Shown in pieces: positions 1 through 45,061 of a stretch of DNA of 45,061 nt (positions are counted from its first letter, which is position 1; every line of letters starts with the position of its first letter). This stretch comes from Alphaproteobacteria bacterium (GTDB lineage: Bacteria; Pseudomonadota; Alphaproteobacteria; Micropepsales; Micropepsaceae): NCBI GenBank assembly GCA_013697055.1, contig JACCXK010000184.1, positions 1 through 45,061 on the forward strand, written 5' to 3'. A program made the translations under genes and the position numbers. The notes under the pieces are model-generated. The model had not been told where the DNA came from. It saw nothing but the letters and a program-made list of their open reading frames with translations, and did not search any database.

Positions 1-1
1 G

Positions 2-655
2 GCCTGTCTGGTCGGGATGGAGGCCTGTGCGGCGGCCCACCATTGGGGAAGAGAACTCGGCAAGCTAGGGCATACCGTGCGACTGATGCCGCCCAGCTAT
101 GTAAAGCCCTATGTGAAGCGACAGAAGAACGATGCCGCTGATGCCGAGGCGATCTGCGAGGCGGTGACCCGGCCTACCATGCGCTTTGTCGAGATCAAGA
201 CCTGCGAGCAGCAAGGAACGCTGGTCCTGCACCGTGTGCGGCTGATGCTGATGCGCCAGCGCGTGCAGCTATCGAACGCAATTCGGGGCCATATGGCAGA
301 GTACGGCCTGGTCGCTCCGGTGGGCCGCAATGGCCTTCAGCGATTGATCGCCATCTTGGGCAACCCGGATGATGACCGTGTGCCGGAGGTGGCGCGCGCC
401 TCCCTGGCGCCGCTGGTCTACCAGTTCGGGCTGGTCAATGGCCAAGTGCTGGAGAACGACCGGCGGGTCAGAGAAAGCGCCCGGTCCACGGAGCTGGGCT
501 GCCGACTGATGGAAGTACCCGGCGTTGGTCCGGTGCTTGCCAGCGCCATGGTGGCTATGGGCGATAGAATTATCATTACCGAAGATGAGCCAAGCCTGCA
601 CCGGATGTGGTCATCGTTGCGGCAGAAGAAAAACCCAAGGTGGAGAAAGTCGTGA
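2..655 (+). pseudogene. IS110-family transposase remnant
   Basis: The open frame runs in from the window edge and matches the N-terminal DEDD (RuvC-like) half of IS110/IS1111 transposases. Visible are the catalytic Glu of the VGMEAC segment and the Asp pair in KNDAADAEAICEA, followed by the LMPPSYVKPYVKRQK stretch typical of the family. Near residue 180 the start of the helix-hairpin-helix Tnp_20 domain appears (MEVPGVGPVLASAMVAM), but homology stops there at about base 560 and the frame runs on for some 30 unrelated residues. The C-terminal half with the catalytic Ser is missing, so it should be inactive. The first catalytic Asp lies outside the window. The break point directly abuts another gene's 3' end. 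Confidence 0.85.
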
Positions 656-744
656 CCGAAAACGTCACAACTGTGGAAACCAGAAAAAAATTAGAGTTTC
701 GCTCCTTCCGCGCCACGGGAACGAACATCCGTAGCTGCCGTTAG
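589..744 (+). pseudogene. 3' remnant of an unrecognised gene
   Basis: A 51-codon open frame without a start, beginning after a stop at 586, reads KPAPDVVIVAAEEKPKVEK and ends in a basic TG-containing tail (FRSFRATGTNIRSCR). I infer it is the C-terminal end of a small alphaproteobacterial protein whose 5' part was lost when the IS110 copy inserted and decayed. The Lys/Glu/Val-rich body and the cysteine near the stop resemble tails of small exported proteins, but I cannot name the family. A strong intrinsic terminator follows about 45 bases downstream, which fits a real gene end. It is equally possible that the frame is open by chance. Confidence 0.35.
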
Positions 745-790
745 CCGAGTGTCAGATGCCGTTACCCTCCCTCTGGCTTTTAGAGAAGTA

Positions 791-836
791 GCCCGATACT
801 GGTGCTCCCCCGCCCCTGGTATCGGGCTTTTCTTTT
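791..836 (+). terminator. Rho-independent terminator
   Basis: Nine-base perfect arms GCCCGATAC (791-799) and GTATCGGGC (819-827) enclose a 19-base loop and are followed directly by TTTTCTTTTT. The T-run lies on the + side, so it would end transcripts coming from the gene remnant at 589-744. Confidence 0.8.
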
Positions 837-934
837 TCGAACGGTAGGAATTGGTTCTATCGGGCCCGCCGGTTATTTTCCAGTTCGCAGTCTGCCGGCT
901 GCAACAGCGACCCAACGCTTTTCCAAACGAAGAT

Positions 935-1039
935 ATGATACGCGCCAAGTCTAAGGAAGCGATGGAAGGAACCTGGGAGGCCGCGATCAATCTAGCTATC
1001 TGGATTGCTGTTTCGCTTCTATTCGGGGCAGTGGTCTGA
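935..1039 (+). CDS. Possible 34-residue single-helix membrane peptide
   Basis: An ATG at 935 opens a 34-codon frame (upstream TTG at 851 in the same frame is less likely). The C-terminal half, AINLAIWIAVSLLFGAVV, is a convincing hydrophobic helix, preceded by a charged N-terminus (MIRAKSKEAMEGTWE). No clear ribosome binding site is present. No family recognised; it may be the tail of a decayed gene. Confidence 0.25.
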   Translation: MIRAKSKEAMEGTWEAAINLAIWIAVSLLFGAVV

Positions 1040-1121
1040 CTCGGAGCCATGTTTCCGCTCGTTGAACGCGCGCAAGATGATCTTTAGAGCCTTTTACCGA
1101 CCACAGAGTCTCAAACACGCT

Positions 1122-1307
1122 TCAGCGTGATCCATTGACCTGAATTGTGGTCTGAGCGATTGCCCGATTATCACGCGCATCCCATTCCATCAGAGCGAAA
1201 CCTGATAGCATCAAAAAGACCGCTATAAAAAACACGCGTAATGCACTGCCTGGCGCTAGCAAGTGGGGGGCATCCTTTTCTTCCACGCCGTTTGTTCCTA
1301 TGGTCAA
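1122..1307 (-). CDS. Possible small membrane protein, unknown
   Basis: A leftward 61-codon frame with non-ATG start (TTG at 1307; an in-frame GTG lies nine codons in). It has one clear membrane segment (ALRVFFIAVFLMLSGFALM, about residues 23-41) followed by a short polar tail (EWDARDNRAIAQTTIQVNGSR). That arrangement is typical of a signal-anchored exported peptide. No family is recognised, no strong ribosome binding site is visible, and it stands alone, divergent from the secreted-protein gene at 1471. I consider it a weak call supported only by the membrane segment. Confidence 0.3.
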   Translation of the reverse strand: MTIGTNGVEEKDAPHLLAPGSALRVFFIAVFLMLSGFALMEWDARDNRAIAQTTIQVNGSR

Positions 1308-1470
1308 GCGCCATAAATCCGCAATGCAATTATGGTTCCCATAATTAATACCAACGTTCTTAAGTTGCCAGAATTTACCATGTTGCGGATTAGCACAGAT
1401 TTTCAGCAGATAGCTGAAACTCGGATCCCCCCAAAGCTTTACCCCTTTGAAGCGATATTGCGGCTTTGGG

Positions 1471-2136
1471 ATGGAACGAACTATTTTTTTGGTCGCAGCG
1501 TGCCTGTTGGCGTCGAGTGGCGTGTTTGGTGCATTTGCTCAAACTGCAATCCTTCCTGCCAAAATCAGCTTCGATGATCAGCTTGGAAAGGGCTTGGAGT
1601 GGAGCAAAGAGCTGCCCTGCGGCGCAAACCACGCCAGTGTCACTCTAACGTTCAGACGAGCCTATCCGGCCGATAGCAATTTGCCGGTCGCGAAGGTCTG
1701 GCTCCACGGTGAAAAAAATGGAGATGTTCCAGAGCAGTGGATCGCCGCAGCATTCTCAGCGCCTACAGATGCTTTTAAGTTGAACTCCATCGAGTGGTTA
1801 GAAAAGGTCGAAGGCTCGGTGGGCGAAGGGCCGGGCTATGCGCCCGCCGATCTTAGTAAACCGGTGCGCATCGGCCTCGACTGGACTGCAGATGGCCTTG
1901 TGACTGTAAATTTCGGGGATGATGTCGTAAAGCACATCACTACGACGGCAAAAATCACGGAGATTGGCCTATCCGTGGCCGGGGCGAAGTTTGAATTTAG
2001 CAATCTGAAGGTTGACCACCTGGGCCCTTCCGACTCAGCGTGTCCGTCAAATCCCGTTTTGGCAGCCGGTGCGAAGCGCGACCTCGTGCTCGCTAACTTT
2101 GCTCCGCGCTCACGTTCAGCAATGCAAAAGGAATAA
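1471..2136 (+). CDS. Secreted hypothetical protein
   Basis: 221 residues starting at the ATG at 1471; an upstream in-frame TTG at 1447 would put charged residues before the signal peptide and is not preferred. The N-terminus is a good Sec signal peptide (RTIFLVAACLLASSGVFGAFAQ), so the product is exported. The mature part is rich in beta-type sequence: an EWLEKVEGSVGEGPGYAPADLSKPVRIGLDW block and a later VTVNFGDDVVKHITTTAKITEIGLSVAGAKFEFSNLKV block. The latter resembles the strand pattern of concanavalin-like/LamG jelly rolls, an inference only. Two cysteines (about 58 and 200) could form a disulfide. It is a single-gene unit followed by a repeat cluster. Function unknown. Confidence 0.65.
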   Translation: MERTIFLVAACLLASSGVFGAFAQTAILPAKISFDDQLGKGLEWSKELPCGANHASVTLTFRRAYPADSNLPVAKVWLHGEKNGDVPEQWIAAAFSAPTDAFKLNSIEWLEKVEGSVGEGPGYAPADLSKPVRIGLDWTADGLVTVNFGDDVVKHITTTAKITEIGLSVAGAKFEFSNLKVDHLGPSDSACPSNPVLAAGAKRDLVLANFAPRSRSAMQKE

Positions 2137-2249
2137 GCTAGAGCAGGTTCGCAAGTTAAGTTGCGTCGGATAGGAATGACCATTCAATCATAGATAAGCG
2201 GCAATCGAGGCAAAACGATCACCAGTGGAGCACGGAAGCGGCTCTTCCC

Positions 2250-2375
2250 GGAATGTCCGCTTTGGGTCAAAAGCGGACATTCCTTCCCGGTCAGCTGAAT
2301 GTCCGCTTTACCCCCAAAGCGGTCATTCGTTTGAGGGCGGCCCAATGGCTGCTTCTGACCCAAAGCGGACATTCG
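2250..2375. repeat. Two-hairpin intergenic repeat, copy 1 (three hairpins)
   Basis: An enlarged copy: hairpins at about 2252-2283 and 2297-2327, then a normal right half at 2342-2375. The first hairpin carries GGGTCAA rather than TGACCC in its loop, so it is an inverted copy of the right-half hairpin. This is the only composite copy seen. Confidence 0.85.
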
Positions 2376-2485
2376 CAGCCCGATTAAATCGTCTAGCGAA
2401 ACCCACCGGTTTCCAGTTGTGTCAGTCCTGTTTATTCAGGAGGACAATGGCTTAGGGAGGATACGCTCTGTTCGGGCTGTTACAG

Positions 2486-2515
2486 TTTGGCCCCTAGCCA
2501 GGGTTGAGGGCCAAA
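2486..2515. promoter_or_regulatory. Inverted repeat upstream of a small-gene chain
   Basis: Perfect 8-base arms TTTGGCCC (2486-2493) and GGGCCAAA (2508-2515) separated by 14 bases, ending 22 bases before the ATG at 2538. It could be an operator or an RNA hairpin in the leader of the four-gene chain; there is no T-run after it, so it is not a terminator. Confidence 0.4.
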
Positions 2516-2537
2516 TGGGGCGGGGTTAGGGTGGGCC

Positions 2538-2744
2538 ATGGCTAAGCCAGACCAGATGAGCCGCCCAGAACTAGTCGCCGCGCGTACGAAAGTCCTCGCT
2601 GAGATTGATCTCCTTACCGTCCCACGGGTACGCCATTGGGCAAGCGGCTCGAGCAGTCTCAAGGATGAATCTCTCGAGCGGCTGCACGCCATTCTCACTG
2701 AAATAGATGCTGAGTTAGCTGAGTTGGGACCGCCAGATGCCTAA
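2538..2744 (+). CDS. Small hypothetical protein, first of a coupled chain
   Basis: 68 residues, highly helical and acidic at the end (RLHAILTEIDAELAELGPPDA), soluble, with no signal peptide. The first half has an MSRPELVAARTKVLAEIDLL helix. It looks like a small coiled-coil or adaptor protein but I do not recognise a family. Its stop codon overlaps the start of the next gene (ATG at 2737 within GATGCCTAA), so translation is likely coupled to the downstream membrane protein. A G-rich purine tract (GTTAGGGTGGGCC) precedes the ATG. An inverted repeat lies 22 bases upstream. Confidence 0.5.
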   Translation: MAKPDQMSRPELVAARTKVLAEIDLLTVPRVRHWASGSSSLKDESLERLHAILTEIDAELAELGPPDA

Positions 2745-2913
2745 AGAACCCCAAGGCCAGCGCCTAATATTAATCAGCCTGCTTTCGGCGGTAGCGGCCT
2801 TTGTGCTGGGTGTTTGCGGTCATATCTTCGGGTGGCAGAACATGATCTTTACGGCATCCGTTAGCTTCTGTGTCGTCGCATTTTTGGGTTGGTATCAGGG
2901 TCGTCATGCCTAA
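2737..2913 (+). CDS. Small two-helix membrane protein
   Basis: 58 residues. After a short basic start (MPKEPQGQR) come two hydrophobic segments, LILISLLSAVAAFVLGVCGHIFG (about 10-32) and MIFTASVSFCVVAFLGWY (about 36-53), so it should sit in the inner membrane as a hairpin. It begins inside the stop region of the preceding gene (overlap of 8 bases) and itself ends 6 bases after the ATG of the next frame at 2906. This places it in the middle of a tightly packed chain. No family recognised. Confidence 0.5.
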   Translation: MPKEPQGQRLILISLLSAVAAFVLGVCGHIFGWQNMIFTASVSFCVVAFLGWYQGRHA

Positions 2914-3010
2914 GGGTCCTGACGGCCAGAAGCGCAATGCTGACATGATCGGCAACGCTGTCCTGGCTGGAAACCGAATGATGCGAAGTACTTGGTGTTT
3001 CACGCGATGA
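2906..3010 (+). CDS. Short MPKGP-type peptide, probably truncated
   Basis: 34 residues beginning MPKGPDGQKRNADMIGNAV. This N-terminus closely resembles the opening of small rhizobial/alphaproteobacterial proteins of the pattern MxKGPxGxKRPADVIGNAV, which normally continue with a Gly/Ala/Lys-rich tail. Here the tail is absent and the frame ends after RMMRSTWCFTR. It overlaps the previous gene by 8 bases and its stop overlaps the start of the lipoprotein gene (ATGA at 3007). Family resemblance is from memory, not from a search; it may be a decayed gene retained because of the coupling. Confidence 0.4.
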   Translation: MPKGPDGQKRNADMIGNAVLAGNRMMRSTWCFTR

Positions 3011-3480
3011 AAAAGGCAGCGTATATTCTGGCCGGAACAATTCTGCTGGGATCATCCCTAATGGGATGCGACCAATACCGGTCCACGCCGCCGATCCTTG
3101 TAGGAATCAAATGCGACCGGCCCAACCATTGTAATTCCGCCAGCGACCTCTTTCGTAAGAGACTACATGGACAATATCCGATTGGATCAATGCAGGATGC
3201 GCTTGAGCATGACCTGATCTCGCAGGGTTTTAAACGGCGCTACAAAGGAATAACGCATTGTACAAAGCCGGGGCAGATAGAGAAAGTTGGAACGACAGGG
3301 GTTGCTTGCATCCCGCAAGACCAAGACTGGAATCCGCAACACGGCCTTTCGTATTGGAATTGCGAGGGGGGCTTCACCTGCACTCAATATGCAACAGTCA
3401 TTTGGTCATCGGATGCGGAAGGGCACATCACATACCTTAACGCAGGCTATGAGGTCACGGCGGGTATCGCTGGCTTGTAG
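3007..3480 (+). CDS. Lipoprotein, unknown
   Basis: 157 residues. The N-terminus is a lipoprotein signal peptide: MKKAAYILAGTILLGSSLMGC with a lipobox LMGC, so Cys-21 would be lipidated. The next residues DQ make inner-membrane retention plausible (Asp at +2). The mature part holds seven more cysteines (CDRPNHC, THC, VAC, NWNC-type and FTC positions), suggesting disulfides in the periplasm, and a hydrophobic C-terminus. The start is chosen at 3007 because it overlaps the stop of the preceding frame in an ATGA junction and gives a perfect lipobox. A repeat copy follows about 50 bases downstream. No family recognised. Confidence 0.65.
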   Translation: MKKAAYILAGTILLGSSLMGCDQYRSTPPILVGIKCDRPNHCNSASDLFRKRLHGQYPIGSMQDALEHDLISQGFKRRYKGITHCTKPGQIEKVGTTGVACIPQDQDWNPQHGLSYWNCEGGFTCTQYATVIWSSDAEGHITYLNAGYEVTAGIAGL

Positions 3481-3532
3481 GCTGGCGCAACCTCTATAGC
3501 CTCACCGAGCGCTAGAACCCGCCCCCAAACAG

Positions 3533-3609
3533 AAATGACCGCTTTTGGCGCAAAGCAGACATTTGTCTCGCCCCGACGGAATGGCTGCTCCTGACCCAAA
3601 GCGGACAAA
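3533..3609. repeat. Two-hairpin intergenic repeat, copy 2
   Basis: Left hairpin GACCGCTTTTGGCGCAAAGC with CAGACATT closing arm, and right hairpin ending CTGACCCAAAGCGGACAAA. It lies between the lipoprotein gene and the DUF3857 gene, in a 320-base stretch with no other gene. Confidence 0.85.
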
Positions 3610-3802
3610 TCCTAACGGGGTCAAATCCTGCGTAAAAGCAGTTACTCCCCCCACCGCAATTATCCCAGAAGGGCTCTGACAATTTGTCGATCCATTCTTT
3701 CATGGGCCATGCGGCTGGGCGCAGTAGTTGTCCAGACGCACGAAGTTTTATAGCGTGCACACAATAAGTGAGTTCAACGGCGAAACTCATGCTGGGGAGC
3801 AA

Positions 3803-5410
3803 ATGCCTCTACTAACCCGCCTCACCTACATGTTTCTCATGTCTCTGCCACTAGCTATCGCCGCAAAAGCGCAATCCGATGGAGGGACGCCTTCGCAACC
3901 CGCAAAAATCAAAATGTTGAATAGCACTTTGACGATGGGTGAAGACGGGAAGATTTCGCGAACCGTTCATACTGAATTTCAAGTTTTGAACAGCGCAGGG
4001 GTGTTGGGGGTCAGCCAATTTCCAATTTCATACAGCAGCCAATTAGTCGATGTAGACGTTGATGACGCTTACACGCTCAAGTCTGATGGTCGAAAACTTC
4101 CAGTCGATACGTCCGCAATATTTACACGCCCACAGCCCGCAACTGCGGGTGCTCCTTTTTTTAATGACTTAATGCAGAAGGTTCTGGTGTTTCCCAGTGT
4201 GGAAGTTGGTGACACGTTGGTCTTTGATGAGACCGAACATCAAAAACAGACGGCGTTCGAGGGTCAATACTTGGATGCGCGCGTATTTTCCACCACCATG
4301 GAGAATGATGCCACGACCCTTACGGTCTCAGTGCCGAGTACTAGGGCGCTAAATATAGAAACTAAAGACGTTTCCGTCCAGAAAAAGCAGGAAGGCAATC
4401 GCACAACTTATACATTTACTGTTAGCAATCCGAAGGCGGTGATCGACACGAACCCTCAATTGTCCACTTGGGATCGGATGCCTCGCCTATATATTTCAAC
4501 CTTTCGCTCGTATGACGAGATGGGCCATGCGTATGCCGCCCTTGTCGCCTCGAAATTGTCCGTGACGCCGAGGGTGCAGGCCCTGGCTGATCAATTGACC
4601 GACGGTGTGAAAGATCGCCGCGAACAGGCCAAGCGGATCTACAATTACGTCTCTTCCAAAATTCGTTATGTCTCCATTGCGTTTGGGACAGGGGCAATTG
4701 TCCCCCACGACGCAGAAACCGTCCTAAACAATGGGTATGGTGACTGCAAAGACAAGGTGATGCTCCTATCGGCATTGTTGAAAGCCAAGCGCATTGCCAG
4801 TGAGCCAGTTTTGGTCAATGCCACCAACGGATACACCTTGTCCGGTCCGCCGACGTTAGCGCAACTTAATCATCTGATCGCGTGGCTGCCGGAGTTCCAC
4901 GTGTATGTTGATGCTACGGTCCAGGTAGCTTCATTCGGCGTATTACCGTTAGAAGAATATGGAAAGCCGGTTATCCACGCAGTGGCGACGGGTCCGGTAC
5001 AGCACGTGATTCCGATTGTTCAACCCGAGGCCTCGTCGATAAGCCATAAAACTGATGTGACATTGGATGAAAGTGGAAAGCTTTCGGGCATTACCCGCGT
5101 TGAAGGCACCGGGCCATTCGATATTCGACTGCGACTGACTGCAATTGGGATTCAGGCAACAGGCGGCCAACGTACACCCTATGCTGCAATACATCCGAGA
5201 TTTCACTTTAATTCCCCCGAACTGCTGGACACCCCATTTAGCATCACAGGAGACTTTTCCATCGACCCAAACCCCAGGCTTTTGACTGGTGACGGTTTCG
5301 CCCTACCCTCTGGGACATGGCTTGTCGCGCCCTGGTGGTGTCCTAATGGGTCTTATCACGCAGAATACGATGACTGGAGCGGACAATACGCCTTGTTATT
5401 CAGGCCATGA
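3803..5410 (+). CDS. DUF3857/transglutaminase-like exported protein (frameshifted near the 3' end)
   Basis: The start at 3803 is preceded by a good ribosome binding site (GGGGAG) and gives a signal peptide (PLLTRLTYMFLMSLPLAIAAKAQ). Residues about 30-215 correspond to the DUF3857 beta-rich domain. Residues about 260-375 are a transglutaminase-like core with Cys-315 (GDCKDK), His-357 (LNHLIAW) and Asp-370 (VYVDAT), the complete triad. Members of this family are periplasmic and usually about 620-650 residues. Here the frame ends after 535 residues, and the missing C-terminal domain continues in another frame to 5666. A single base change near 5325-5345 explains the break. The gene may be inactive, or the break may be a sequencing error. 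No operon partners other than the membrane protein downstream. Confidence 0.8.
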   Translation: MPLLTRLTYMFLMSLPLAIAAKAQSDGGTPSQPAKIKMLNSTLTMGEDGKISRTVHTEFQVLNSAGVLGVSQFPISYSSQLVDVDVDDAYTLKSDGRKLPVDTSAIFTRPQPATAGAPFFNDLMQKVLVFPSVEVGDTLVFDETEHQKQTAFEGQYLDARVFSTTMENDATTLTVSVPSTRALNIETKDVSVQKKQEGNRTTYTFTVSNPKAVIDTNPQLSTWDRMPRLYISTFRSYDEMGHAYAALVASKLSVTPRVQALADQLTDGVKDRREQAKRIYNYVSSKIRYVSIAFGTGAIVPHDAETVLNNGYGDCKDKVMLLSALLKAKRIASEPVLVNATNGYTLSGPPTLAQLNHLIAWLPEFHVYVDATVQVASFGVLPLEEYGKPVIHAVATGPVQHVIPIVQPEASSISHKTDVTLDESGKLSGITRVEGTGPFDIRLRLTAIGIQATGGQRTPYAAIHPRFHFNSPELLDTPFSITGDFSIDPNPRLLTGDGFALPSGTWLVAPWWCPNGSYHAEYDDWSGQYALLFRP

Positions 5411-5666
5411 AGACGAAGTCATAACAGTGACGTTTCCCGAAAATCGGCATGTGGTTACTTTGCCCACCGACCGGGAGATTAAGAACGACCACTTACGTTA
5501 CTCCACGCACTGGAGTGCATCTGGTCATTCGGTTTCCGTTCAGCGTGCATTTGATAGCACCATTGATCAGCCGTTGTGTACTGGACAGGTTCGCAAGGAT
5601 GCCGCCGCGGCCTTGGCACAAATTCGCCAAGACTATTCAACGCAAGTGGCGCTGGCCGCTAATTGA
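5331..5666 (+). pseudogene. Out-of-frame C-terminal part of the DUF3857 protein
   Basis: This frame reads PGGVLMGLITQNTMTG, then NTPCYSGHEDEVITVTFPEN, and ends DYSTQVALAAN. It is the expected C-terminal beta-domain of DUF3857/transglutaminase proteins, where a PCxSG...E segment follows the transglutaminase core. The spliced length from 3803 to 5666 is 1864 bases, one more than a multiple of three, consistent with a one-base insertion (or two-base loss) around the run GCGCCCTGGTGGTG. Without the shift the product would be about 620 residues, the normal family length. It has no ribosome binding site of its own and is not expected to be translated separately. Confidence 0.7.
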
Positions 5667-5718
5667 CGGTAGCTCTTATCGAGTGCAGGGAAAAAGCTAG
5701 GGCTGGAATAACTTTGAG

Positions 5719-6162
5719 ATGAAGGAAAGCGCGACCACGATGCCATCACACGTAAGGGCTTTTTTCTGGATTGTCGTTGCCCTGATCATATATTGGATAT
5801 TGTCGATGATTTGGCATCTCGTTGAACTTGAATCTCGCCACATCACTGGCGCGTATCCTGTTGTCATAATGGGAACTGCAATTTCGTGTCTCGTATATTT
5901 GGTACCGGCTTGGCTAGCCGCCTTCCGCCGTCAAAACTGGGCACGATGGACATTTGCCGGAATAGTTGTCGGGATACAAATTCTCGCGTTGTTGCCTTTA
6001 CTTTATTTGACGGGCCCTTTTCGTCAGGCCGCTCTTGGCGCGTACAGGCACACTATGATGAGGCCTAGATCAATTGCCGTAGATGCGGTCTTAGTTGTCG
6101 CAATTGTTTTTGTATTCACCGGCAATGCGCGCGAATGGTTCAAGAAACCGAGGGTCTCATAA
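5719..6162 (+). CDS. Four-helix membrane protein, unknown
   Basis: 147 residues with four predicted membrane segments at about 12-33, 43-66, 75-98 and 117-136, and short polar loops. It ends with a basic cytoplasmic-type tail (REWFKKPRVS). The ATG at 5719 is used; a second ATG eight codons on (MPSHVRAFF) is possible. It starts 52 bases after the DUF3857 protein's reconstructed end on the same strand, so the two may be co-transcribed. No signature motif is recognised. Repeat copy 3 follows 116 bases downstream. Confidence 0.6.
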   Translation: MKESATTMPSHVRAFFWIVVALIIYWILSMIWHLVELESRHITGAYPVVIMGTAISCLVYLVPAWLAAFRRQNWARWTFAGIVVGIQILALLPLLYLTGPFRQAALGAYRHTMMRPRSIAVDAVLVVAIVFVFTGNAREWFKKPRVS

Positions 6163-6277
6163 ACCTCCGCTCTGCGTCCTAGTTCTGGGTGAATGAAAAT
6201 CGGAAAGGCGCGATCTGGCTTCACTCCCGAGGGCGGGCCATTTCGGTTTGAGTTGGCCTCGCTGACGGCTCGGCGGA

Positions 6278-6354
6278 TTGACCGGTTTTCGCGCAAAGCA
6301 GACATTGGGCGGACCAGGGCGGAGTGGCCAGTTCTGACCCAATGCGGACATTCG
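6278..6354. repeat. Two-hairpin intergenic repeat, copy 3 (left half damaged)
   Basis: The left hairpin has lost its first arm (ACCGGTTTTCGCGCAAAGCA) while the right half is nearly intact (TTCTGACCCAATGCGGACAT). It sits in a 400-base stretch (6163-6569) where no gene was recognised. Confidence 0.75.
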
Positions 6355-6569
6355 GGCTGGCAGCCAATCCGGAACACATGTCCGCCGCCGTTCCGCTAGT
6401 GGATTGAGAAGGCGCATAAAGCGACAATTCTCTTCGACAACCGTAGGTGGCCACCTAGCCAGCGCCTCAGCGAGACTCACCCACGCCCATCCTCAGCTTC
6501 CCGGTAGTGGAACACAGGCCGGAAAAGGTGGGGCTGTACGGGCCTCGTGGAGTCGCTGGCGATCAGCTG
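6355..6569. other. No recognisable gene
   Basis: Only short overlapping frames in several phases are open here. None has a start with a ribosome binding site, a signal peptide, or a familiar motif. The stretch lies between repeat copy 3 and two doubtful leftward small ORFs. Confidence 0.4.
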
Positions 6570-6743
6570 TCAGCACGCGTGGATACCGTACGCGACCAAG
6601 CCCCAAAACACCGCAAGGAATGGGAGGGCAAACCTCCAAAACCGGGCGCTCTTCAGATCGCGCATCCGCTTGTTTCGCAGCTTCCTAAAGATACTGGCTC
6701 GTTGAAGGTGCGGCTCTACGTCCGTTTTGTAATCGAGGTCCAT
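6570..6743 (-). CDS. Possible small tail-anchored membrane protein
   Basis: 57 residues if started at the internal ATG at 6743 (the frame is open back to 6821). It has a charged amphipathic N-terminal half (DYKTDVEPHLQRASIFRKLR) and a hydrophobic C-terminal helix (FALPFLAVFWGLVAYGIHA), the layout of a tail-anchored protein. No convincing ribosome binding site precedes the ATG. It is downstream of, and on the same strand as, the short helical ORF at 6852-6977. Family unknown; weak call. Confidence 0.35.
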   Translation of the reverse strand: MDLDYKTDVEPHLQRASIFRKLRNKRMRDLKSARFWRFALPFLAVFWGLVAYGIHAC

Positions 6744-6851
6744 CGGGGGGCATCCATACAGGCCACTGCCAAATGGATACGCGTGATCCAGTGGAGAGTT
6801 GCGCCTGCTGGTATCGTCCACAGGGCTTCAGTGTGGCAGAACTCCACCCAG

Positions 6852-6977
6852 CTACTTCCGGTCCTTGGCCTTCGCATCTGCAATGAGTTTGGAAAGCTGC
6901 TTCGTGACGGTTTGGCCTTGAAGCTGGCCCTCATCCGGGTAGCCTTCTGACCGAAGGGCCTGCTTGATCTCAAGCAC
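6852..6977 (-). CDS. Possible short helical protein or gene remnant
   Basis: A 41-codon frame from a GTG at 6977 (open further upstream into repeat copy 4, which would supply a spurious MSALRQKRTF start). The sequence IKQALRSEGYPDEGQLQGQT and VTKQLSKLIADAKAKDRK looks like a genuine helical protein tail. I infer that it is either a very small gene or the 3' remnant of one cut by the repeat. Not recognised. Confidence 0.3.
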   Translation of the reverse strand: MLEIKQALRSEGYPDEGQLQGQTVTKQLSKLIADAKAKDRK

Positions 6978-7016
6978 GCTATTCAATATAGCCGCCGATA
7001 CTAAGGCACCTAGCTG

Positions 7017-7093
7017 GAATGTCCGCTTTTGGCGCAAAGCGGACATTGGGCCAACCTGGGCTGAATGACCGCTTTTGACCCAAAGCGGACATT
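7017..7093. repeat. Two-hairpin intergenic repeat, copy 4
   Basis: One of the cleanest copies. The left hairpin has arms TGTCCGCTTT and AAAGCGGACA around TGGCGC; the right hairpin has arms ACCGCTTT and AAAGCGGACAT around TGACCC. Between them lies a 17-base spacer TTGGGCCAACCTGGGCT. Confidence 0.9.
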
Positions 7094-7189
7094 ACCGCTT
7101 CGACGTGGACCGCCTGGTGCTGCCTTCACCGACTACAAGCAATGGTCCTTGTTATGGAACATCATGTAGGTGAAGCCATGGCCGAGTGG

Positions 7190-7381
7190 TTAGCAGCCGC
7201 TAGCTATCCGAAGTTGCCCGGACGCCGTAGCTTCGAAATAGCCGTTCACCACTCGGATATACCGAAGTTCGGCGAGTTTGTTCAGGTGCGCCTCGGGAAT
7301 CGAAGGGCCTAGAAGCGGCCCGCTCCCGATCAATGTAAGAGAGTTAAGTTCATCGGGAGAAAGTGCCGAAGCGATGGACAT
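7190..7381 (-). CDS. Small hypothetical protein, winged-helix-like
   Basis: 63 residues: SALSPDELNSLTLIGSGPLL, a PSIPEAHLNKLAELRYIRVVNGYFEATASGQLRIA second half. The order of a helix, a loop, a second helix ending in LxELxYI and a beta-hairpin (VVNGYFEATASGQLRI) resembles small winged-helix proteins of alphaproteobacteria that end in a TxxGxxRL strand. This is a resemblance only. It is the last of three leftward small ORFs (7756-7574, 7590-7414, 7381-7190) with gaps or overlaps of tens of bases, probably one transcript. Confidence 0.5.
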   Translation of the reverse strand: MSIASALSPDELNSLTLIGSGPLLGPSIPEAHLNKLAELRYIRVVNGYFEATASGQLRIASGC

Positions 7382-7413
7382 GATGCCACGCTAGGCCCTT
7401 TTGGGCCAAAGAG

Positions 7414-7590
7414 CTACCACTCGTCGATCCTGCGGTGTTCCTGCTCCATCGCCGCGCGGTGCATGCGAGTGTAGTTGCAGGCAGCGACTTCCGCGTCCGA
7501 AAGATCCGGCGGCAAGGGCGGCGCGATGGCGGTGGGGACGCGCCTTGCCCCCGCGAAAATGCGCCGCAGCAGCCTAGGCAATGGAGGCAC
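7414..7590 (-). CDS. Small hypothetical protein (58 residues)
   Basis: A leftward frame from a GTG at 7590 to a TAG at 7414. The first ATG is internal, so a non-ATG start is required. The C-terminal part, PPLPPDLSDAEVAACNYTRM then HRAAMEQEHRRIDEW, reads like a genuine soluble helical protein, and it ends in a natural-looking acidic/aromatic tail. The start overlaps the 3' end of the frame at 7756-7574 by 17 bases, suggesting translational coupling. No family recognised. Confidence 0.4.
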   Translation of the reverse strand: MPPLPRLLRRIFAGARRVPTAIAPPLPPDLSDAEVAACNYTRMHRAAMEQEHRRIDEW

Positions 7591-7756
7591 CGGCTAGGGA
7601 ACCCCTGGCAACCTCCCCCACGCGGCGGTCGGCCTGGGTGACATTTATCGTATGGGTACCGCACAGCGTGTAAGCATAGGCCAGTGCGGCGATGTCAGTG
7701 TCGGCGTCGAAGTCACGCACAGAGACGATGAACGCCTTCTTGTCCAGGAGGGTCAT
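7574..7756 (-). CDS. Small hypothetical protein (60 residues)
   Basis: Chosen start is the ATG at 7756 (MTLLDKKAFIVSVRDFDADT); the longer frame to 7846 adds a Pro/Arg-rich stretch that looks non-coding. The pattern of a beta strand (AFIVSVRDFDA), a helix (TDIAALAYAYTL) and another strand (THTINVTQADRRVGEVA) fits a family of small alphaproteobacterial proteins that describe themselves by a ...D..AL..A..L.....IEVWQ..R.IG... ending. The resemblance is from memory. First gene of the probable three-gene leftward unit ending at 7190. Confidence 0.5.
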   Translation of the reverse strand: MTLLDKKAFIVSVRDFDADTDIAALAYAYTLCGTHTINVTQADRRVGEVARGSLAGASIA

Positions 7757-7927
7757 TTTATACTGTTCCAACGGAGCGATACCTCCCAAGTGCGAGCGGG
7801 AGCGCGGACAAGGTTCTGAGGGTTGTCCCGGAGGTCTCTCAACCACCAGCGCTCGGATGCGGCTGGTGACAGGCGAAGCATAGCATGCCCCATGGCCGCC
7901 GCCTAACCGCTCGTACTTGATCGCTGC

Positions 7928-8005
7928 GAATGACCGCTATTGGCGCAAAGCGGACCTAGGACGAGCCAGGGCGGAATGGCTAGTCCTGACCCAAAGCGGA
8001 CATTC
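7928..8005. repeat. Two-hairpin intergenic repeat, copy 5
   Basis: Left hairpin GACCGCTATTGGCGCAAAGC with the closing arm broken at CGGACCTAGG; right half GCTAGTCCTGACCCAAAGCG followed by GACATTCG. It lies directly 5' of the truncated LysR fragment and may mark the point of truncation. Confidence 0.85.
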
Positions 8006-8126
8006 GTCCCTACGAGCCCTAGCCACCCGATCCCGCCTGGTTAGGCCGTCTCGGCCTTCCAGGCTGCCGCGAAGACATCGCGTGCGAACGTCGTACCCGC
8101 GACGTGCTCGGTACGCGACGCTTCAG

Positions 8127-8381
8127 TTGCCAGGTGCGCTACACCTCAATAGCGCGCAGACCTACGAAGCCGCTGCCCTCGCGGGCCTTGGCCTGATTCA
8201 GGCGCCACTCTTGGGGGTTGGCCGATACTTGGAGAGTGGCGCGCTTGTGGAGATCCTGCCCGATTTTCGCCGCCGGGCGCTCGCCGTGTCCCTCGTGGTG
8301 GCACATCGGAGCAATCTGTCGCGCCGGGTCCGCGCATTCATGAAGTGGATCGAAGAGGTGCTGACGCCGTATCTGGAATAG
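8127..8381 (+). pseudogene. 3' remnant of a LysR-family regulator
   Basis: The 84 codons before the stop match the last third of the LysR substrate-binding domain: LHLNSAQTYEAAALAGLGLI, then a VGRYLESGALVEILPDF block and the final HRSNLSRRVRAFMKWIEE helix. The DNA-binding half and the first part of the effector domain are absent. The upstream sequence is a short GC-rich stretch and repeat copy 5, so the gene lost about 200 codons. It cannot act as a regulator. The frame is open further upstream but without homology. No target gene partner is visible nearby. Confidence 0.8.
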
Positions 8382-8421
8382 AGACACGAACCAGTGAGTA
8401 GCTGCGTAATCGAACTTGGCT

Positions 8422-8497
8422 GAATGTCCGCTTTTGGCGCAAAGCGGACATTGGACCCACCAGGTTTGAATGAGCGCTTTTGACCCAATGGGGCAAT
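8422..8497. repeat. Two-hairpin intergenic repeat, copy 6
   Basis: Left hairpin is perfect (TGTCCGCTTT / AAAGCGGACA around TGGCGC). The right half is decayed at its closing arm (TTTTGACCCAATGGGGCAAT). Located between the LysR remnant and the ECF sigma gene. Confidence 0.85.
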
Positions 8498-8619
8498 CGG
8501 GCTCAAGCAGCAGGCCGCTGGACGAAAATCAGGTCCGCGCCAACTTTTTCTTTGAAAGATATGCGCTAGCGGGAGGACTATTACTCTGACGGCTGGCGGA
8601 GTGGCTTAGATTGGCACCT

Positions 8620-9117
8620 ATGGCGATCCGGCATGATTTTGATCTGATCGCGCGAGACCACGGCGCCATGATAAGGCGTATTGCCGCTAGCTATGAAGCG
8701 AACCCGCATCTGGCCGAGGAATTGGTCCAGGAAATCCATTTTGCGCTGTGGCGGGCGTTGCCCGCCTTTCGCGGCGACGCATCCGTACGAACCTTCGTGG
8801 CGCGGATCGCCACTAATCGAGCCATTACCCATGTGGCGCGTGCCTTGAAATCGCCGCCGTCCCTCGAACTGAACGAGCAAATCCCAGCTCCTGGCGATGA
8901 TCCCGAAAGAAAGGCCATCGCCCTCAGCGACCAGGCCCACCTTATGGCCGCGGTGCGGCGCCTGCCGCTATCACACCGGCAGGCTGTAACGCTGGCGCTG
9001 GAAGGGCTCGCCCCGAAAGAGATAGCCGACTTCCTGGGTCTTACTCCAAACGCTGTCGCTGTCCGCCTGTCGCGGGCCAAGGACCTACTTCGCAACCTTA
9101 TAGGAGCTACGCCATGA
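8620..9117 (+). CDS. ECF-type RNA polymerase sigma factor
   Basis: 165 residues from the ATG at 8620 (an in-frame TTG at 8611 adds only MAP). Region 2 is visible as LAEELVQEIHFALWRALPAF, with the RTFVARIATNRAITHVAR end that contacts the -10 element. Region 4 is LPLSHRQAVTLALEGLAPKE followed by the recognition helix IADFLGLTPNAVAVRLSRAKD. There is no region 3, as expected of group 4 (ECF) sigma factors. The stop overlaps the ATG of a four-helix membrane protein (ATGA at 9114), the usual sigma/anti-sigma arrangement. No dedicated promoter motif could be assigned with confidence. The regulon is unknown. Confidence 0.9.
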   Translation: MAIRHDFDLIARDHGAMIRRIAASYEANPHLAEELVQEIHFALWRALPAFRGDASVRTFVARIATNRAITHVARALKSPPSLELNEQIPAPGDDPERKAIALSDQAHLMAAVRRLPLSHRQAVTLALEGLAPKEIADFLGLTPNAVAVRLSRAKDLLRNLIGATP

Positions 9118-9710
9118 TCAAGGACGCTTACTGGGACGAGCTTGGTATCGCTTGGCGCGCGGTCCATCCCGAAACTGAAATAATCATCCCACGCCTTCAG
9201 GAGCGCCTGCGAAGGCAATCTGTTCTGATCACGGGAAGTGTGGTCGCGGGACTGCTGTTCGGCTTTGCCGGTGCTCTGGTGGGTGCGTACTCTGTCTGGC
9301 GTGGTTGGACCATTGGGCTAGGGAATTTTGTCGCGCGGGGTATCGTCCTGGTGGCGGTCTCGGCAATCCCCGCTGTTGCTGCCGTGAGACTACTGCCTGT
9401 CATGTCAGGCGACCACGCCAAGGCGTTGCCAGAAATGATCAATCTTACCATTGCTCGTGCGGAAAGGCAGTTGGTGGCGATCCGGCTTGGATTGCTGACT
9501 TGCGCCGTTTGGGCGGCGCTGGAGGTGGCGGGCATGGCTTTTCGTGCTTATTCCCGCAGGCCGCCTGCGATGCCGCTGGTCCTGGAATTGGCGGTGCTAG
9601 CGATCCTGGCAATCGTAGCGCTAGGCTTCTTTTTCTACGAACGCCATATCGACAAAACCCGGAAAAAGTTCCGCTACTTAAAGGATACTCTCACGGGCGG
9701 CAGCGCCTAG
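9114..9710 (+). CDS. Four-helix membrane protein, putative anti-sigma factor
   Basis: 198 residues. A cytoplasmic N-terminal segment of about 36 residues (MIKDAYWDELGIAWRAVHPE...) is followed by four membrane helices at about 37-60, 72-96, 121-143 and 153-175 and a basic tail (ERHIDKTRKKFRYLK). It is translationally coupled to the ECF sigma gene. By position and by the short soluble N-terminus ahead of the membrane helices it is likely to be the anti-sigma factor that holds the sigma at the membrane, but no zinc-type (HxxxCxxC) anti-sigma motif is present. The role is inferred from context. Its end overlaps by 4 bases the end of the convergent TVP38 gene. Confidence 0.65.
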   Translation: MIKDAYWDELGIAWRAVHPETEIIIPRLQERLRRQSVLITGSVVAGLLFGFAGALVGAYSVWRGWTIGLGNFVARGIVLVAVSAIPAVAAVRLLPVMSGDHAKALPEMINLTIARAERQLVAIRLGLLTCAVWAALEVAGMAFRAYSRRPPAMPLVLELAVLAILAIVALGFFFYERHIDKTRKKFRYLKDTLTGGSA

Positions 9711-10531
9711 AGGTTATCGACGGGAAAGAAGGGTCCTAGCGTCGTCTGGTGAATAGGAATGTCCGCTTCTGGCGCAAAGCGGCCATTGGGCAGACCAGAG
9801 CGGAATGACCGCTTTTGACCCAAAGCGGACATTTGCGCCCGGACATTCTGACGCCCGGGACCGCTGTACTCCGACGGGCTATTTCGCACACTTAACCCAG
9901 CGACCTTCCGGTCCGCCGAAGCGCAAATTGATCCTGCTAACCCGAAAGCTAGCAGCAGGCATGCCCACATCCATTTGCCTTGGGCATCCACGATTTCGCC
10001 ACCGGACGCCCCGATTGCCACCTGCGCAAAGGTCATCGGTAGCATCCCCGCGAACGAGCCCAACAGGTAGTCTCGCCAAGATATATTAGTGAGCGCGAGG
10101 GCTGTGTTGACGACGCTGTGGGGAACCGGAACCAACCGGACCACCGCTACCGCGCGCCAACCTCCCCTTTCTGCCTTCTCAACGAGCCGACCTATTGTTG
10201 GCCCTCTGTCTAGAACTCCCGCGAATCCCATTAGGCGTACGGCTGCGAAGCCTGCGCTGGCCCCCAGCATCGCCCCTACAATCGCCCATACCGCCCCCCA
10301 AACGAATCCGAATAGCATGCCCGCTGCCAGCCCCAGGACGGCTCGGGGCACGAAAAGGATGCTCGCAACAACCTGCAGAAATACGAAGATGATAGGGGCG
10401 AACGGGTTTCCCAATATCGCGTTGCGAATAGCTAACGGGTGGATTTCATGGCGATAAACCACTGCTCCGGCAATGCCCGCCGCGACTATTATAGCTAGGG
10501 CTATTCGTATGCCGAATTTCACAATTCTCAT
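9707..10531 (-). CDS. TVP38/TMEM64-family (VTT domain) membrane protein
   Basis: 274 residues. The VTT/DedA-like core is clear: an N-terminal helix, then FAPIIFVFLQVVASILFVPR, the G-rich AVLGLAAGMLFGFVWGAVWA segment, and the family motif region VAVVRLVPVPHSVVNTALAL before the last helices. Such proteins sit in the inner membrane and are linked to lipid scrambling; the substrate here is unknown. The conserved fold ends near residue 215 (DRKVAGL). The remaining about 55 residues are encoded by repeat copy 7 (QMSALGQKRSFRSGLPNGRF and onward). The repeat has therefore replaced or extended the natural C-terminus. Convergent with the putative anti-sigma gene. Confidence 0.85.
   Translation of the reverse strand: MRIVKFGIRIALAIIVAAGIAGAVVYRHEIHPLAIRNAILGNPFAPIIFVFLQVVASILFVPRAVLGLAAGMLFGFVWGAVWAIVGAMLGASAGFAAVRLMGFAGVLDRGPTIGRLVEKAERGGWRAVAVVRLVPVPHSVVNTALALTNISWRDYLLGSFAGMLPMTFAQVAIGASGGEIVDAQGKWMWACLLLAFGLAGSICASADRKVAGLSVRNSPSEYSGPGRQNVRAQMSALGQKRSFRSGLPNGRFAPEADIPIHQTTLGPFFPVDNL
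9757..9833. repeat. Two-hairpin intergenic repeat, copy 7 (inside a reading frame)
   Basis: Left hairpin TGTCCGCTTCTGGCGCAAAG with CGGCCATT; right hairpin perfect (ACCGCTTT / AAAGCGGACAT around TGACCC). Unlike the other copies it lies within an open frame, supplying the C-terminal residues of the TVP38-family protein. Confidence 0.9.
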
Positions 10532-10558
10532 TTTCTCTAGGGGCAGACCAATTCTAAC

Positions 10559-10589
10559 TGAATGCCCTCCATTGGCGCAAAGCGGACGC
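10559..10589. repeat. Half copy of the intergenic repeat (copy 8)
   Basis: Only a left-hairpin relic remains: TGAATGCCCTCCATTGGCGC followed by AAAGCGGACG. The opening arm is mutated and no right half follows. Confidence 0.6.
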
Positions 10590-10681
10590 GGGATTTAGAC
10601 GACAACTTGTCAGATTAACAAACTGAAATGGCTACTGAACCACGCGAGTACTAAGCTGCGCCAAAAATGGGGGACTGGGAA

Positions 10682-11503
10682 ATGCGCGCTTCCATCATAT
10701 TTTTGATGTTGTTCACCGTACCAATCGCGGTCTCTGCCCAGCCCAACACCGTCACAGTAACTACCGCTTGCACCAATCCCGGCCCTCCTGCAGAGGTGTC
10801 GCCGCCTGCAACCCCAAGTATCGCAGCTGGAACAGCCGCCGCTCGCAATCGGGAATTTGCACTCGCTCGCGCGAACTTCAGTCCGCTCGCTGAGCAAGGC
10901 AATACGGATGCGCAACGTGCGATGGGGCAACTGCTCATGCAGGATTGCACCGGGATGCAGGACAAGCCAGCGGCAGTTGCGTGGCTCACAAAAGCGGTTG
11001 CTTCCGGAAACGTCGTAGCTGAAATCCAGCTTGCCCGAGCGTATTTGCGGGGATTGGGCGTGACGCAGGACGATAGCAAAGCATTCGCGCTTTACAGCCA
11101 AGCAGCTGCCACGGGCAATCCGATTGCGCAAATGGAGGTCGGATACATGTATGGTGCCGGACGTGGTGTGCCTGAGGACAAATTCCTGGGGCTGCAGTGG
11201 AGCGTTAAGGCAGCGGAACAGGGAAATGCCATCGCCCTTTCAAACGTGGCTCGGGCTTACATCAAGGGCGAAGTGTTGGCCCGCAACGTCGATCGCGCGG
11301 CCTATTTCTCAGCACTCGCCGACCAACGCGCCACCTTGGCAGACCGCATCGAAACCATGATGACTACACAAGAAATCAAGCAAGCAGCCAGTGTCGATAA
11401 TATGGACCGGCAAGCGAAGCGGGCAAAGAGTTGGTCGCCAGGCCCCGGCAGTCTTAAAGACGTACTCTCCGAAGCAGAAGAGTTCCGCCGTATTCACGGC
11501 TGA
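10682..11503 (+). CDS. Secreted Sel1-repeat protein
   Basis: 273 residues from the ATG at 10682, which follows a purine-rich GGGGGACTGGGAA and gives a clean signal peptide (MRASIIFLMLFTVPIAVSAQ). Five or so Sel1-like helical repeats run from about residue 60 to 215. Examples are NTDAQRAMGQLLMQDCTGMQ, VVAEIQLARAYLRGLGVTQD, PIAQMEVGYMYGAGRGVPED and AIALSNVARAYIKGEV. Sel1 repeats bind peptides or proteins, so the product is likely a periplasmic scaffold; the partner is unknown. Two cysteines lie in the Pro-rich segment before the repeats. A single-gene unit between two repeat copies. Confidence 0.8.
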   Translation: MRASIIFLMLFTVPIAVSAQPNTVTVTTACTNPGPPAEVSPPATPSIAAGTAAARNREFALARANFSPLAEQGNTDAQRAMGQLLMQDCTGMQDKPAAVAWLTKAVASGNVVAEIQLARAYLRGLGVTQDDSKAFALYSQAAATGNPIAQMEVGYMYGAGRGVPEDKFLGLQWSVKAAEQGNAIALSNVARAYIKGEVLARNVDRAAYFSALADQRATLADRIETMMTTQEIKQAASVDNMDRQAKRAKSWSPGPGSLKDVLSEAEEFRRIHG

Positions 11504-11887
11504 CACCGAAAGGCTTCCCCGCATCGTCCGGATGACTGCAGGGAATGACCGCTTATGGCGCAAAGCGGACATTGTGCTCACCAGGGCGGAATGGCCGCTC
11601 CTGACCCAAAGCGGACATACCCAATCATTGGGCTCTCGTGATTAGGTACCTACGCACGCGAAGGAGTTGCTTGCGAAGTTGCGGACTATTTTAGCCCAAC
11701 TCAGGGCGTATAAAGCCGTGACGCGCAGGTGAAATGGATGCGGCGGCTACGAAGTAGCACCCGGGTCGTCACCCATATGGGCCGACACCGTGGCCGCGCC
11801 ATCGCGCCGCACATCCCAGCGTCTACTATGCTGGTTTGAGGCGTTATACGGGACAGGTGACTTTCCTGCGATTTGCGAAGGTGAACT
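11504..11887. other. Intergenic stretch with repeat copy 9
   Basis: Apart from the repeat at 11543-11619 no gene is recognised here. The last 60 bases contain a possible -10 (TACTAT near 11824) and the ribosome binding site AAGGTGA of the porin gene. Confidence 0.5.
11543..11619. repeat. Two-hairpin intergenic repeat, copy 9
   Basis: Left hairpin GACCGCTTATGGCGCAAAGC / GGACATT, spacer GTGCTCACCAGGGCGGAA, right hairpin GGCCGCTCCTGACCCAAAGC / GGACAT. Confidence 0.9.
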
Positions 11888-13189
11888 ATGAGAGCGGGGA
11901 TACTGTTTTTGTACCTTTTAGCACCATGCGCAGCGTTCGCGGCCGACGTAACCGAAGATTGGGCAATTCACGGCCAGGCCACCGGCATCGAGCAATATCA
12001 TCCCGCATTCCGTTCGGCCTATCGCGGCACCAACAGTCTAGATCCCGGCAGCCGGGGCAATGAGACGGTGAATCTCACTGCCTATGCCGGATGGCGGCCC
12101 TGGGACGGCGGCGAGGCCTGGGCAGATCTAGAAATGGACCAGGGCTTTGGCCTGTCGAACACCCTTGGCGTGGCGGCCTTTACCAATGGCGAAGGATCCA
12201 AGGTCGGCAAGGCTGTTCCCTATCTGCGGCTGCACCGGCTGTTCTTCCGCCAGAGTTTCGATCTGGGCGGCGAAGCAGGCACATTGGAAAGCCAGGCCAA
12301 TCAGCTGGCCGGCAGCCGCAGCGCCGACAATGTTATCCTCACCTTGGGCAAATTCTCACCCGGTGATGTGTTCGATACAAATGACTATGCCCACGATCCG
12401 ATGCACGACTTCCTCAACTGGGCGGTGATCGATGCCGGACCCTGGGACTATGCCGCCGATGCCTGGGGCTACAGCTATGGCGGGGCGGTGGAGTGGAGTT
12501 TTTCGGATTGGACCCTGAGGGGCGGCCTATTCGACCTGTCGCGGGTACCCAATGGAACAGAGCTGACGCGCGGCTTCGGCCAATATCAGCTGGACGGCGA
12601 GGTCGAGCGCCGCGTGACGTTGTTCGGCCGCTCCGGTAAGATAAAGCTGCTGGGATTTGCTAGCCGGGGCCGCATCGGCGATTACACCGACGCGGTCAAC
12701 TTGGCGGTATCGACGCACAGGCCTGCCGATATTTCCCTGGTTCGCCGCGGCGCATGGAAAACCGGCATGTCGCTTAACCTGCAGCAGGCGCTGAGCGACG
12801 ATCTGGGTTTCTTCCTGCGCGCCACCTTGAATGATAGCAGCAAGGAAGGCGAAGAATTTACCGACATGGCCAACAGCATCCTGGGCGGCCTGTCATTGAG
12901 TGGACAATCCTGGGGCCGCAAGGACGACACGGTGGGCCTTGCCATCGAAAGCGGCGGCATCTCGGACGCGGGCAAGCGCTTCTTTGCCGCCGGCGGGCTT
13001 GGCATCCTGATTGGCGACGGACGCCTCGATCACTATGAACGCGAAAATGTGATCGAAACCTATTACGCAGCCAAATTGTGGGATGGCATCACAGGAACGC
13101 TTGACTACCAGTTCATCGCCAATCCCGCCTATAATGCCGACCGCGGTCCCGTATCAGTATTCGGCGTACGCTTGCACGGAGACATTTAG
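11888..13189 (+). CDS. OprB-type carbohydrate porin
   Basis: 433 residues with a signal peptide (MRAGILFLYLLAPCAAFAAD). The mature protein opens with the DWAIHGQATGIEQYHPAFRS beta strand typical of OprB porins, then has alternating amphipathic strands with aromatic girdles. Further family blocks are LSNTLGVAAFTNGEGSKVGK, LRLHRLFFRQSFDLGGE, LGKFSPGDVFDTNDYAHDP and the FLNWAVIDAGPWDYAADAWG segment. It ends in a beta strand (VSVFGVRLHGDI). It should be an outer-membrane channel. A ribosome binding site (AAGGTGA) precedes the ATG. Only 71 bases separate it from the NRAMP-related gene. This suggests a two-membrane uptake pair, so its real solute may be a metal chelate rather than a sugar (inference). 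Confidence 0.85.
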   Translation: MRAGILFLYLLAPCAAFAADVTEDWAIHGQATGIEQYHPAFRSAYRGTNSLDPGSRGNETVNLTAYAGWRPWDGGEAWADLEMDQGFGLSNTLGVAAFTNGEGSKVGKAVPYLRLHRLFFRQSFDLGGEAGTLESQANQLAGSRSADNVILTLGKFSPGDVFDTNDYAHDPMHDFLNWAVIDAGPWDYAADAWGYSYGGAVEWSFSDWTLRGGLFDLSRVPNGTELTRGFGQYQLDGEVERRVTLFGRSGKIKLLGFASRGRIGDYTDAVNLAVSTHRPADISLVRRGAWKTGMSLNLQQALSDDLGFFLRATLNDSSKEGEEFTDMANSILGGLSLSGQSWGRKDDTVGLAIESGGISDAGKRFFAAGGLGILIGDGRLDHYERENVIETYYAAKLWDGITGTLDYQFIANPAYNADRGPVSVFGVRLHGDI

Positions 13190-13260
13190 CAGCGGCTCGC
13201 AGGGGATCGCCCGCTGGGTGAATCGCTAAAAGTCTAGTCTGCAGGAGGATCGCCCGTCTC

Positions 13261-14556
13261 ATGTCTCAGCCCCCATCCAAGTCCCGTCTAAAAACCCGCG
13301 TGCATAGCGCGCCTCTACTCAAGCAGCTGGGGCCCGGCCTGATCACCGGGGCTGCCGACGACGATCCCAGCGGCATTGCCACCTACAGCCAAGGCGGCGC
13401 CCAGTTCGGCTTCCACCTCCTATGGACCATGCTGCTGACCTTCCCGCTGATGGCGGCAATCCAGATGGTTAGCGCGCTGGTTGGCCGGGTTACCGGAAAG
13501 GGCCTAGCCGCCAATATGGGTGAGGTCCTGCCACGCCCGTTAGTGCTGGGCCTGCTGTCGCTGCTGTTCATCGCCAATACGATAAATGTCGGGGCGGACC
13601 TAGCTGCCATGGCGGAAGCGGCCAACCTGGTCGCGGGGCTGAATCAGCATGCCCTGACCATCCTCTTCGCGCTGTTGTCATTGGGATTACAGCTGTTCAT
13701 TCCCTACCGGCGCTATTCGCGGTTCCTGATGGTGCTGACTTTCAGCATGTTCGCTTATGTCGCATTGATGTTCCTTTTGCCACTGGACTGGAGGCAGATC
13801 GGCGCGGGGATGCTGGGCCTGCATCCGAACCTGACCGAAAGCGCAGCAACAACTATCGTGGCGATCTTCGGCACCACCATCAGCCCTTATCTCTTTTTCT
13901 GGCAGAGCGCCCAAGAAGTCGAGGAAGTGGACCAGAATGACGATGAGCATCCCTTGATCGAGCGGCCGCGCGAAGGACGAGCGGCCATTTCGCGCATCCG
14001 GGTGGACACCATAGCCGGTATGCTGGCATCGAACTTGGTGGCGCTTGCCATAATGATCGCGACCGCCGCCACTTTACATGCGCATGGGGTAACCACAATC
14101 GACACCGCCGCCCAAGCGGCCAGCGCGCTGAAGCCTATCGCCGGGCAATATGCTTTTGCCCTATTCAGTATCGGCATCATCGGCACGGGATTATTGGCGA
14201 TACCGGTCCTCGCGGGATCGACTGGGTATGCGGTGGCAGAAGCGGCTGGATGGAAGACGGGCCTCGACAACATGCCGTGGCAGGCCCGAGGCTTTTATTC
14301 AGTGATCGGTGCAGCGGTGCTGCTGGGCCTGGGCATTGACTGGTCGCCGCTGGACCCGATTAAGGCGCTGTATTGGAGCGCGGTGCTCAACGGCGTTATT
14401 GCCGTCCCGATGATGGGGGCACTGATGATAGTGGCTAGCAGCCGGCGCAAAATGGGGAAATTCCGGGCCGGTTGGGTTTTGGGCGGGCTGGGCTGGCTCG
14501 CTACTGCGGTCATGGGGGCAGCTGCGATCACTATGATATATGTGAGCCTAAAATAG
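13261..14556 (+). CDS. NRAMP-related metal transporter
   Basis: 431 residues, about 11 membrane helices. The first-helix motif reads GAADDDPSGIATYSQ (D35 P36 S37 G38) where classical NRAMP proteins have DPGN. The sixth-helix region is GTTISPYLFFWQSAQEVEE (about 204-222) and lacks the metal-binding Met of the classical MPH motif. Both changes point to the divergent NRAMP-related branch, whose members include Mg-type transporters; the ion cannot be assigned from sequence. A GGAGG sits 12 bases before the ATG, a slightly long spacing. It lies directly after the OprB porin gene, probably co-transcribed. Confidence 0.85.
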   Translation: MSQPPSKSRLKTRVHSAPLLKQLGPGLITGAADDDPSGIATYSQGGAQFGFHLLWTMLLTFPLMAAIQMVSALVGRVTGKGLAANMGEVLPRPLVLGLLSLLFIANTINVGADLAAMAEAANLVAGLNQHALTILFALLSLGLQLFIPYRRYSRFLMVLTFSMFAYVALMFLLPLDWRQIGAGMLGLHPNLTESAATTIVAIFGTTISPYLFFWQSAQEVEEVDQNDDEHPLIERPREGRAAISRIRVDTIAGMLASNLVALAIMIATAATLHAHGVTTIDTAAQAASALKPIAGQYAFALFSIGIIGTGLLAIPVLAGSTGYAVAEAAGWKTGLDNMPWQARGFYSVIGAAVLLGLGIDWSPLDPIKALYWSAVLNGVIAVPMMGALMIVASSRRKMGKFRAGWVLGGLGWLATAVMGAAAITMIYVSLK

Positions 14557-14927
14557 GAAGGTTGCGAGATCTCAAAAATCGCTCGGTCGTCGCGGATCGC
14601 AGGGATTCCAAATGTCCGCTTTTGGCGAAAAGCATACATTGGATTGGATAGGGCGAAATGGCCGCATCTGACCCAAAGCGGACATCCAACCGTCGTCGGC
14701 GGCTTCCATGACACCCAAACTGACGGAAGCGCTCGCGGAGCAGTGACCCTTCAAACGCGCCACGATATCGAGGAGGTGAAACTAATTCCGACAATCGAGC
14801 ACAACCAATGCCGGGCCGGAATCACAGTGCCTAGGGTCCGACGAAATGTGCGTAACGCTGTACGATAATCCTACGAACGACAAGCAAAGGATTATGACGC
14901 GGATCGCGACCATATATTCGCTTTCAA
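14557..14927. other. Intergenic stretch with repeat copy 10
   Basis: The repeat occupies 14611-14686. The rest (14687-14927) shows no gene, RNA or hairpin I can support; a 74-codon frame that starts in the repeat is considered spurious. Confidence 0.45.
14611..14686. repeat. Two-hairpin intergenic repeat, copy 10
   Basis: Left hairpin ATGTCCGCTTTTGGCGAAAA with decayed arm GCATACATT; right half GGCCGCATCTGACCCAAAGC / GGACAT. Located just after the NRAMP-related gene. Confidence 0.85.
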
Positions 14928-15260
14928 TTACCGCAGCGCAGCCGTCTCTACCGGTTTAGAAACGGTGCGCAGGTCCGCTTCGGTTTGCGCTAACGTTTGC
15001 GAAGAAAGTCCACCATTTGATATTGCCCCTACGACGCGCAAGCTCATGGATTTAAACATCGGGTAATGCTTGTCCTCCAACAGACCGGGGATGTCCCTGC
15101 GCAGAACCGATGCCGTTGTGCTGTACGCAGCCAACTGTTCAATGGGTGTATCAAGAGTGAAATGGGTCGGATCAATCTCCCGACGTTGCTCTGGCCCAAC
15201 GCCTGCACATCCGGCCAAAGCCACGAGCGAAATCAAAGTCACTGTGATTCGATATCCCAT
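14928..15260 (-). CDS. Small lipoprotein, unknown
   Basis: 110 residues from the ATG at 15260; the frame is open further upstream into repeat copy 11 but the lipoprotein signal settles the start. MGYRITVTLISLVALAGC has a textbook lipobox (LAGC, Cys-18) followed by AGVGPEQRREIDPTHFTLDT. The mature part is helical with a central conserved-looking YSTTASVLRRDIPGLLEDKH. Residue +2 is Ala, so transport to the outer membrane is plausible. No known domain. Separated by repeat copy 11 from the next leftward gene upstream. Confidence 0.6.
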   Translation of the reverse strand: MGYRITVTLISLVALAGCAGVGPEQRREIDPTHFTLDTPIEQLAAYSTTASVLRRDIPGLLEDKHYPMFKSMSLRVVGAISNGGLSSQTLAQTEADLRTVSKPVETAALR

Positions 15261-15397
15261 AGCAGGCCCCCCAGGAACCGCGGTGATCCTACTTGGGGGA
15301 ATGTTAACAACGGCTGCTCGAGGTATTTGCAATTTTAGGGATGACACCAATTTCATCCTGCCAGTAACAGCGCTACCGCCGGTTTGTTGCAGTCTCC

Positions 15398-15473
15398 CAA
15401 TGACCGCTTTTGGCGCAAAGCGGACATTGGCCCCCCGGCCCGGAGTGACCGCTCTTGACCCAAAGCGGACATT
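15398..15473. repeat. Two-hairpin intergenic repeat, copy 11
   Basis: Left hairpin GACCGCTTTTGGCGCAAAGC / GGACATT, spacer TGGCCCCCCGGCCCGGA, right hairpin GACCGCTCTTGACCCAAAGC / GGACATT. It separates two leftward genes encoding exported proteins. Confidence 0.9.
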
Positions 15474-15510
15474 CAAAGATGGGAAAGGCAAGCAGAGAGC
15501 CAGGCGTTGA

Positions 15511-15930
15511 TTATGACAGCGGTTTATAGCCAATGCTGGTGATCTTCCCCAATGACCCAAGCTTGATCGTCCAGCGCACACGGGCGTGTACGAAGGTCGC
15601 TTCATAAACATCGGCGACCCCTGAGGCGGACACGAATTTCAGAGAGACTAATGCGCCCCATTGGCGGATCTGCGGTTGAAGCTTGCCGTTCTGGTAGCGA
15701 AGCCCTGCGGCGGTAAGCGCACCCATCGCGCTATAGTCGGCCTGTCCTGCTTCCAGAGACGCGATCTGGTGACGCAAGGCCTGTTCAGTGCCTGGACTCG
15801 GTGATGTGCGGGCGCCCTCAGACCCACCTGCAGGTTGAAGTCCCGGATATTCCACGGTCGCTACCGCTACCTGTGCCATTGCCGGAGAAGCAAAGAACAT
15901 CACCGCGCTGGCGATAAGAGCGAGCTTCAT
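15511..15930 (-). CDS. Periplasmic hypothetical protein
   Basis: 139 residues with a clear signal peptide (MKLALIASAVMFFASPAMAQ). After a Gly/Pro/Ser-rich linker (about 28-48) comes a folded part beginning EQALRHQIASLEAGQADYSA and continuing with MGALTAAGLRYQNGKLQPQI. It ends with the strands RWTIKLGSLGKITSIGYKPLS. The layout, a helix then an anti-parallel sheet with a final GxIxxIxYxP strand, is reminiscent of NTF2-like/DUF3887-type periplasmic proteins, but I cannot confirm that. Leftward, in the same orientation as the lipoprotein gene beyond repeat copy 11. Confidence 0.6.
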   Translation of the reverse strand: MKLALIASAVMFFASPAMAQVAVATVEYPGLQPAGGSEGARTSPSPGTEQALRHQIASLEAGQADYSAMGALTAAGLRYQNGKLQPQIRQWGALVSLKFVSASGVADVYEATFVHARVRWTIKLGSLGKITSIGYKPLS

Positions 15931-16369
15931 GCTGTCCTCCTACGTCTAGTTATCAGGCAGCATAACACTCGTACGGACCTCACAGCAGGGGGGTACAGCC
16001 CAGATTTGGCCGCTTCCCAACAACGTCCGCTTTTGGCGTAAAGCAGACATTGGGCCGAGTAGGTCGGAATGGCATCTCCTGACCCAAAGCGGCCATTGGT
16101 CTGGGTAGGGTTTTGGATAGGCAGTAAGGTGCGGCACTCTAGGCCTCTTCGTCCGGCACAAGGATCAGCGCCGCTCTCTGATATGGAAATAGAAAAGCCC
16201 CTCCCATGCCAATCGCCTTGTGTACCATATGGCGCAAAATCCGGGCGGAGCCATGTCAACAGTATGAAGGACACTCGCATGCACGTAGGCTTCGCTAGAC
16301 GCCAATACGGCAGAATATGCAAGATGCTAAACCTACGCATCCAATGTGATCTGTTTGCGTTGGTGACTC
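15931..16369. other. Intergenic stretch with repeat copy 12
   Basis: Holds the repeat at 16021-16096; the remaining 270 bases before the DUF6894 gene contain no supported gene. Open frames here overlap the repeat and lack signals. Confidence 0.45.
16021..16096. repeat. Two-hairpin intergenic repeat, copy 12
   Basis: Left hairpin CGTCCGCTTTTGGCGTAAAG / CAGACATT; right half has lost its opening arm (GGCATCTCCTGACCCAAAGC / GGCCATT). The upstream gene on the left is the periplasmic hypothetical at 15511-15930. Confidence 0.85.
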
Positions 16370-16639
16370 ATGGAGCGCTATTTCTTTCACGTTCACCAAG
16401 GCGGCCGTACGATCAGCGACCCGGATGGCTCGCTATGCGAAGGAGCGCCGGCCGCACTTCTCGAAGCCGTAGATACCGTTAAGGATTTAGCGCATCGCGC
16501 CATCGAAAATGGCGTTCCCTCCACCGCGCTATGGGTAGAGATTATCGGCGAAGACGGAATCCGTATTGCTGCTTTAACGGTGGCAGAAGTTTTGGAACAT
16601 CCAGATAATCCGACTTTCCGAGACACATGCGAGAACTAG
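16370..16639 (+). CDS. DUF6894-family small protein
   Basis: 89 residues opening MERYFFHVHQGGRTISDPDG, the signature start of DUF6894 proteins (xRYFFxxxDGxxxxDxxG), followed by the ALLEAVDTVKDLAHRAIENG helix and a WVEIIGEDGIRIAALTVAEV sheet segment. These are small soluble alphaproteobacterial proteins that are common and of unknown role, often near stress or two-component genes. A second, more divergent DUF6894 gene lies convergently at 16892-16653. A PRNA or operon partner is not visible upstream. The family call is from motif recognition. Confidence 0.7.
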   Translation: MERYFFHVHQGGRTISDPDGSLCEGAPAALLEAVDTVKDLAHRAIENGVPSTALWVEIIGEDGIRIAALTVAEVLEHPDNPTFRDTCEN

Positions 16640-16652
16640 CAAGAGCTGCCGG

Positions 16653-16892
16653 TTATTCGGACCCTGAACTTTTCACGGTGATCAGTTTGCGGCCTAGTAA
16701 TGTGCCTTCGGCGTCGCGGATTTCAACAGATTCCTCAAAATTGTCATCCCCGCCCTTCAGGCGTTCCATCGCCATTTCGCGGATATAAGTGGAGCCTTCT
16801 TTTAGGGCGCCCGCCTTGTCATGATGTTCACTACCAACGGGATCGTCGCGCACCACGCCGTCAGACGCTTTCGGGAAATAGTACATAGGCAT
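16653..16892 (-). CDS. DUF6894-like small protein
   Basis: 79 residues from the ATG at 16892 (the frame extends to 16919 but MPMYYFPKASDGVVRDDPVG is the recognisable start). The layout is that of DUF6894: a YYF strand, a D-rich turn, the helix GALKEGSTYIREMAMERLKG and the strand pair ESVEIRDAEGTLLGRKLITV. It begins 27 bases after the stop of the Crp/Fnr regulator on the same strand and is likely co-transcribed with it. It faces the first DUF6894 gene tail to tail with a 13-base gap. Confidence 0.65.
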   Translation of the reverse strand: MPMYYFPKASDGVVRDDPVGSEHHDKAGALKEGSTYIREMAMERLKGGDDNFEESVEIRDAEGTLLGRKLITVKSSGSE

Positions 16893-16919
16893 CGGCTCAG
16901 TCCTTATAACGAATATCAT

Positions 16920-17633
16920 CTATCCGAATGGTTTAGGTTGCCATCCGGTAAGCCGTGCTTGCGCGGTTTCTGCTGGGCCGTAGAAGGGGCCGGCAAAGCC
17001 TTTCAACTTCCCACGATCAAGGATCGTAATCTTGCCGCGCACGAGCTTCACCGCTTGGCTGTCTTCCAGGTGCTGCAATGCTGTCGTGACTCCGGCCCGA
17101 CGTACGCCTAGCATAACGGAAAGCAGATCATGAGTGATGCCGAGGGTATCCCCTTCCGAACGGTCATGCGCCATGAGCAACCATCGGCACAGCCTCTCTT
17201 CAAGTTTACCGCGGCTGTTGGTGATGATTGTGTAGGTGGCCTGCGCATTGAATCCTTCGACCGCCGCGAGAAAACATTCATGAAGTTCACGATCTTCTTG
17301 CAGGAGTTTCGCGAAGACTGTTGCCGGCATACGCCGGCCGTTACCGGCGATCTGCAGGTACAATGTGGTGAGGGAGACGCCGCCGCCCATGACTACCGAG
17401 TGCCCCGTGAAAAGATCCCAACCAATTGTTCCGGCTTCCGCCTGGTGATTTGTTCCCAGGTCAACCACGACAGACACCATGCCCGCATCGGGAAAGTAAA
17501 CGTGCTCGACGGGCTTGCCGACTTTTTCGACGGTAAATCGCAGCGGTAAATCAATAGCTTCCAAGTGCGGCACCAGCATCTCTCTATGCCGATCCGATAA
17601 GTTGGATAGTAGATAATTTTGCGTCGGAGCCAT
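16920..17633 (-). CDS. Crp/Fnr-family transcriptional regulator
   Basis: 237 residues. The cyclic-nucleotide-binding fold spans about 15-140, with the conserved KVGKPVEHVYFPDAGMVSVV stretch seen in alphaproteobacterial Crp-like proteins. A Crp-type helix-turn-helix lies at about 165-215 (HDLLSVMLGVRRAGVTTALQ, then a wing VKLVRGKITILDRGKL). No N-terminal cysteine cluster for an Fe-S centre is present, so it is not an oxygen-sensing Fnr; the effector is unknown. It leads a leftward pair with the DUF6894-like gene. A lone receiver protein lies 140 bases upstream in the same orientation. Confidence 0.85.
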   Translation of the reverse strand: MAPTQNYLLSNLSDRHREMLVPHLEAIDLPLRFTVEKVGKPVEHVYFPDAGMVSVVVDLGTNHQAEAGTIGWDLFTGHSVVMGGGVSLTTLYLQIAGNGRRMPATVFAKLLQEDRELHECFLAAVEGFNAQATYTIITNSRGKLEERLCRWLLMAHDRSEGDTLGITHDLLSVMLGVRRAGVTTALQHLEDSQAVKLVRGKITILDRGKLKGFAGPFYGPAETAQARLTGWQPKPFG

Positions 17634-17772
17634 TTTATCGCCAGTTCAAATCTGAGGTCGCATCCGTCGCGCAAGGGGCGGAATCGATGACCCTATAGCA
17701 GATGAGAAAAGGGACAATACCATCTGAAACACGCTGCATTGCGGGAATACCCTGTTGCGCGTGCCACGTGCG

Positions 17773-18189
17773 TCAGCGGCTTCTGGATTCGAGTACCTTG
17801 CGAATTTTCATCGCAGTGCGTTCCAAATCGTACGGCTTGGGTATGAACATGTCGCCCAGCGTCATGCAGCTTGAATCGTTGGCCTTGCCGATATCGCCTG
17901 AGGCGACAATGACGGGAATAAAGGGCCGCGTACTCTGAATCCACCGCACCAGACCAAATCCATCCATAGAGCCCGGCATGCGCACATCGGTGAATACCAA
18001 GTCGATCGCCACGGTGGTTTTCTTGAAGATTTCGATGGCTTCATTGGCGTTTGCGGCTTCCAGCACCTTGAAGCCCTTATCGTGAAGCATGTCGGAAAGA
18101 ACGGCACGAATGAGGGCCTCATCCTCGACCACCAGTACAGTCCTGGCCGAGTCAAGCCGTTGATTCTCCGGGAAATGTGCTTCTGACAT
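17773..18189 (-). CDS. Single-domain response regulator (receiver only)
   Basis: 138 residues from the ATG at 18189, with GGAG six bases before it. The receiver fold occupies nearly the whole protein. Acidic pair in TVLVVEDEALIRAVL, phospho-acceptor Asp in LVFTDVRMPGSMDGFGLVRW, Thr/Ser switch in VIVASGD and Lys in MFIPKPYDLE are all visible. There is no output domain, so it acts by protein contact, as do CpdR/DivK-like or stress-signalling receivers in alphaproteobacteria. No histidine kinase is nearby. Downstream, on the same strand after 140 bases, is the Crp/Fnr gene; a functional link is possible but unproven. Confidence 0.9.
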   Translation of the reverse strand: MSEAHFPENQRLDSARTVLVVEDEALIRAVLSDMLHDKGFKVLEAANANEAIEIFKKTTVAIDLVFTDVRMPGSMDGFGLVRWIQSTRPFIPVIVASGDIGKANDSSCMTLGDMFIPKPYDLERTAMKIRKVLESRSR

Positions 18190-18564
18190 CGCGTACTCCG
18201 GTACCAGCAACGATTATAGGAAGGAACGGTTCCGTACGAAGTGCCAATCGAGGTCGGTGTTGCACAAAATTCGATGGACGGCGGCCAGGTAGCTGCAGGA
18301 CTTTTTTTGTGATGACCCAAGAAATCGGGTATGCGGCGCTCCCTTGTAGGCCCGCTCGGCGGGCCGCGCCGGCTTCGCCGCTTCGCCCCACCCTCGCGTT
18401 ACACATGCGCGCGGTCCTTGAGGATGACGCCCGCCTCATTGGTTGAGGCGAACTCTGTGGCCGATAGGTGCGGTTCTCCTGACACATCTAGAAAACGCGC
18501 TGCCTATAAGCCGACAACGCAAGGCTACCGGAAGTACCGGCTAATAGTTCCGCTGCCGACCGTG
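18190..18564. other. No gene; one GC-rich hairpin
   Basis: The stretch upstream of the receiver gene holds no supported ORF. It contains a hairpin with arms GGCCCGC (18349-18355) and GCGGGCC (18359-18365) around TCG, and a T-run at 18302-18308 not attached to a stem. Confidence 0.45.
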
Positions 18565-18643
18565 GGAATGACTGCTTTTGGCGCAAAGCGGACATTGGGC
18601 TGACCGGAACGAATGACCGCTTTAAATCCAAAAGCGGACATTC
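18565..18643. repeat. Two-hairpin intergenic repeat, copy 13 (last copy)
   Basis: Left hairpin GACTGCTTTTGGCGCAAAGC / GGACATT; right hairpin GACCGCTTTAAATCCAAAAG / CGGACATT with an altered loop. The final codons of the gene at 18622-19101 lie inside it. No further copy appears to the right. Confidence 0.85.
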
Positions 18644-19101
18644 AGAGGGGCGCCGGCCAACCATGTGGCGGCTTGGTCAGGATCGGTTATCTGCGAAAAA
18701 AGATCAGCCCTGCCCCGTTCATATTCCGAATCGCCCAAGGCTTTCTGTCCGGCCTCGTAAGGATCACGCCCCTCGGTCGGCGTTGATGTCGGTTCCGATT
18801 GACTTGTCGTCGCACAGGGCTCCCATTTCTTGTCCGCTTCCACACCATTGTCTGATTCCCAACACCAGCCCTTCGCCCTTATTTGAGCGAAAACCCGATC
18901 GCGTTTATCGCAGAACTTCTGAGTAGCTGGGTCATCTCCCGACCCACCTCTACATTTTTCATTTAGGCTTTCTTCCTGAGAGATTAGGTCCGCCACACCG
19001 GTTACAGAGCCACCGCGATGCGGTGACGTCGCATCTGCCAAGATCGCGATGGCGAACCCGATTACTGCAATCGCCAGAATGCCGATTTTAATTGAGTTCA
19101 T
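18622..19101 (-). CDS. Membrane-anchored or exported hypothetical protein
   Basis: 159 residues from the ATG at 19101, preceded by a G-rich site (GGTGGGGGCAAG). A hydrophobic N-terminus (IGILAIAVIGFAIAILA) could be a signal anchor. The outer part holds four cysteines (KCRGGS, KFCDKR, GWCWES, EPCATT) and a Ser/Thr/Pro-rich segment, consistent with a disulfide-bonded periplasmic domain. The last residues (NVRFWI and stop) are encoded by repeat copy 13, so the natural C-terminus has probably been replaced. No family recognised. It lies at the left edge of the tRNA-linked element; whether it belongs to it is unclear. Confidence 0.55.
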   Translation of the reverse strand: MNSIKIGILAIAVIGFAIAILADATSPHRGGSVTGVADLISQEESLNEKCRGGSGDDPATQKFCDKRDRVFAQIRAKGWCWESDNGVEADKKWEPCATTSQSEPTSTPTEGRDPYEAGQKALGDSEYERGRADLFSQITDPDQAATWLAGAPLNVRFWI

Positions 19102-19468
19102 CTTGCCCCCACCTGGTGATCGGGGAGTTGATAAGCCTCGTATGGAGAGCCGCATGCGCCTTCAGGCTTTCGCCCTGTTGTATAAACGCATGCCTCCCCG
19201 ACCGTAGGGTCGAGGAGTGCTAATGACGGCAGCACAAATTGCCGCCATACGATGGGTTATCAAGCCCGGAGGCCCAATTCGGGCCGCTGACGCCACTATA
19301 GCCTTGGCCCCGGAAGAGCGCCACTCAGTATCTTGGGCCCGCAATTTCGTTCAGTTGCTTTTGGTCCGACTAACGGCCCCGCGTGGTGCCGTGCACGGCA
19401 CCGGCATCGGCTTAAATCTCCAGCAAATCAGAGGAGGTCCCTGCTCAGAGGGGCCTCTGCCGAGAGAG
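19102..19468. other. Non-coding left flank of the integrated element
   Basis: No supported gene. It contains the 18-bp palindrome at 19385-19402, and a short hairpin (CAGAGG / CCTCTG) at about 19447-19460. A 9-base match to the tRNA 3' end (TGGGCCCGC, 19334-19342) is too short to call an attachment site. Confidence 0.45.
19385..19402. promoter_or_regulatory. Perfect 18-bp palindrome beside the replication gene
   Basis: GGTGCCGTGCACGGCACC is a perfect palindrome 66 bases beyond the 3' end of the probable HUH replication gene. It could be an origin hairpin, an operator, or chance; nothing else in the stretch decides. Confidence 0.35.
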
Positions 19469-20056
19469 TTATGAGCTTTTAGGAACAATCCTCGAATTCC
19501 TGAGGCCTCGGACACCTCGGGAGACATAGTTGGAGACACCAAGTCGTTTACCGCGGATGGCACCCTGTGGCCGGCGCCAGGCTCTTTGCTGGTTCGGGGT
19601 GAGATAAATAATTCGAAGCTGTGGGGGCAACCCCTTCAAGAGGTATCCTGTAATCAAGGTCCGAGCGTTACACCATTCAGATTTTTTGCACGGGCTGACA
19701 TCTACAGCGCCCGAGCCTTTTTCCACTCCTGCCCATCGGCATATAAGATCCTCCAGCGCGACTATCGCGATAGCCTGCCGCAGGTAGGCGATATGGGCGT
19801 GTTCTATGACACCCGGTTGTTCACGCTCGCGATTCCAGAACAGTACGAAAGGCCCGGGGCGACCAAGCTTCCGCAGTCGTTCGATGATCTTTTGCAAACC
19901 AAGAAATGGGTCCGAAGCGAAGCACGTCTCTGACCAGCGCACCGTGATAAAGCAATCGGGTATGAGGTCTCTGGAAGCAACGAACTCATACCCATCAATG
20001 AAAGTGTCTGCCTGCTTACGACTGAGCCAATCCGATGTGGTGATACGCAGAGACAT
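19469..20056 (-). CDS. Probable HUH-type replication protein of the integrated element
   Basis: 195 residues from the ATG at 20056. The centre reads GPFVLFWNREREQPGVIEHA followed by HIAYL, giving an H-A-H pair (His-86, His-88) in the strand context of rolling-circle HUH nucleases. Downstream is ARTLITGYLLKGLP, with Tyr-138 as candidate nucleophile, and a C-terminal RGKRLGVSNYVSRGVRG block. I associate this order (WNRE..H.H.....YLLKG....GKR.GVS) with phage- and satellite-type replication proteins of alphaproteobacteria; it is from memory. It is the last gene of the leftward element operon, six bases after the chimeric capsid ORF. Confidence 0.55.
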   Translation of the reverse strand: MSLRITTSDWLSRKQADTFIDGYEFVASRDLIPDCFITVRWSETCFASDPFLGLQKIIERLRKLGRPGPFVLFWNREREQPGVIEHAHIAYLRQAIAIVALEDLICRWAGVEKGSGAVDVSPCKKSEWCNARTLITGYLLKGLPPQLRIIYLTPNQQRAWRRPQGAIRGKRLGVSNYVSRGVRGLRNSRIVPKSS

Positions 20057-20061
20057 AGCTT

Positions 20062-20778
20062 TCAGGCGGACAGGTGTGGCCAAGCCGGCTGTAACGTACA
20101 CAGCTTGATCTTCGCCTTCTCGTCGATCAAGCCGTTGGCCTGGCTGGCGAGGTGGATCCAGAGGGACTGAATGTCGTTGACGATCTCGTTGGCCGCGGCG
20201 ACCACCTCGTTGTTCACCACCCCCTCGTTGCCGCCATGGACTTTGTTGGCGGGGGTTAGCGACGCGCTCAGGTCGGAGATGTTGAGCAGGCCGTACAGCT
20301 GCAGGCCGCCCACGCCGAAGAAATAGGTCAGGTTCCCGTACTTGGACATCACGGTCGCCGCCGCCATGTCCATTTCCGAAACCCAGTTCAGGCGGGCCAG
20401 GCCGGCGCGCTCAACTTCGCGGTCGCCGTATTCTTCCATCGTCTGGAAGAGAAACGCCTGCCGCTGCGGCCAGTTGGTGTTGACGCCGGTGTGGCCGTTT
20501 TCGTTGAAGTCGCCATAGTTGGTGACCTCACCCACATGCTCCACAACCGGGAACATGATCGTGTCGTCCAGCCAGGTCCCCTTCTTGACCTCGCCAAAGA
20601 TTTCCGCGGCCTTGTTCGGGGTGAACAGGATCTTGCGAGTCCGTAGGTGGTCACAAACTACTAAAGAGAGCGGCAGCGGGAGATCGGTCGCCGGGCGCGC
20701 ATTTCCTGTAGGACCATAGTCGGTTAGCGCAAGTTGTATAGATCGAAGAAATTCCAAGAATGGAGTGCCGTCCGCCAC
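20062..20778 (-). CDS. Chimeric ORF with an internal DUF2184 phage-capsid fragment
   Basis: 238 residues. Residues about 49-223 (bases 20634-20110) match the middle of DUF2184-type major capsid proteins: KILFTPNKAAEIFGEVKKGT, then MFPVVEHVGEVTNYGDFNEN, QTMEEYGDREVERAGLARLN and LTYFFGVGGLQLYGLLNISD. The first 48 residues and the last 15 are unrelated and more like the neighbouring element genes. The normal capsid N-terminus and the C-terminal quarter are missing. The fragment is in frame throughout with no stop. The start codon overlaps the stop of the upstream gene, and the Rep gene begins six bases after its end. It is probably expressed with them, but cannot form a full capsid subunit. Confidence 0.7.
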   Translation of the reverse strand: MADGTPFLEFLRSIQLALTDYGPTGNARPATDLPLPLSLVVCDHLRTRKILFTPNKAAEIFGEVKKGTWLDDTIMFPVVEHVGEVTNYGDFNENGHTGVNTNWPQRQAFLFQTMEEYGDREVERAGLARLNWVSEMDMAAATVMSKYGNLTYFFGVGGLQLYGLLNISDLSASLTPANKVHGGNEGVVNNEVVAAANEIVNDIQSLWIHLASQANGLIDEKAKIKLCTLQPAWPHLSA

Positions 20779-21011
20779 TATTCATCCCAACGCACGCGAT
20801 GCCGGCGCCAAAACACCAGGTGCAGTTCTTTGATCGATATTTGACCGTTTTCAAATTCGATGGACGCATATTCCCTAAGTGACTGCCAAAAGGCGTTTCT
20901 ATGGCCATCACAACAAAAACGGGGCCTACACTGAGGACGGGGACGCAATTTTTCCAATGGTCTAGAGCACCAAGTGCAAGTGAGCGCCAACTTGGCAGGT
21001 GTATCATTCAT
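20778..21011 (-). CDS. Cysteine-rich small protein of the integrated element
   Basis: 77 residues from the ATG at 21011. It contains a zinc-ribbon-like arrangement: CTWC near residue 12 and PQCRPRFCCDGHRNAFWQSL near residue 25-45. This resembles the CxxC...RFCSxxCRxxF pattern of small zinc-binding proteins found in phage and satellite operons. The rest is a helix-strand tail (ISIKELHLVFWRRHRVRWDE). Its start overlaps the end of the AlpA-like gene by 8 bases and its stop overlaps the start of the chimeric ORF, so translation is coupled through this operon. Function unknown. Confidence 0.6.
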   Translation of the reverse strand: MNDTPAKLALTCTWCSRPLEKLRPRPQCRPRFCCDGHRNAFWQSLREYASIEFENGQISIKELHLVFWRRHRVRWDE

Positions 21012-21240
21012 CGGCGGTGTCCGCTTTAACGACACCAAGCCGGCGCAACAAAGAGGAAACTTTTATAAGTCTCCGCTTTCCGACAGTCGTCGATTCAACC
21101 CGGCCGGCGGCCAGCTCTTCGTACATCTTAGTCCGGCCTATACTGGTATAAGCACAGGCCTCATCTACCGTGCACATAATCCTTTTTTGAAAAGGGATGA
21201 TCGTGGTTTCAGCTGGTCGGGTCATAGCGGCATAGGGCAT
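21004..21240 (-). CDS. AlpA/excisionase-like HTH protein
   Basis: 78 residues. The core, CTVDEACAYTSIGRTKMYEE followed by LAAGRVESTTVGKRRLIKVS, is the MerR-like HTH_17 fold of AlpA/Xis proteins: helix-turn-helix (DEACAYTSIGRTKMYEEL) and a wing with the GKRRLI strand. Such proteins drive excision or activate integrase genes in P4-like elements. It is encoded in the same direction as the integrase, 1.0 kb downstream, and is the first of four overlapping genes ending with the Rep gene. The exact start is uncertain; a shorter product from the internal Met at about residue 22 would retain the full domain. Confidence 0.75.
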   Translation of the reverse strand: MPYAAMTRPAETTIIPFQKRIMCTVDEACAYTSIGRTKMYEELAAGRVESTTVGKRRLIKVSSLLRRLGVVKADTADE

Positions 21241-21313
21241 GCCGGATTTAGAGGCACCAGATTTCCTGGCCTTCCCGCCTCATGAAAGGTGAGAAACCTA
21301 GTTCCTGAGCAGA

Positions 21314-21595
21314 CTACCGCGTCTTTGATCTTTCGCTCGCAATGGTAACCCCGGAAGGCCTACGAAGAAGGCGGAAATTGTCCTCTTCTGCGATAAGCTG
21401 AATCTTGGCGTTGGTTGCTGTCAGCCCGCTTGCGCTGAGCAACTCTTTCACGGGTTTGACCACGTTGCGTATGTTCGGTGGGGGGACTCTATTCTCTACG
21501 GCCCGCCCATAAACCTGGTTTAACGCGGTGCGGATTTGTTCATCAGAAGCCTTTTTCCCCCCAATAGTGTATTCGCCGCTAGCGACAAGAGATAC
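21314..21595 (-). pseudogene. Out-of-frame 3' part of the element gene at 21520-21933
   Basis: After VSLVASGEYTIGGKKASDEQ this frame continues through IRTALNQVYGRAVENRVPPP and ends in IASERSKTR. It is a long, well-formed tail that joins the upstream gene if one base is restored near 21595 (around GACGAGGTATCTC on the coding strand). The joined interval 21933-21314 is 620 bases, one short of a multiple of three, as expected for a single-base deletion. It has no start of its own. Confidence 0.65.
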
Positions 21596-21933
21596 CTCGT
21601 CACGCCATCGCGTCGCACTTCAAGCCATTTAAATTTGTATCTCACGGTTGCCGTGTTTGCGCTTCTCCACCATTCACTTGGACAGAAAGTATCCCAATCG
21701 AAGTCACTGACTTGAAGGTGTGCAGGGATGAGGACGCCCTCACCGAGCATTAATTCGCCCACCCCAAAAAGCGGTAGGTCAGGGTCTGTTTGACTAATTT
21801 CAAAACGTATCTGGACTTTTCGATCTGCGATTGCCGCAACGAGATCTGCCTTTGCCGCATCTAAAGAAGCGCCGGCCACTGAAAGCCGCTCCACAGCATG
21901 AGACAACATCTCCCAATCTGACAAATAGGGCAT
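21520..21933 (-). CDS. Element-borne hypothetical protein (5' part, frameshifted)
   Basis: The intact frame gives 137 residues: a helical start (MPYLSDWEMLSHAVERLSVA), a TDPDLPLFGVGELMLGEGVL middle part and the FDWDTFCPSEWWRSANTATV block. The last about 25 residues after RRDGVTRY are out of frame; the true C-terminus is encoded in another frame down to 21314. The reconstructed protein would be about 206 residues. I do not recognise the family, though its place between the integrase and AlpA gene is typical of accessory genes in P4-like elements. Either a real inactivating deletion or an assembly error. Confidence 0.6.
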   Translation of the reverse strand: MPYLSDWEMLSHAVERLSVAGASLDAAKADLVAAIADRKVQIRFEISQTDPDLPLFGVGELMLGEGVLIPAHLQVSDFDWDTFCPSEWWRSANTATVRYKFKWLEVRRDGVTRYLLSLAANTLLGGKRLLMNKSAPR

Positions 21934-22025
21934 TAGAGCTTTCTATCGTTGACGATCTGCGGCACCGGACCTTTCAACGGTTCCCTTCTTCGGTCGGAAT
22001 CGTCGGTATCCACTGCGTAACTTCG

Positions 22026-23237
22026 CTAAATAGCTGCTTTGACTATTTCCAGTCGTCTTTTCTTTGTTCCATCCAAGTAATTAGCCCACCAGCACATCAT
22101 GTCGCGCCGCCCAGGAAGCCATTCAGCGCCGTTGTAAGTGCCTCGCACCGAACCATCGAAGTGCGCTAGTTGCATCTCGATCCAATCGCGGTTGAATTGG
22201 GCTTCATTGAGGATAGTCGAGGCTGTGGCACGAAATCCGTGCACTGTCGCTCGACTATGGTAACCCATGCGATAGATGGCAAAGAGCAATGTATTTTCCG
22301 ATATCACTTCGTGCTTGGTGGCAGCGGGAAAAAGGTACTCGCTGTTCCCCGTACGTTTTTGCAGCAATTCGATGACGCCAACGGCTTGGGGCGCAAGCGG
22401 CACTAGGTGCTCCCGGCGCATTTTCATCCGTTCAGCGGGGATGCGCCAAAGAGCTTCACGAGAACCCAATTTTTCGAATTGCGACCAACGGGCAAAACGC
22501 AACTCGGAAGTTCTGACGAATGTCAAAAGAAGAAGCTTCATACCAAGTTTGGTCACCGGTTCGCCGTCATAGGCCTCCAACGCCTCCACAAAGGAAGGTA
22601 GTTCTTTGGCCGGGAGTGCAGTCCTGTGTTTTGTTGCCTTGGCCGGCTTAAGAGCACCTTTGAGATCCGCAGTAGGATCTCTGGTGCACCGGGCGGTCGC
22701 TACCCCATAGCGAAAAATGCCGCTCGCCATCTGCATGACCCGCTTTGCCATCTCGATGGCATCTCGTCGCTCGATCTTTCTGATCGCATCCAGGATTTCG
22801 AGCGGCTCGATGTCCGCGATAGGACGCTTTCCAAGTGCCGGCAACAAATCGTCGTTTAGGCGGCTCTGCAGGCGCGAGGAGTAAGTTTCTACCCATCTCC
22901 CCTTGTTGACCTCAAACCATTCTTGGGCAACTGCCTCGAAGGTATTAGCAGCGGCAATCGATCGCTTGCGCTTTGTTGCCCTACGGTCTGCTGCCGGATC
23001 CGTGCCCGCCGCCAAAAGTTGTTTCGCCGCGTCGCGCGCTCTGCGGGCATCCAGGAGCGAAACTGCCGGATATTTTCCTAGGGCGAGAGTCTTCTGTTTG
23101 CTGTGAAAACGATACGCCAAGCTCCAAAGCCGCGATCCGGCGGTCGTAACCAATACATACAACCCTTCACTATCACTGAGCTTGTAGGGCGCCTGCTTGG
23201 GCTTCAAAGCCCTAACTGTGGCATCCGTTAAAGGCAT
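22026..23237 (-). CDS. Tyrosine integrase, P4/DUF4102 type
   Basis: 403 residues from the ATG at 23237. The N-terminal arm-binding domain (MPLTDATVRALKPKQAPYKL, then DSEGLYVLVTTAGSRLWSLA) is the DUF4102 type. A core-binding domain follows at about 98-185. The catalytic domain has all key residues: Arg-242 (LTFVRTSELRFARW), His-333/Arg-336 (VHGFRAT), His-359 (QLAHFD) and nucleophile Tyr-368 (GTYNGAEW). It should integrate the element into the tRNA gene whose 3' end lies 160 bases upstream. The start codon is overlapped by one of three 12-base boxes, suggesting autoregulation. The gene is intact, so the element could still move if its other end survives. Confidence 0.92.
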   Translation of the reverse strand: MPLTDATVRALKPKQAPYKLSDSEGLYVLVTTAGSRLWSLAYRFHSKQKTLALGKYPAVSLLDARRARDAAKQLLAAGTDPAADRRATKRKRSIAAANTFEAVAQEWFEVNKGRWVETYSSRLQSRLNDDLLPALGKRPIADIEPLEILDAIRKIERRDAIEMAKRVMQMASGIFRYGVATARCTRDPTADLKGALKPAKATKHRTALPAKELPSFVEALEAYDGEPVTKLGMKLLLLTFVRTSELRFARWSQFEKLGSREALWRIPAERMKMRREHLVPLAPQAVGVIELLQKRTGNSEYLFPAATKHEVISENTLLFAIYRMGYHSRATVHGFRATASTILNEAQFNRDWIEMQLAHFDGSVRGTYNGAEWLPGRRDMMCWWANYLDGTKKRRLEIVKAAI

Positions 23238-23287
23238 GTTGGTGTTTTCCGGGAATGTGTTGGTGTTTTGGCCATAAAACACCAACA
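23237..23287. promoter_or_regulatory. Three 12-base boxes on the integrase start
   Basis: TGTTGGTGTTTT occurs at 23237-23248 and 23258-23269 (21 bases apart, two helical turns) and inverted at 23276-23287. The second and third boxes form a perfect inverted repeat with a six-base centre. The first overlaps the integrase ATG. Likely arm-type binding sites for the integrase or an operator. Confidence 0.65.
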
Positions 23288-23397
23288 ATTTACGCGGATA
23301 CCCGCGAACAGCCCAGTCCACTGGCGCACATAAACGCCAGATTTATCGGGATATTTTTGGGCTCTCGAACGCCCGCGCACGCAGGCGAACGAAACGT

Positions 23398-23474
23398 TGG
23401 TGGGCCCGCCAGGACTCGAACCTGGGACCTAACCGTTATGAGCGGTCAGCTCTAACCAACTGAGCTACAGGCCC
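23398..23474 (-). tRNA. tRNA with CAU anticodon (Ile2 or Met)
   Basis: Read leftward from 23474: a GGGCCTG acceptor strand, a D arm (GCTCAGTTGGTTAGAGC), an anticodon stem ACCG/CGGT enclosing loop CTCATAA, a T arm with GGTTCGAGTCC, the closing CGGGCCC, discriminator A and encoded CCA at 23400-23398. The CAU anticodon with a G1-C72 end and this body is typical of the tRNA-Ile2 that is modified to read AUA, although pipelines often label it Met. Its 3' end points at the integrase gene and is the presumed attachment site. Confidence 0.9.
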
Positions 23475-23652
23475 TTACCAAAAGGGGGTATAACAGGATT
23501 TTCCCGTCCGCCAACCCGGAGCGACCGGCAACCCGAAGCGGCCGTGAGGCCGCGCAGGGCCTGCCGGCGCGACCATTAAATAGCCTCGATTTTGCCCCGG
23601 TTTTCCCACACCATCATTCCGGATAGGTGTAACAATTTTGAAAGAAGACATC

Positions 23653-24345
23653 ATGAAGAACCGGTTTTTGATGGGCCTGGCGCTGGCTGCCGCCCTCACC
23701 GCCCCTGCCTTTGCCGCCGACCCCGTGCCGCGGACCCTGGCCATGAACGGGCATGGCGAGATACGCAGCGCGCCCGATGTGGCCACGGTCAATGCCGGGG
23801 TCATTACCAGCGCCCCCACCGCGGCCGCAGCCCTTTCCGCAAACAGCGCCCGCATGAATGGCGTGTTCGCGGCCCTGAAGAAAATGGGCGTGGCCGAAAA
23901 GAACATCCAGACCGTCGGTTTCAACATCTCGCCGCAATATACCAATGGCGAGAACAACAGCCCGCGCCGCCTGACCGGCTATCAGGTCAACAATGATGTG
24001 TCGGTGCGGCTGGACGATGTCGCCAAGGTGGGTGCCGCGCTGGATGCGCTGGTCGCTGCCGGCGCCAACCAGATGAACGGCATCAGCTTCGACATCGCCA
24101 CCCCCGCGCCGCTGCTGGACAAGGCGCGGGTCGACGCCATTGCCGATGCGCGGGCCCGCGCCGAGACCTATGCCAAGGCGGCCGGGGTCAGCCTGGGCGC
24201 CATCCTGTCCATCAGCGAAGGCGGCGGCGCCGAGCCGCCCCGGCCCATGTACAAAATGATGGCCATGTCCGCGGCCCCTACCCCGGTGGCGGCCGGCCAG
24301 CAGAGCGTCACGGCCGATGTCTCGGTGGTATGGGAAATCCACTGA
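23653..24345 (+). CDS. SIMPL (DUF541) periplasmic protein
   Basis: 230 residues from the ATG at 23653 with AAGAAG upstream; an ATG-less extension to 23638 is not needed. A signal peptide (MKNRFLMGLALAAALTAPAFA) precedes the SIMPL domain: TLAMNGHGEIRSAPDVATVN, the helix NSARMNGVFAALKKMGVAEK, TVGFNISPQYT, then the GYQVNNDVSVRL strand and the ARVDAIADARARAETYAKAA helix. The end is the VTADVSVVWEI strand. SIMPL proteins are exported and associated with oxidative-stress or envelope functions; the exact role is not known. It starts the core-genome part of the window; dcp follows after 15 bases and is likely co-transcribed. Confidence 0.9.
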   Translation: MKNRFLMGLALAAALTAPAFAADPVPRTLAMNGHGEIRSAPDVATVNAGVITSAPTAAAALSANSARMNGVFAALKKMGVAEKNIQTVGFNISPQYTNGENNSPRRLTGYQVNNDVSVRLDDVAKVGAALDALVAAGANQMNGISFDIATPAPLLDKARVDAIADARARAETYAKAAGVSLGAILSISEGGGAEPPRPMYKMMAMSAAPTPVAAGQQSVTADVSVVWEIH

Positions 24346-24360
24346 CCCTATAATGGCGTC

Positions 24361-26388
24361 ATGACAAATCCCTTCTTTGAAGACTGGACCGCGCCCTATG
24401 GCGCGCCGCCCCTGGACCGGATCAAGCCGGAGCATTTTGGCCCCGCCTATGACCGCGCCTTGGCCGAACACACGGCCGAGATCGCTGGCATAGCCGGCGA
24501 TCCCGCCCCGCCCGACTTCGACAATGTCGTGCTGGCGCTGGAGAAAAGCGGGCGATTGCTGACCCGGCTGGAAGGGGTGTTCTACAACCTGACTTCGTCC
24601 GCCACCAACGAGGTGCTCCAGGCGATCGAGATGGAAATGGCGCCGCGCCTGTCGGCGCATTTCAGCGCCATCTCCATGCATCCTTTGCTGTTCGCGCGGC
24701 TGGACGAGGTTTACCGCAAACGCGACACTTTGGGCCTGGACGGAGAGTCCCTGCGCGTTTTGGAGCGCTATCACCTGGATTTCGTGCGGTCGGGCGCGCA
24801 GCTCAAAGGCGAGGCCCGCGACCGGCTGGCGGCCATCGCCCAGCGGCTGGCGGTGCTGGGCACCCAGTTCAGCCAGAATGTGCTGGGCGATGAGGAAGAC
24901 TGGACCTTGTCTTTGACCGAGGCGCAGATGGCCGGCATTCCCACTTCGGCGCGCGATGCGGCGGCGTCCAAGGCCCAGGCGCTGAAGCTGGATGCGCCTT
25001 TCGCCATCACCCTGTCGCGTTCCAGCGTCGAGCCCTTCCTGCAATATGCCGACGACCGCGCCTTGCGCGAACAGCTTTACCGGGCGTGGGTTTCGCGCGG
25101 CGACAATGACAATGCCCGCAACAACATCGCCGTCATCGAGGAGATGCTGGCCTTGCGCGCCGAGCGCGCCACGCTGTTGGGTTATGAAAGTTTCGCTGCC
25201 TTCAAGCTGGCCGATTCCATGGCGGGCACGCCGGCCAAGGCGCGCGCCCTGCTGGAGGAAGTCTGGGCGCCGGCGCGGCTGCGCGCCCTGGAAGAACGCG
25301 ACGACCTGCAGGCGCTGATCGCGCGCGAAGGCAGCAACTTTCCCTTGGCACCCTGGGACTGGCGCTATTACGCCGAAAAGCTGCGGCAGGAAAAATACGA
25401 TTTTGACGAAGCCCAGGTGAAGCCCTATTTCCAGCTTTCGAACCTGATCGCGGCGGCCTTCTTTACCGGCGAAAAACTGTTCGGCCTGTCGTTCCAGGAA
25501 CGCCGCGACATGCCGGTCTATCATCCCGATGTGCGGGTGTGGGAGGTGGTGAAGGACAGCACCGTGATCGGCCTGTTCTATGGCGATTACTTTGCCCGCC
25601 CCGGCAAGCAGAGCGGCGCCTGGATGTCCAGCTTCCGCGACCAGCAAAAGCTGGACGGCGATATTCTTCCCATCATCATCAACAATTCCAATTTCAGCAA
25701 AAGCGATCCCTGCCTGCTCTCCTTCGACGAGGCGGCGACCCTGTTCCATGAAATGGGCCATGCGCTGCACGGCCTACTCAGCCAGGTGCGCTTCCCGCGC
25801 CTGTCGGGGACCAATGTGGCGCGCGATTTTGTCGAGCTGCCGTCGCAGCTGTTCGAGCATTGGCTGGAAGAACCCGAAGTGCTGACCCGCTTTGCCCGCC
25901 ACCATGAGACCGGCGAGCCCACCCCCAAGCCGCTGTTGGACAAGCTGCTGGCGGCGCGCAATTACGGCCAGGGCTTCGCCACCGTGGAGTTCCTCGCTTC
26001 GGCCCTGATCGACATGGATTTTCACACTCTGCCGCCGGGCAGCGACCCCATGCAGGCACAAGCCGACACCTTGGCGCGCATCGGCATGCCGGTGGAGATC
26101 GGCCCGCGCCATGCCGCGCCGCATTTCACCCATGTGTTCGGCGGCGACGGTTATTCGGCCGGCTATTACGCCTATCTGTGGTCGGAAGTGCTGGATGCCG
26201 ACGGCTTCAAGGCTTTCCAGGAAAAGAAAGACGCGTTCGACCCGGCCACCGCCCAGCGGCTGTACCAGTTCATCTATTCGGCCGGCGGCACCCGCGATTT
26301 TGCCCAGGCCTATCGCGACTTCCGCGGCCGCGATCCCCATGTCGAAGCCTTGCTGGAGGGGCGCGGTTTGCTGGCGCCGGCGGCATGA
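24361..26388 (+). CDS. dcp: Peptidyl-dipeptidase Dcp (M3 metallopeptidase)
   Basis: 675 residues, the usual length for M3A peptidases. The zinc site is His-463/Glu-464/His-467 in ATLFHEMGHALHGLLS, with the second-half Glu about 25 residues later in the DFVELPSQLFEHW segment. The N-terminus FFEDWTAPYGAPPLDRIKPE is that of Dcp/OpdA. The SGTNVARDFVELPSQ and HVFGGDGYSAGYYAYLWSEV blocks form the substrate cleft. The enzyme removes dipeptides or cleaves short peptides in the cytoplasm; there is no signal peptide. Dcp is preferred over oligopeptidase A by overall similarity, but the two are hard to separate without alignment. Its stop overlaps the ATG of the thioredoxin-like gene. Confidence 0.9.
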   Translation: MTNPFFEDWTAPYGAPPLDRIKPEHFGPAYDRALAEHTAEIAGIAGDPAPPDFDNVVLALEKSGRLLTRLEGVFYNLTSSATNEVLQAIEMEMAPRLSAHFSAISMHPLLFARLDEVYRKRDTLGLDGESLRVLERYHLDFVRSGAQLKGEARDRLAAIAQRLAVLGTQFSQNVLGDEEDWTLSLTEAQMAGIPTSARDAAASKAQALKLDAPFAITLSRSSVEPFLQYADDRALREQLYRAWVSRGDNDNARNNIAVIEEMLALRAERATLLGYESFAAFKLADSMAGTPAKARALLEEVWAPARLRALEERDDLQALIAREGSNFPLAPWDWRYYAEKLRQEKYDFDEAQVKPYFQLSNLIAAAFFTGEKLFGLSFQERRDMPVYHPDVRVWEVVKDSTVIGLFYGDYFARPGKQSGAWMSSFRDQQKLDGDILPIIINNSNFSKSDPCLLSFDEAATLFHEMGHALHGLLSQVRFPRLSGTNVARDFVELPSQLFEHWLEEPEVLTRFARHHETGEPTPKPLLDKLLAARNYGQGFATVEFLASALIDMDFHTLPPGSDPMQAQADTLARIGMPVEIGPRHAAPHFTHVFGGDGYSAGYYAYLWSEVLDADGFKAFQEKKDAFDPATAQRLYQFIYSAGGTRDFAQAYRDFRGRDPHVEALLEGRGLLAPAA

Positions 26389-26879
26389 AGAAGTTGATCG
26401 TCACCGCGCTGTTGCTTGCTACGCCCGCCTGGGCGCTCGCGCTCAAATCGCCCATCGCTACCATGGAGCAATTGCCCGTGGTGCTGATGCAGCCCTATGA
26501 CGAGCATGCCAATGCCGATGCGGCGGTGACTGCCGCGTTCGCGCGGGCGAAGAAGTCCCACAAGCGGGTACTGATCGACCTGGGCGGCAACTGGTGCGTG
26601 GATTGCGTGGTGCTGGCCAACTTTGTCGAGCTGCCGGCGGTCAAGAAATTCGTGGGCGCGCATTATGAATGGGTGGCGGTGGATGTTGGCCGCTTTGACC
26701 GCAACCTGCAGATCCCGGGGCGCTTCGGCCTGACCAAGCGGCTGACGGGAGTGCCCACCCTCATCATCGCCTCCCCGGACGGCAAGCAGCTCAACCAGAA
26801 TGACGTGTTCGCGGTTTCCGATGCGCGCAGCATGACGCCGCAGGCCGTGGCCGATTATCTGGCCAAATACGCGCATTAG
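26385..26879 (+). CDS. Thioredoxin-family exported protein
   Basis: 164 residues, beginning in an ATGA overlap with dcp. A signal peptide (MKKLIVTALLLATPAWALA) directs export. The thioredoxin fold follows, with redox pair Cys-71/Cys-74 in LIDLGGNWCVDCVVLANF and cis-Pro in LTGVPTLIIASPDGK. The DxGxxWCxxC layout is that of DsbD-gamma/SoxW-like periplasmic thioredoxins (Thioredoxin_7). It is likely a periplasmic disulfide reductase or heat-shock-type thiol protein. The link to Dcp is genomic only; the pair is probably co-transcribed with the SIMPL gene. Confidence 0.85.
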   Translation: MKKLIVTALLLATPAWALALKSPIATMEQLPVVLMQPYDEHANADAAVTAAFARAKKSHKRVLIDLGGNWCVDCVVLANFVELPAVKKFVGAHYEWVAVDVGRFDRNLQIPGRFGLTKRLTGVPTLIIASPDGKQLNQNDVFAVSDARSMTPQAVADYLAKYAH

Positions 26880-26888
26880 CTAGTTGGC

Positions 26889-26909
26889 TTGCGGCCTAAT
26901 TGGCCGCAA
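26889..26909. terminator. Hairpin between convergent genes
   Basis: Arms TTGCGGCC (26889-26896) and GGCCGCAA (26902-26909) around TAATT lie between the thioredoxin and fasciclin genes and overlap the fasciclin stop. No T-run, so it is at best a weak shared terminator. Confidence 0.4.
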
Positions 26910-27495
26910 CCTGGCGCGCCGCGCCGCTGGGCTCCAGCGCGCGATCCACGACATGGATGATGCCGTTCTTGTCGCGCACATCATAGATGGCGATGTCGGC
27001 CGTGTTGCCCTTCTCGTCCATCACCACGATGTTGGTCGGCCCGTTCATCCGCGCCACCAGGGTGCCGCCTTCGGCGGTGCGCAACCGCGCATCGCCCCCG
27101 GCTTCGTTGATCAGCCGCAGCAGCGCCTGGGAATCATACTTGCCCGGCACGATCAGGTAGCTCATGCGCCGCGCCAGGGTGGATTTATTCTGGGTACCGC
27201 TCGCCATCGCGGCATTGGTGGGCGCGAAGATGGTGAACTGGCCATTGGCCTTCAGCGCCGCGGCTACACCGGAATCCTTCAGCGCCGCCACCAGGGTGGA
27301 ATGCATCGGCGAGGACGTCATGTTCTCCAGAATATCGCGGTCGGGCAGCATGGCCTGGCCGCCGATCATCGGGTTCATCGCCTCGGAATTGATTTCAGCA
27401 TTGGGCTTCACGTCGGAGTGGGAAACCGCGCCCAGCGCCCCGCCGATCATCATGGCGGCGCCTGCGGCAAATCCGGCAACGGCTGCGCGTTTCAT
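26896..27495 (-). CDS. Fasciclin-domain secreted protein
   Basis: 199 residues from the ATG at 27495. A hydrophobic signal region (AAVAGFAAGAAMMIGGALGA) is followed by the fasciclin (FAS1) domain at about 60-190. H1/H2 motifs are recognisable: STLVAALKDSGVAAALKANG, then QFTIFAPTNAAM, and the final NGIIHVVDRAL. FAS1 proteins are extracellular or periplasmic adhesion-type modules; this one has a single domain. A loop rich in Asn/Met precedes the domain. It is a monocistronic unit convergent with the thioredoxin gene, 53 bases downstream of uup. Confidence 0.88.
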   Translation of the reverse strand: MKRAAVAGFAAGAAMMIGGALGAVSHSDVKPNAEINSEAMNPMIGGQAMLPDRDILENMTSSPMHSTLVAALKDSGVAAALKANGQFTIFAPTNAAMASGTQNKSTLARRMSYLIVPGKYDSQALLRLINEAGGDARLRTAEGGTLVARMNGPTNIVVMDEKGNTADIAIYDVRDKNGIIHVVDRALEPSGAARQVAAN

Positions 27496-27548
27496 GGAAC
27501 CTGAACCGGTAGAAACCATTCGACTCCAGGGGTCGTAACGCGGAACGG

Positions 27549-29345
27549 TCAGTCCTGTTCCAGCGCCTCCCGCTCCATTTCCAGGGCCAGCCAGCGCTCC
27601 TCGTCAATGTTCGTCTGGGACCGCAGATCTGCCAGTTCCGACGATAGCTTGGCGAATTTCGCCGGATCACGGGCGTAGAGCGCACTGTCGGCGAGGTTTT
27701 TTTCCAATTCCGTCATCGCCAGTTCCGCCGCGGCGATCTTCCCCGGCAGGGTCTTGAGGGCGTGCGCATCGGCAAAGTTCATCTTGGGAACGTTCACGCG
27801 CAACGGTTTTTGCACCGGTTCTTTGGGCGATTTTTTGGCATCGCCGCGCTCGGGAACTTTCTCGCCCCGCTGCATCAGCATGTCGGCATAGCCGCCGGCA
27901 TATTCGCTAAAGCTGCCATCGCCCTCAGCCAGCACGATGCTGGTCGCCACCCGGTCCAGGAAATCACGGTCATGGCTGACCAGCAGCGCGGTGCCGGGAT
28001 AATCGGCAATCACCTCTTCCAGCAGGTCGAGGGTTTCCAGATCCAGGTCGTTGGTGGGTTCGTCCAGCACCAAAAAGTTGGACGGGGTGGCGAACAGCTT
28101 GGCCAGCAGCAGCCGCGCCCGCTCGCCGCCCGACAGCACCTTGACCGGGGTACGCGCCTGCTGGGGCGTGAACAGGAAGTCCTGCAGATAATTCATCACA
28201 TGCCGCGGCTTGCCTGCCACCATCACCGTGTCGCCGCTGCCGTCGGTCACGGCCGCCGCCAGCGACTGGTCGGGATTGAGCGCGGCGCGGCTCTGGTCGA
28301 GCTTGGCCATCAGCAGACCCTGTCCCTGTTTGACGTTGCCCTTTTGCGCGATGAGTTCCCCGATCAGCAGCTTGAGCAAGGTGGTCTTGCCCACGCCATT
28401 GGGCCCGACCAGGGCGATGCGGTCGCCGCGATGGATGCGCATGGAAAAATCCCGCACGATCTCGCGGTCACCGTATGAGAAGGTCACGCCCTTGGCGTCC
28501 ACCACCTTGGTGCCGCTGCCGGCGCCTTCGGCGGCTTCCATCTTGACGTTTCCAAGCTGGCGGATCTGTTCGCGACGTTCGGTGCGAAACCCTCGCAGCC
28601 GCGCCAGGCGTCCGACGTTGCGCTTGCGCCGGCCCGTCACGCCATAGCGCACCCAGTCCTCCTCGGCGGCGATGCGGCGCTCCAGCTTGTGGCGCTCACT
28701 CTCTTCCTTTTCCAGTATCTCGTCACGCCAGGCCTCAAACGCGGCAAAGCCTTTCTCCAGCCGGTGCGTCTGACCGCGATCCAGCCACACCGTCACCCGC
28801 GACAGGTTCTCCAGAAAGCGCCGGTCATGGCTGATCAGCACCAAGGCGCAGCGGCTGGACTTGATCTCGCCCTCCAGCCATTCGATGGCGTTGACGTCCA
28901 GGTGATTGGTCGGCTCGTCCAGCAGCAGGATATCGGGCCGCGGCGCCAGCGCCCGGGCCAGCGCGGCACGGCGCGCCTCGCCGCCGGAAAGCGTGGCCGG
29001 GTTTTCATCTCCGCTCAGTCCCAGGTTACCCAACAGGTAAAAGGCCCGGTTGGGATCTTCGTGCGGGTTCAGCCCCGCCTCGACATAGTCGCGGGTGGTG
29101 GCATAGCCGCTCATGTCCGGCTCCTGTGCCAGATAGCGCACCGTGGCGCCGGGCTGCACGAACACCGTGCCGCCATCGGCTTCCATCAGCCCGGCCGCGA
29201 TCTTCAGCAGAGTGGACTTGCCCGAACCGTTGCGCCCCACCAGGCACAGCCGGTCGCCCGCCCCGACGCTGAGTTCGGCGCCGTCCAGCAGGCGCTGGCC
29301 GCCAAATTCGATGATAATGTCCTTGAGATGCAAAAGCGGCGTCAT
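27549..29345 (-). CDS. uup: ABC-F ATPase, Uup type
   Basis: 598 residues with two ATPase halves and no membrane part. The first half has Walker A GRNGSGKST, signature LSGGEARRAALARALAPRPD and Walker B ILLLDEPTNHLD. The second has GPNGVGKTT, LSGGERARLLLAKL and FLVLDEPTNDLDLETLDLLE. The linker between them is the ABC-F arm region, and the C-terminus (about 520-598) is a coiled coil (ELAMTELEKNLADSALYARD), which distinguishes Uup from EttA. These proteins act on ribosomes or on branched DNA/replication intermediates in the cytoplasm. Translation starts at the ATG at 29345. The fasciclin gene follows, with no obvious terminator between. Confidence 0.92.
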   Translation of the reverse strand: MTPLLHLKDIIIEFGGQRLLDGAELSVGAGDRLCLVGRNGSGKSTLLKIAAGLMEADGGTVFVQPGATVRYLAQEPDMSGYATTRDYVEAGLNPHEDPNRAFYLLGNLGLSGDENPATLSGGEARRAALARALAPRPDILLLDEPTNHLDVNAIEWLEGEIKSSRCALVLISHDRRFLENLSRVTVWLDRGQTHRLEKGFAAFEAWRDEILEKEESERHKLERRIAAEEDWVRYGVTGRRKRNVGRLARLRGFRTERREQIRQLGNVKMEAAEGAGSGTKVVDAKGVTFSYGDREIVRDFSMRIHRGDRIALVGPNGVGKTTLLKLLIGELIAQKGNVKQGQGLLMAKLDQSRAALNPDQSLAAAVTDGSGDTVMVAGKPRHVMNYLQDFLFTPQQARTPVKVLSGGERARLLLAKLFATPSNFLVLDEPTNDLDLETLDLLEEVIADYPGTALLVSHDRDFLDRVATSIVLAEGDGSFSEYAGGYADMLMQRGEKVPERGDAKKSPKEPVQKPLRVNVPKMNFADAHALKTLPGKIAAAELAMTELEKNLADSALYARDPAKFAKLSSELADLRSQTNIDEERWLALEMEREALEQD

Positions 29346-29388
29346 GCGCCGCTATGTGCGGTGCAAAGCCAGCCTTATCAAGGGAAAT

Positions 29389-30534
29389 CTAGCGAGTCCT
29401 GGAGGTTACCATGGCGCCGGGGCGCGACACCATCTGCAGCGCCGCTTCGGGACGCTCGGTCAGGGCCTTGCCGTCGAAATCATAGACCCGGATATCGCGC
29501 TCCACCGAGCACTGTACCAAAAGCCGCTTCTGATCGTCGCTCCACACCGCGCCCTGGCAGGCATGGCCGAGCTGGGCATCGGCGACATGTTCGAGCTTTC
29601 CAGCGCCTACCTTGAACACGCTCAGCTTGCCGAACACGCTGCTGTAGTTGGCCGCCGTCTTCACCGTCGCCGAACCATTGCCGATCACCAAAGCGACATA
29701 CTTGCCGTCCGGCGACAGCACCACCGCTTCCGGCAACGCGCCGACTTCCACCGCATAGGTCACCTTGCCGTCGCGCGTGTCGGTGACGGTGGTGGCGGCG
29801 CTGCCCTTGGCCGTGGTGGTATAGCCGCCGAAATTGTTGACGATCAGATAGCGGCCGTCATGGGTCAGGCTGCCGCCATCCGGGTTCACGCCGACATCGA
29901 AATCGCCGGCGCGGCTGACCTGGTCGCCGTTGATCGCCAGCTTGGTCACCTTGGCGTCGCCGAAGCGCAGGGCATAAGCAATCTTTCCACCCGGCGCGAT
30001 GATCACGTCACGCGGTTCGGCCTTGGCTTCCAGCTTCACCTGGCTGCCTTGCGTCAGGGTACGGTCCTTGATGGTGAATAAAGTAATGGTGTCGTCGCCG
30101 GTGCCGGTCACCAGCGCATAGCGCAGCTTCTTGTCGAGATAGACGCCGGTGGCGCCCATGCCCGCCTGCACCGTCTGCAGCAGCTTGGGATGGGTCGGAT
30201 CGTCCAGCCCGATCACCGACACAGTGTTCTGCGGCGAATTCTTGTTGTCCGGCCCGATCTTCTGCGGGCAGGTCGCCAGCGCGAAGCTGTAATCGGGCGC
30301 CACCGCGACGGCGCTGGGCGGCCCCATCTGGGTCGAGCACACTTCCAGCAGGCCGATGACCTTGGGCGGTTTGGTGCTGGAGAACTCGATCGCCGCCACG
30401 CTGTCCGGCGTCGGCTTCATGGGGATGCCGTCGCCGGGGCGGACCTGCTTGCCGTCCTGGCCGGAAATGGCGAGATCGGCAAAAGCCGCAATGGGTGTGA
30501 GAATTAAAGCCGTGGCCAGAAGGAAAGCACGCAT
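29389..30534 (-). CDS. Exported beta-propeller (YncE-like) protein
   Basis: 381 residues from the ATG at 30534, which follows GGTGGGACA and gives a signal peptide (MRAFLLATALILTPIAAFA). The mature protein contains repeated blades of the PDxxxxxVxN/G type: PSAVAVAPDYSFALATCPQK, MGATGVYLDKKLRYALVTGT, PRDVIIAPGGKIAYALRFGD and PEAVVLSPDGKYVALVIGNG. These mark a seven-blade-like WD/YVTN propeller of the YncE or lactonase group. Four or so cysteines lie in the mature part (EVCSTQM, ATCPQK, GHACQG, VQCSV) and may pair. Located in the periplasm; ligand unknown. Upstream lies the ALDH terminator, so it has its own promoter. Confidence 0.82.
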   Translation of the reverse strand: MRAFLLATALILTPIAAFADLAISGQDGKQVRPGDGIPMKPTPDSVAAIEFSSTKPPKVIGLLEVCSTQMGPPSAVAVAPDYSFALATCPQKIGPDNKNSPQNTVSVIGLDDPTHPKLLQTVQAGMGATGVYLDKKLRYALVTGTGDDTITLFTIKDRTLTQGSQVKLEAKAEPRDVIIAPGGKIAYALRFGDAKVTKLAINGDQVSRAGDFDVGVNPDGGSLTHDGRYLIVNNFGGYTTTAKGSAATTVTDTRDGKVTYAVEVGALPEAVVLSPDGKYVALVIGNGSATVKTAANYSSVFGKLSVFKVGAGKLEHVADAQLGHACQGAVWSDDQKRLLVQCSVERDIRVYDFDGKALTERPEAALQMVSRPGAMVTSRTR

Positions 30535-30594
30535 TGTCCCACCCCGTCTGTTGTCGTTGATTGAGACGAGACTAGCGCCCCAATCCCCCAAAAG

Positions 30595-30670
30595 AAAAGA
30601 GCGCCCCCGGAGCACGGAAACGCAGCGAAGCTGCGTCCGTGCGACCAATTGGAGAAAGTGGCGCTCTTTT
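30595..30670 (-). terminator. Nested-hairpin terminator after the dehydrogenase
   Basis: Outer arms AAAAGAGCGCC (30595-30605) and GGCGCTCTTTT (30660-30670) enclose an inner perfect hairpin with arms GCACGG / CCGTGC and ACGCAGC / GCTGCGT. It starts 21 bases beyond the aldehyde dehydrogenase stop, with a T-rich run at its distal end in the leftward direction; the symmetric T-run could serve both strands. Confidence 0.75.
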
Positions 30671-30690
30671 CCAATGCGATGCAGCAATTC

Positions 30691-32130
30691 TTACGACAGC
30701 GAATAGGCCGTCTTGATCTGCGTGAAGAAATCCACCGCCGAGAAGCCTTGTTCGCGGGCGCCATAGGAGGAGCCGCGCGAACCGCCGAACGGCACGTGAT
30801 AATCCACGCCTGCCGTCGGCAGGTTGATCATCACCATGCCGGCCTTGACGTTGCGCTGATAGTGACGCGCGTATTTCAGGCTGGTGGTGACGATGCCGGC
30901 CGACAGGCCGAAATTGCCGCTGTTGGAGTGGGCCAGGCCTTCTTCGTAGTCCTTGATCTTCACCACCGAAACAACCGGGCCGAACACTTCTTCCTGGTTG
31001 ATGGTGTCGCCGATCTTGGTGTCCACGATCAGGGTCGGGCTCATGTAATGGCCGGGCGTGTCCAGCTTCAACGGATCGGCGCCGCCGGCCAGCAACCGGC
31101 CGCCTTCCTTGATGGCGATATCGACATACTTCAGGTTGCCGGCCAGCTGGGTGTCGGTCACGGCCGGGCCCATCTGGGTGGCGCTGTCCAACGCATTGCC
31201 CACCTTCAGCGCCTTGGCGCGGGCGGCGACGCCTTCGACGAACTTGTCATAGATGCCGGCCTGCACGAACACGCGGGAAGACGCGGTGCAGCGCTGGCCG
31301 GTGGCGAAATAGCCGCCGTCCACCGCGATCTGGATGGCGCGGTCGAGTTCGGCATCGTCCAGCACCACCAGCGGATTCTTGCCGCCCATTTCCATCTGCA
31401 CACGTGCGAAATGCGAGATCGCGGCATTGGCGACCTTGGCGCCCACGGTCTGCGAGCCGGTGAAGGACACGCCATTGACGTCGGGATGCTTGGACAGGGC
31501 ATCGCCGATGATGCCGCGGCCCAAAACCATGTTGACGATACCGGCCGGCGCGCCGGCTTCATGGATGATGGACACCAGCGCATGCGCTACCGCCGGGGTG
31601 GGATTGGCGGACTTCAGGACAACGGTGTTGCCGAAGGCAAGAGCGGGCGCGATCTTCCAGGCCGGAATGGCGATAGGGAAATTCCACGGGGTGATCAGGC
31701 CATAAACGCCGACCGCCTCGCGATAGGTCTGGATCTCCACGCCGGGGCGCACCGAGTCCAGGTTCTGGCCGTGGCGGCGCAAGGCCTCGCCGGCCATGTA
31801 TTTGAAGATGCGGCCGGCACGCACGGTTTCGCCGGTGGCTTCGGGAAGGGTCTTGCCCTCTTCGCTGGCCAGCAGCTTGCCCAGCGCATCCTTGCGCTCG
31901 ATGATCATGCTGCCGACCTTGTCGAGCAGATCAGCGCGCACTTCCGGGGTCGAACCCGACCAGCCGGGGAAGGCGCTGCGGGCTGCGGCGACCGCGTCGT
32001 TGACGTCTTCGACGCTGCCGTCGGGGAACTTGGCGATGATTTCGTTGGTGTTGGAGGGATTGGTGCTTTCCAGCGCCCCGGGAGCGGAAATCTGCTTGCC
32101 GCCGATGAAATGGGTCAGGGTCTCAGTCAT
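30691..32130 (-). CDS. Aldehyde dehydrogenase, probably 2-oxoglutarate-semialdehyde type
   Basis: 479 residues from the ATG at 32130. All ALDH residues are present: Asn-150 (ITPWNFP), Lys-173 (VLKSANP), Glu-247 (QMEMGGKNP) and nucleophile Cys-281 (GQRCTASS), plus the EEVFGPV segment near 380. The opening LTHFIGGKQISAPGALESTN and the QRCTASSRV context fit alpha-ketoglutaric semialdehyde (2,5-dioxopentanoate) dehydrogenases of non-phosphorylating pentose pathways. The neighbouring XylX-like dehydratase would produce exactly that substrate. Third gene of the leftward operon 34528-30691, separated from the dehydratase by 130 bases, and ended by the nested terminator. Substrate is inferred from context. 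Confidence 0.85.
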   Translation of the reverse strand: MTETLTHFIGGKQISAPGALESTNPSNTNEIIAKFPDGSVEDVNDAVAAARSAFPGWSGSTPEVRADLLDKVGSMIIERKDALGKLLASEEGKTLPEATGETVRAGRIFKYMAGEALRRHGQNLDSVRPGVEIQTYREAVGVYGLITPWNFPIAIPAWKIAPALAFGNTVVLKSANPTPAVAHALVSIIHEAGAPAGIVNMVLGRGIIGDALSKHPDVNGVSFTGSQTVGAKVANAAISHFARVQMEMGGKNPLVVLDDAELDRAIQIAVDGGYFATGQRCTASSRVFVQAGIYDKFVEGVAARAKALKVGNALDSATQMGPAVTDTQLAGNLKYVDIAIKEGGRLLAGGADPLKLDTPGHYMSPTLIVDTKIGDTINQEEVFGPVVSVVKIKDYEEGLAHSNSGNFGLSAGIVTTSLKYARHYQRNVKAGMVMINLPTAGVDYHVPFGGSRGSSYGAREQGFSAVDFFTQIKTAYSLS

Positions 32131-32260
32131 CAATCGTCTCCTGGAAAATGGGGAAAATGGCTTGCGGGTATTTAAGGGGTTAGGCGCACTAATCCAACCC
32201 CGGAACTGCATCCCAGTGGTGTGACAGGGGTATGGCTTATTGGCGCAAATTACGGGCTTT

Positions 32261-33406
32261 TTAAGCGCCCAAAAGCCCGCGTTTCATAAGGTTTTTCATC
32301 AGGTCGGAAATGCCGAAGCTCCAGGGCGGCGCCTGATTGCAGGTCGTCACCCGGTTTTCCAGCACGCCCAGCTTGGGGGTGGAAATCCGCACCACGTCGC
32401 CATCTTTGTGGGTGAAGCCGGAACCCTTGACGTCGCGGTCCTGGGTTGGCGCGAACAGGGTGCCCAGGAACAGGACAAAGCCGTCAGGATACTGGTGCTC
32501 ACTGATGGTCTGTTTCACCAGCTCCAGCGGATCGCGGCTGATCTCTGTCATGGTGGAGCGGCCTTCCAGGCGGTAATTGTCGGTGCCGACGATCTCCAGC
32601 TCGACCACGGCCTTGCGCACATCCTCAATGCCGAACTTGTCATCGAACATGCGAATAAAAGGACCAAGTGCCGAGGCGGCATTGTTGTCCTTGGCCTTGC
32701 CCAGCAGCAGCGCGCTGCGCCCCTCATAGTCACGCAGGTTGACGTCATTGCCCAAGGTCGCGCCGATGGTCTTGCCGGCGCGGTCCACCACCACCACGAT
32801 TTCCGGCTCCGGATTGTTCCAGGTGGACTGGGTGCGGATGCCGACATAATCGCCCCAGCCGACCGAGGAAAGCGGCGGCGCCTTGGTGAAGACTTCGGCG
32901 TCGGGACCAATCGCCACTTCCAGATATTGCGACCACAGCCCGTCGGCGATCAGCGCCGCTTTCAGCTTGGCGGCTTCGGGGGAACCCGGTACCACCTTGC
33001 GGATGTCGGTGCCGATGCGCGATGCCAGTTCCTCGCGGATCGCCTGCGCCTTGCCGGGATCACCCTTGGCGCGTTCCTCGATCACCCGCTCCATGGCCGA
33101 GACGGCGAAGGTCACGCCCGCCGCCTTGACGCATTGCAGGTCCACCGGTGCCAGGAGCTTGGCTTTACCCTTCTCACCCGACCAGGCTGTCGTCAGGCCC
33201 AAGTCATTGATGTCGCCCAGGTCCTTGCCCGACGGAACGCCATTCCACTTTTCCAGCAGCAGCGAGACGGTGGGCGCAGTGGCCGACACATCGAACATCC
33301 GCCCTTCCTTCACCACCACCGGCGTGGGGCCCTCGCCCATATCAATGCGCCCCACCAATACGGCGTCGCGCCAGTCTTGCGGCAAGGGAAAAGCGGTGTT
33401 CGTCAT
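32261..33406 (-). CDS. FAH-fold 2-keto-3-deoxy-sugar-acid dehydratase, XylX-like
   Basis: 381 residues, longer than ordinary fumarylacetoacetate hydrolases (about 280) but normal for the XylX/2-keto-3-deoxy-xylonate or arabonate dehydratase group. The metal ligands of the FAH fold are visible: Glu-200, Glu-202 (NNPEPEIVVVVD) and Asp-221 (LGNDVNLRD). The N-terminal LVGRIDMGEGPTPVVVKEGR and FDVSATAPTVSLLLEKW stretches are characteristic of that group. The reaction yields 2-oxoglutarate semialdehyde, the substrate of the downstream ALDH. It begins six bases after the stop of the Tat-exported isomerase-like gene. Which pentose acid is used cannot be told. No sugar-acid dehydratase of the IlvD/EDD type is in the window. 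Confidence 0.82.
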   Translation of the reverse strand: MTNTAFPLPQDWRDAVLVGRIDMGEGPTPVVVKEGRMFDVSATAPTVSLLLEKWNGVPSGKDLGDINDLGLTTAWSGEKGKAKLLAPVDLQCVKAAGVTFAVSAMERVIEERAKGDPGKAQAIREELASRIGTDIRKVVPGSPEAAKLKAALIADGLWSQYLEVAIGPDAEVFTKAPPLSSVGWGDYVGIRTQSTWNNPEPEIVVVVDRAGKTIGATLGNDVNLRDYEGRSALLLGKAKDNNAASALGPFIRMFDDKFGIEDVRKAVVELEIVGTDNYRLEGRSTMTEISRDPLELVKQTISEHQYPDGFVLFLGTLFAPTQDRDVKGSGFTHKDGDVVRISTPKLGVLENRVTTCNQAPPWSFGISDLMKNLMKRGLLGA

Positions 33407-33412
33407 GGTGTC

Positions 33413-34528
33413 TTACAGCTCGATCTTCAACGTGTTGCGGATGTAGGTGGCGGTGATGCGCGCGCTGTCCTTGGGCGTGCGCCAGGGCGAGGTGTCCAGC
33501 TCGACATTGAGATGACCGCGCCAGTTGATGGATTTCAGATAAGACACGATGGCGGGGAAGTCCACGCCGCCCTCTCCCATGGGATAGAAATAGGGATCGT
33601 TCATCATGTCGCGGGTTGGCAGGGGCACATTCCTGGTGCCGCCGCGATCGGCCTTGGCGGTGTCCTTGAAGTGGAACTCGATCACGCGATGGCCCAGCTT
33701 CTTGGCCAGCGCCACCGGGTCCATCCCCGCCATGGTGATGTGGCCGGTATCGAGCACCAGGCCGACATTCTCCGGCCGGGTGTTTTCCATGATGTACATG
33801 GTCTCTTTTTCGTTCTGAATCTGGCTGCCCAGATGGGCATGGATGCCGAACTTCATGCCCAGCTCCTCGCGGATGCGCTTGCCCAGCAGATCGCAGGTCT
33901 TGGCGATCTGTTTCAAATCTTCCAGCGGCGTGCCGGCGGGTTGCTTGCGCGGGCCCGCATTGGTCTTCTGGTGATCGCAGCCGAAGCGGCGCGAAAAGCG
34001 CGTCATGTTGAAATGATTGTCGATCACCGCCTGGCGCTGGGCTGGATCGTGGAAGGCAACGCTGCCGCCCTCAGCGCCGCCGGTGATGGCGGTGAACTGC
34101 GCGCCGATCTCATACATGCGGTGCTGCAGGGCTTCCCAGCGATCGGGATAATAGACTTCGCGCTTGACCTTCTGACCCTTGGGATATTTCCAGCTATAGC
34201 CATCGGGCCAGGCCTTCATCGCCTGGGTGTCATGCGGCGCCGGCTCATAGCCATCCGGGGTGGCGCAGAAGGACGAGCCGAAAATTTCGAAATAGCGGAA
34301 GCCCACCTCGCGCCCTTCGGTGATGCCGACAAAGGGGCTGCCTTCCCAGCCGCCGCGAGTGTTGGTGGTGTAGCCGATGCGGAATTGCTGCTGCTGGGCC
34401 AGCGGTGCCTGGGGTTCCATTTTCGGCGCGCCGGCAAAGGCCGGGCCGGTGGTCTGGGCCGAAACCGTCTTGGCGGCCAACAGGCCGCCGGCGGCAGCGG
34501 ACAGGCCAAAGAATTTCCTGCGATCCAT
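33413..34528 (-). CDS. Tat-exported sugar-phosphate-isomerase-like TIM barrel
   Basis: 371 residues from the ATG at 34528, with AGGGGAGA seven bases upstream. MDRRKFFGLSAAAGGLLAAK is a twin-arginine signal (R3 R4), so the folded protein should be exported. The body is an AP-endonuclease-2-type TIM barrel (xylose isomerase-like): FVGITEGREVGFRYFEIFGS, the FHDPAQRQAVIDNHFNMTRF segment and NVGLVLDTGHITMAGMDPVA. Metal ligands are expected around Asp/His of LVLDTGH and HRVIEFHFKD. The long loop with KTNAGPRKQPAGTP is unusual. First gene of the operon. An exported enzyme at the head of a cytosolic pathway is odd, and may act on a sugar before uptake. Confidence 0.8.
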   Translation of the reverse strand: MDRRKFFGLSAAAGGLLAAKTVSAQTTGPAFAGAPKMEPQAPLAQQQQFRIGYTTNTRGGWEGSPFVGITEGREVGFRYFEIFGSSFCATPDGYEPAPHDTQAMKAWPDGYSWKYPKGQKVKREVYYPDRWEALQHRMYEIGAQFTAITGGAEGGSVAFHDPAQRQAVIDNHFNMTRFSRRFGCDHQKTNAGPRKQPAGTPLEDLKQIAKTCDLLGKRIREELGMKFGIHAHLGSQIQNEKETMYIMENTRPENVGLVLDTGHITMAGMDPVALAKKLGHRVIEFHFKDTAKADRGGTRNVPLPTRDMMNDPYFYPMGEGGVDFPAIVSYLKSINWRGHLNVELDTSPWRTPKDSARITATYIRNTLKIEL

Positions 34529-34626
34529 ATGTTTTCTCCCCTGGGCATTTCCGCTCACGCGCGGGCGGCGCACTTTAGACAAGGGGCTCGCATCCCACCA
34601 TCGCGGCATTTCGCCGTCTTATCAGG

Positions 34627-34643
34627 ATGTTGCGACGCAACAT
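34627..34643. promoter_or_regulatory. Perfect palindrome operator between divergent sugar genes
   Basis: ATGTTGCG / CGCAACAT arms around a central A. It lies 22 bases upstream of an extended -10 (TGCTATAAC, 34662-34670) that would serve the SDR gene, so it overlaps the -35 region. It resembles LacI-family sugar operators in its ATGTT...AACAT ends. No regulator gene is in the window. Confidence 0.7.
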
Positions 34644-34695
34644 TTTCTTTTGCCGAGCCGCTGCTATAACCGCGCCCGACCATAAGGGAACGCCC

Positions 34696-35445
34696 ATGAC
34701 GATCTATGCCGGCCGCTTCGCCAACCGCACCGCCATCGTGACCGGCGGCGCATCGGGCCTGGGGCTTGAAGCCGCCAAGCGCATCACCGCGGAAGGCGGC
34801 AAGGTCTGCCTGTGGGACATGAATCCCGACGCGTTGGCCAAAGCCAAGAAGGACATCGGCGCGGCGCACACCATCGCGCTGGATGTCAGCGACGCCGCCG
34901 CGGTGGAAGCCGCCGCCGCCGAAGCCAAGAAGGTGCTGGGCAAGATCGACATCCTGGTCAACAGCGCCGGCATCACCGGCGCCACCCAGCCTGTCATCGG
35001 CTATCCCATCGACAGCTGGCTGAAAGTGATGAACGTCAACGTCAACGGCCTGTTCTATTGCTGCCGCGCGGTGGCGCCGATGATGGTGGAAGCCGGCTAT
35101 GGCCGCATCGTCAACATCTCGTCGGTCGCCGGCAAGGAAGGAAACCCCAATGCCAGTTCCTATTCCGCCTCCAAGGCGGCGGTGCTGGGCTTCACCAAGT
35201 CGCTGGGCAAGGAGCTCGCGACCAAGGGCGTGATCGTCAACGCCGTGACGCCGGCGACCTTCGAAAGCCCCATCCTGGACAATGTGCCCCAGAGCCACAT
35301 CGATTACATGCGCTCCAAGATCCCGATGGAGCGCTTCGGCACCGCGGCCGAGAACGCCGCCGCGGTGTGCTTCCTGGCCAGCGAAGAATGTTCCTTCACC
35401 ACCGCCAGCACCTTGGATACCTCCGGCGGGCGGACCACCTACTAA
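34696..35445 (+). CDS. SDR-family sugar dehydrogenase
   Basis: 249 residues from the ATG at 34696 (a longer frame from 34627 begins inside the palindrome). Rossmann motif TGGASGLGLEAA at 16-27; NSAG at 89-92; catalytic Ser-143, Tyr-156 and Lys-160 (NISSVAG, SSYSASK). The ending SFTTASTLDTSGGRTTY resembles SDR enzymes of sugar-acid pathways (2-keto-3-deoxy-fuconate/rhamnonate or sugar dehydrogenases), which end in GGRATY. It faces the isomerase/dehydratase/ALDH operon across a 167-base divergent promoter region with a shared operator. It may therefore provide the first oxidation of the same sugar; the substrate is not known. Confidence 0.85.
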   Translation: MTIYAGRFANRTAIVTGGASGLGLEAAKRITAEGGKVCLWDMNPDALAKAKKDIGAAHTIALDVSDAAAVEAAAAEAKKVLGKIDILVNSAGITGATQPVIGYPIDSWLKVMNVNVNGLFYCCRAVAPMMVEAGYGRIVNISSVAGKEGNPNASSYSASKAAVLGFTKSLGKELATKGVIVNAVTPATFESPILDNVPQSHIDYMRSKIPMERFGTAAENAAAVCFLASEECSFTTASTLDTSGGRTTY

Positions 35446-36239
35446 TGATCCGCGCGCGCCTGGCCGCTGGCGTTGCAGCGCTGTTGCTGCTGGCGCTGCC
35501 GGTTCATGCCGCCGCGAAGAAACCTGTCGCAGCGCCCCCACCCAAGTCAAAGCCCAAACCGGTCCTGTCCGCCTTCCAGCAGGAACAGGCGATGAGCCCG
35601 GCCGAGCTGATCAAGCGCTGGCATCCCATCACAGCCAAAGCGTCAAAAAGATTCGACGTCCCCCTGATCTGGATCAATGCGGTGATGCGGCTGGAAAGCG
35701 GGGGGCGCACCATGCTGGGCGAAAACCAGCGCATGATCTCCGACAAGGGCGCGCTGGGCTTGATGCAGGTGCTGCCGGGAACGTTTGCAGAAATGCGCGA
35801 GCAGTACGGACTGGGCACCGATGTGTTCGACCCGAAGAACAATATCAATGCCGGCACGGCTTATCTGAAATGGCTGCGCGGCAAATACGGCTTTCCCGCC
35901 ATGTTCGCGGCCTACAATGCCGGGCCGGGATCGGTGGAAGCGGTGATGGCCCACACCAAGGTGCTGCCCGCCGAAACGCGGCTTTACATGGCGGGCATCA
36001 ACAAGATCCTGGGCGGCGGCGCCGATGGCGTCCTGATCAATTCGGCGCAACTGACGCGGCCCGACGGCACCACGGTGCTGATCGATCCCATCGCGGTGAA
36101 TTCCATCCGCGCCGTCTCGCCAGGCGAATATACCCAAGGCGTGCAGACAGTGATCGTCGCCGGGCGCCTGCGACAAGGCGTGCGCGAGGACCTGAAGACC
36201 GTGACCGAGGCCATCCGCATCCGCGGCGGGACTATTTGA
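35445..36239 (+). CDS. Lytic transglycosylase (SLT domain)
   Basis: 264 residues, starting in the last base of the SDR stop codon (TAATG). Signal peptide MIRARLAAGVAALLLLALPVHA, a Lys/Pro-rich linker (about 24-44), then the SLT fold: catalytic Glu-84 in WINAVMRLESGGRTM, the GALGLMQVLPGTFAEMREQY motif, DPKNNINAGTAYLKWLRGKY and FAAYNAGPGSVEAV. It cleaves peptidoglycan glycan strands in the periplasm. After the catalytic domain is a C-terminal part (about 190-264) with the ITPDGTTVLID-like strands of unknown role. The tight spacing to the SDR is probably positional rather than functional; a promoter of its own is not visible. Confidence 0.88.
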   Translation: MIRARLAAGVAALLLLALPVHAAAKKPVAAPPPKSKPKPVLSAFQQEQAMSPAELIKRWHPITAKASKRFDVPLIWINAVMRLESGGRTMLGENQRMISDKGALGLMQVLPGTFAEMREQYGLGTDVFDPKNNINAGTAYLKWLRGKYGFPAMFAAYNAGPGSVEAVMAHTKVLPAETRLYMAGINKILGGGADGVLINSAQLTRPDGTTVLIDPIAVNSIRAVSPGEYTQGVQTVIVAGRLRQGVREDLKTVTEAIRIRGGTI

Positions 36240-36252
36240 TTTCTAAGTGGGT

Positions 36253-37263
36253 TTAAGGCGCGCGCGAAGCCATGTAGGCGGCGACGTTGAGGATGTCGGC
36301 GTCCGACAGCTTGTTCACCACATCCTTCATCTTGCCCAGCGCCGGACCCTTGCGGTACCCGGCCTTCATGTCGGCCAGCTGGCGGATCAGGTAATAGGCG
36401 CTGCGTCCGCCGATGCGCGGGGCATCGTCATGGCCGCGATAATCCACGCCATGGCACGACGCACAAGTGCGCATCTGGCCGTGATTGCCCATCGCCACGA
36501 TCTTGCCCTTGGCCAGCGAACCCACCGGCACATAATCGACAAAGCCGGCATGCTGGTTGCGCAGCTCGACCTGCTCGTTTTCCGCGACTTCATAGATCAT
36601 GTCGGGCGCCACCGGCACCGTCTCGGCGCCCTTGTCGAAGAAGCGGGCGCCGCCGCCGCCGACATGATTGGCGGGCGCGCGGCTGGTTTCCACCACCCGG
36701 ATCCATTTCTGCTGCGACCTGGGAATGGCGGCGAAATATTGTGCCGCAGTGCGCAGGTCTTTTTCGCTGATCGCGTACGCCATCTCGGCCATGGCGGGCG
36801 CGCGGATATTCTCGCGGTCGCCATTCTTGAAGGCATGCATCTGGTCGATGATGTACTGCACTGTCAGGCCCGAGACACTGGCCGACTCGGGATGGCCATT
36901 GCCGTTGGGCAGATGGCAGAGCATGCAGGCCGGGACATGGGGTTTTTCGCCATGCGCGACAATCTCGGGCAGCGGCGCATGGCCCTTGGGAAACCAGTCG
37001 GGCGGACCAAAGCCGTTGTTGATCTGGCGCATGGTCAGCTTCAGGCTCGGATCGGCGCCTTCGGCGGTGTGCACCGAATCCGGCGGCAGGGGTTTGAAGT
37101 CCGGCGGCTGCATCGGATAGGCCCATTCGAAGCCGGCCACCGGCTTGGGCATCTTGAGCATGATGTCCTTGGCCACCGGCGTGTCGGTCGCCGGGGTTTG
37201 CGCATCTGCCGCAAATATCATCAACGGCGCGAGTATCAGCGCTGTCCAAATCAACGTCTTCAT
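36253..37263 (-). CDS. Di-heme cytochrome c
   Basis: 336 residues from the ATG at 37263. A signal peptide (MKTLIWTALILAPLMIFAADAQ) is followed by two class-I-like heme sites: Cys-113/Cys-116/His-117 (ACMLCHLPNG) and Cys-267/Cys-270/His-271 (TCASCHGVDYRG). Distal Met ligands are expected near APAMAEMAYAIS and ADMKAGYRKG. The two domains are in tandem as in cytochrome c4-type or small oxidoreductase partners, but with a long inter-domain segment (about 180-255). It is periplasmic and likely takes electrons from a quinone-dependent dehydrogenase; the sugar cluster next door is a possible partner. It is convergent with the lytic transglycosylase gene (13-base gap). Confidence 0.88.
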   Translation of the reverse strand: MKTLIWTALILAPLMIFAADAQTPATDTPVAKDIMLKMPKPVAGFEWAYPMQPPDFKPLPPDSVHTAEGADPSLKLTMRQINNGFGPPDWFPKGHAPLPEIVAHGEKPHVPACMLCHLPNGNGHPESASVSGLTVQYIIDQMHAFKNGDRENIRAPAMAEMAYAISEKDLRTAAQYFAAIPRSQQKWIRVVETSRAPANHVGGGGARFFDKGAETVPVAPDMIYEVAENEQVELRNQHAGFVDYVPVGSLAKGKIVAMGNHGQMRTCASCHGVDYRGHDDAPRIGGRSAYYLIRQLADMKAGYRKGPALGKMKDVVNKLSDADILNVAAYMASRAP

Positions 37264-37443
37264 GGGTCCCCCGCCCTGTTTTGCTGATGGGACCATAGGG
37301 GACAGGCGGCCGGCGGACCAGAGCCCGCGCCTACCAAGCTGATTTATTTGGGAAGTTTGAATGGACGAGGCCAATCGAACGCCTGCCCTTGACTCCTTTT
37401 TTGCGAGTCATGTCGAGACGCGGACGAAAATCGCGGCATGCGA

Positions 37444-37463
37444 GCAACATCATCACATGTTGC
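37444..37463. promoter_or_regulatory. 20-bp dyad upstream of the LuxR gene
   Basis: GCAACATCATCACATGTTGC has perfect 7-base arms (GCAACAT / ATGTTGC). Its centre is 41 bases before the GTG start of the regulator. The same heptamer half-sites form the palindrome at 34627-34643, in the opposite arrangement. It could be an autoregulatory lux-type box. Confidence 0.45.
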
Positions 37464-37493
37464 CCAGGTGATTTTTTTCCGTAAGAGTGAAGC

Positions 37494-38240
37494 GTGAATA
37501 AAAATCAACCCAGCGCACATCTTGCAGCCGAAGCATTTTCATTTGCGATTCAGGTATCGGATTGCAAGAAGATGAGCCAGCTTGCTGCAGCAACAACCAA
37601 CGCCATTGCCCAACTGGGGCTGACGGCGGCCGCAAGCGGCATGGTGTCCGGCCCCAAAGCGGCTTCGGGCAACCCATTCCACTTCAGCAATTGGCCGGAG
37701 AACTGGGTAAGTCTTTACATCAAGGAAGATTTTTTGCTTGCGGACCCCATTCCCCGATGGGCCCGCAATTCCGGACAAGCGGTCACCTGGACACAGCTCA
37801 TCAAGCAACTGCCAACGCGCGACCCTGGCATTAGGGTGGTAAAAATTGCCGCCGAATATGGTTACACGGAAGGCATGGTGATTCCCATGCGGGGCCGTGA
37901 CAACTCCGTGGGGCTCATATCCATGGGCGGCAACAGAAAAAGCCTGTCAAAGCCTGAACAGATATTCCTCCTGAGTGTCGGGAGGTCAGCGTTTGAAGCT
38001 GCTGACCGCATTGAAAACAGCGAAAAAAGCGGCAGCGCGGCGCCGATACTCAGTATGCGGGAGATAGAATGTCTGGCGCTGCTGGTGCGGGGCCATTCCG
38101 ATGACGAAATCGCAAAAATGCTCGGGCTTTCGGTTCGAACCGTGCGATTTCATTTCATCAATGCGCGAGAAAAATTTCCCGCCACCTCCCGGACGCATCT
38201 GTCGGCGCTGGCTGTGGCGCAGGGATATGTCGCGCTGTGA
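37494..38240 (+). CDS. LuxR-family regulator with autoinducer-binding domain
   Basis: 248 residues from a GTG start. The N-terminal autoinducer domain keeps the conserved pocket residues Trp-71, Tyr-75, Asp-84, Pro-85 and Trp-99 (NWVSLYIKEDFLLADPIPRW and AVTW). A Gly of the YTEGMVIPMRG motif is also present. The C-terminal GerE helix-turn-helix is LSMREIECLALLVRGHSDDE followed by the recognition helix IAKMLGLSVRTVRFHFINAREK. It should therefore bind an acyl-homoserine lactone and DNA. No luxI synthase is in the window, so here it is an orphan or solo. A lux-box-like dyad lies 30 bases after its stop, ahead of a PEP-CTERM gene. Confidence 0.9.
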   Translation: MNKNQPSAHLAAEAFSFAIQVSDCKKMSQLAAATTNAIAQLGLTAAASGMVSGPKAASGNPFHFSNWPENWVSLYIKEDFLLADPIPRWARNSGQAVTWTQLIKQLPTRDPGIRVVKIAAEYGYTEGMVIPMRGRDNSVGLISMGGNRKSLSKPEQIFLLSVGRSAFEAADRIENSEKSGSAAPILSMREIECLALLVRGHSDDEIAKMLGLSVRTVRFHFINAREKFPATSRTHLSALAVAQGYVAL

Positions 38241-38269
38241 CCAAGGTCCCGATTCGGTGAAATTGCCTC

Positions 38270-38289
38270 ACCTGTCACTGGTGACAGTC
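38270..38289 (+). promoter_or_regulatory. Lux-box-like dyad upstream of a PEP-CTERM gene
   Basis: ACCTGTCACTGGTGACAGTC has perfect inner arms CTGTCAC / GTGACAG and keeps the ACCTGT...ACAG ends of classical lux boxes. A possible -10 (TAAGGT, 38311-38316) sits where expected if the box overlaps the -35. This puts the start site near 38322, with a leader of about 140 bases. Confidence 0.6.
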
Positions 38290-38460
38290 ACTTTGCCTTC
38301 AGCGATGCGCTAAGGTTTTAACAAGAACTTAATCCTCTCAAACGGCTCGCGGCGGATCTTGCCGCAGGTCGCAGGAAACTCTCGCCCTCTCTTCGGCAGT
38401 TCACGGCTGCCGAGGGCCAGGATACGCACGCGGTCACATCAGCAATGTCACGAGGCATAA

Positions 38461-39408
38461 ATGACAAAAACTCTCAGCTCTCTTTATCTCAGCGCGGCGG
38501 CCGCAATTATCGTTGCAATGAGCGCGATTCCCGCAAACGCCGACGCGTTCAATTCCGCGCTGGTGGCAGCTGTGGACCCGTTTACGTCGGGCGCTGGCAG
38601 TTGCGGCGGTGGGCCGTTCGATTGCTTCAATTCATCTTCTAACGGGCTTTCCGTCGTCACGCAGTCCTATTCCCAGAATGGGCCTGGCTTCACGAACGCT
38701 GCCTTCGCGGAAGCCAATCTCTACACTGCGACGATGAAGATCCGTGCCAGCGGAAGTTCCACGAACCCCGACATCAACCCTTATGCCCAGTCCAATGCCA
38801 CTTTTGGGGATGGCTTTACCACGACCAACCTGAATGGGTCGCCATTTTCCTGGACCGGCACAAGCGCAACCTTCAACTTGAATTTCGGCACCAACAATCT
38901 TCTCAATTCGTCGGGCGACAACAGCGCAGCTGCTTTCGTGATCCTGGGGATCAACAAGAAGGGATCGACGAACGCGACCACCAATTGGTTCACCGGCACC
39001 GATACCATTGAATATTTCCTGTATGAGTTCGGGCCGACAACCCAGGACATTTACTACACCTATCAGGGGCACGGCACGAAGCTGGACATTGCGAACAGCT
39101 ACACCTCCGTTCCGAACAGCATAGCGGCCAACTTCACGCCCGGCGGCAATTTCGACTGGGTGCTTTTGTTCGGTGCCTCGGGACAGGCGTTTGGAGACAG
39201 TTCCTATGATTTCGATTTATCCCATACACTGACGCTCCAGTATGTTGCCCCCCCCGACACGATCACGACATCCGACTCCGGCGTGTTCGGAACGCAGGCC
39301 GTGCAGGAAGTTCCCGAGCCGCTTTCGCTGTCGCTGTTCAGTGCCGGCGTTGCCGGTGCGATCATGATGCGCCGCCGCAAGACCAAGACCGTTTTAACCT
39401 TGGCTTGA
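38461..39408 (+). CDS. PEP-CTERM secreted protein 1
   Basis: 315 residues. ATG at 38461 with GAGG nine bases before; an out-of-frame ATG at 38445 competes. A Sec signal peptide (SLYLSAAAAIIVAMSAIPANA) is followed by a Ser/Thr/Asn/Gly-rich, low-cysteine mature part typical of surface or matrix proteins. One early Cys pair (SCGGGPFDCF) is present. The C-terminus is a sorting tail: VPEPLSLSLFSAGVAGAIMM then RRRKTKTVLTLA. That is a PEP motif, a hydrophobic helix and an Arg cluster, the signal read by exosortase (XrtA-type), which anchors or releases proteins with exopolysaccharide. Predicted control by the adjacent LuxR through the box at 38270. An intrinsic terminator follows at 39477. Confidence 0.85.
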   Translation: MTKTLSSLYLSAAAAIIVAMSAIPANADAFNSALVAAVDPFTSGAGSCGGGPFDCFNSSSNGLSVVTQSYSQNGPGFTNAAFAEANLYTATMKIRASGSSTNPDINPYAQSNATFGDGFTTTNLNGSPFSWTGTSATFNLNFGTNNLLNSSGDNSAAAFVILGINKKGSTNATTNWFTGTDTIEYFLYEFGPTTQDIYYTYQGHGTKLDIANSYTSVPNSIAANFTPGGNFDWVLLFGASGQAFGDSSYDFDLSHTLTLQYVAPPDTITTSDSGVFGTQAVQEVPEPLSLSLFSAGVAGAIMMRRRKTKTVLTLA

Positions 39409-39476
39409 TGAACGACGGGCCGGGAATACGCCCCTGAAGCGGGCGTGGCGGCAGCCTGGCGTTGATAAAATGAAAG

Positions 39477-39507
39477 GCCCGGCGAGATGATCTCGTCGGG
39501 CTTTTTT
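39477..39507 (+). terminator. Rho-independent terminator
   Basis: Near-perfect hairpin GCCCGGCGAGAT / ATCTCGTCGGGC (39477-39501, one mismatch pair) followed by TTTTTT. Ends the first PEP-CTERM transcript. Confidence 0.85.
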
Positions 39508-39737
39508 GTTGTGTTCTCGGCGTGGGGTCGCCAGCCTCAAGGACAATAGGGAGCGAACATGGCCGCGTGGTATCCCGCGCCCGGCCCGGGCGGGCCCAGG
39601 CCCGCGCCGACCTGCCTCCTGCAACCCACGAAGCCGAATTGCGCTTTCACCTGCTGGGCTGACGCCTAAGTATAAGTTTCAATTACAAACTGCGAAGTTC
39701 CGTCCTTGCAACCTATTGTAGTTTGACGTTTAAAATT
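39508..39737. other. Non-coding leader region of PEP-CTERM gene 2
   Basis: No gene seen. A short dyad AGTTT / AAACT (39675-39691) lies about 74-90 bases upstream of the predicted sigma-54 start site, a position where an enhancer-binding activator could sit. Confidence 0.4.
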
Positions 39738-39754
39738 TTGGCACAGCATTTGCG
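39738..39754 (+). promoter_or_regulatory. Sigma-54 (-24/-12) promoter
   Basis: TTGGCACAGCATTTGCG matches the TGGCAC-N5-TTGC consensus, with GG (39740-39741) and GC (39752-39753) separated by exactly ten bases. The predicted start near 39765 leaves a 21-base leader with AAGGGG before the ATG at 39786. Confidence 0.8.
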
Positions 39755-39785
39755 TGTTAACCCTGTCAGGGCAAAGGGGCGACGC

Positions 39786-40322
39786 ATGAAATCCAGAACC
39801 GTTTATCTTGCCGCTGCGATGAGCATTGCGGCCTCGATGGGCGTCGCCGACGCGGCTCCCTTCAATGCAAACTACAGCTTTAACGCGACTCCCTTTGGCC
39901 CAGCGGGCGGACCGCTCAGCGCCCTTACGGGAACGTTTCAGCTGACATTCGATCCCACCCTCGCGAATGCTTTCACCAGCGTCGGCATAACGGAGCTTAG
40001 TTTAAATCTGCCCGTGACTGCGGTTGGCTTCCAATATAACCCCAATGCCAACAACGGGAATTTGATGATAGGCGGCACACTCAATGGTGTGAATGTGCTC
40101 GCGGGCACAGGAGCTTACGATTTTAGCGTTTCGATTATCAACGTGAAGGGCACGCCCGCGCTGTTAGGCGGGGCGCAATACACCACACCTGCTAGCGCCA
40201 CGGTGTATGGCGACCTTTTTCAAGGAACGGTTAGCGTTCCAGAGCCACTGACGTTGTCCACGTTCGGCGCTGGTTTGGCTGGTGCTGCGGCCCTGCGCCG
40301 GCGCAAGGCGAAGAAAGTCTAA
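39786..40322 (+). CDS. PEP-CTERM secreted protein 2
   Basis: 178 residues from the ATG at 39786, with AAGGGG as ribosome binding site. A signal peptide (SRTVYLAAAMSIAASMGVADA) precedes a small beta-rich domain, for example FNANYSFNATPFGPAGGPLS and LTGTFQLTFDPTLANAFTSV. The sorting tail is VPEPLTLSTFGAGLAGAAAL then RRRKAKKV, the same type as in PEP-CTERM protein 1. The mature part has no cysteine and is rich in Asn/Thr/Gly. It should be delivered to the cell surface through exosortase, which is not in the window. Transcription is predicted from a sigma-54 promoter, so an enhancer-binding protein (PrsR-type in described systems) is expected elsewhere. A terminator follows. Confidence 0.85.
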   Translation: MKSRTVYLAAAMSIAASMGVADAAPFNANYSFNATPFGPAGGPLSALTGTFQLTFDPTLANAFTSVGITELSLNLPVTAVGFQYNPNANNGNLMIGGTLNGVNVLAGTGAYDFSVSIINVKGTPALLGGAQYTTPASATVYGDLFQGTVSVPEPLTLSTFGAGLAGAAALRRRKAKKV

Positions 40323-40342
40323 TCAATACCGTACGACGGAGA

Positions 40343-40370
40343 AGCGGCGCCTTCGGGCGCCGTTTCTTTT
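40343..40370 (+). terminator. Rho-independent terminator
   Basis: CGGCGCC / GGCGCCG stem with a TTCG loop, followed by TTTCTTTT. It ends the second PEP-CTERM transcript. Confidence 0.85.
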
Positions 40371-40395
40371 GTGACGTACGCGCTATGCTTGAGCC

Positions 40396-40440
40396 GTGTG
40401 CAACCTCTACAGCAAAACCAAGAGCCAAGACGCGTCAGGG
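40396..40440 (+). pseudogene. 5' remnant of an SRAP/YedK-type (HMCES) gene
   Basis: A GTG codon followed by CNLYSKTKSQDA gives the unmistakable start of SOS-response-associated peptidase (SRAP/YedK) proteins, MCNLYSxTKxxxA, in which Cys-2 becomes the catalytic nucleophile that links to abasic DNA. After about 14 residues the similarity disappears, and the frame continues to 40590 with unrelated sequence. The remaining about 200 codons of a normal SRAP gene are missing. The break faces the leftward genes at 40506-41422, which may have been inserted here. It has no function as it stands. Confidence 0.5.
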
Positions 40441-40505
40441 TACTTACTGCAAAATGGAAATATGAGCGTAACTGGAAGTGGCTCGCCCTGCCTTACAGAG
40501 CATGA

Positions 40506-41117
40506 TCATCCCTTCGCGTCATCTACGGCAGCCTCGAGCCTTTTCCGCTCGCTTTCCCATCGGTCTTGCTCACGCTTTTTGCGCCTATAAAGCTTGTCTT
40601 GCTCTCGCTCTATCAGCGCCAATTCTTTTTCGTGTTTCACCAGGGCTGCGTTCAACGCAGATTTTGCAGTCTCCGTCGCTCGCTGCCGGTGCGCGCGGAT
40701 CCTTAAGTTCTTCGCTTCCTCTTGCGCGCTCTGTTCCAGGCGCTTGGCGCGCTCTTTCTCGAAGGAGATTATGGCAGCAGGGTTTGGCCGTTCGGGTTTC
40801 TTCGCTTTCGGTTTCGGCGTTTTTTTATTTGGCCTGCGAGGTTCTGCCTTCGGTGCTTTTACATTCGGCAGAGTCGTAGGCAGTTCTGCATCTACTTTAA
40901 ATTCGCCGTGCGTACCCACCACGCGTTTTAGCACCACGCCCGGCTTGGCTATCGTGGCAGCCACCACTTTCGTTTCGTCGGTCTGCTTCGCGAATCCCTG
41001 CTGAAACGCATTATGGCTCATGCCCCATGCCTCCAGCGCTGCCTTCATGGAAGGTGCCGCAATGGCAAGTTCGAAGAAGCCAACACTGGTGATGTAGGTC
41101 TTAAGGGCGCGCGGCAC
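40506..41117 (-). CDS. Coiled-coil hypothetical protein (TolA-like annotation)
   Basis: 203 residues from a GTG at 41117. The N-terminal about 75 residues are a compact domain (MPRALKTYITSVGFFELAIA, SMKAALEAWGMSHNAFQQGF). It is followed by a Lys/Pro-rich linker (KAPKAEPRRPNKKTPKPKAK) and a long highly charged helix (about 118-203) that must form a coiled coil. Such proteins are often labelled TolA-like in alphaproteobacteria because of composition; there is no TolA membrane anchor, so that label is misleading. The N-terminal GFFELAIAAPSMKAALEAWG is the family's distinctive part. It is 17 bases downstream of another leftward gene and likely in one operon with it. Confidence 0.6.
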   Translation of the reverse strand: MPRALKTYITSVGFFELAIAAPSMKAALEAWGMSHNAFQQGFAKQTDETKVVAATIAKPGVVLKRVVGTHGEFKVDAELPTTLPNVKAPKAEPRRPNKKTPKPKAKKPERPNPAAIISFEKERAKRLEQSAQEEAKNLRIRAHRQRATETAKSALNAALVKHEKELALIEREQDKLYRRKKREQDRWESERKRLEAAVDDAKG

Positions 41118-41134
41118 CGACTTCTTATGATCCC

Positions 41135-41422
41135 TCAGGCATTGGGGTTCGCATCGTAAGCGTCAATGAGCGCGTTCAGCTGGGTGACGGTCTGCTGAAA
41201 TGCCACGAGCGTTGCACCGGTGGCCGCTACCAACGGGTCCGGAATCGATATTCGCGAGCCCGGCGAAATGGTGTTGCCTTCAAGAGCTTCGATCAGGCCG
41301 AACAGGTGCGCCCGTTCTTGCCGGCAATCCTCGATAAAAGTTGCGTAGGCGGCATCTGGCATGAAAGGACCGTAGCCGCAGCCCCGAGACCCCGCAATCA
41401 AGGTATTTCGCCCATAAGACAT
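41135..41422 (-). CDS. Small hypothetical protein
   Basis: 95 residues from 41422; an internal Met at 41362 would give 75 residues (MPDAAYATFIEDCRQERAHL) and may be the true start, since the first 20 residues are Gly-rich and featureless. The body is helical (FIEDCRQERAHLFGLIEALE) followed by a Ser/Pro-rich turn and a second helix (LVAFQQTVTQLNALIDAYDA). It looks like a small helical accessory protein of the downstream coiled-coil gene. It begins about 100 bases past the 3' end of tRNA-Gly. No family recognised. Confidence 0.5.
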   Translation of the reverse strand: MSYGRNTLIAGSRGCGYGPFMPDAAYATFIEDCRQERAHLFGLIEALEGNTISPGSRISIPDPLVAATGATLVAFQQTVTQLNALIDAYDANPNA

Positions 41423-41519
41423 CGCCGCCCGCTTACCCTGTGCTTACCCCAAGCAAAAAACGCCGCAATCCAGCCGAAGCCGGTCACGCCGTAAGACATT
41501 GATAATGTTGAGAGAAAAT

Positions 41520-41594
41520 TGGAGCGGGCGAACGGATTCGAACCGTCGACCCTAACCTTGGCAAGGTTATGCTCTACCCCTGAGCTACGCCCGC
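41520..41594 (-). tRNA. tRNA-Gly (GCC)
   Basis: Read leftward from 41594: acceptor GCGGGCG, D arm GCTCAGGGGTAGAGC, anticodon stem ACCTT/AAGGT with loop containing GCC, T arm GGTTCGAATCC, acceptor CGCCCGC, discriminator T and encoded CCA (41522-41520). All stems pair. A clear tRNA-Gly with anticodon GCC. Confidence 0.95.
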
Positions 41595-41710
41595 ACTCCA
41601 AGACGGCGGGTTATGACCCACCCTTGGCGGGGATTCAAGCAGCAAATCCTTAGGTTTGGGTTGCGCATGGCCTCGCTATTTCCCAACAATCGCGCGGCAA
41701 AGGGGGCGGC

Positions 41711-42571
41711 GTGCCAAATAAAGGACAAAGCAGCAGCGAAGGCTATGGCTTGCTGGCCCCCACCCTGGTGGTGATGGGCGTGGCCCTGGCCGCTCCGCTG
41801 CTGCTGATGGTCCTCACCAGCCTGCAAGCCCAAAGCGGGCCGGGTTTCGCCGCGGGCTGGACCCTGGACCAGTATGGCGCGGTGCTGGGACGCGCCAGCT
41901 ACCGGCTGCTGTTCCTGCGTTCGGTGGCGATCTCTGCCGCCGTCACTTTGGTCACCGTGGCGCTGGCATACCCGATGGCCTATTTCGTCGCCTTCCATGC
42001 CAAGCACAAATTCATCTGGCTGGTGGCGCTGACCATTCCCTTCTGGACCTCCTACCTGCTGCGCGTCTTCGCCTGGAAGATCATCCTGGGCTATGGCGGC
42101 GTCATCAATTCCGCCCTGATGCGGCTGCACCTGATCGACCAGCCGCTGGGCGTGCTGCTCTACAATCCCTTCGCGGTGGTGGTGACATTGGCGCATGCCT
42201 GGGCCGCCTTCGCCATCCTGCCGATCTATGTGAGCCTGGAAAAAATCGACCGTTCGCTGCTGGAAGCCGCCAGCGACCTGGGTGACGGGCCGTTGCGCCG
42301 ATTCCTGCGCATCACCCTGCCGCTGAGCATGCCGGGCGTGATCGGCGCCGCCATCCTGATCTTCGTGCCCACCACCGGCGATTATGTCACCCCGGCGCTG
42401 GTGGGCGGTACCCAAGGCACCATGATCGCCAACCTGATCGAGGTGCAGTTCAACAGCGTCGGCAACTGGCCCCTGGGCGCGGCGCTGTCGCTGGTCAGCA
42501 TGGCCATCGTGGCGGTGATCGCCGGCCTGTTCTTGGCCAGCGCCCGCGCCGCCGCGAAAGCGGCGCGATGA
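41711..42571 (+). CDS. potB: Polyamine-type ABC transporter permease (PotB-like)
   Basis: 286 residues from a GTG at 41711. Six membrane helices; the EAA loop that contacts the ATPase is LLEAASDLGDGPLRRFLRIT followed by LPLSMPGVIGAAILIFVPT. The first two helices and TIPFWTSYLLRVFAWKIILG are characteristic of PotB/PotH permeases. The substrate class (spermidine/putrescine) is inferred from family similarity. It is translationally coupled to the second permease (ATGA at 42568). It starts 117 bases after tRNA-Gly, with no binding-protein gene before it, though PotD normally accompanies the set. Confidence 0.85.
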   Translation: MPNKGQSSSEGYGLLAPTLVVMGVALAAPLLLMVLTSLQAQSGPGFAAGWTLDQYGAVLGRASYRLLFLRSVAISAAVTLVTVALAYPMAYFVAFHAKHKFIWLVALTIPFWTSYLLRVFAWKIILGYGGVINSALMRLHLIDQPLGVLLYNPFAVVVTLAHAWAAFAILPIYVSLEKIDRSLLEAASDLGDGPLRRFLRITLPLSMPGVIGAAILIFVPTTGDYVTPALVGGTQGTMIANLIEVQFNSVGNWPLGAALSLVSMAIVAVIAGLFLASARAAAKAAR

Positions 42572-43359
42572 AAAGCAAAACGCTGCGGCTGTATGCTTTC
42601 GCCTACCTGGCATTCCTCTATGTGCCGGTGCTGGTGCTGCCTGTTTTCTCCTTCAACAATTCCCAGTTCATCGCCTTTCCCTTGTCGGGTTTCACCACCC
42701 GCTGGTATGGGGCGCTGGCCGCCGACAGCGTCCTGCGCCATGCCCTGAGCAACAGCCTGACGGTCGGCATCGTCACCGCCCTTCTGTCCACCATGCTGGG
42801 GCTGGCGGCAGCTCGTGCCGTGACCCGCTACCGCCTGCGCGGGGCCGGTGCGGCGCTGGGCTTTATTTCTTTGCCCCTGTTCATTCCCGACATCGTGCTG
42901 GGCCTGTCGCTTTTGATGCTGCTGGGCGCGGTGGGATTGCCGCTGTCGCTGGCGGCGGTGGTGCTGGGGCATCTGCTGGTCTGTGTGCCCTTTGCGTTGA
43001 CCGTGCTGATCGCCCGCTTCGAAGGCTTTGACAAGAATCTGGAAGAAGCCAGCGCCGATCTGGGGGAAGATGGCTGGATGACCTTCTGGAGGATCACCTT
43101 TCCTTTGATGCTGCCGGGCATCACCGCCAGCCTGCTGCTGACCTTCATCACCTCGTTCGACGAATTCCTGGTGGCCTATTTCCTGTCGGGCACCGAGGCG
43201 ACCTTGCCCATCTATATCTGGGGCCAACTTCGCTTTCCCGAACGCCTGCCCATGGTGCTGGCGCTGGGCGCCATCATCCTGGCGGTGTCGGTGGCACTGG
43301 TGATCGCAGCGGAATATATCCGCAATCTGGGTGTGAAAAAGCCGATGGTGGGGGCATGA
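42568..43359 (+). CDS. potC: Polyamine-type ABC transporter permease (PotC-like)
   Basis: 263 residues, overlapping potB by four bases. Six helices; YAFAYLAFLYVPVLVLPVFS with the following FNNSQFIAFPLSGFTTRWYG is the standard PotC/PotI N-terminus. The EAA loop is NLEEASADLGEDGWMTFWRI followed by TFPLMLPGITASLLLTF, and SFDEFLVAYFLSGTEATLPI is also typical. It pairs with PotB in the inner membrane. It shares a four-base ATGA overlap with the ATPase gene at 43356. One leftward antisense frame over this gene is a shadow. Confidence 0.88.
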   Translation: MKSKTLRLYAFAYLAFLYVPVLVLPVFSFNNSQFIAFPLSGFTTRWYGALAADSVLRHALSNSLTVGIVTALLSTMLGLAAARAVTRYRLRGAGAALGFISLPLFIPDIVLGLSLLMLLGAVGLPLSLAAVVLGHLLVCVPFALTVLIARFEGFDKNLEEASADLGEDGWMTFWRITFPLMLPGITASLLLTFITSFDEFLVAYFLSGTEATLPIYIWGQLRFPERLPMVLALGAIILAVSVALVIAAEYIRNLGVKKPMVGA

Positions 43360-44408
43360 GTTTTCTATCCATCGCCAATGTCAGCAAAAGCTTCAGCGGC
43401 CCACCGGTGGTCAATGATGTCAGGCTGGAAGTGGCGCGCGGCGAGTTCTTCGCGCTTCTGGGCCCGTCGGGCTGCGGCAAAACGACCTTGCTGCGCATGA
43501 TCGCGGGGTTTGAGACGCCGGACAGCGGCACCATCGCCATCGACGGCGAGGCGATGAACGCGGTGCCGCCGAACCTGCGTCCCACCAACATGGTGTTCCA
43601 GTCCTATGCGATTTTCCCGCATCTCAATGTGTTCGACAATATCGCCTATGGCCTGCGCAAGCTGAAGCTGCCGAAGGATCAGCTTCGCGCGCGCGTGGAA
43701 GCCATTCTGGCGACGGTGCGGCTGGACGGCCTGGGCGGGCGCGCTGCCGACCAGCTCTCCGGCGGTCAACGCCAGCGCGTCGCATTGGCGCGCGCCCTGG
43801 TGCGCGAGTCCAAGATCCTGCTGCTGGATGAACCACTGGGCGCCTTGGACAAGCGTCTGCGCGAAGCCATGCAAGTCGAACTGCGCGCCATTCAGCGCAA
43901 GGTCGGCATCACTTTCCTGCTGGTGACCCACGACCAGGAAGAGGCCCTGTCGCTGTCCGACCGGGTGGCGGTAATGCATCAGGGCCGCATTCTGCAGGTT
44001 GCCGATCCGCGGACCTTGTACGAGCGGCCCAGTTGCCGCGAAGTCGCGGGCTTCATCGGCGAGATGAATTTCTTTCATGCCACGCTGCGCGAGATCGCGG
44101 GCGAAACGGCGACTGTGAATGCAGGCATCCTCGGTATTCTCACCCTGCCCGCCGTCAATTTGGCGCCCGGCATGAAGATCGACGACCACATCCTGCTCGC
44201 CATCCGCCCCGAGCATGTGCGGTTCGCGGCGTCCGGCGTGGCGGGCGACGTCGCCGCTTCGACCTTCCTGGGGGAACGCAGCCACTTCCATGTCAAGGTC
44301 GCGGGCCGCAGCGAGCCGGTCTTTGTCAGCGGCAGCGCTCCGCCCGCGGGCGCGGTGCATCTGGAGTTCACGCCGGAAAAGCTTATCGGGTTGCCGTCAG
44401 ACTCATAA
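43356..44408 (+). CDS. potA: ABC transporter ATPase (PotA-like)
   Basis: 350 residues. Walker A GPSGCGKTT (about 36-44), Q-loop in NMVFQSYAIFPHLN, signature LSGGQRQRVALARAL, Walker B ILLLDEPLGALD and switch His in LLVTHDQEEAL are all intact. The C-terminal TOBE domain (about 240-350) contains EMNFFHATLREIAGETATV and LAIRPEHVRF. This is the PotA/FbpC-type ATPase that powers PotBC. It is the last gene of the three-gene operon; the two hairpins at 44415-44497 follow. Confidence 0.9.
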   Translation: MSFLSIANVSKSFSGPPVVNDVRLEVARGEFFALLGPSGCGKTTLLRMIAGFETPDSGTIAIDGEAMNAVPPNLRPTNMVFQSYAIFPHLNVFDNIAYGLRKLKLPKDQLRARVEAILATVRLDGLGGRAADQLSGGQRQRVALARALVRESKILLLDEPLGALDKRLREAMQVELRAIQRKVGITFLLVTHDQEEALSLSDRVAVMHQGRILQVADPRTLYERPSCREVAGFIGEMNFFHATLREIAGETATVNAGILGILTLPAVNLAPGMKIDDHILLAIRPEHVRFAASGVAGDVAASTFLGERSHFHVKVAGRSEPVFVSGSAPPAGAVHLEFTPEKLIGLPSDS

Positions 44409-44414
44409 ATCACC

Positions 44415-44497
44415 ATGGGCGGGCTTGACCCGCCCATCCAGAGTCACAATCGCAGATACATCCTGTTGCCCTGGATGGCCGGCTCAAGGCCGGCCAT
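44415..44497. repeat. Pair of inverted REP-like hairpins
   Basis: First hairpin arms ATGGGCGGG / CCCGCCCAT with loop CTTGA (44415-44437); second ATGGCCGGC / GCCGGCCAT with loop TCAAG (44475-44497). The loops are complementary and the outer flanks CATCCAG / CTGGATG are inverted, so the two form a BIME-like pair between the convergent potA and glnE genes. It is a different family from the repeat of the left half. Confidence 0.75.
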
Positions 44498-44503
44498 GGA
44501 GGT

Positions 44504-45061
44504 TTAGGGATTCATGATTCTCGCAAAAATATCGCGCGTTTGCGTCTGCACCTGCGCCAGCCGCATCTGTGCCGCCGCGAAGCTGGGCTCCTCCACCGCG
44601 CGGGTCAGCAGCGCCTTCAGGCCCGGCGTGGCTTCCTCGATATTGGGCGTCTCATCCAGGGCGATGCGCAGCACCTGGGTCAGCGCGTGCTGCAAACCGG
44701 CCGAAGCGATCAACGCATCGGCGTCGGCGGGCGCCAGAAAACCCGCCGCCTTGAGATTGTAGAGCGCCGCCACCGTGTTGGTGTTGAGAATCTCCGGCTG
44801 CGTCTGGGCATGCACCAGCTGCAAACCCTGGGCGAGGAACTCGATGTCCACCAGCCCGCCCGGCGCATGCTTGAGGTCCCACACATTGCGGCCGGGAAAA
44901 GTTTCGGCCATGCGCGCCCGCATGTCGCGCGCGTCACTGATGATCAGCGCCGGCGCGCGCGCCTGGACAAGGCGGCGGCGGATTTCCGCCGCCACCCGGG
45001 CGCGCAACCCTAGCGGTCCTGCCACCAACCGCCCGCGGGTCAGCGCCATATGCTCCCAGGT
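44504..45061 (-). CDS. glnE: GlnE adenylyltransferase, 3' end
   Basis: The frame enters at the right edge and continues to a stop at 44504, giving 185 C-terminal residues. TWEHMALTRGRLVAG is the GlnE signature around the second nucleotidyltransferase half. NVWDLKHAPGGLVDIEFLAQ with GLQLVHAQTQPEIL is the conserved end of the C-terminal transferase domain. GlnE adenylylates and deadenylylates glutamine synthetase in response to nitrogen status. The catalytic GSxxDxD sites lie outside the window. It is convergent with potA. Confidence 0.92.
   Translation of the reverse strand, partial: TWEHMALTRGRLVAGPLGLRARVAAEIRRRLVQARAPALIISDARDMRARMAETFPGRNVWDLKHAPGGLVDIEFLAQGLQLVHAQTQPEILNTNTVAALYNLKAAGFLAPADADALIASAGLQHALTQVLRIALDETPNIEEATPGLKALLTRAVEEPSFAAAQMRLAQVQTQTRDIFARIMNP

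Follow-up and report, generated by a model that had tools for sequence, protein, structure and literature searches.

An internal fragment of a phage major capsid gene, probably captured in the spacer of a tRNA-Met-integrated element

The open reading frame at positions 20062-20778 of the window (the whole 45,061-nucleotide stretch of DNA that was analysed) contains an internal piece of a phage major capsid gene that is very probably a recombination scar, a captured scrap of capsid DNA lying in the spacer of an integrative element and reading through in frame by chance. The ORF has 238 codons, starts with GTG, lies on the minus strand and is open throughout, which confirms the intact frame given in the original prediction and adds the strand. 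The features on which the analysis is based are listed below, all on the minus strand.

19469-20056, minus: Rep-like protein of 195 aa with an HxH motif (EHAHI), start ATG at 20056, downstream neighbour of the ORF
20062-20097, minus: C tail of the ORF, 11 residues and the stop, probably non-coding read-through
20098-20634, minus: internal fragment of a DUF2184/PF09950-type capsid gene, ORF residues 49-227
20635-20778, minus: N part of the chimeric ORF, probably non-coding read-through; spacer following the 86-aa gene
20778-21038, minus: small cysteine-rich protein (CxxC...C..H) of 86 aa, upstream neighbour of the ORF
21004-21240, minus: AlpA/excisionase-like HTH_17 protein (PF12728, E=2.2e-6)
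21520-21933, minus: unassigned 137-aa protein of the element (no Pfam match, weak PHROG match only)
22026-23321, minus: tyrosine integrase of the element (PF22022, PF13356 and PF00589; PHROG 1, E=2.3e-57)
23398-23474, minus: tRNA-Met identified with ARAGORN, integration site of the island

Capsid homology and predicted fold of the fragment

Residues 49-215 of the ORF matched PHROG 264, annotated as major head protein, with E=1.9e-26. A profile built from 124 near-full-length capsid proteins, taken from 135 loci in viral contigs and genomes, aligned residues 49-227 to positions 71-249 of 362 with E~2e-86, the one match in the window. A search of all six frames of the window against the profile revealed no further capsid pieces, including frameshift remnants. 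By tblastn the same stretch was recovered from 494 phage records, several carrying a major capsid or DUF2184 annotation, and PF09950 was absent from the Pfam matches of the fragment. Scanning of genome contigs with the profile yielded 50 capsid loci, while the scan with the ORF alone as query returned no match. The closest full-length protein found, encoded in a Rhodospirillaceae MAG (L131), is 69% identical over the fragment. As judged by sequence comparison, the homology to DUF2184/PF09950-type HK97-fold major capsid proteins is real and far beyond chance. The middle of a capsid protein, recognised in the original prediction by motif, is thereby borne out by the profile search that it had proposed, in which a lack of any capsid match would have counted against it. 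The span had been placed at 20110-20634, the limits of which are better set at approximately 20098-20634. An additional ~20 bp of capsid sequence in another frame (GTGACCACCTAC, just upstream) was considered and rejected, the match being present in only 1 of 60 relatives, and the left edge of the fragment is for that reason uncertain by ~20 bp. A match of 29 of 30 bp between 20099-20128 and another genome falls within an unrelated gene and appears to be a coincidence.

The fragment is without ~70 N-terminal and ~113 C-terminal capsid residues and so represents only part of a full-length subunit composed of N-arm, E-loop, P- and A-domains. The predicted model of full-length L131 is an HK97-type capsid protein closest to those of Pseudomonas phages Pa193 and E217. 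In this fold the fragment holds the E-loop region, the long helix with adjacent strands and one further helix, and the missing positions 250-362 form a segment of the A-domain and strands of the P-domain. AlphaFold predictions made with the same aligned sequence set gave a pLDDT of 79.7 and a pTM of 0.75 for a full-length relative, compared with 50.3 and 0.29 for the window ORF. The low pLDDT fits a polypeptide that would be unable to fold alone, a low-confidence model being suggestive and not proof.

Three nearly invariant capsid residues are changed in the fragment (N161L, P168S and W186G). Changes at conserved sites as extreme as these occur in 3-5 of 72 other capsids, placing the fragment within the range of divergent capsids. 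Position-specific branch lengths likewise placed it within the capsid range, at rank 11 of 51 for the ratio of positions 1+2 to position 3. The fragment is free of stops and frameshifts and retains a GC3 of 0.89, from which it would be either recent or kept, and a recent capture if neutral.

Ends of the open reading frame and the spacer in related modules

The GC contents at codon positions 1, 2 and 3 are 0.58, 0.35 and 0.89 for the fragment, 0.69, 0.50 and 0.48 for the N part and 0.58, 0.67 and 0.67 for the C tail. In a sliding plot the coding pattern starts and stops at the edges of the fragment, with position-3 GC falling from 0.8-0.94 to ~0.4-0.6, and capsid homology stops at residue 227. 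Some BLAST alignments begin at residue 9, suggesting N-terminal capsid homology, yet residues 1-48 scored -3.4 bits against the capsid profile, a value equalled or exceeded by 311 shuffles. At the given base composition the N part would be free of stops by chance in 15% of cases and the C tail in 65%, or both in ~10% (0.15 x 0.65). The 48 N-terminal and 11 C-terminal residues are thus probably non-coding read-through. Since the end regions are without coding signal and could be open by chance, the best reading of the fusion is coding DNA whose flanks happen to be open, not a selected chimera. The original prediction that both ends are foreign stands insofar as they are not capsid, although the halt of coding periodicity at the fragment edges argues against their belonging to an element gene. 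The idea of a capsid fragment embedded in such a gene was likewise abandoned, the ends having no coding signal and the fragment filling an intergenic spacer.

Relatives of the 86-aa protein are encoded in the same genome as the window (G000:C172, 36% identity, pairwise E=6e-13) and in a second genome (G075:C9, 35%, E=6e-11), in each case followed by a gene encoding a 233-aa Rep-like protein. The gap between the cysteine-rich and Rep-like genes is 261 bp in G000:C172 and 312 bp in G075:C9, both without capsid DNA, compared with 721 bp in the window, of which ~537 bp is capsid; the comparison modules are distant (~35% identity between the small proteins), and neither has a recognised integrase next to it. 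The spacers of the two relatives align with frame-breaking indels and are for this reason probably not a gene. A hidden small gene in the related-module spacer was rejected on the same grounds, and the spacer of the window is not significantly similar. From these sequence comparisons, the capsid piece sits in the spacer between two element genes. The original prediction was to be overturned by related elements that lack the fragment and show its flanks as one contiguous gene; the fragment is indeed lacking from the two modules, but the flanks are two genes plus a spacer.

The two relatives are also of interest in themselves. Positions 413-1657 of G000:C172 (L184) and 403-1761 of G075:C9 (L182) each hold a compact two-gene module of cysteine-rich and Rep-like genes, with no integrase recognised among the adjoining ORFs. 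The Rep-like proteins of L184 and L182 are 82% identical across two species, and the two-gene module may itself constitute a small mobile unit.

The host element and its integration site

The Rep-like protein encoded at 19469-20056 had no Pfam or NCBIfam match. It scored 19.6 bits against a four-sequence Rep-like profile, compared with 4.4 bits for the best of 1000 shuffles, and is a divergent member of an unnamed HxH family common to L182, L184, L190 and a Parasedimentitalea plasmid (L192). In another genome (G012), genes for an integrase, an AlpA-like protein and a Rep-like protein occur in the same order, in support of interpreting the window as an element of the integrase / alpA / rep type. 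The ORF had been described as translationally coupled to both neighbours. Upstream, its GTG does overlap the stop that ends the 86-aa ORF (TAGTG at 20778), as described; the overlap claimed downstream is not retained, as it rests on an unsupported GTG at 20101 and the supported Rep-like start, ATG at 20056, follows the stop of the chimera.

To the left of tRNA-Met the contig departs from nine related loci that were compared, the synteny of which stops at or near the 3' end of the tRNA. The tRNA-Met looks like an integration hotspot, as genus synteny ends there and the DNA beyond differs among the genomes compared. A search of the window for a direct repeat of the tRNA-Met end, which would mark the far boundary of the island, found none. 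Dispersed intergenic palindromic repeats around AATGACCGCTTTTGGCGCAAAGCGGACATT are present at 14611-14685, 15399-15464, 16022-16096 and 18567-18641.

Origin of the fragment and comparison with known systems

Among the family genomes, the ORF has just one further match, a full-length capsid gene carried by a G087 prophage. When the window DNA between 19400 and 22025 was compared with 95 family genomes, it matched only this prophage gene and one short stretch that looks coincidental. Besides the full-length prophage gene, no conserved second copy of the fragment was found in 96 family genomes; the same chimera, which the original prediction had proposed to seek in related elements, has no second copy there, and the two related modules are without the fragment. 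Conservation under purifying selection across related elements or genomes, as for a domesticated gene, was not observed, there being one copy and related modules without it. Head genes (portal, protease, decoration) do not accompany the fragment, and a portal of the same phage type was not found in the window's own genome.

Recombination scar was among the options of the original prediction and is supported by the spacer position, the non-coding ends and the capsid-free related modules. According to the proposed course of events, a ~537-bp internal piece of the major capsid gene of a temperate phage would have been captured by illegitimate recombination. The target would have been the spacer between the cysteine-rich and Rep-like genes of an element integrated at tRNA-Met and organised as int / alpA / small cysteine-rich gene / rep-like. 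The inserted coding DNA being stop-free, chance would carry the ORF 48 codons further upstream and 11 further downstream. If co-transcribed with its neighbours, it is predicted to yield at most a non-folding truncated polypeptide. We infer both the capture route and the absence of function.

It is unlikely that the fragment is instead the remnant of a mostly deleted prophage at the same tRNA-Met site, with the present element assembled over a capsid piece left behind. The synteny break at the tRNA 3' end indicates that the site has been used for integration, and a prophage with a capsid of this family is known in the same bacterial family. However, a comparison with the remaining proteins of eight intact capsid loci gave no match near the fragment, a single weak one at 17836-18150 aside, and the location between genes that are adjacent in related modules is a better fit to insertion.

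A domesticated dominant-negative decoy, in which the truncated subunit, produced through translational coupling to the 86-aa gene, would disrupt the assembly of a superinfecting phage's capsids, is highly unlikely. Positive evidence for this possible role is limited to the open frame and the overlap of its start codon with the upstream stop, an arrangement that would permit coupled translation, although the fragment does retain the long HK97 helix and the strands beside it. Against it are the ends without coding signal, the lack of a conserved second copy in the 96 family genomes, a truncated protein that is not predicted to fold, the changes at nearly invariant capsid residues and the lack of a defence-family match among the sequences scanned in the region. 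The literature search found no relevant papers on dominant-negative capsid fragments. Slightly less likely still is the more specific proposal of a decoy translated via upstream coupling and directed against PHROG 264-type phages, a bacterial parallel to Gag domestication; were it true, the decoy would represent a novel type of anti-phage gene. Neither the decoy nor the satellite-helper function raised in the original prediction is favoured by related modules without the fragment, the missing defence match and the predicted inability to fold. Finally, although the window is one of 256 contigs of a fragmented draft genome and relatives contain no copy of the fragment, a capsid piece misjoined from another molecule is extremely improbable, as it would require two separate misjoins inside 540 bp of a contig that in other respects fits a single island.

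Phage satellites known to modify the capsids of their helpers (SaPI Rcm, PMC12409344; PLE, PMC10945586) act via dedicated morphogenesis proteins. The window element resembles the SaPI and PLE satellites in being small and integrase-bearing and in having an AlpA-like gene; among satellite-type genes (PICI/P4/PLE), integrase and HTH_17 are present and a Rep-like homologue is indicated by a weak profile match. In contrast to these satellites, no morphogenesis, packaging or conserved capsid-derived gene was recognised in it, and no packaging or capsid-redirecting genes were recognised among those island ORFs scanned with Pfam and PHROGs.

The middle of the DUF2184/PF09950 capsids (PHROG 264; Pseudomonas phages E217, 8frs, and Pa193, 9b40) aligns without internal break to residues 49-227, whereas the window fragment is without the A-domain segment, the C-terminal P-domain strands and the neighbouring phage genes. 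Read as a recombination scar, the fragment adds another example to the debris of phage genes seen in integrative islands and is of little importance in itself. It does illustrate how stop-free coding DNA inserted in a spacer may pass for two genes fused in frame, and how readily GC by codon position and the gene spacing of related modules reveal the resemblance as false. The closest likeness is to prophage gene remnants in integrative islands, which are likewise isolated, truncated phage structural genes inside a tRNA-targeted island; the window differs from these in having a single 537-bp piece, free of stops, between two element genes.
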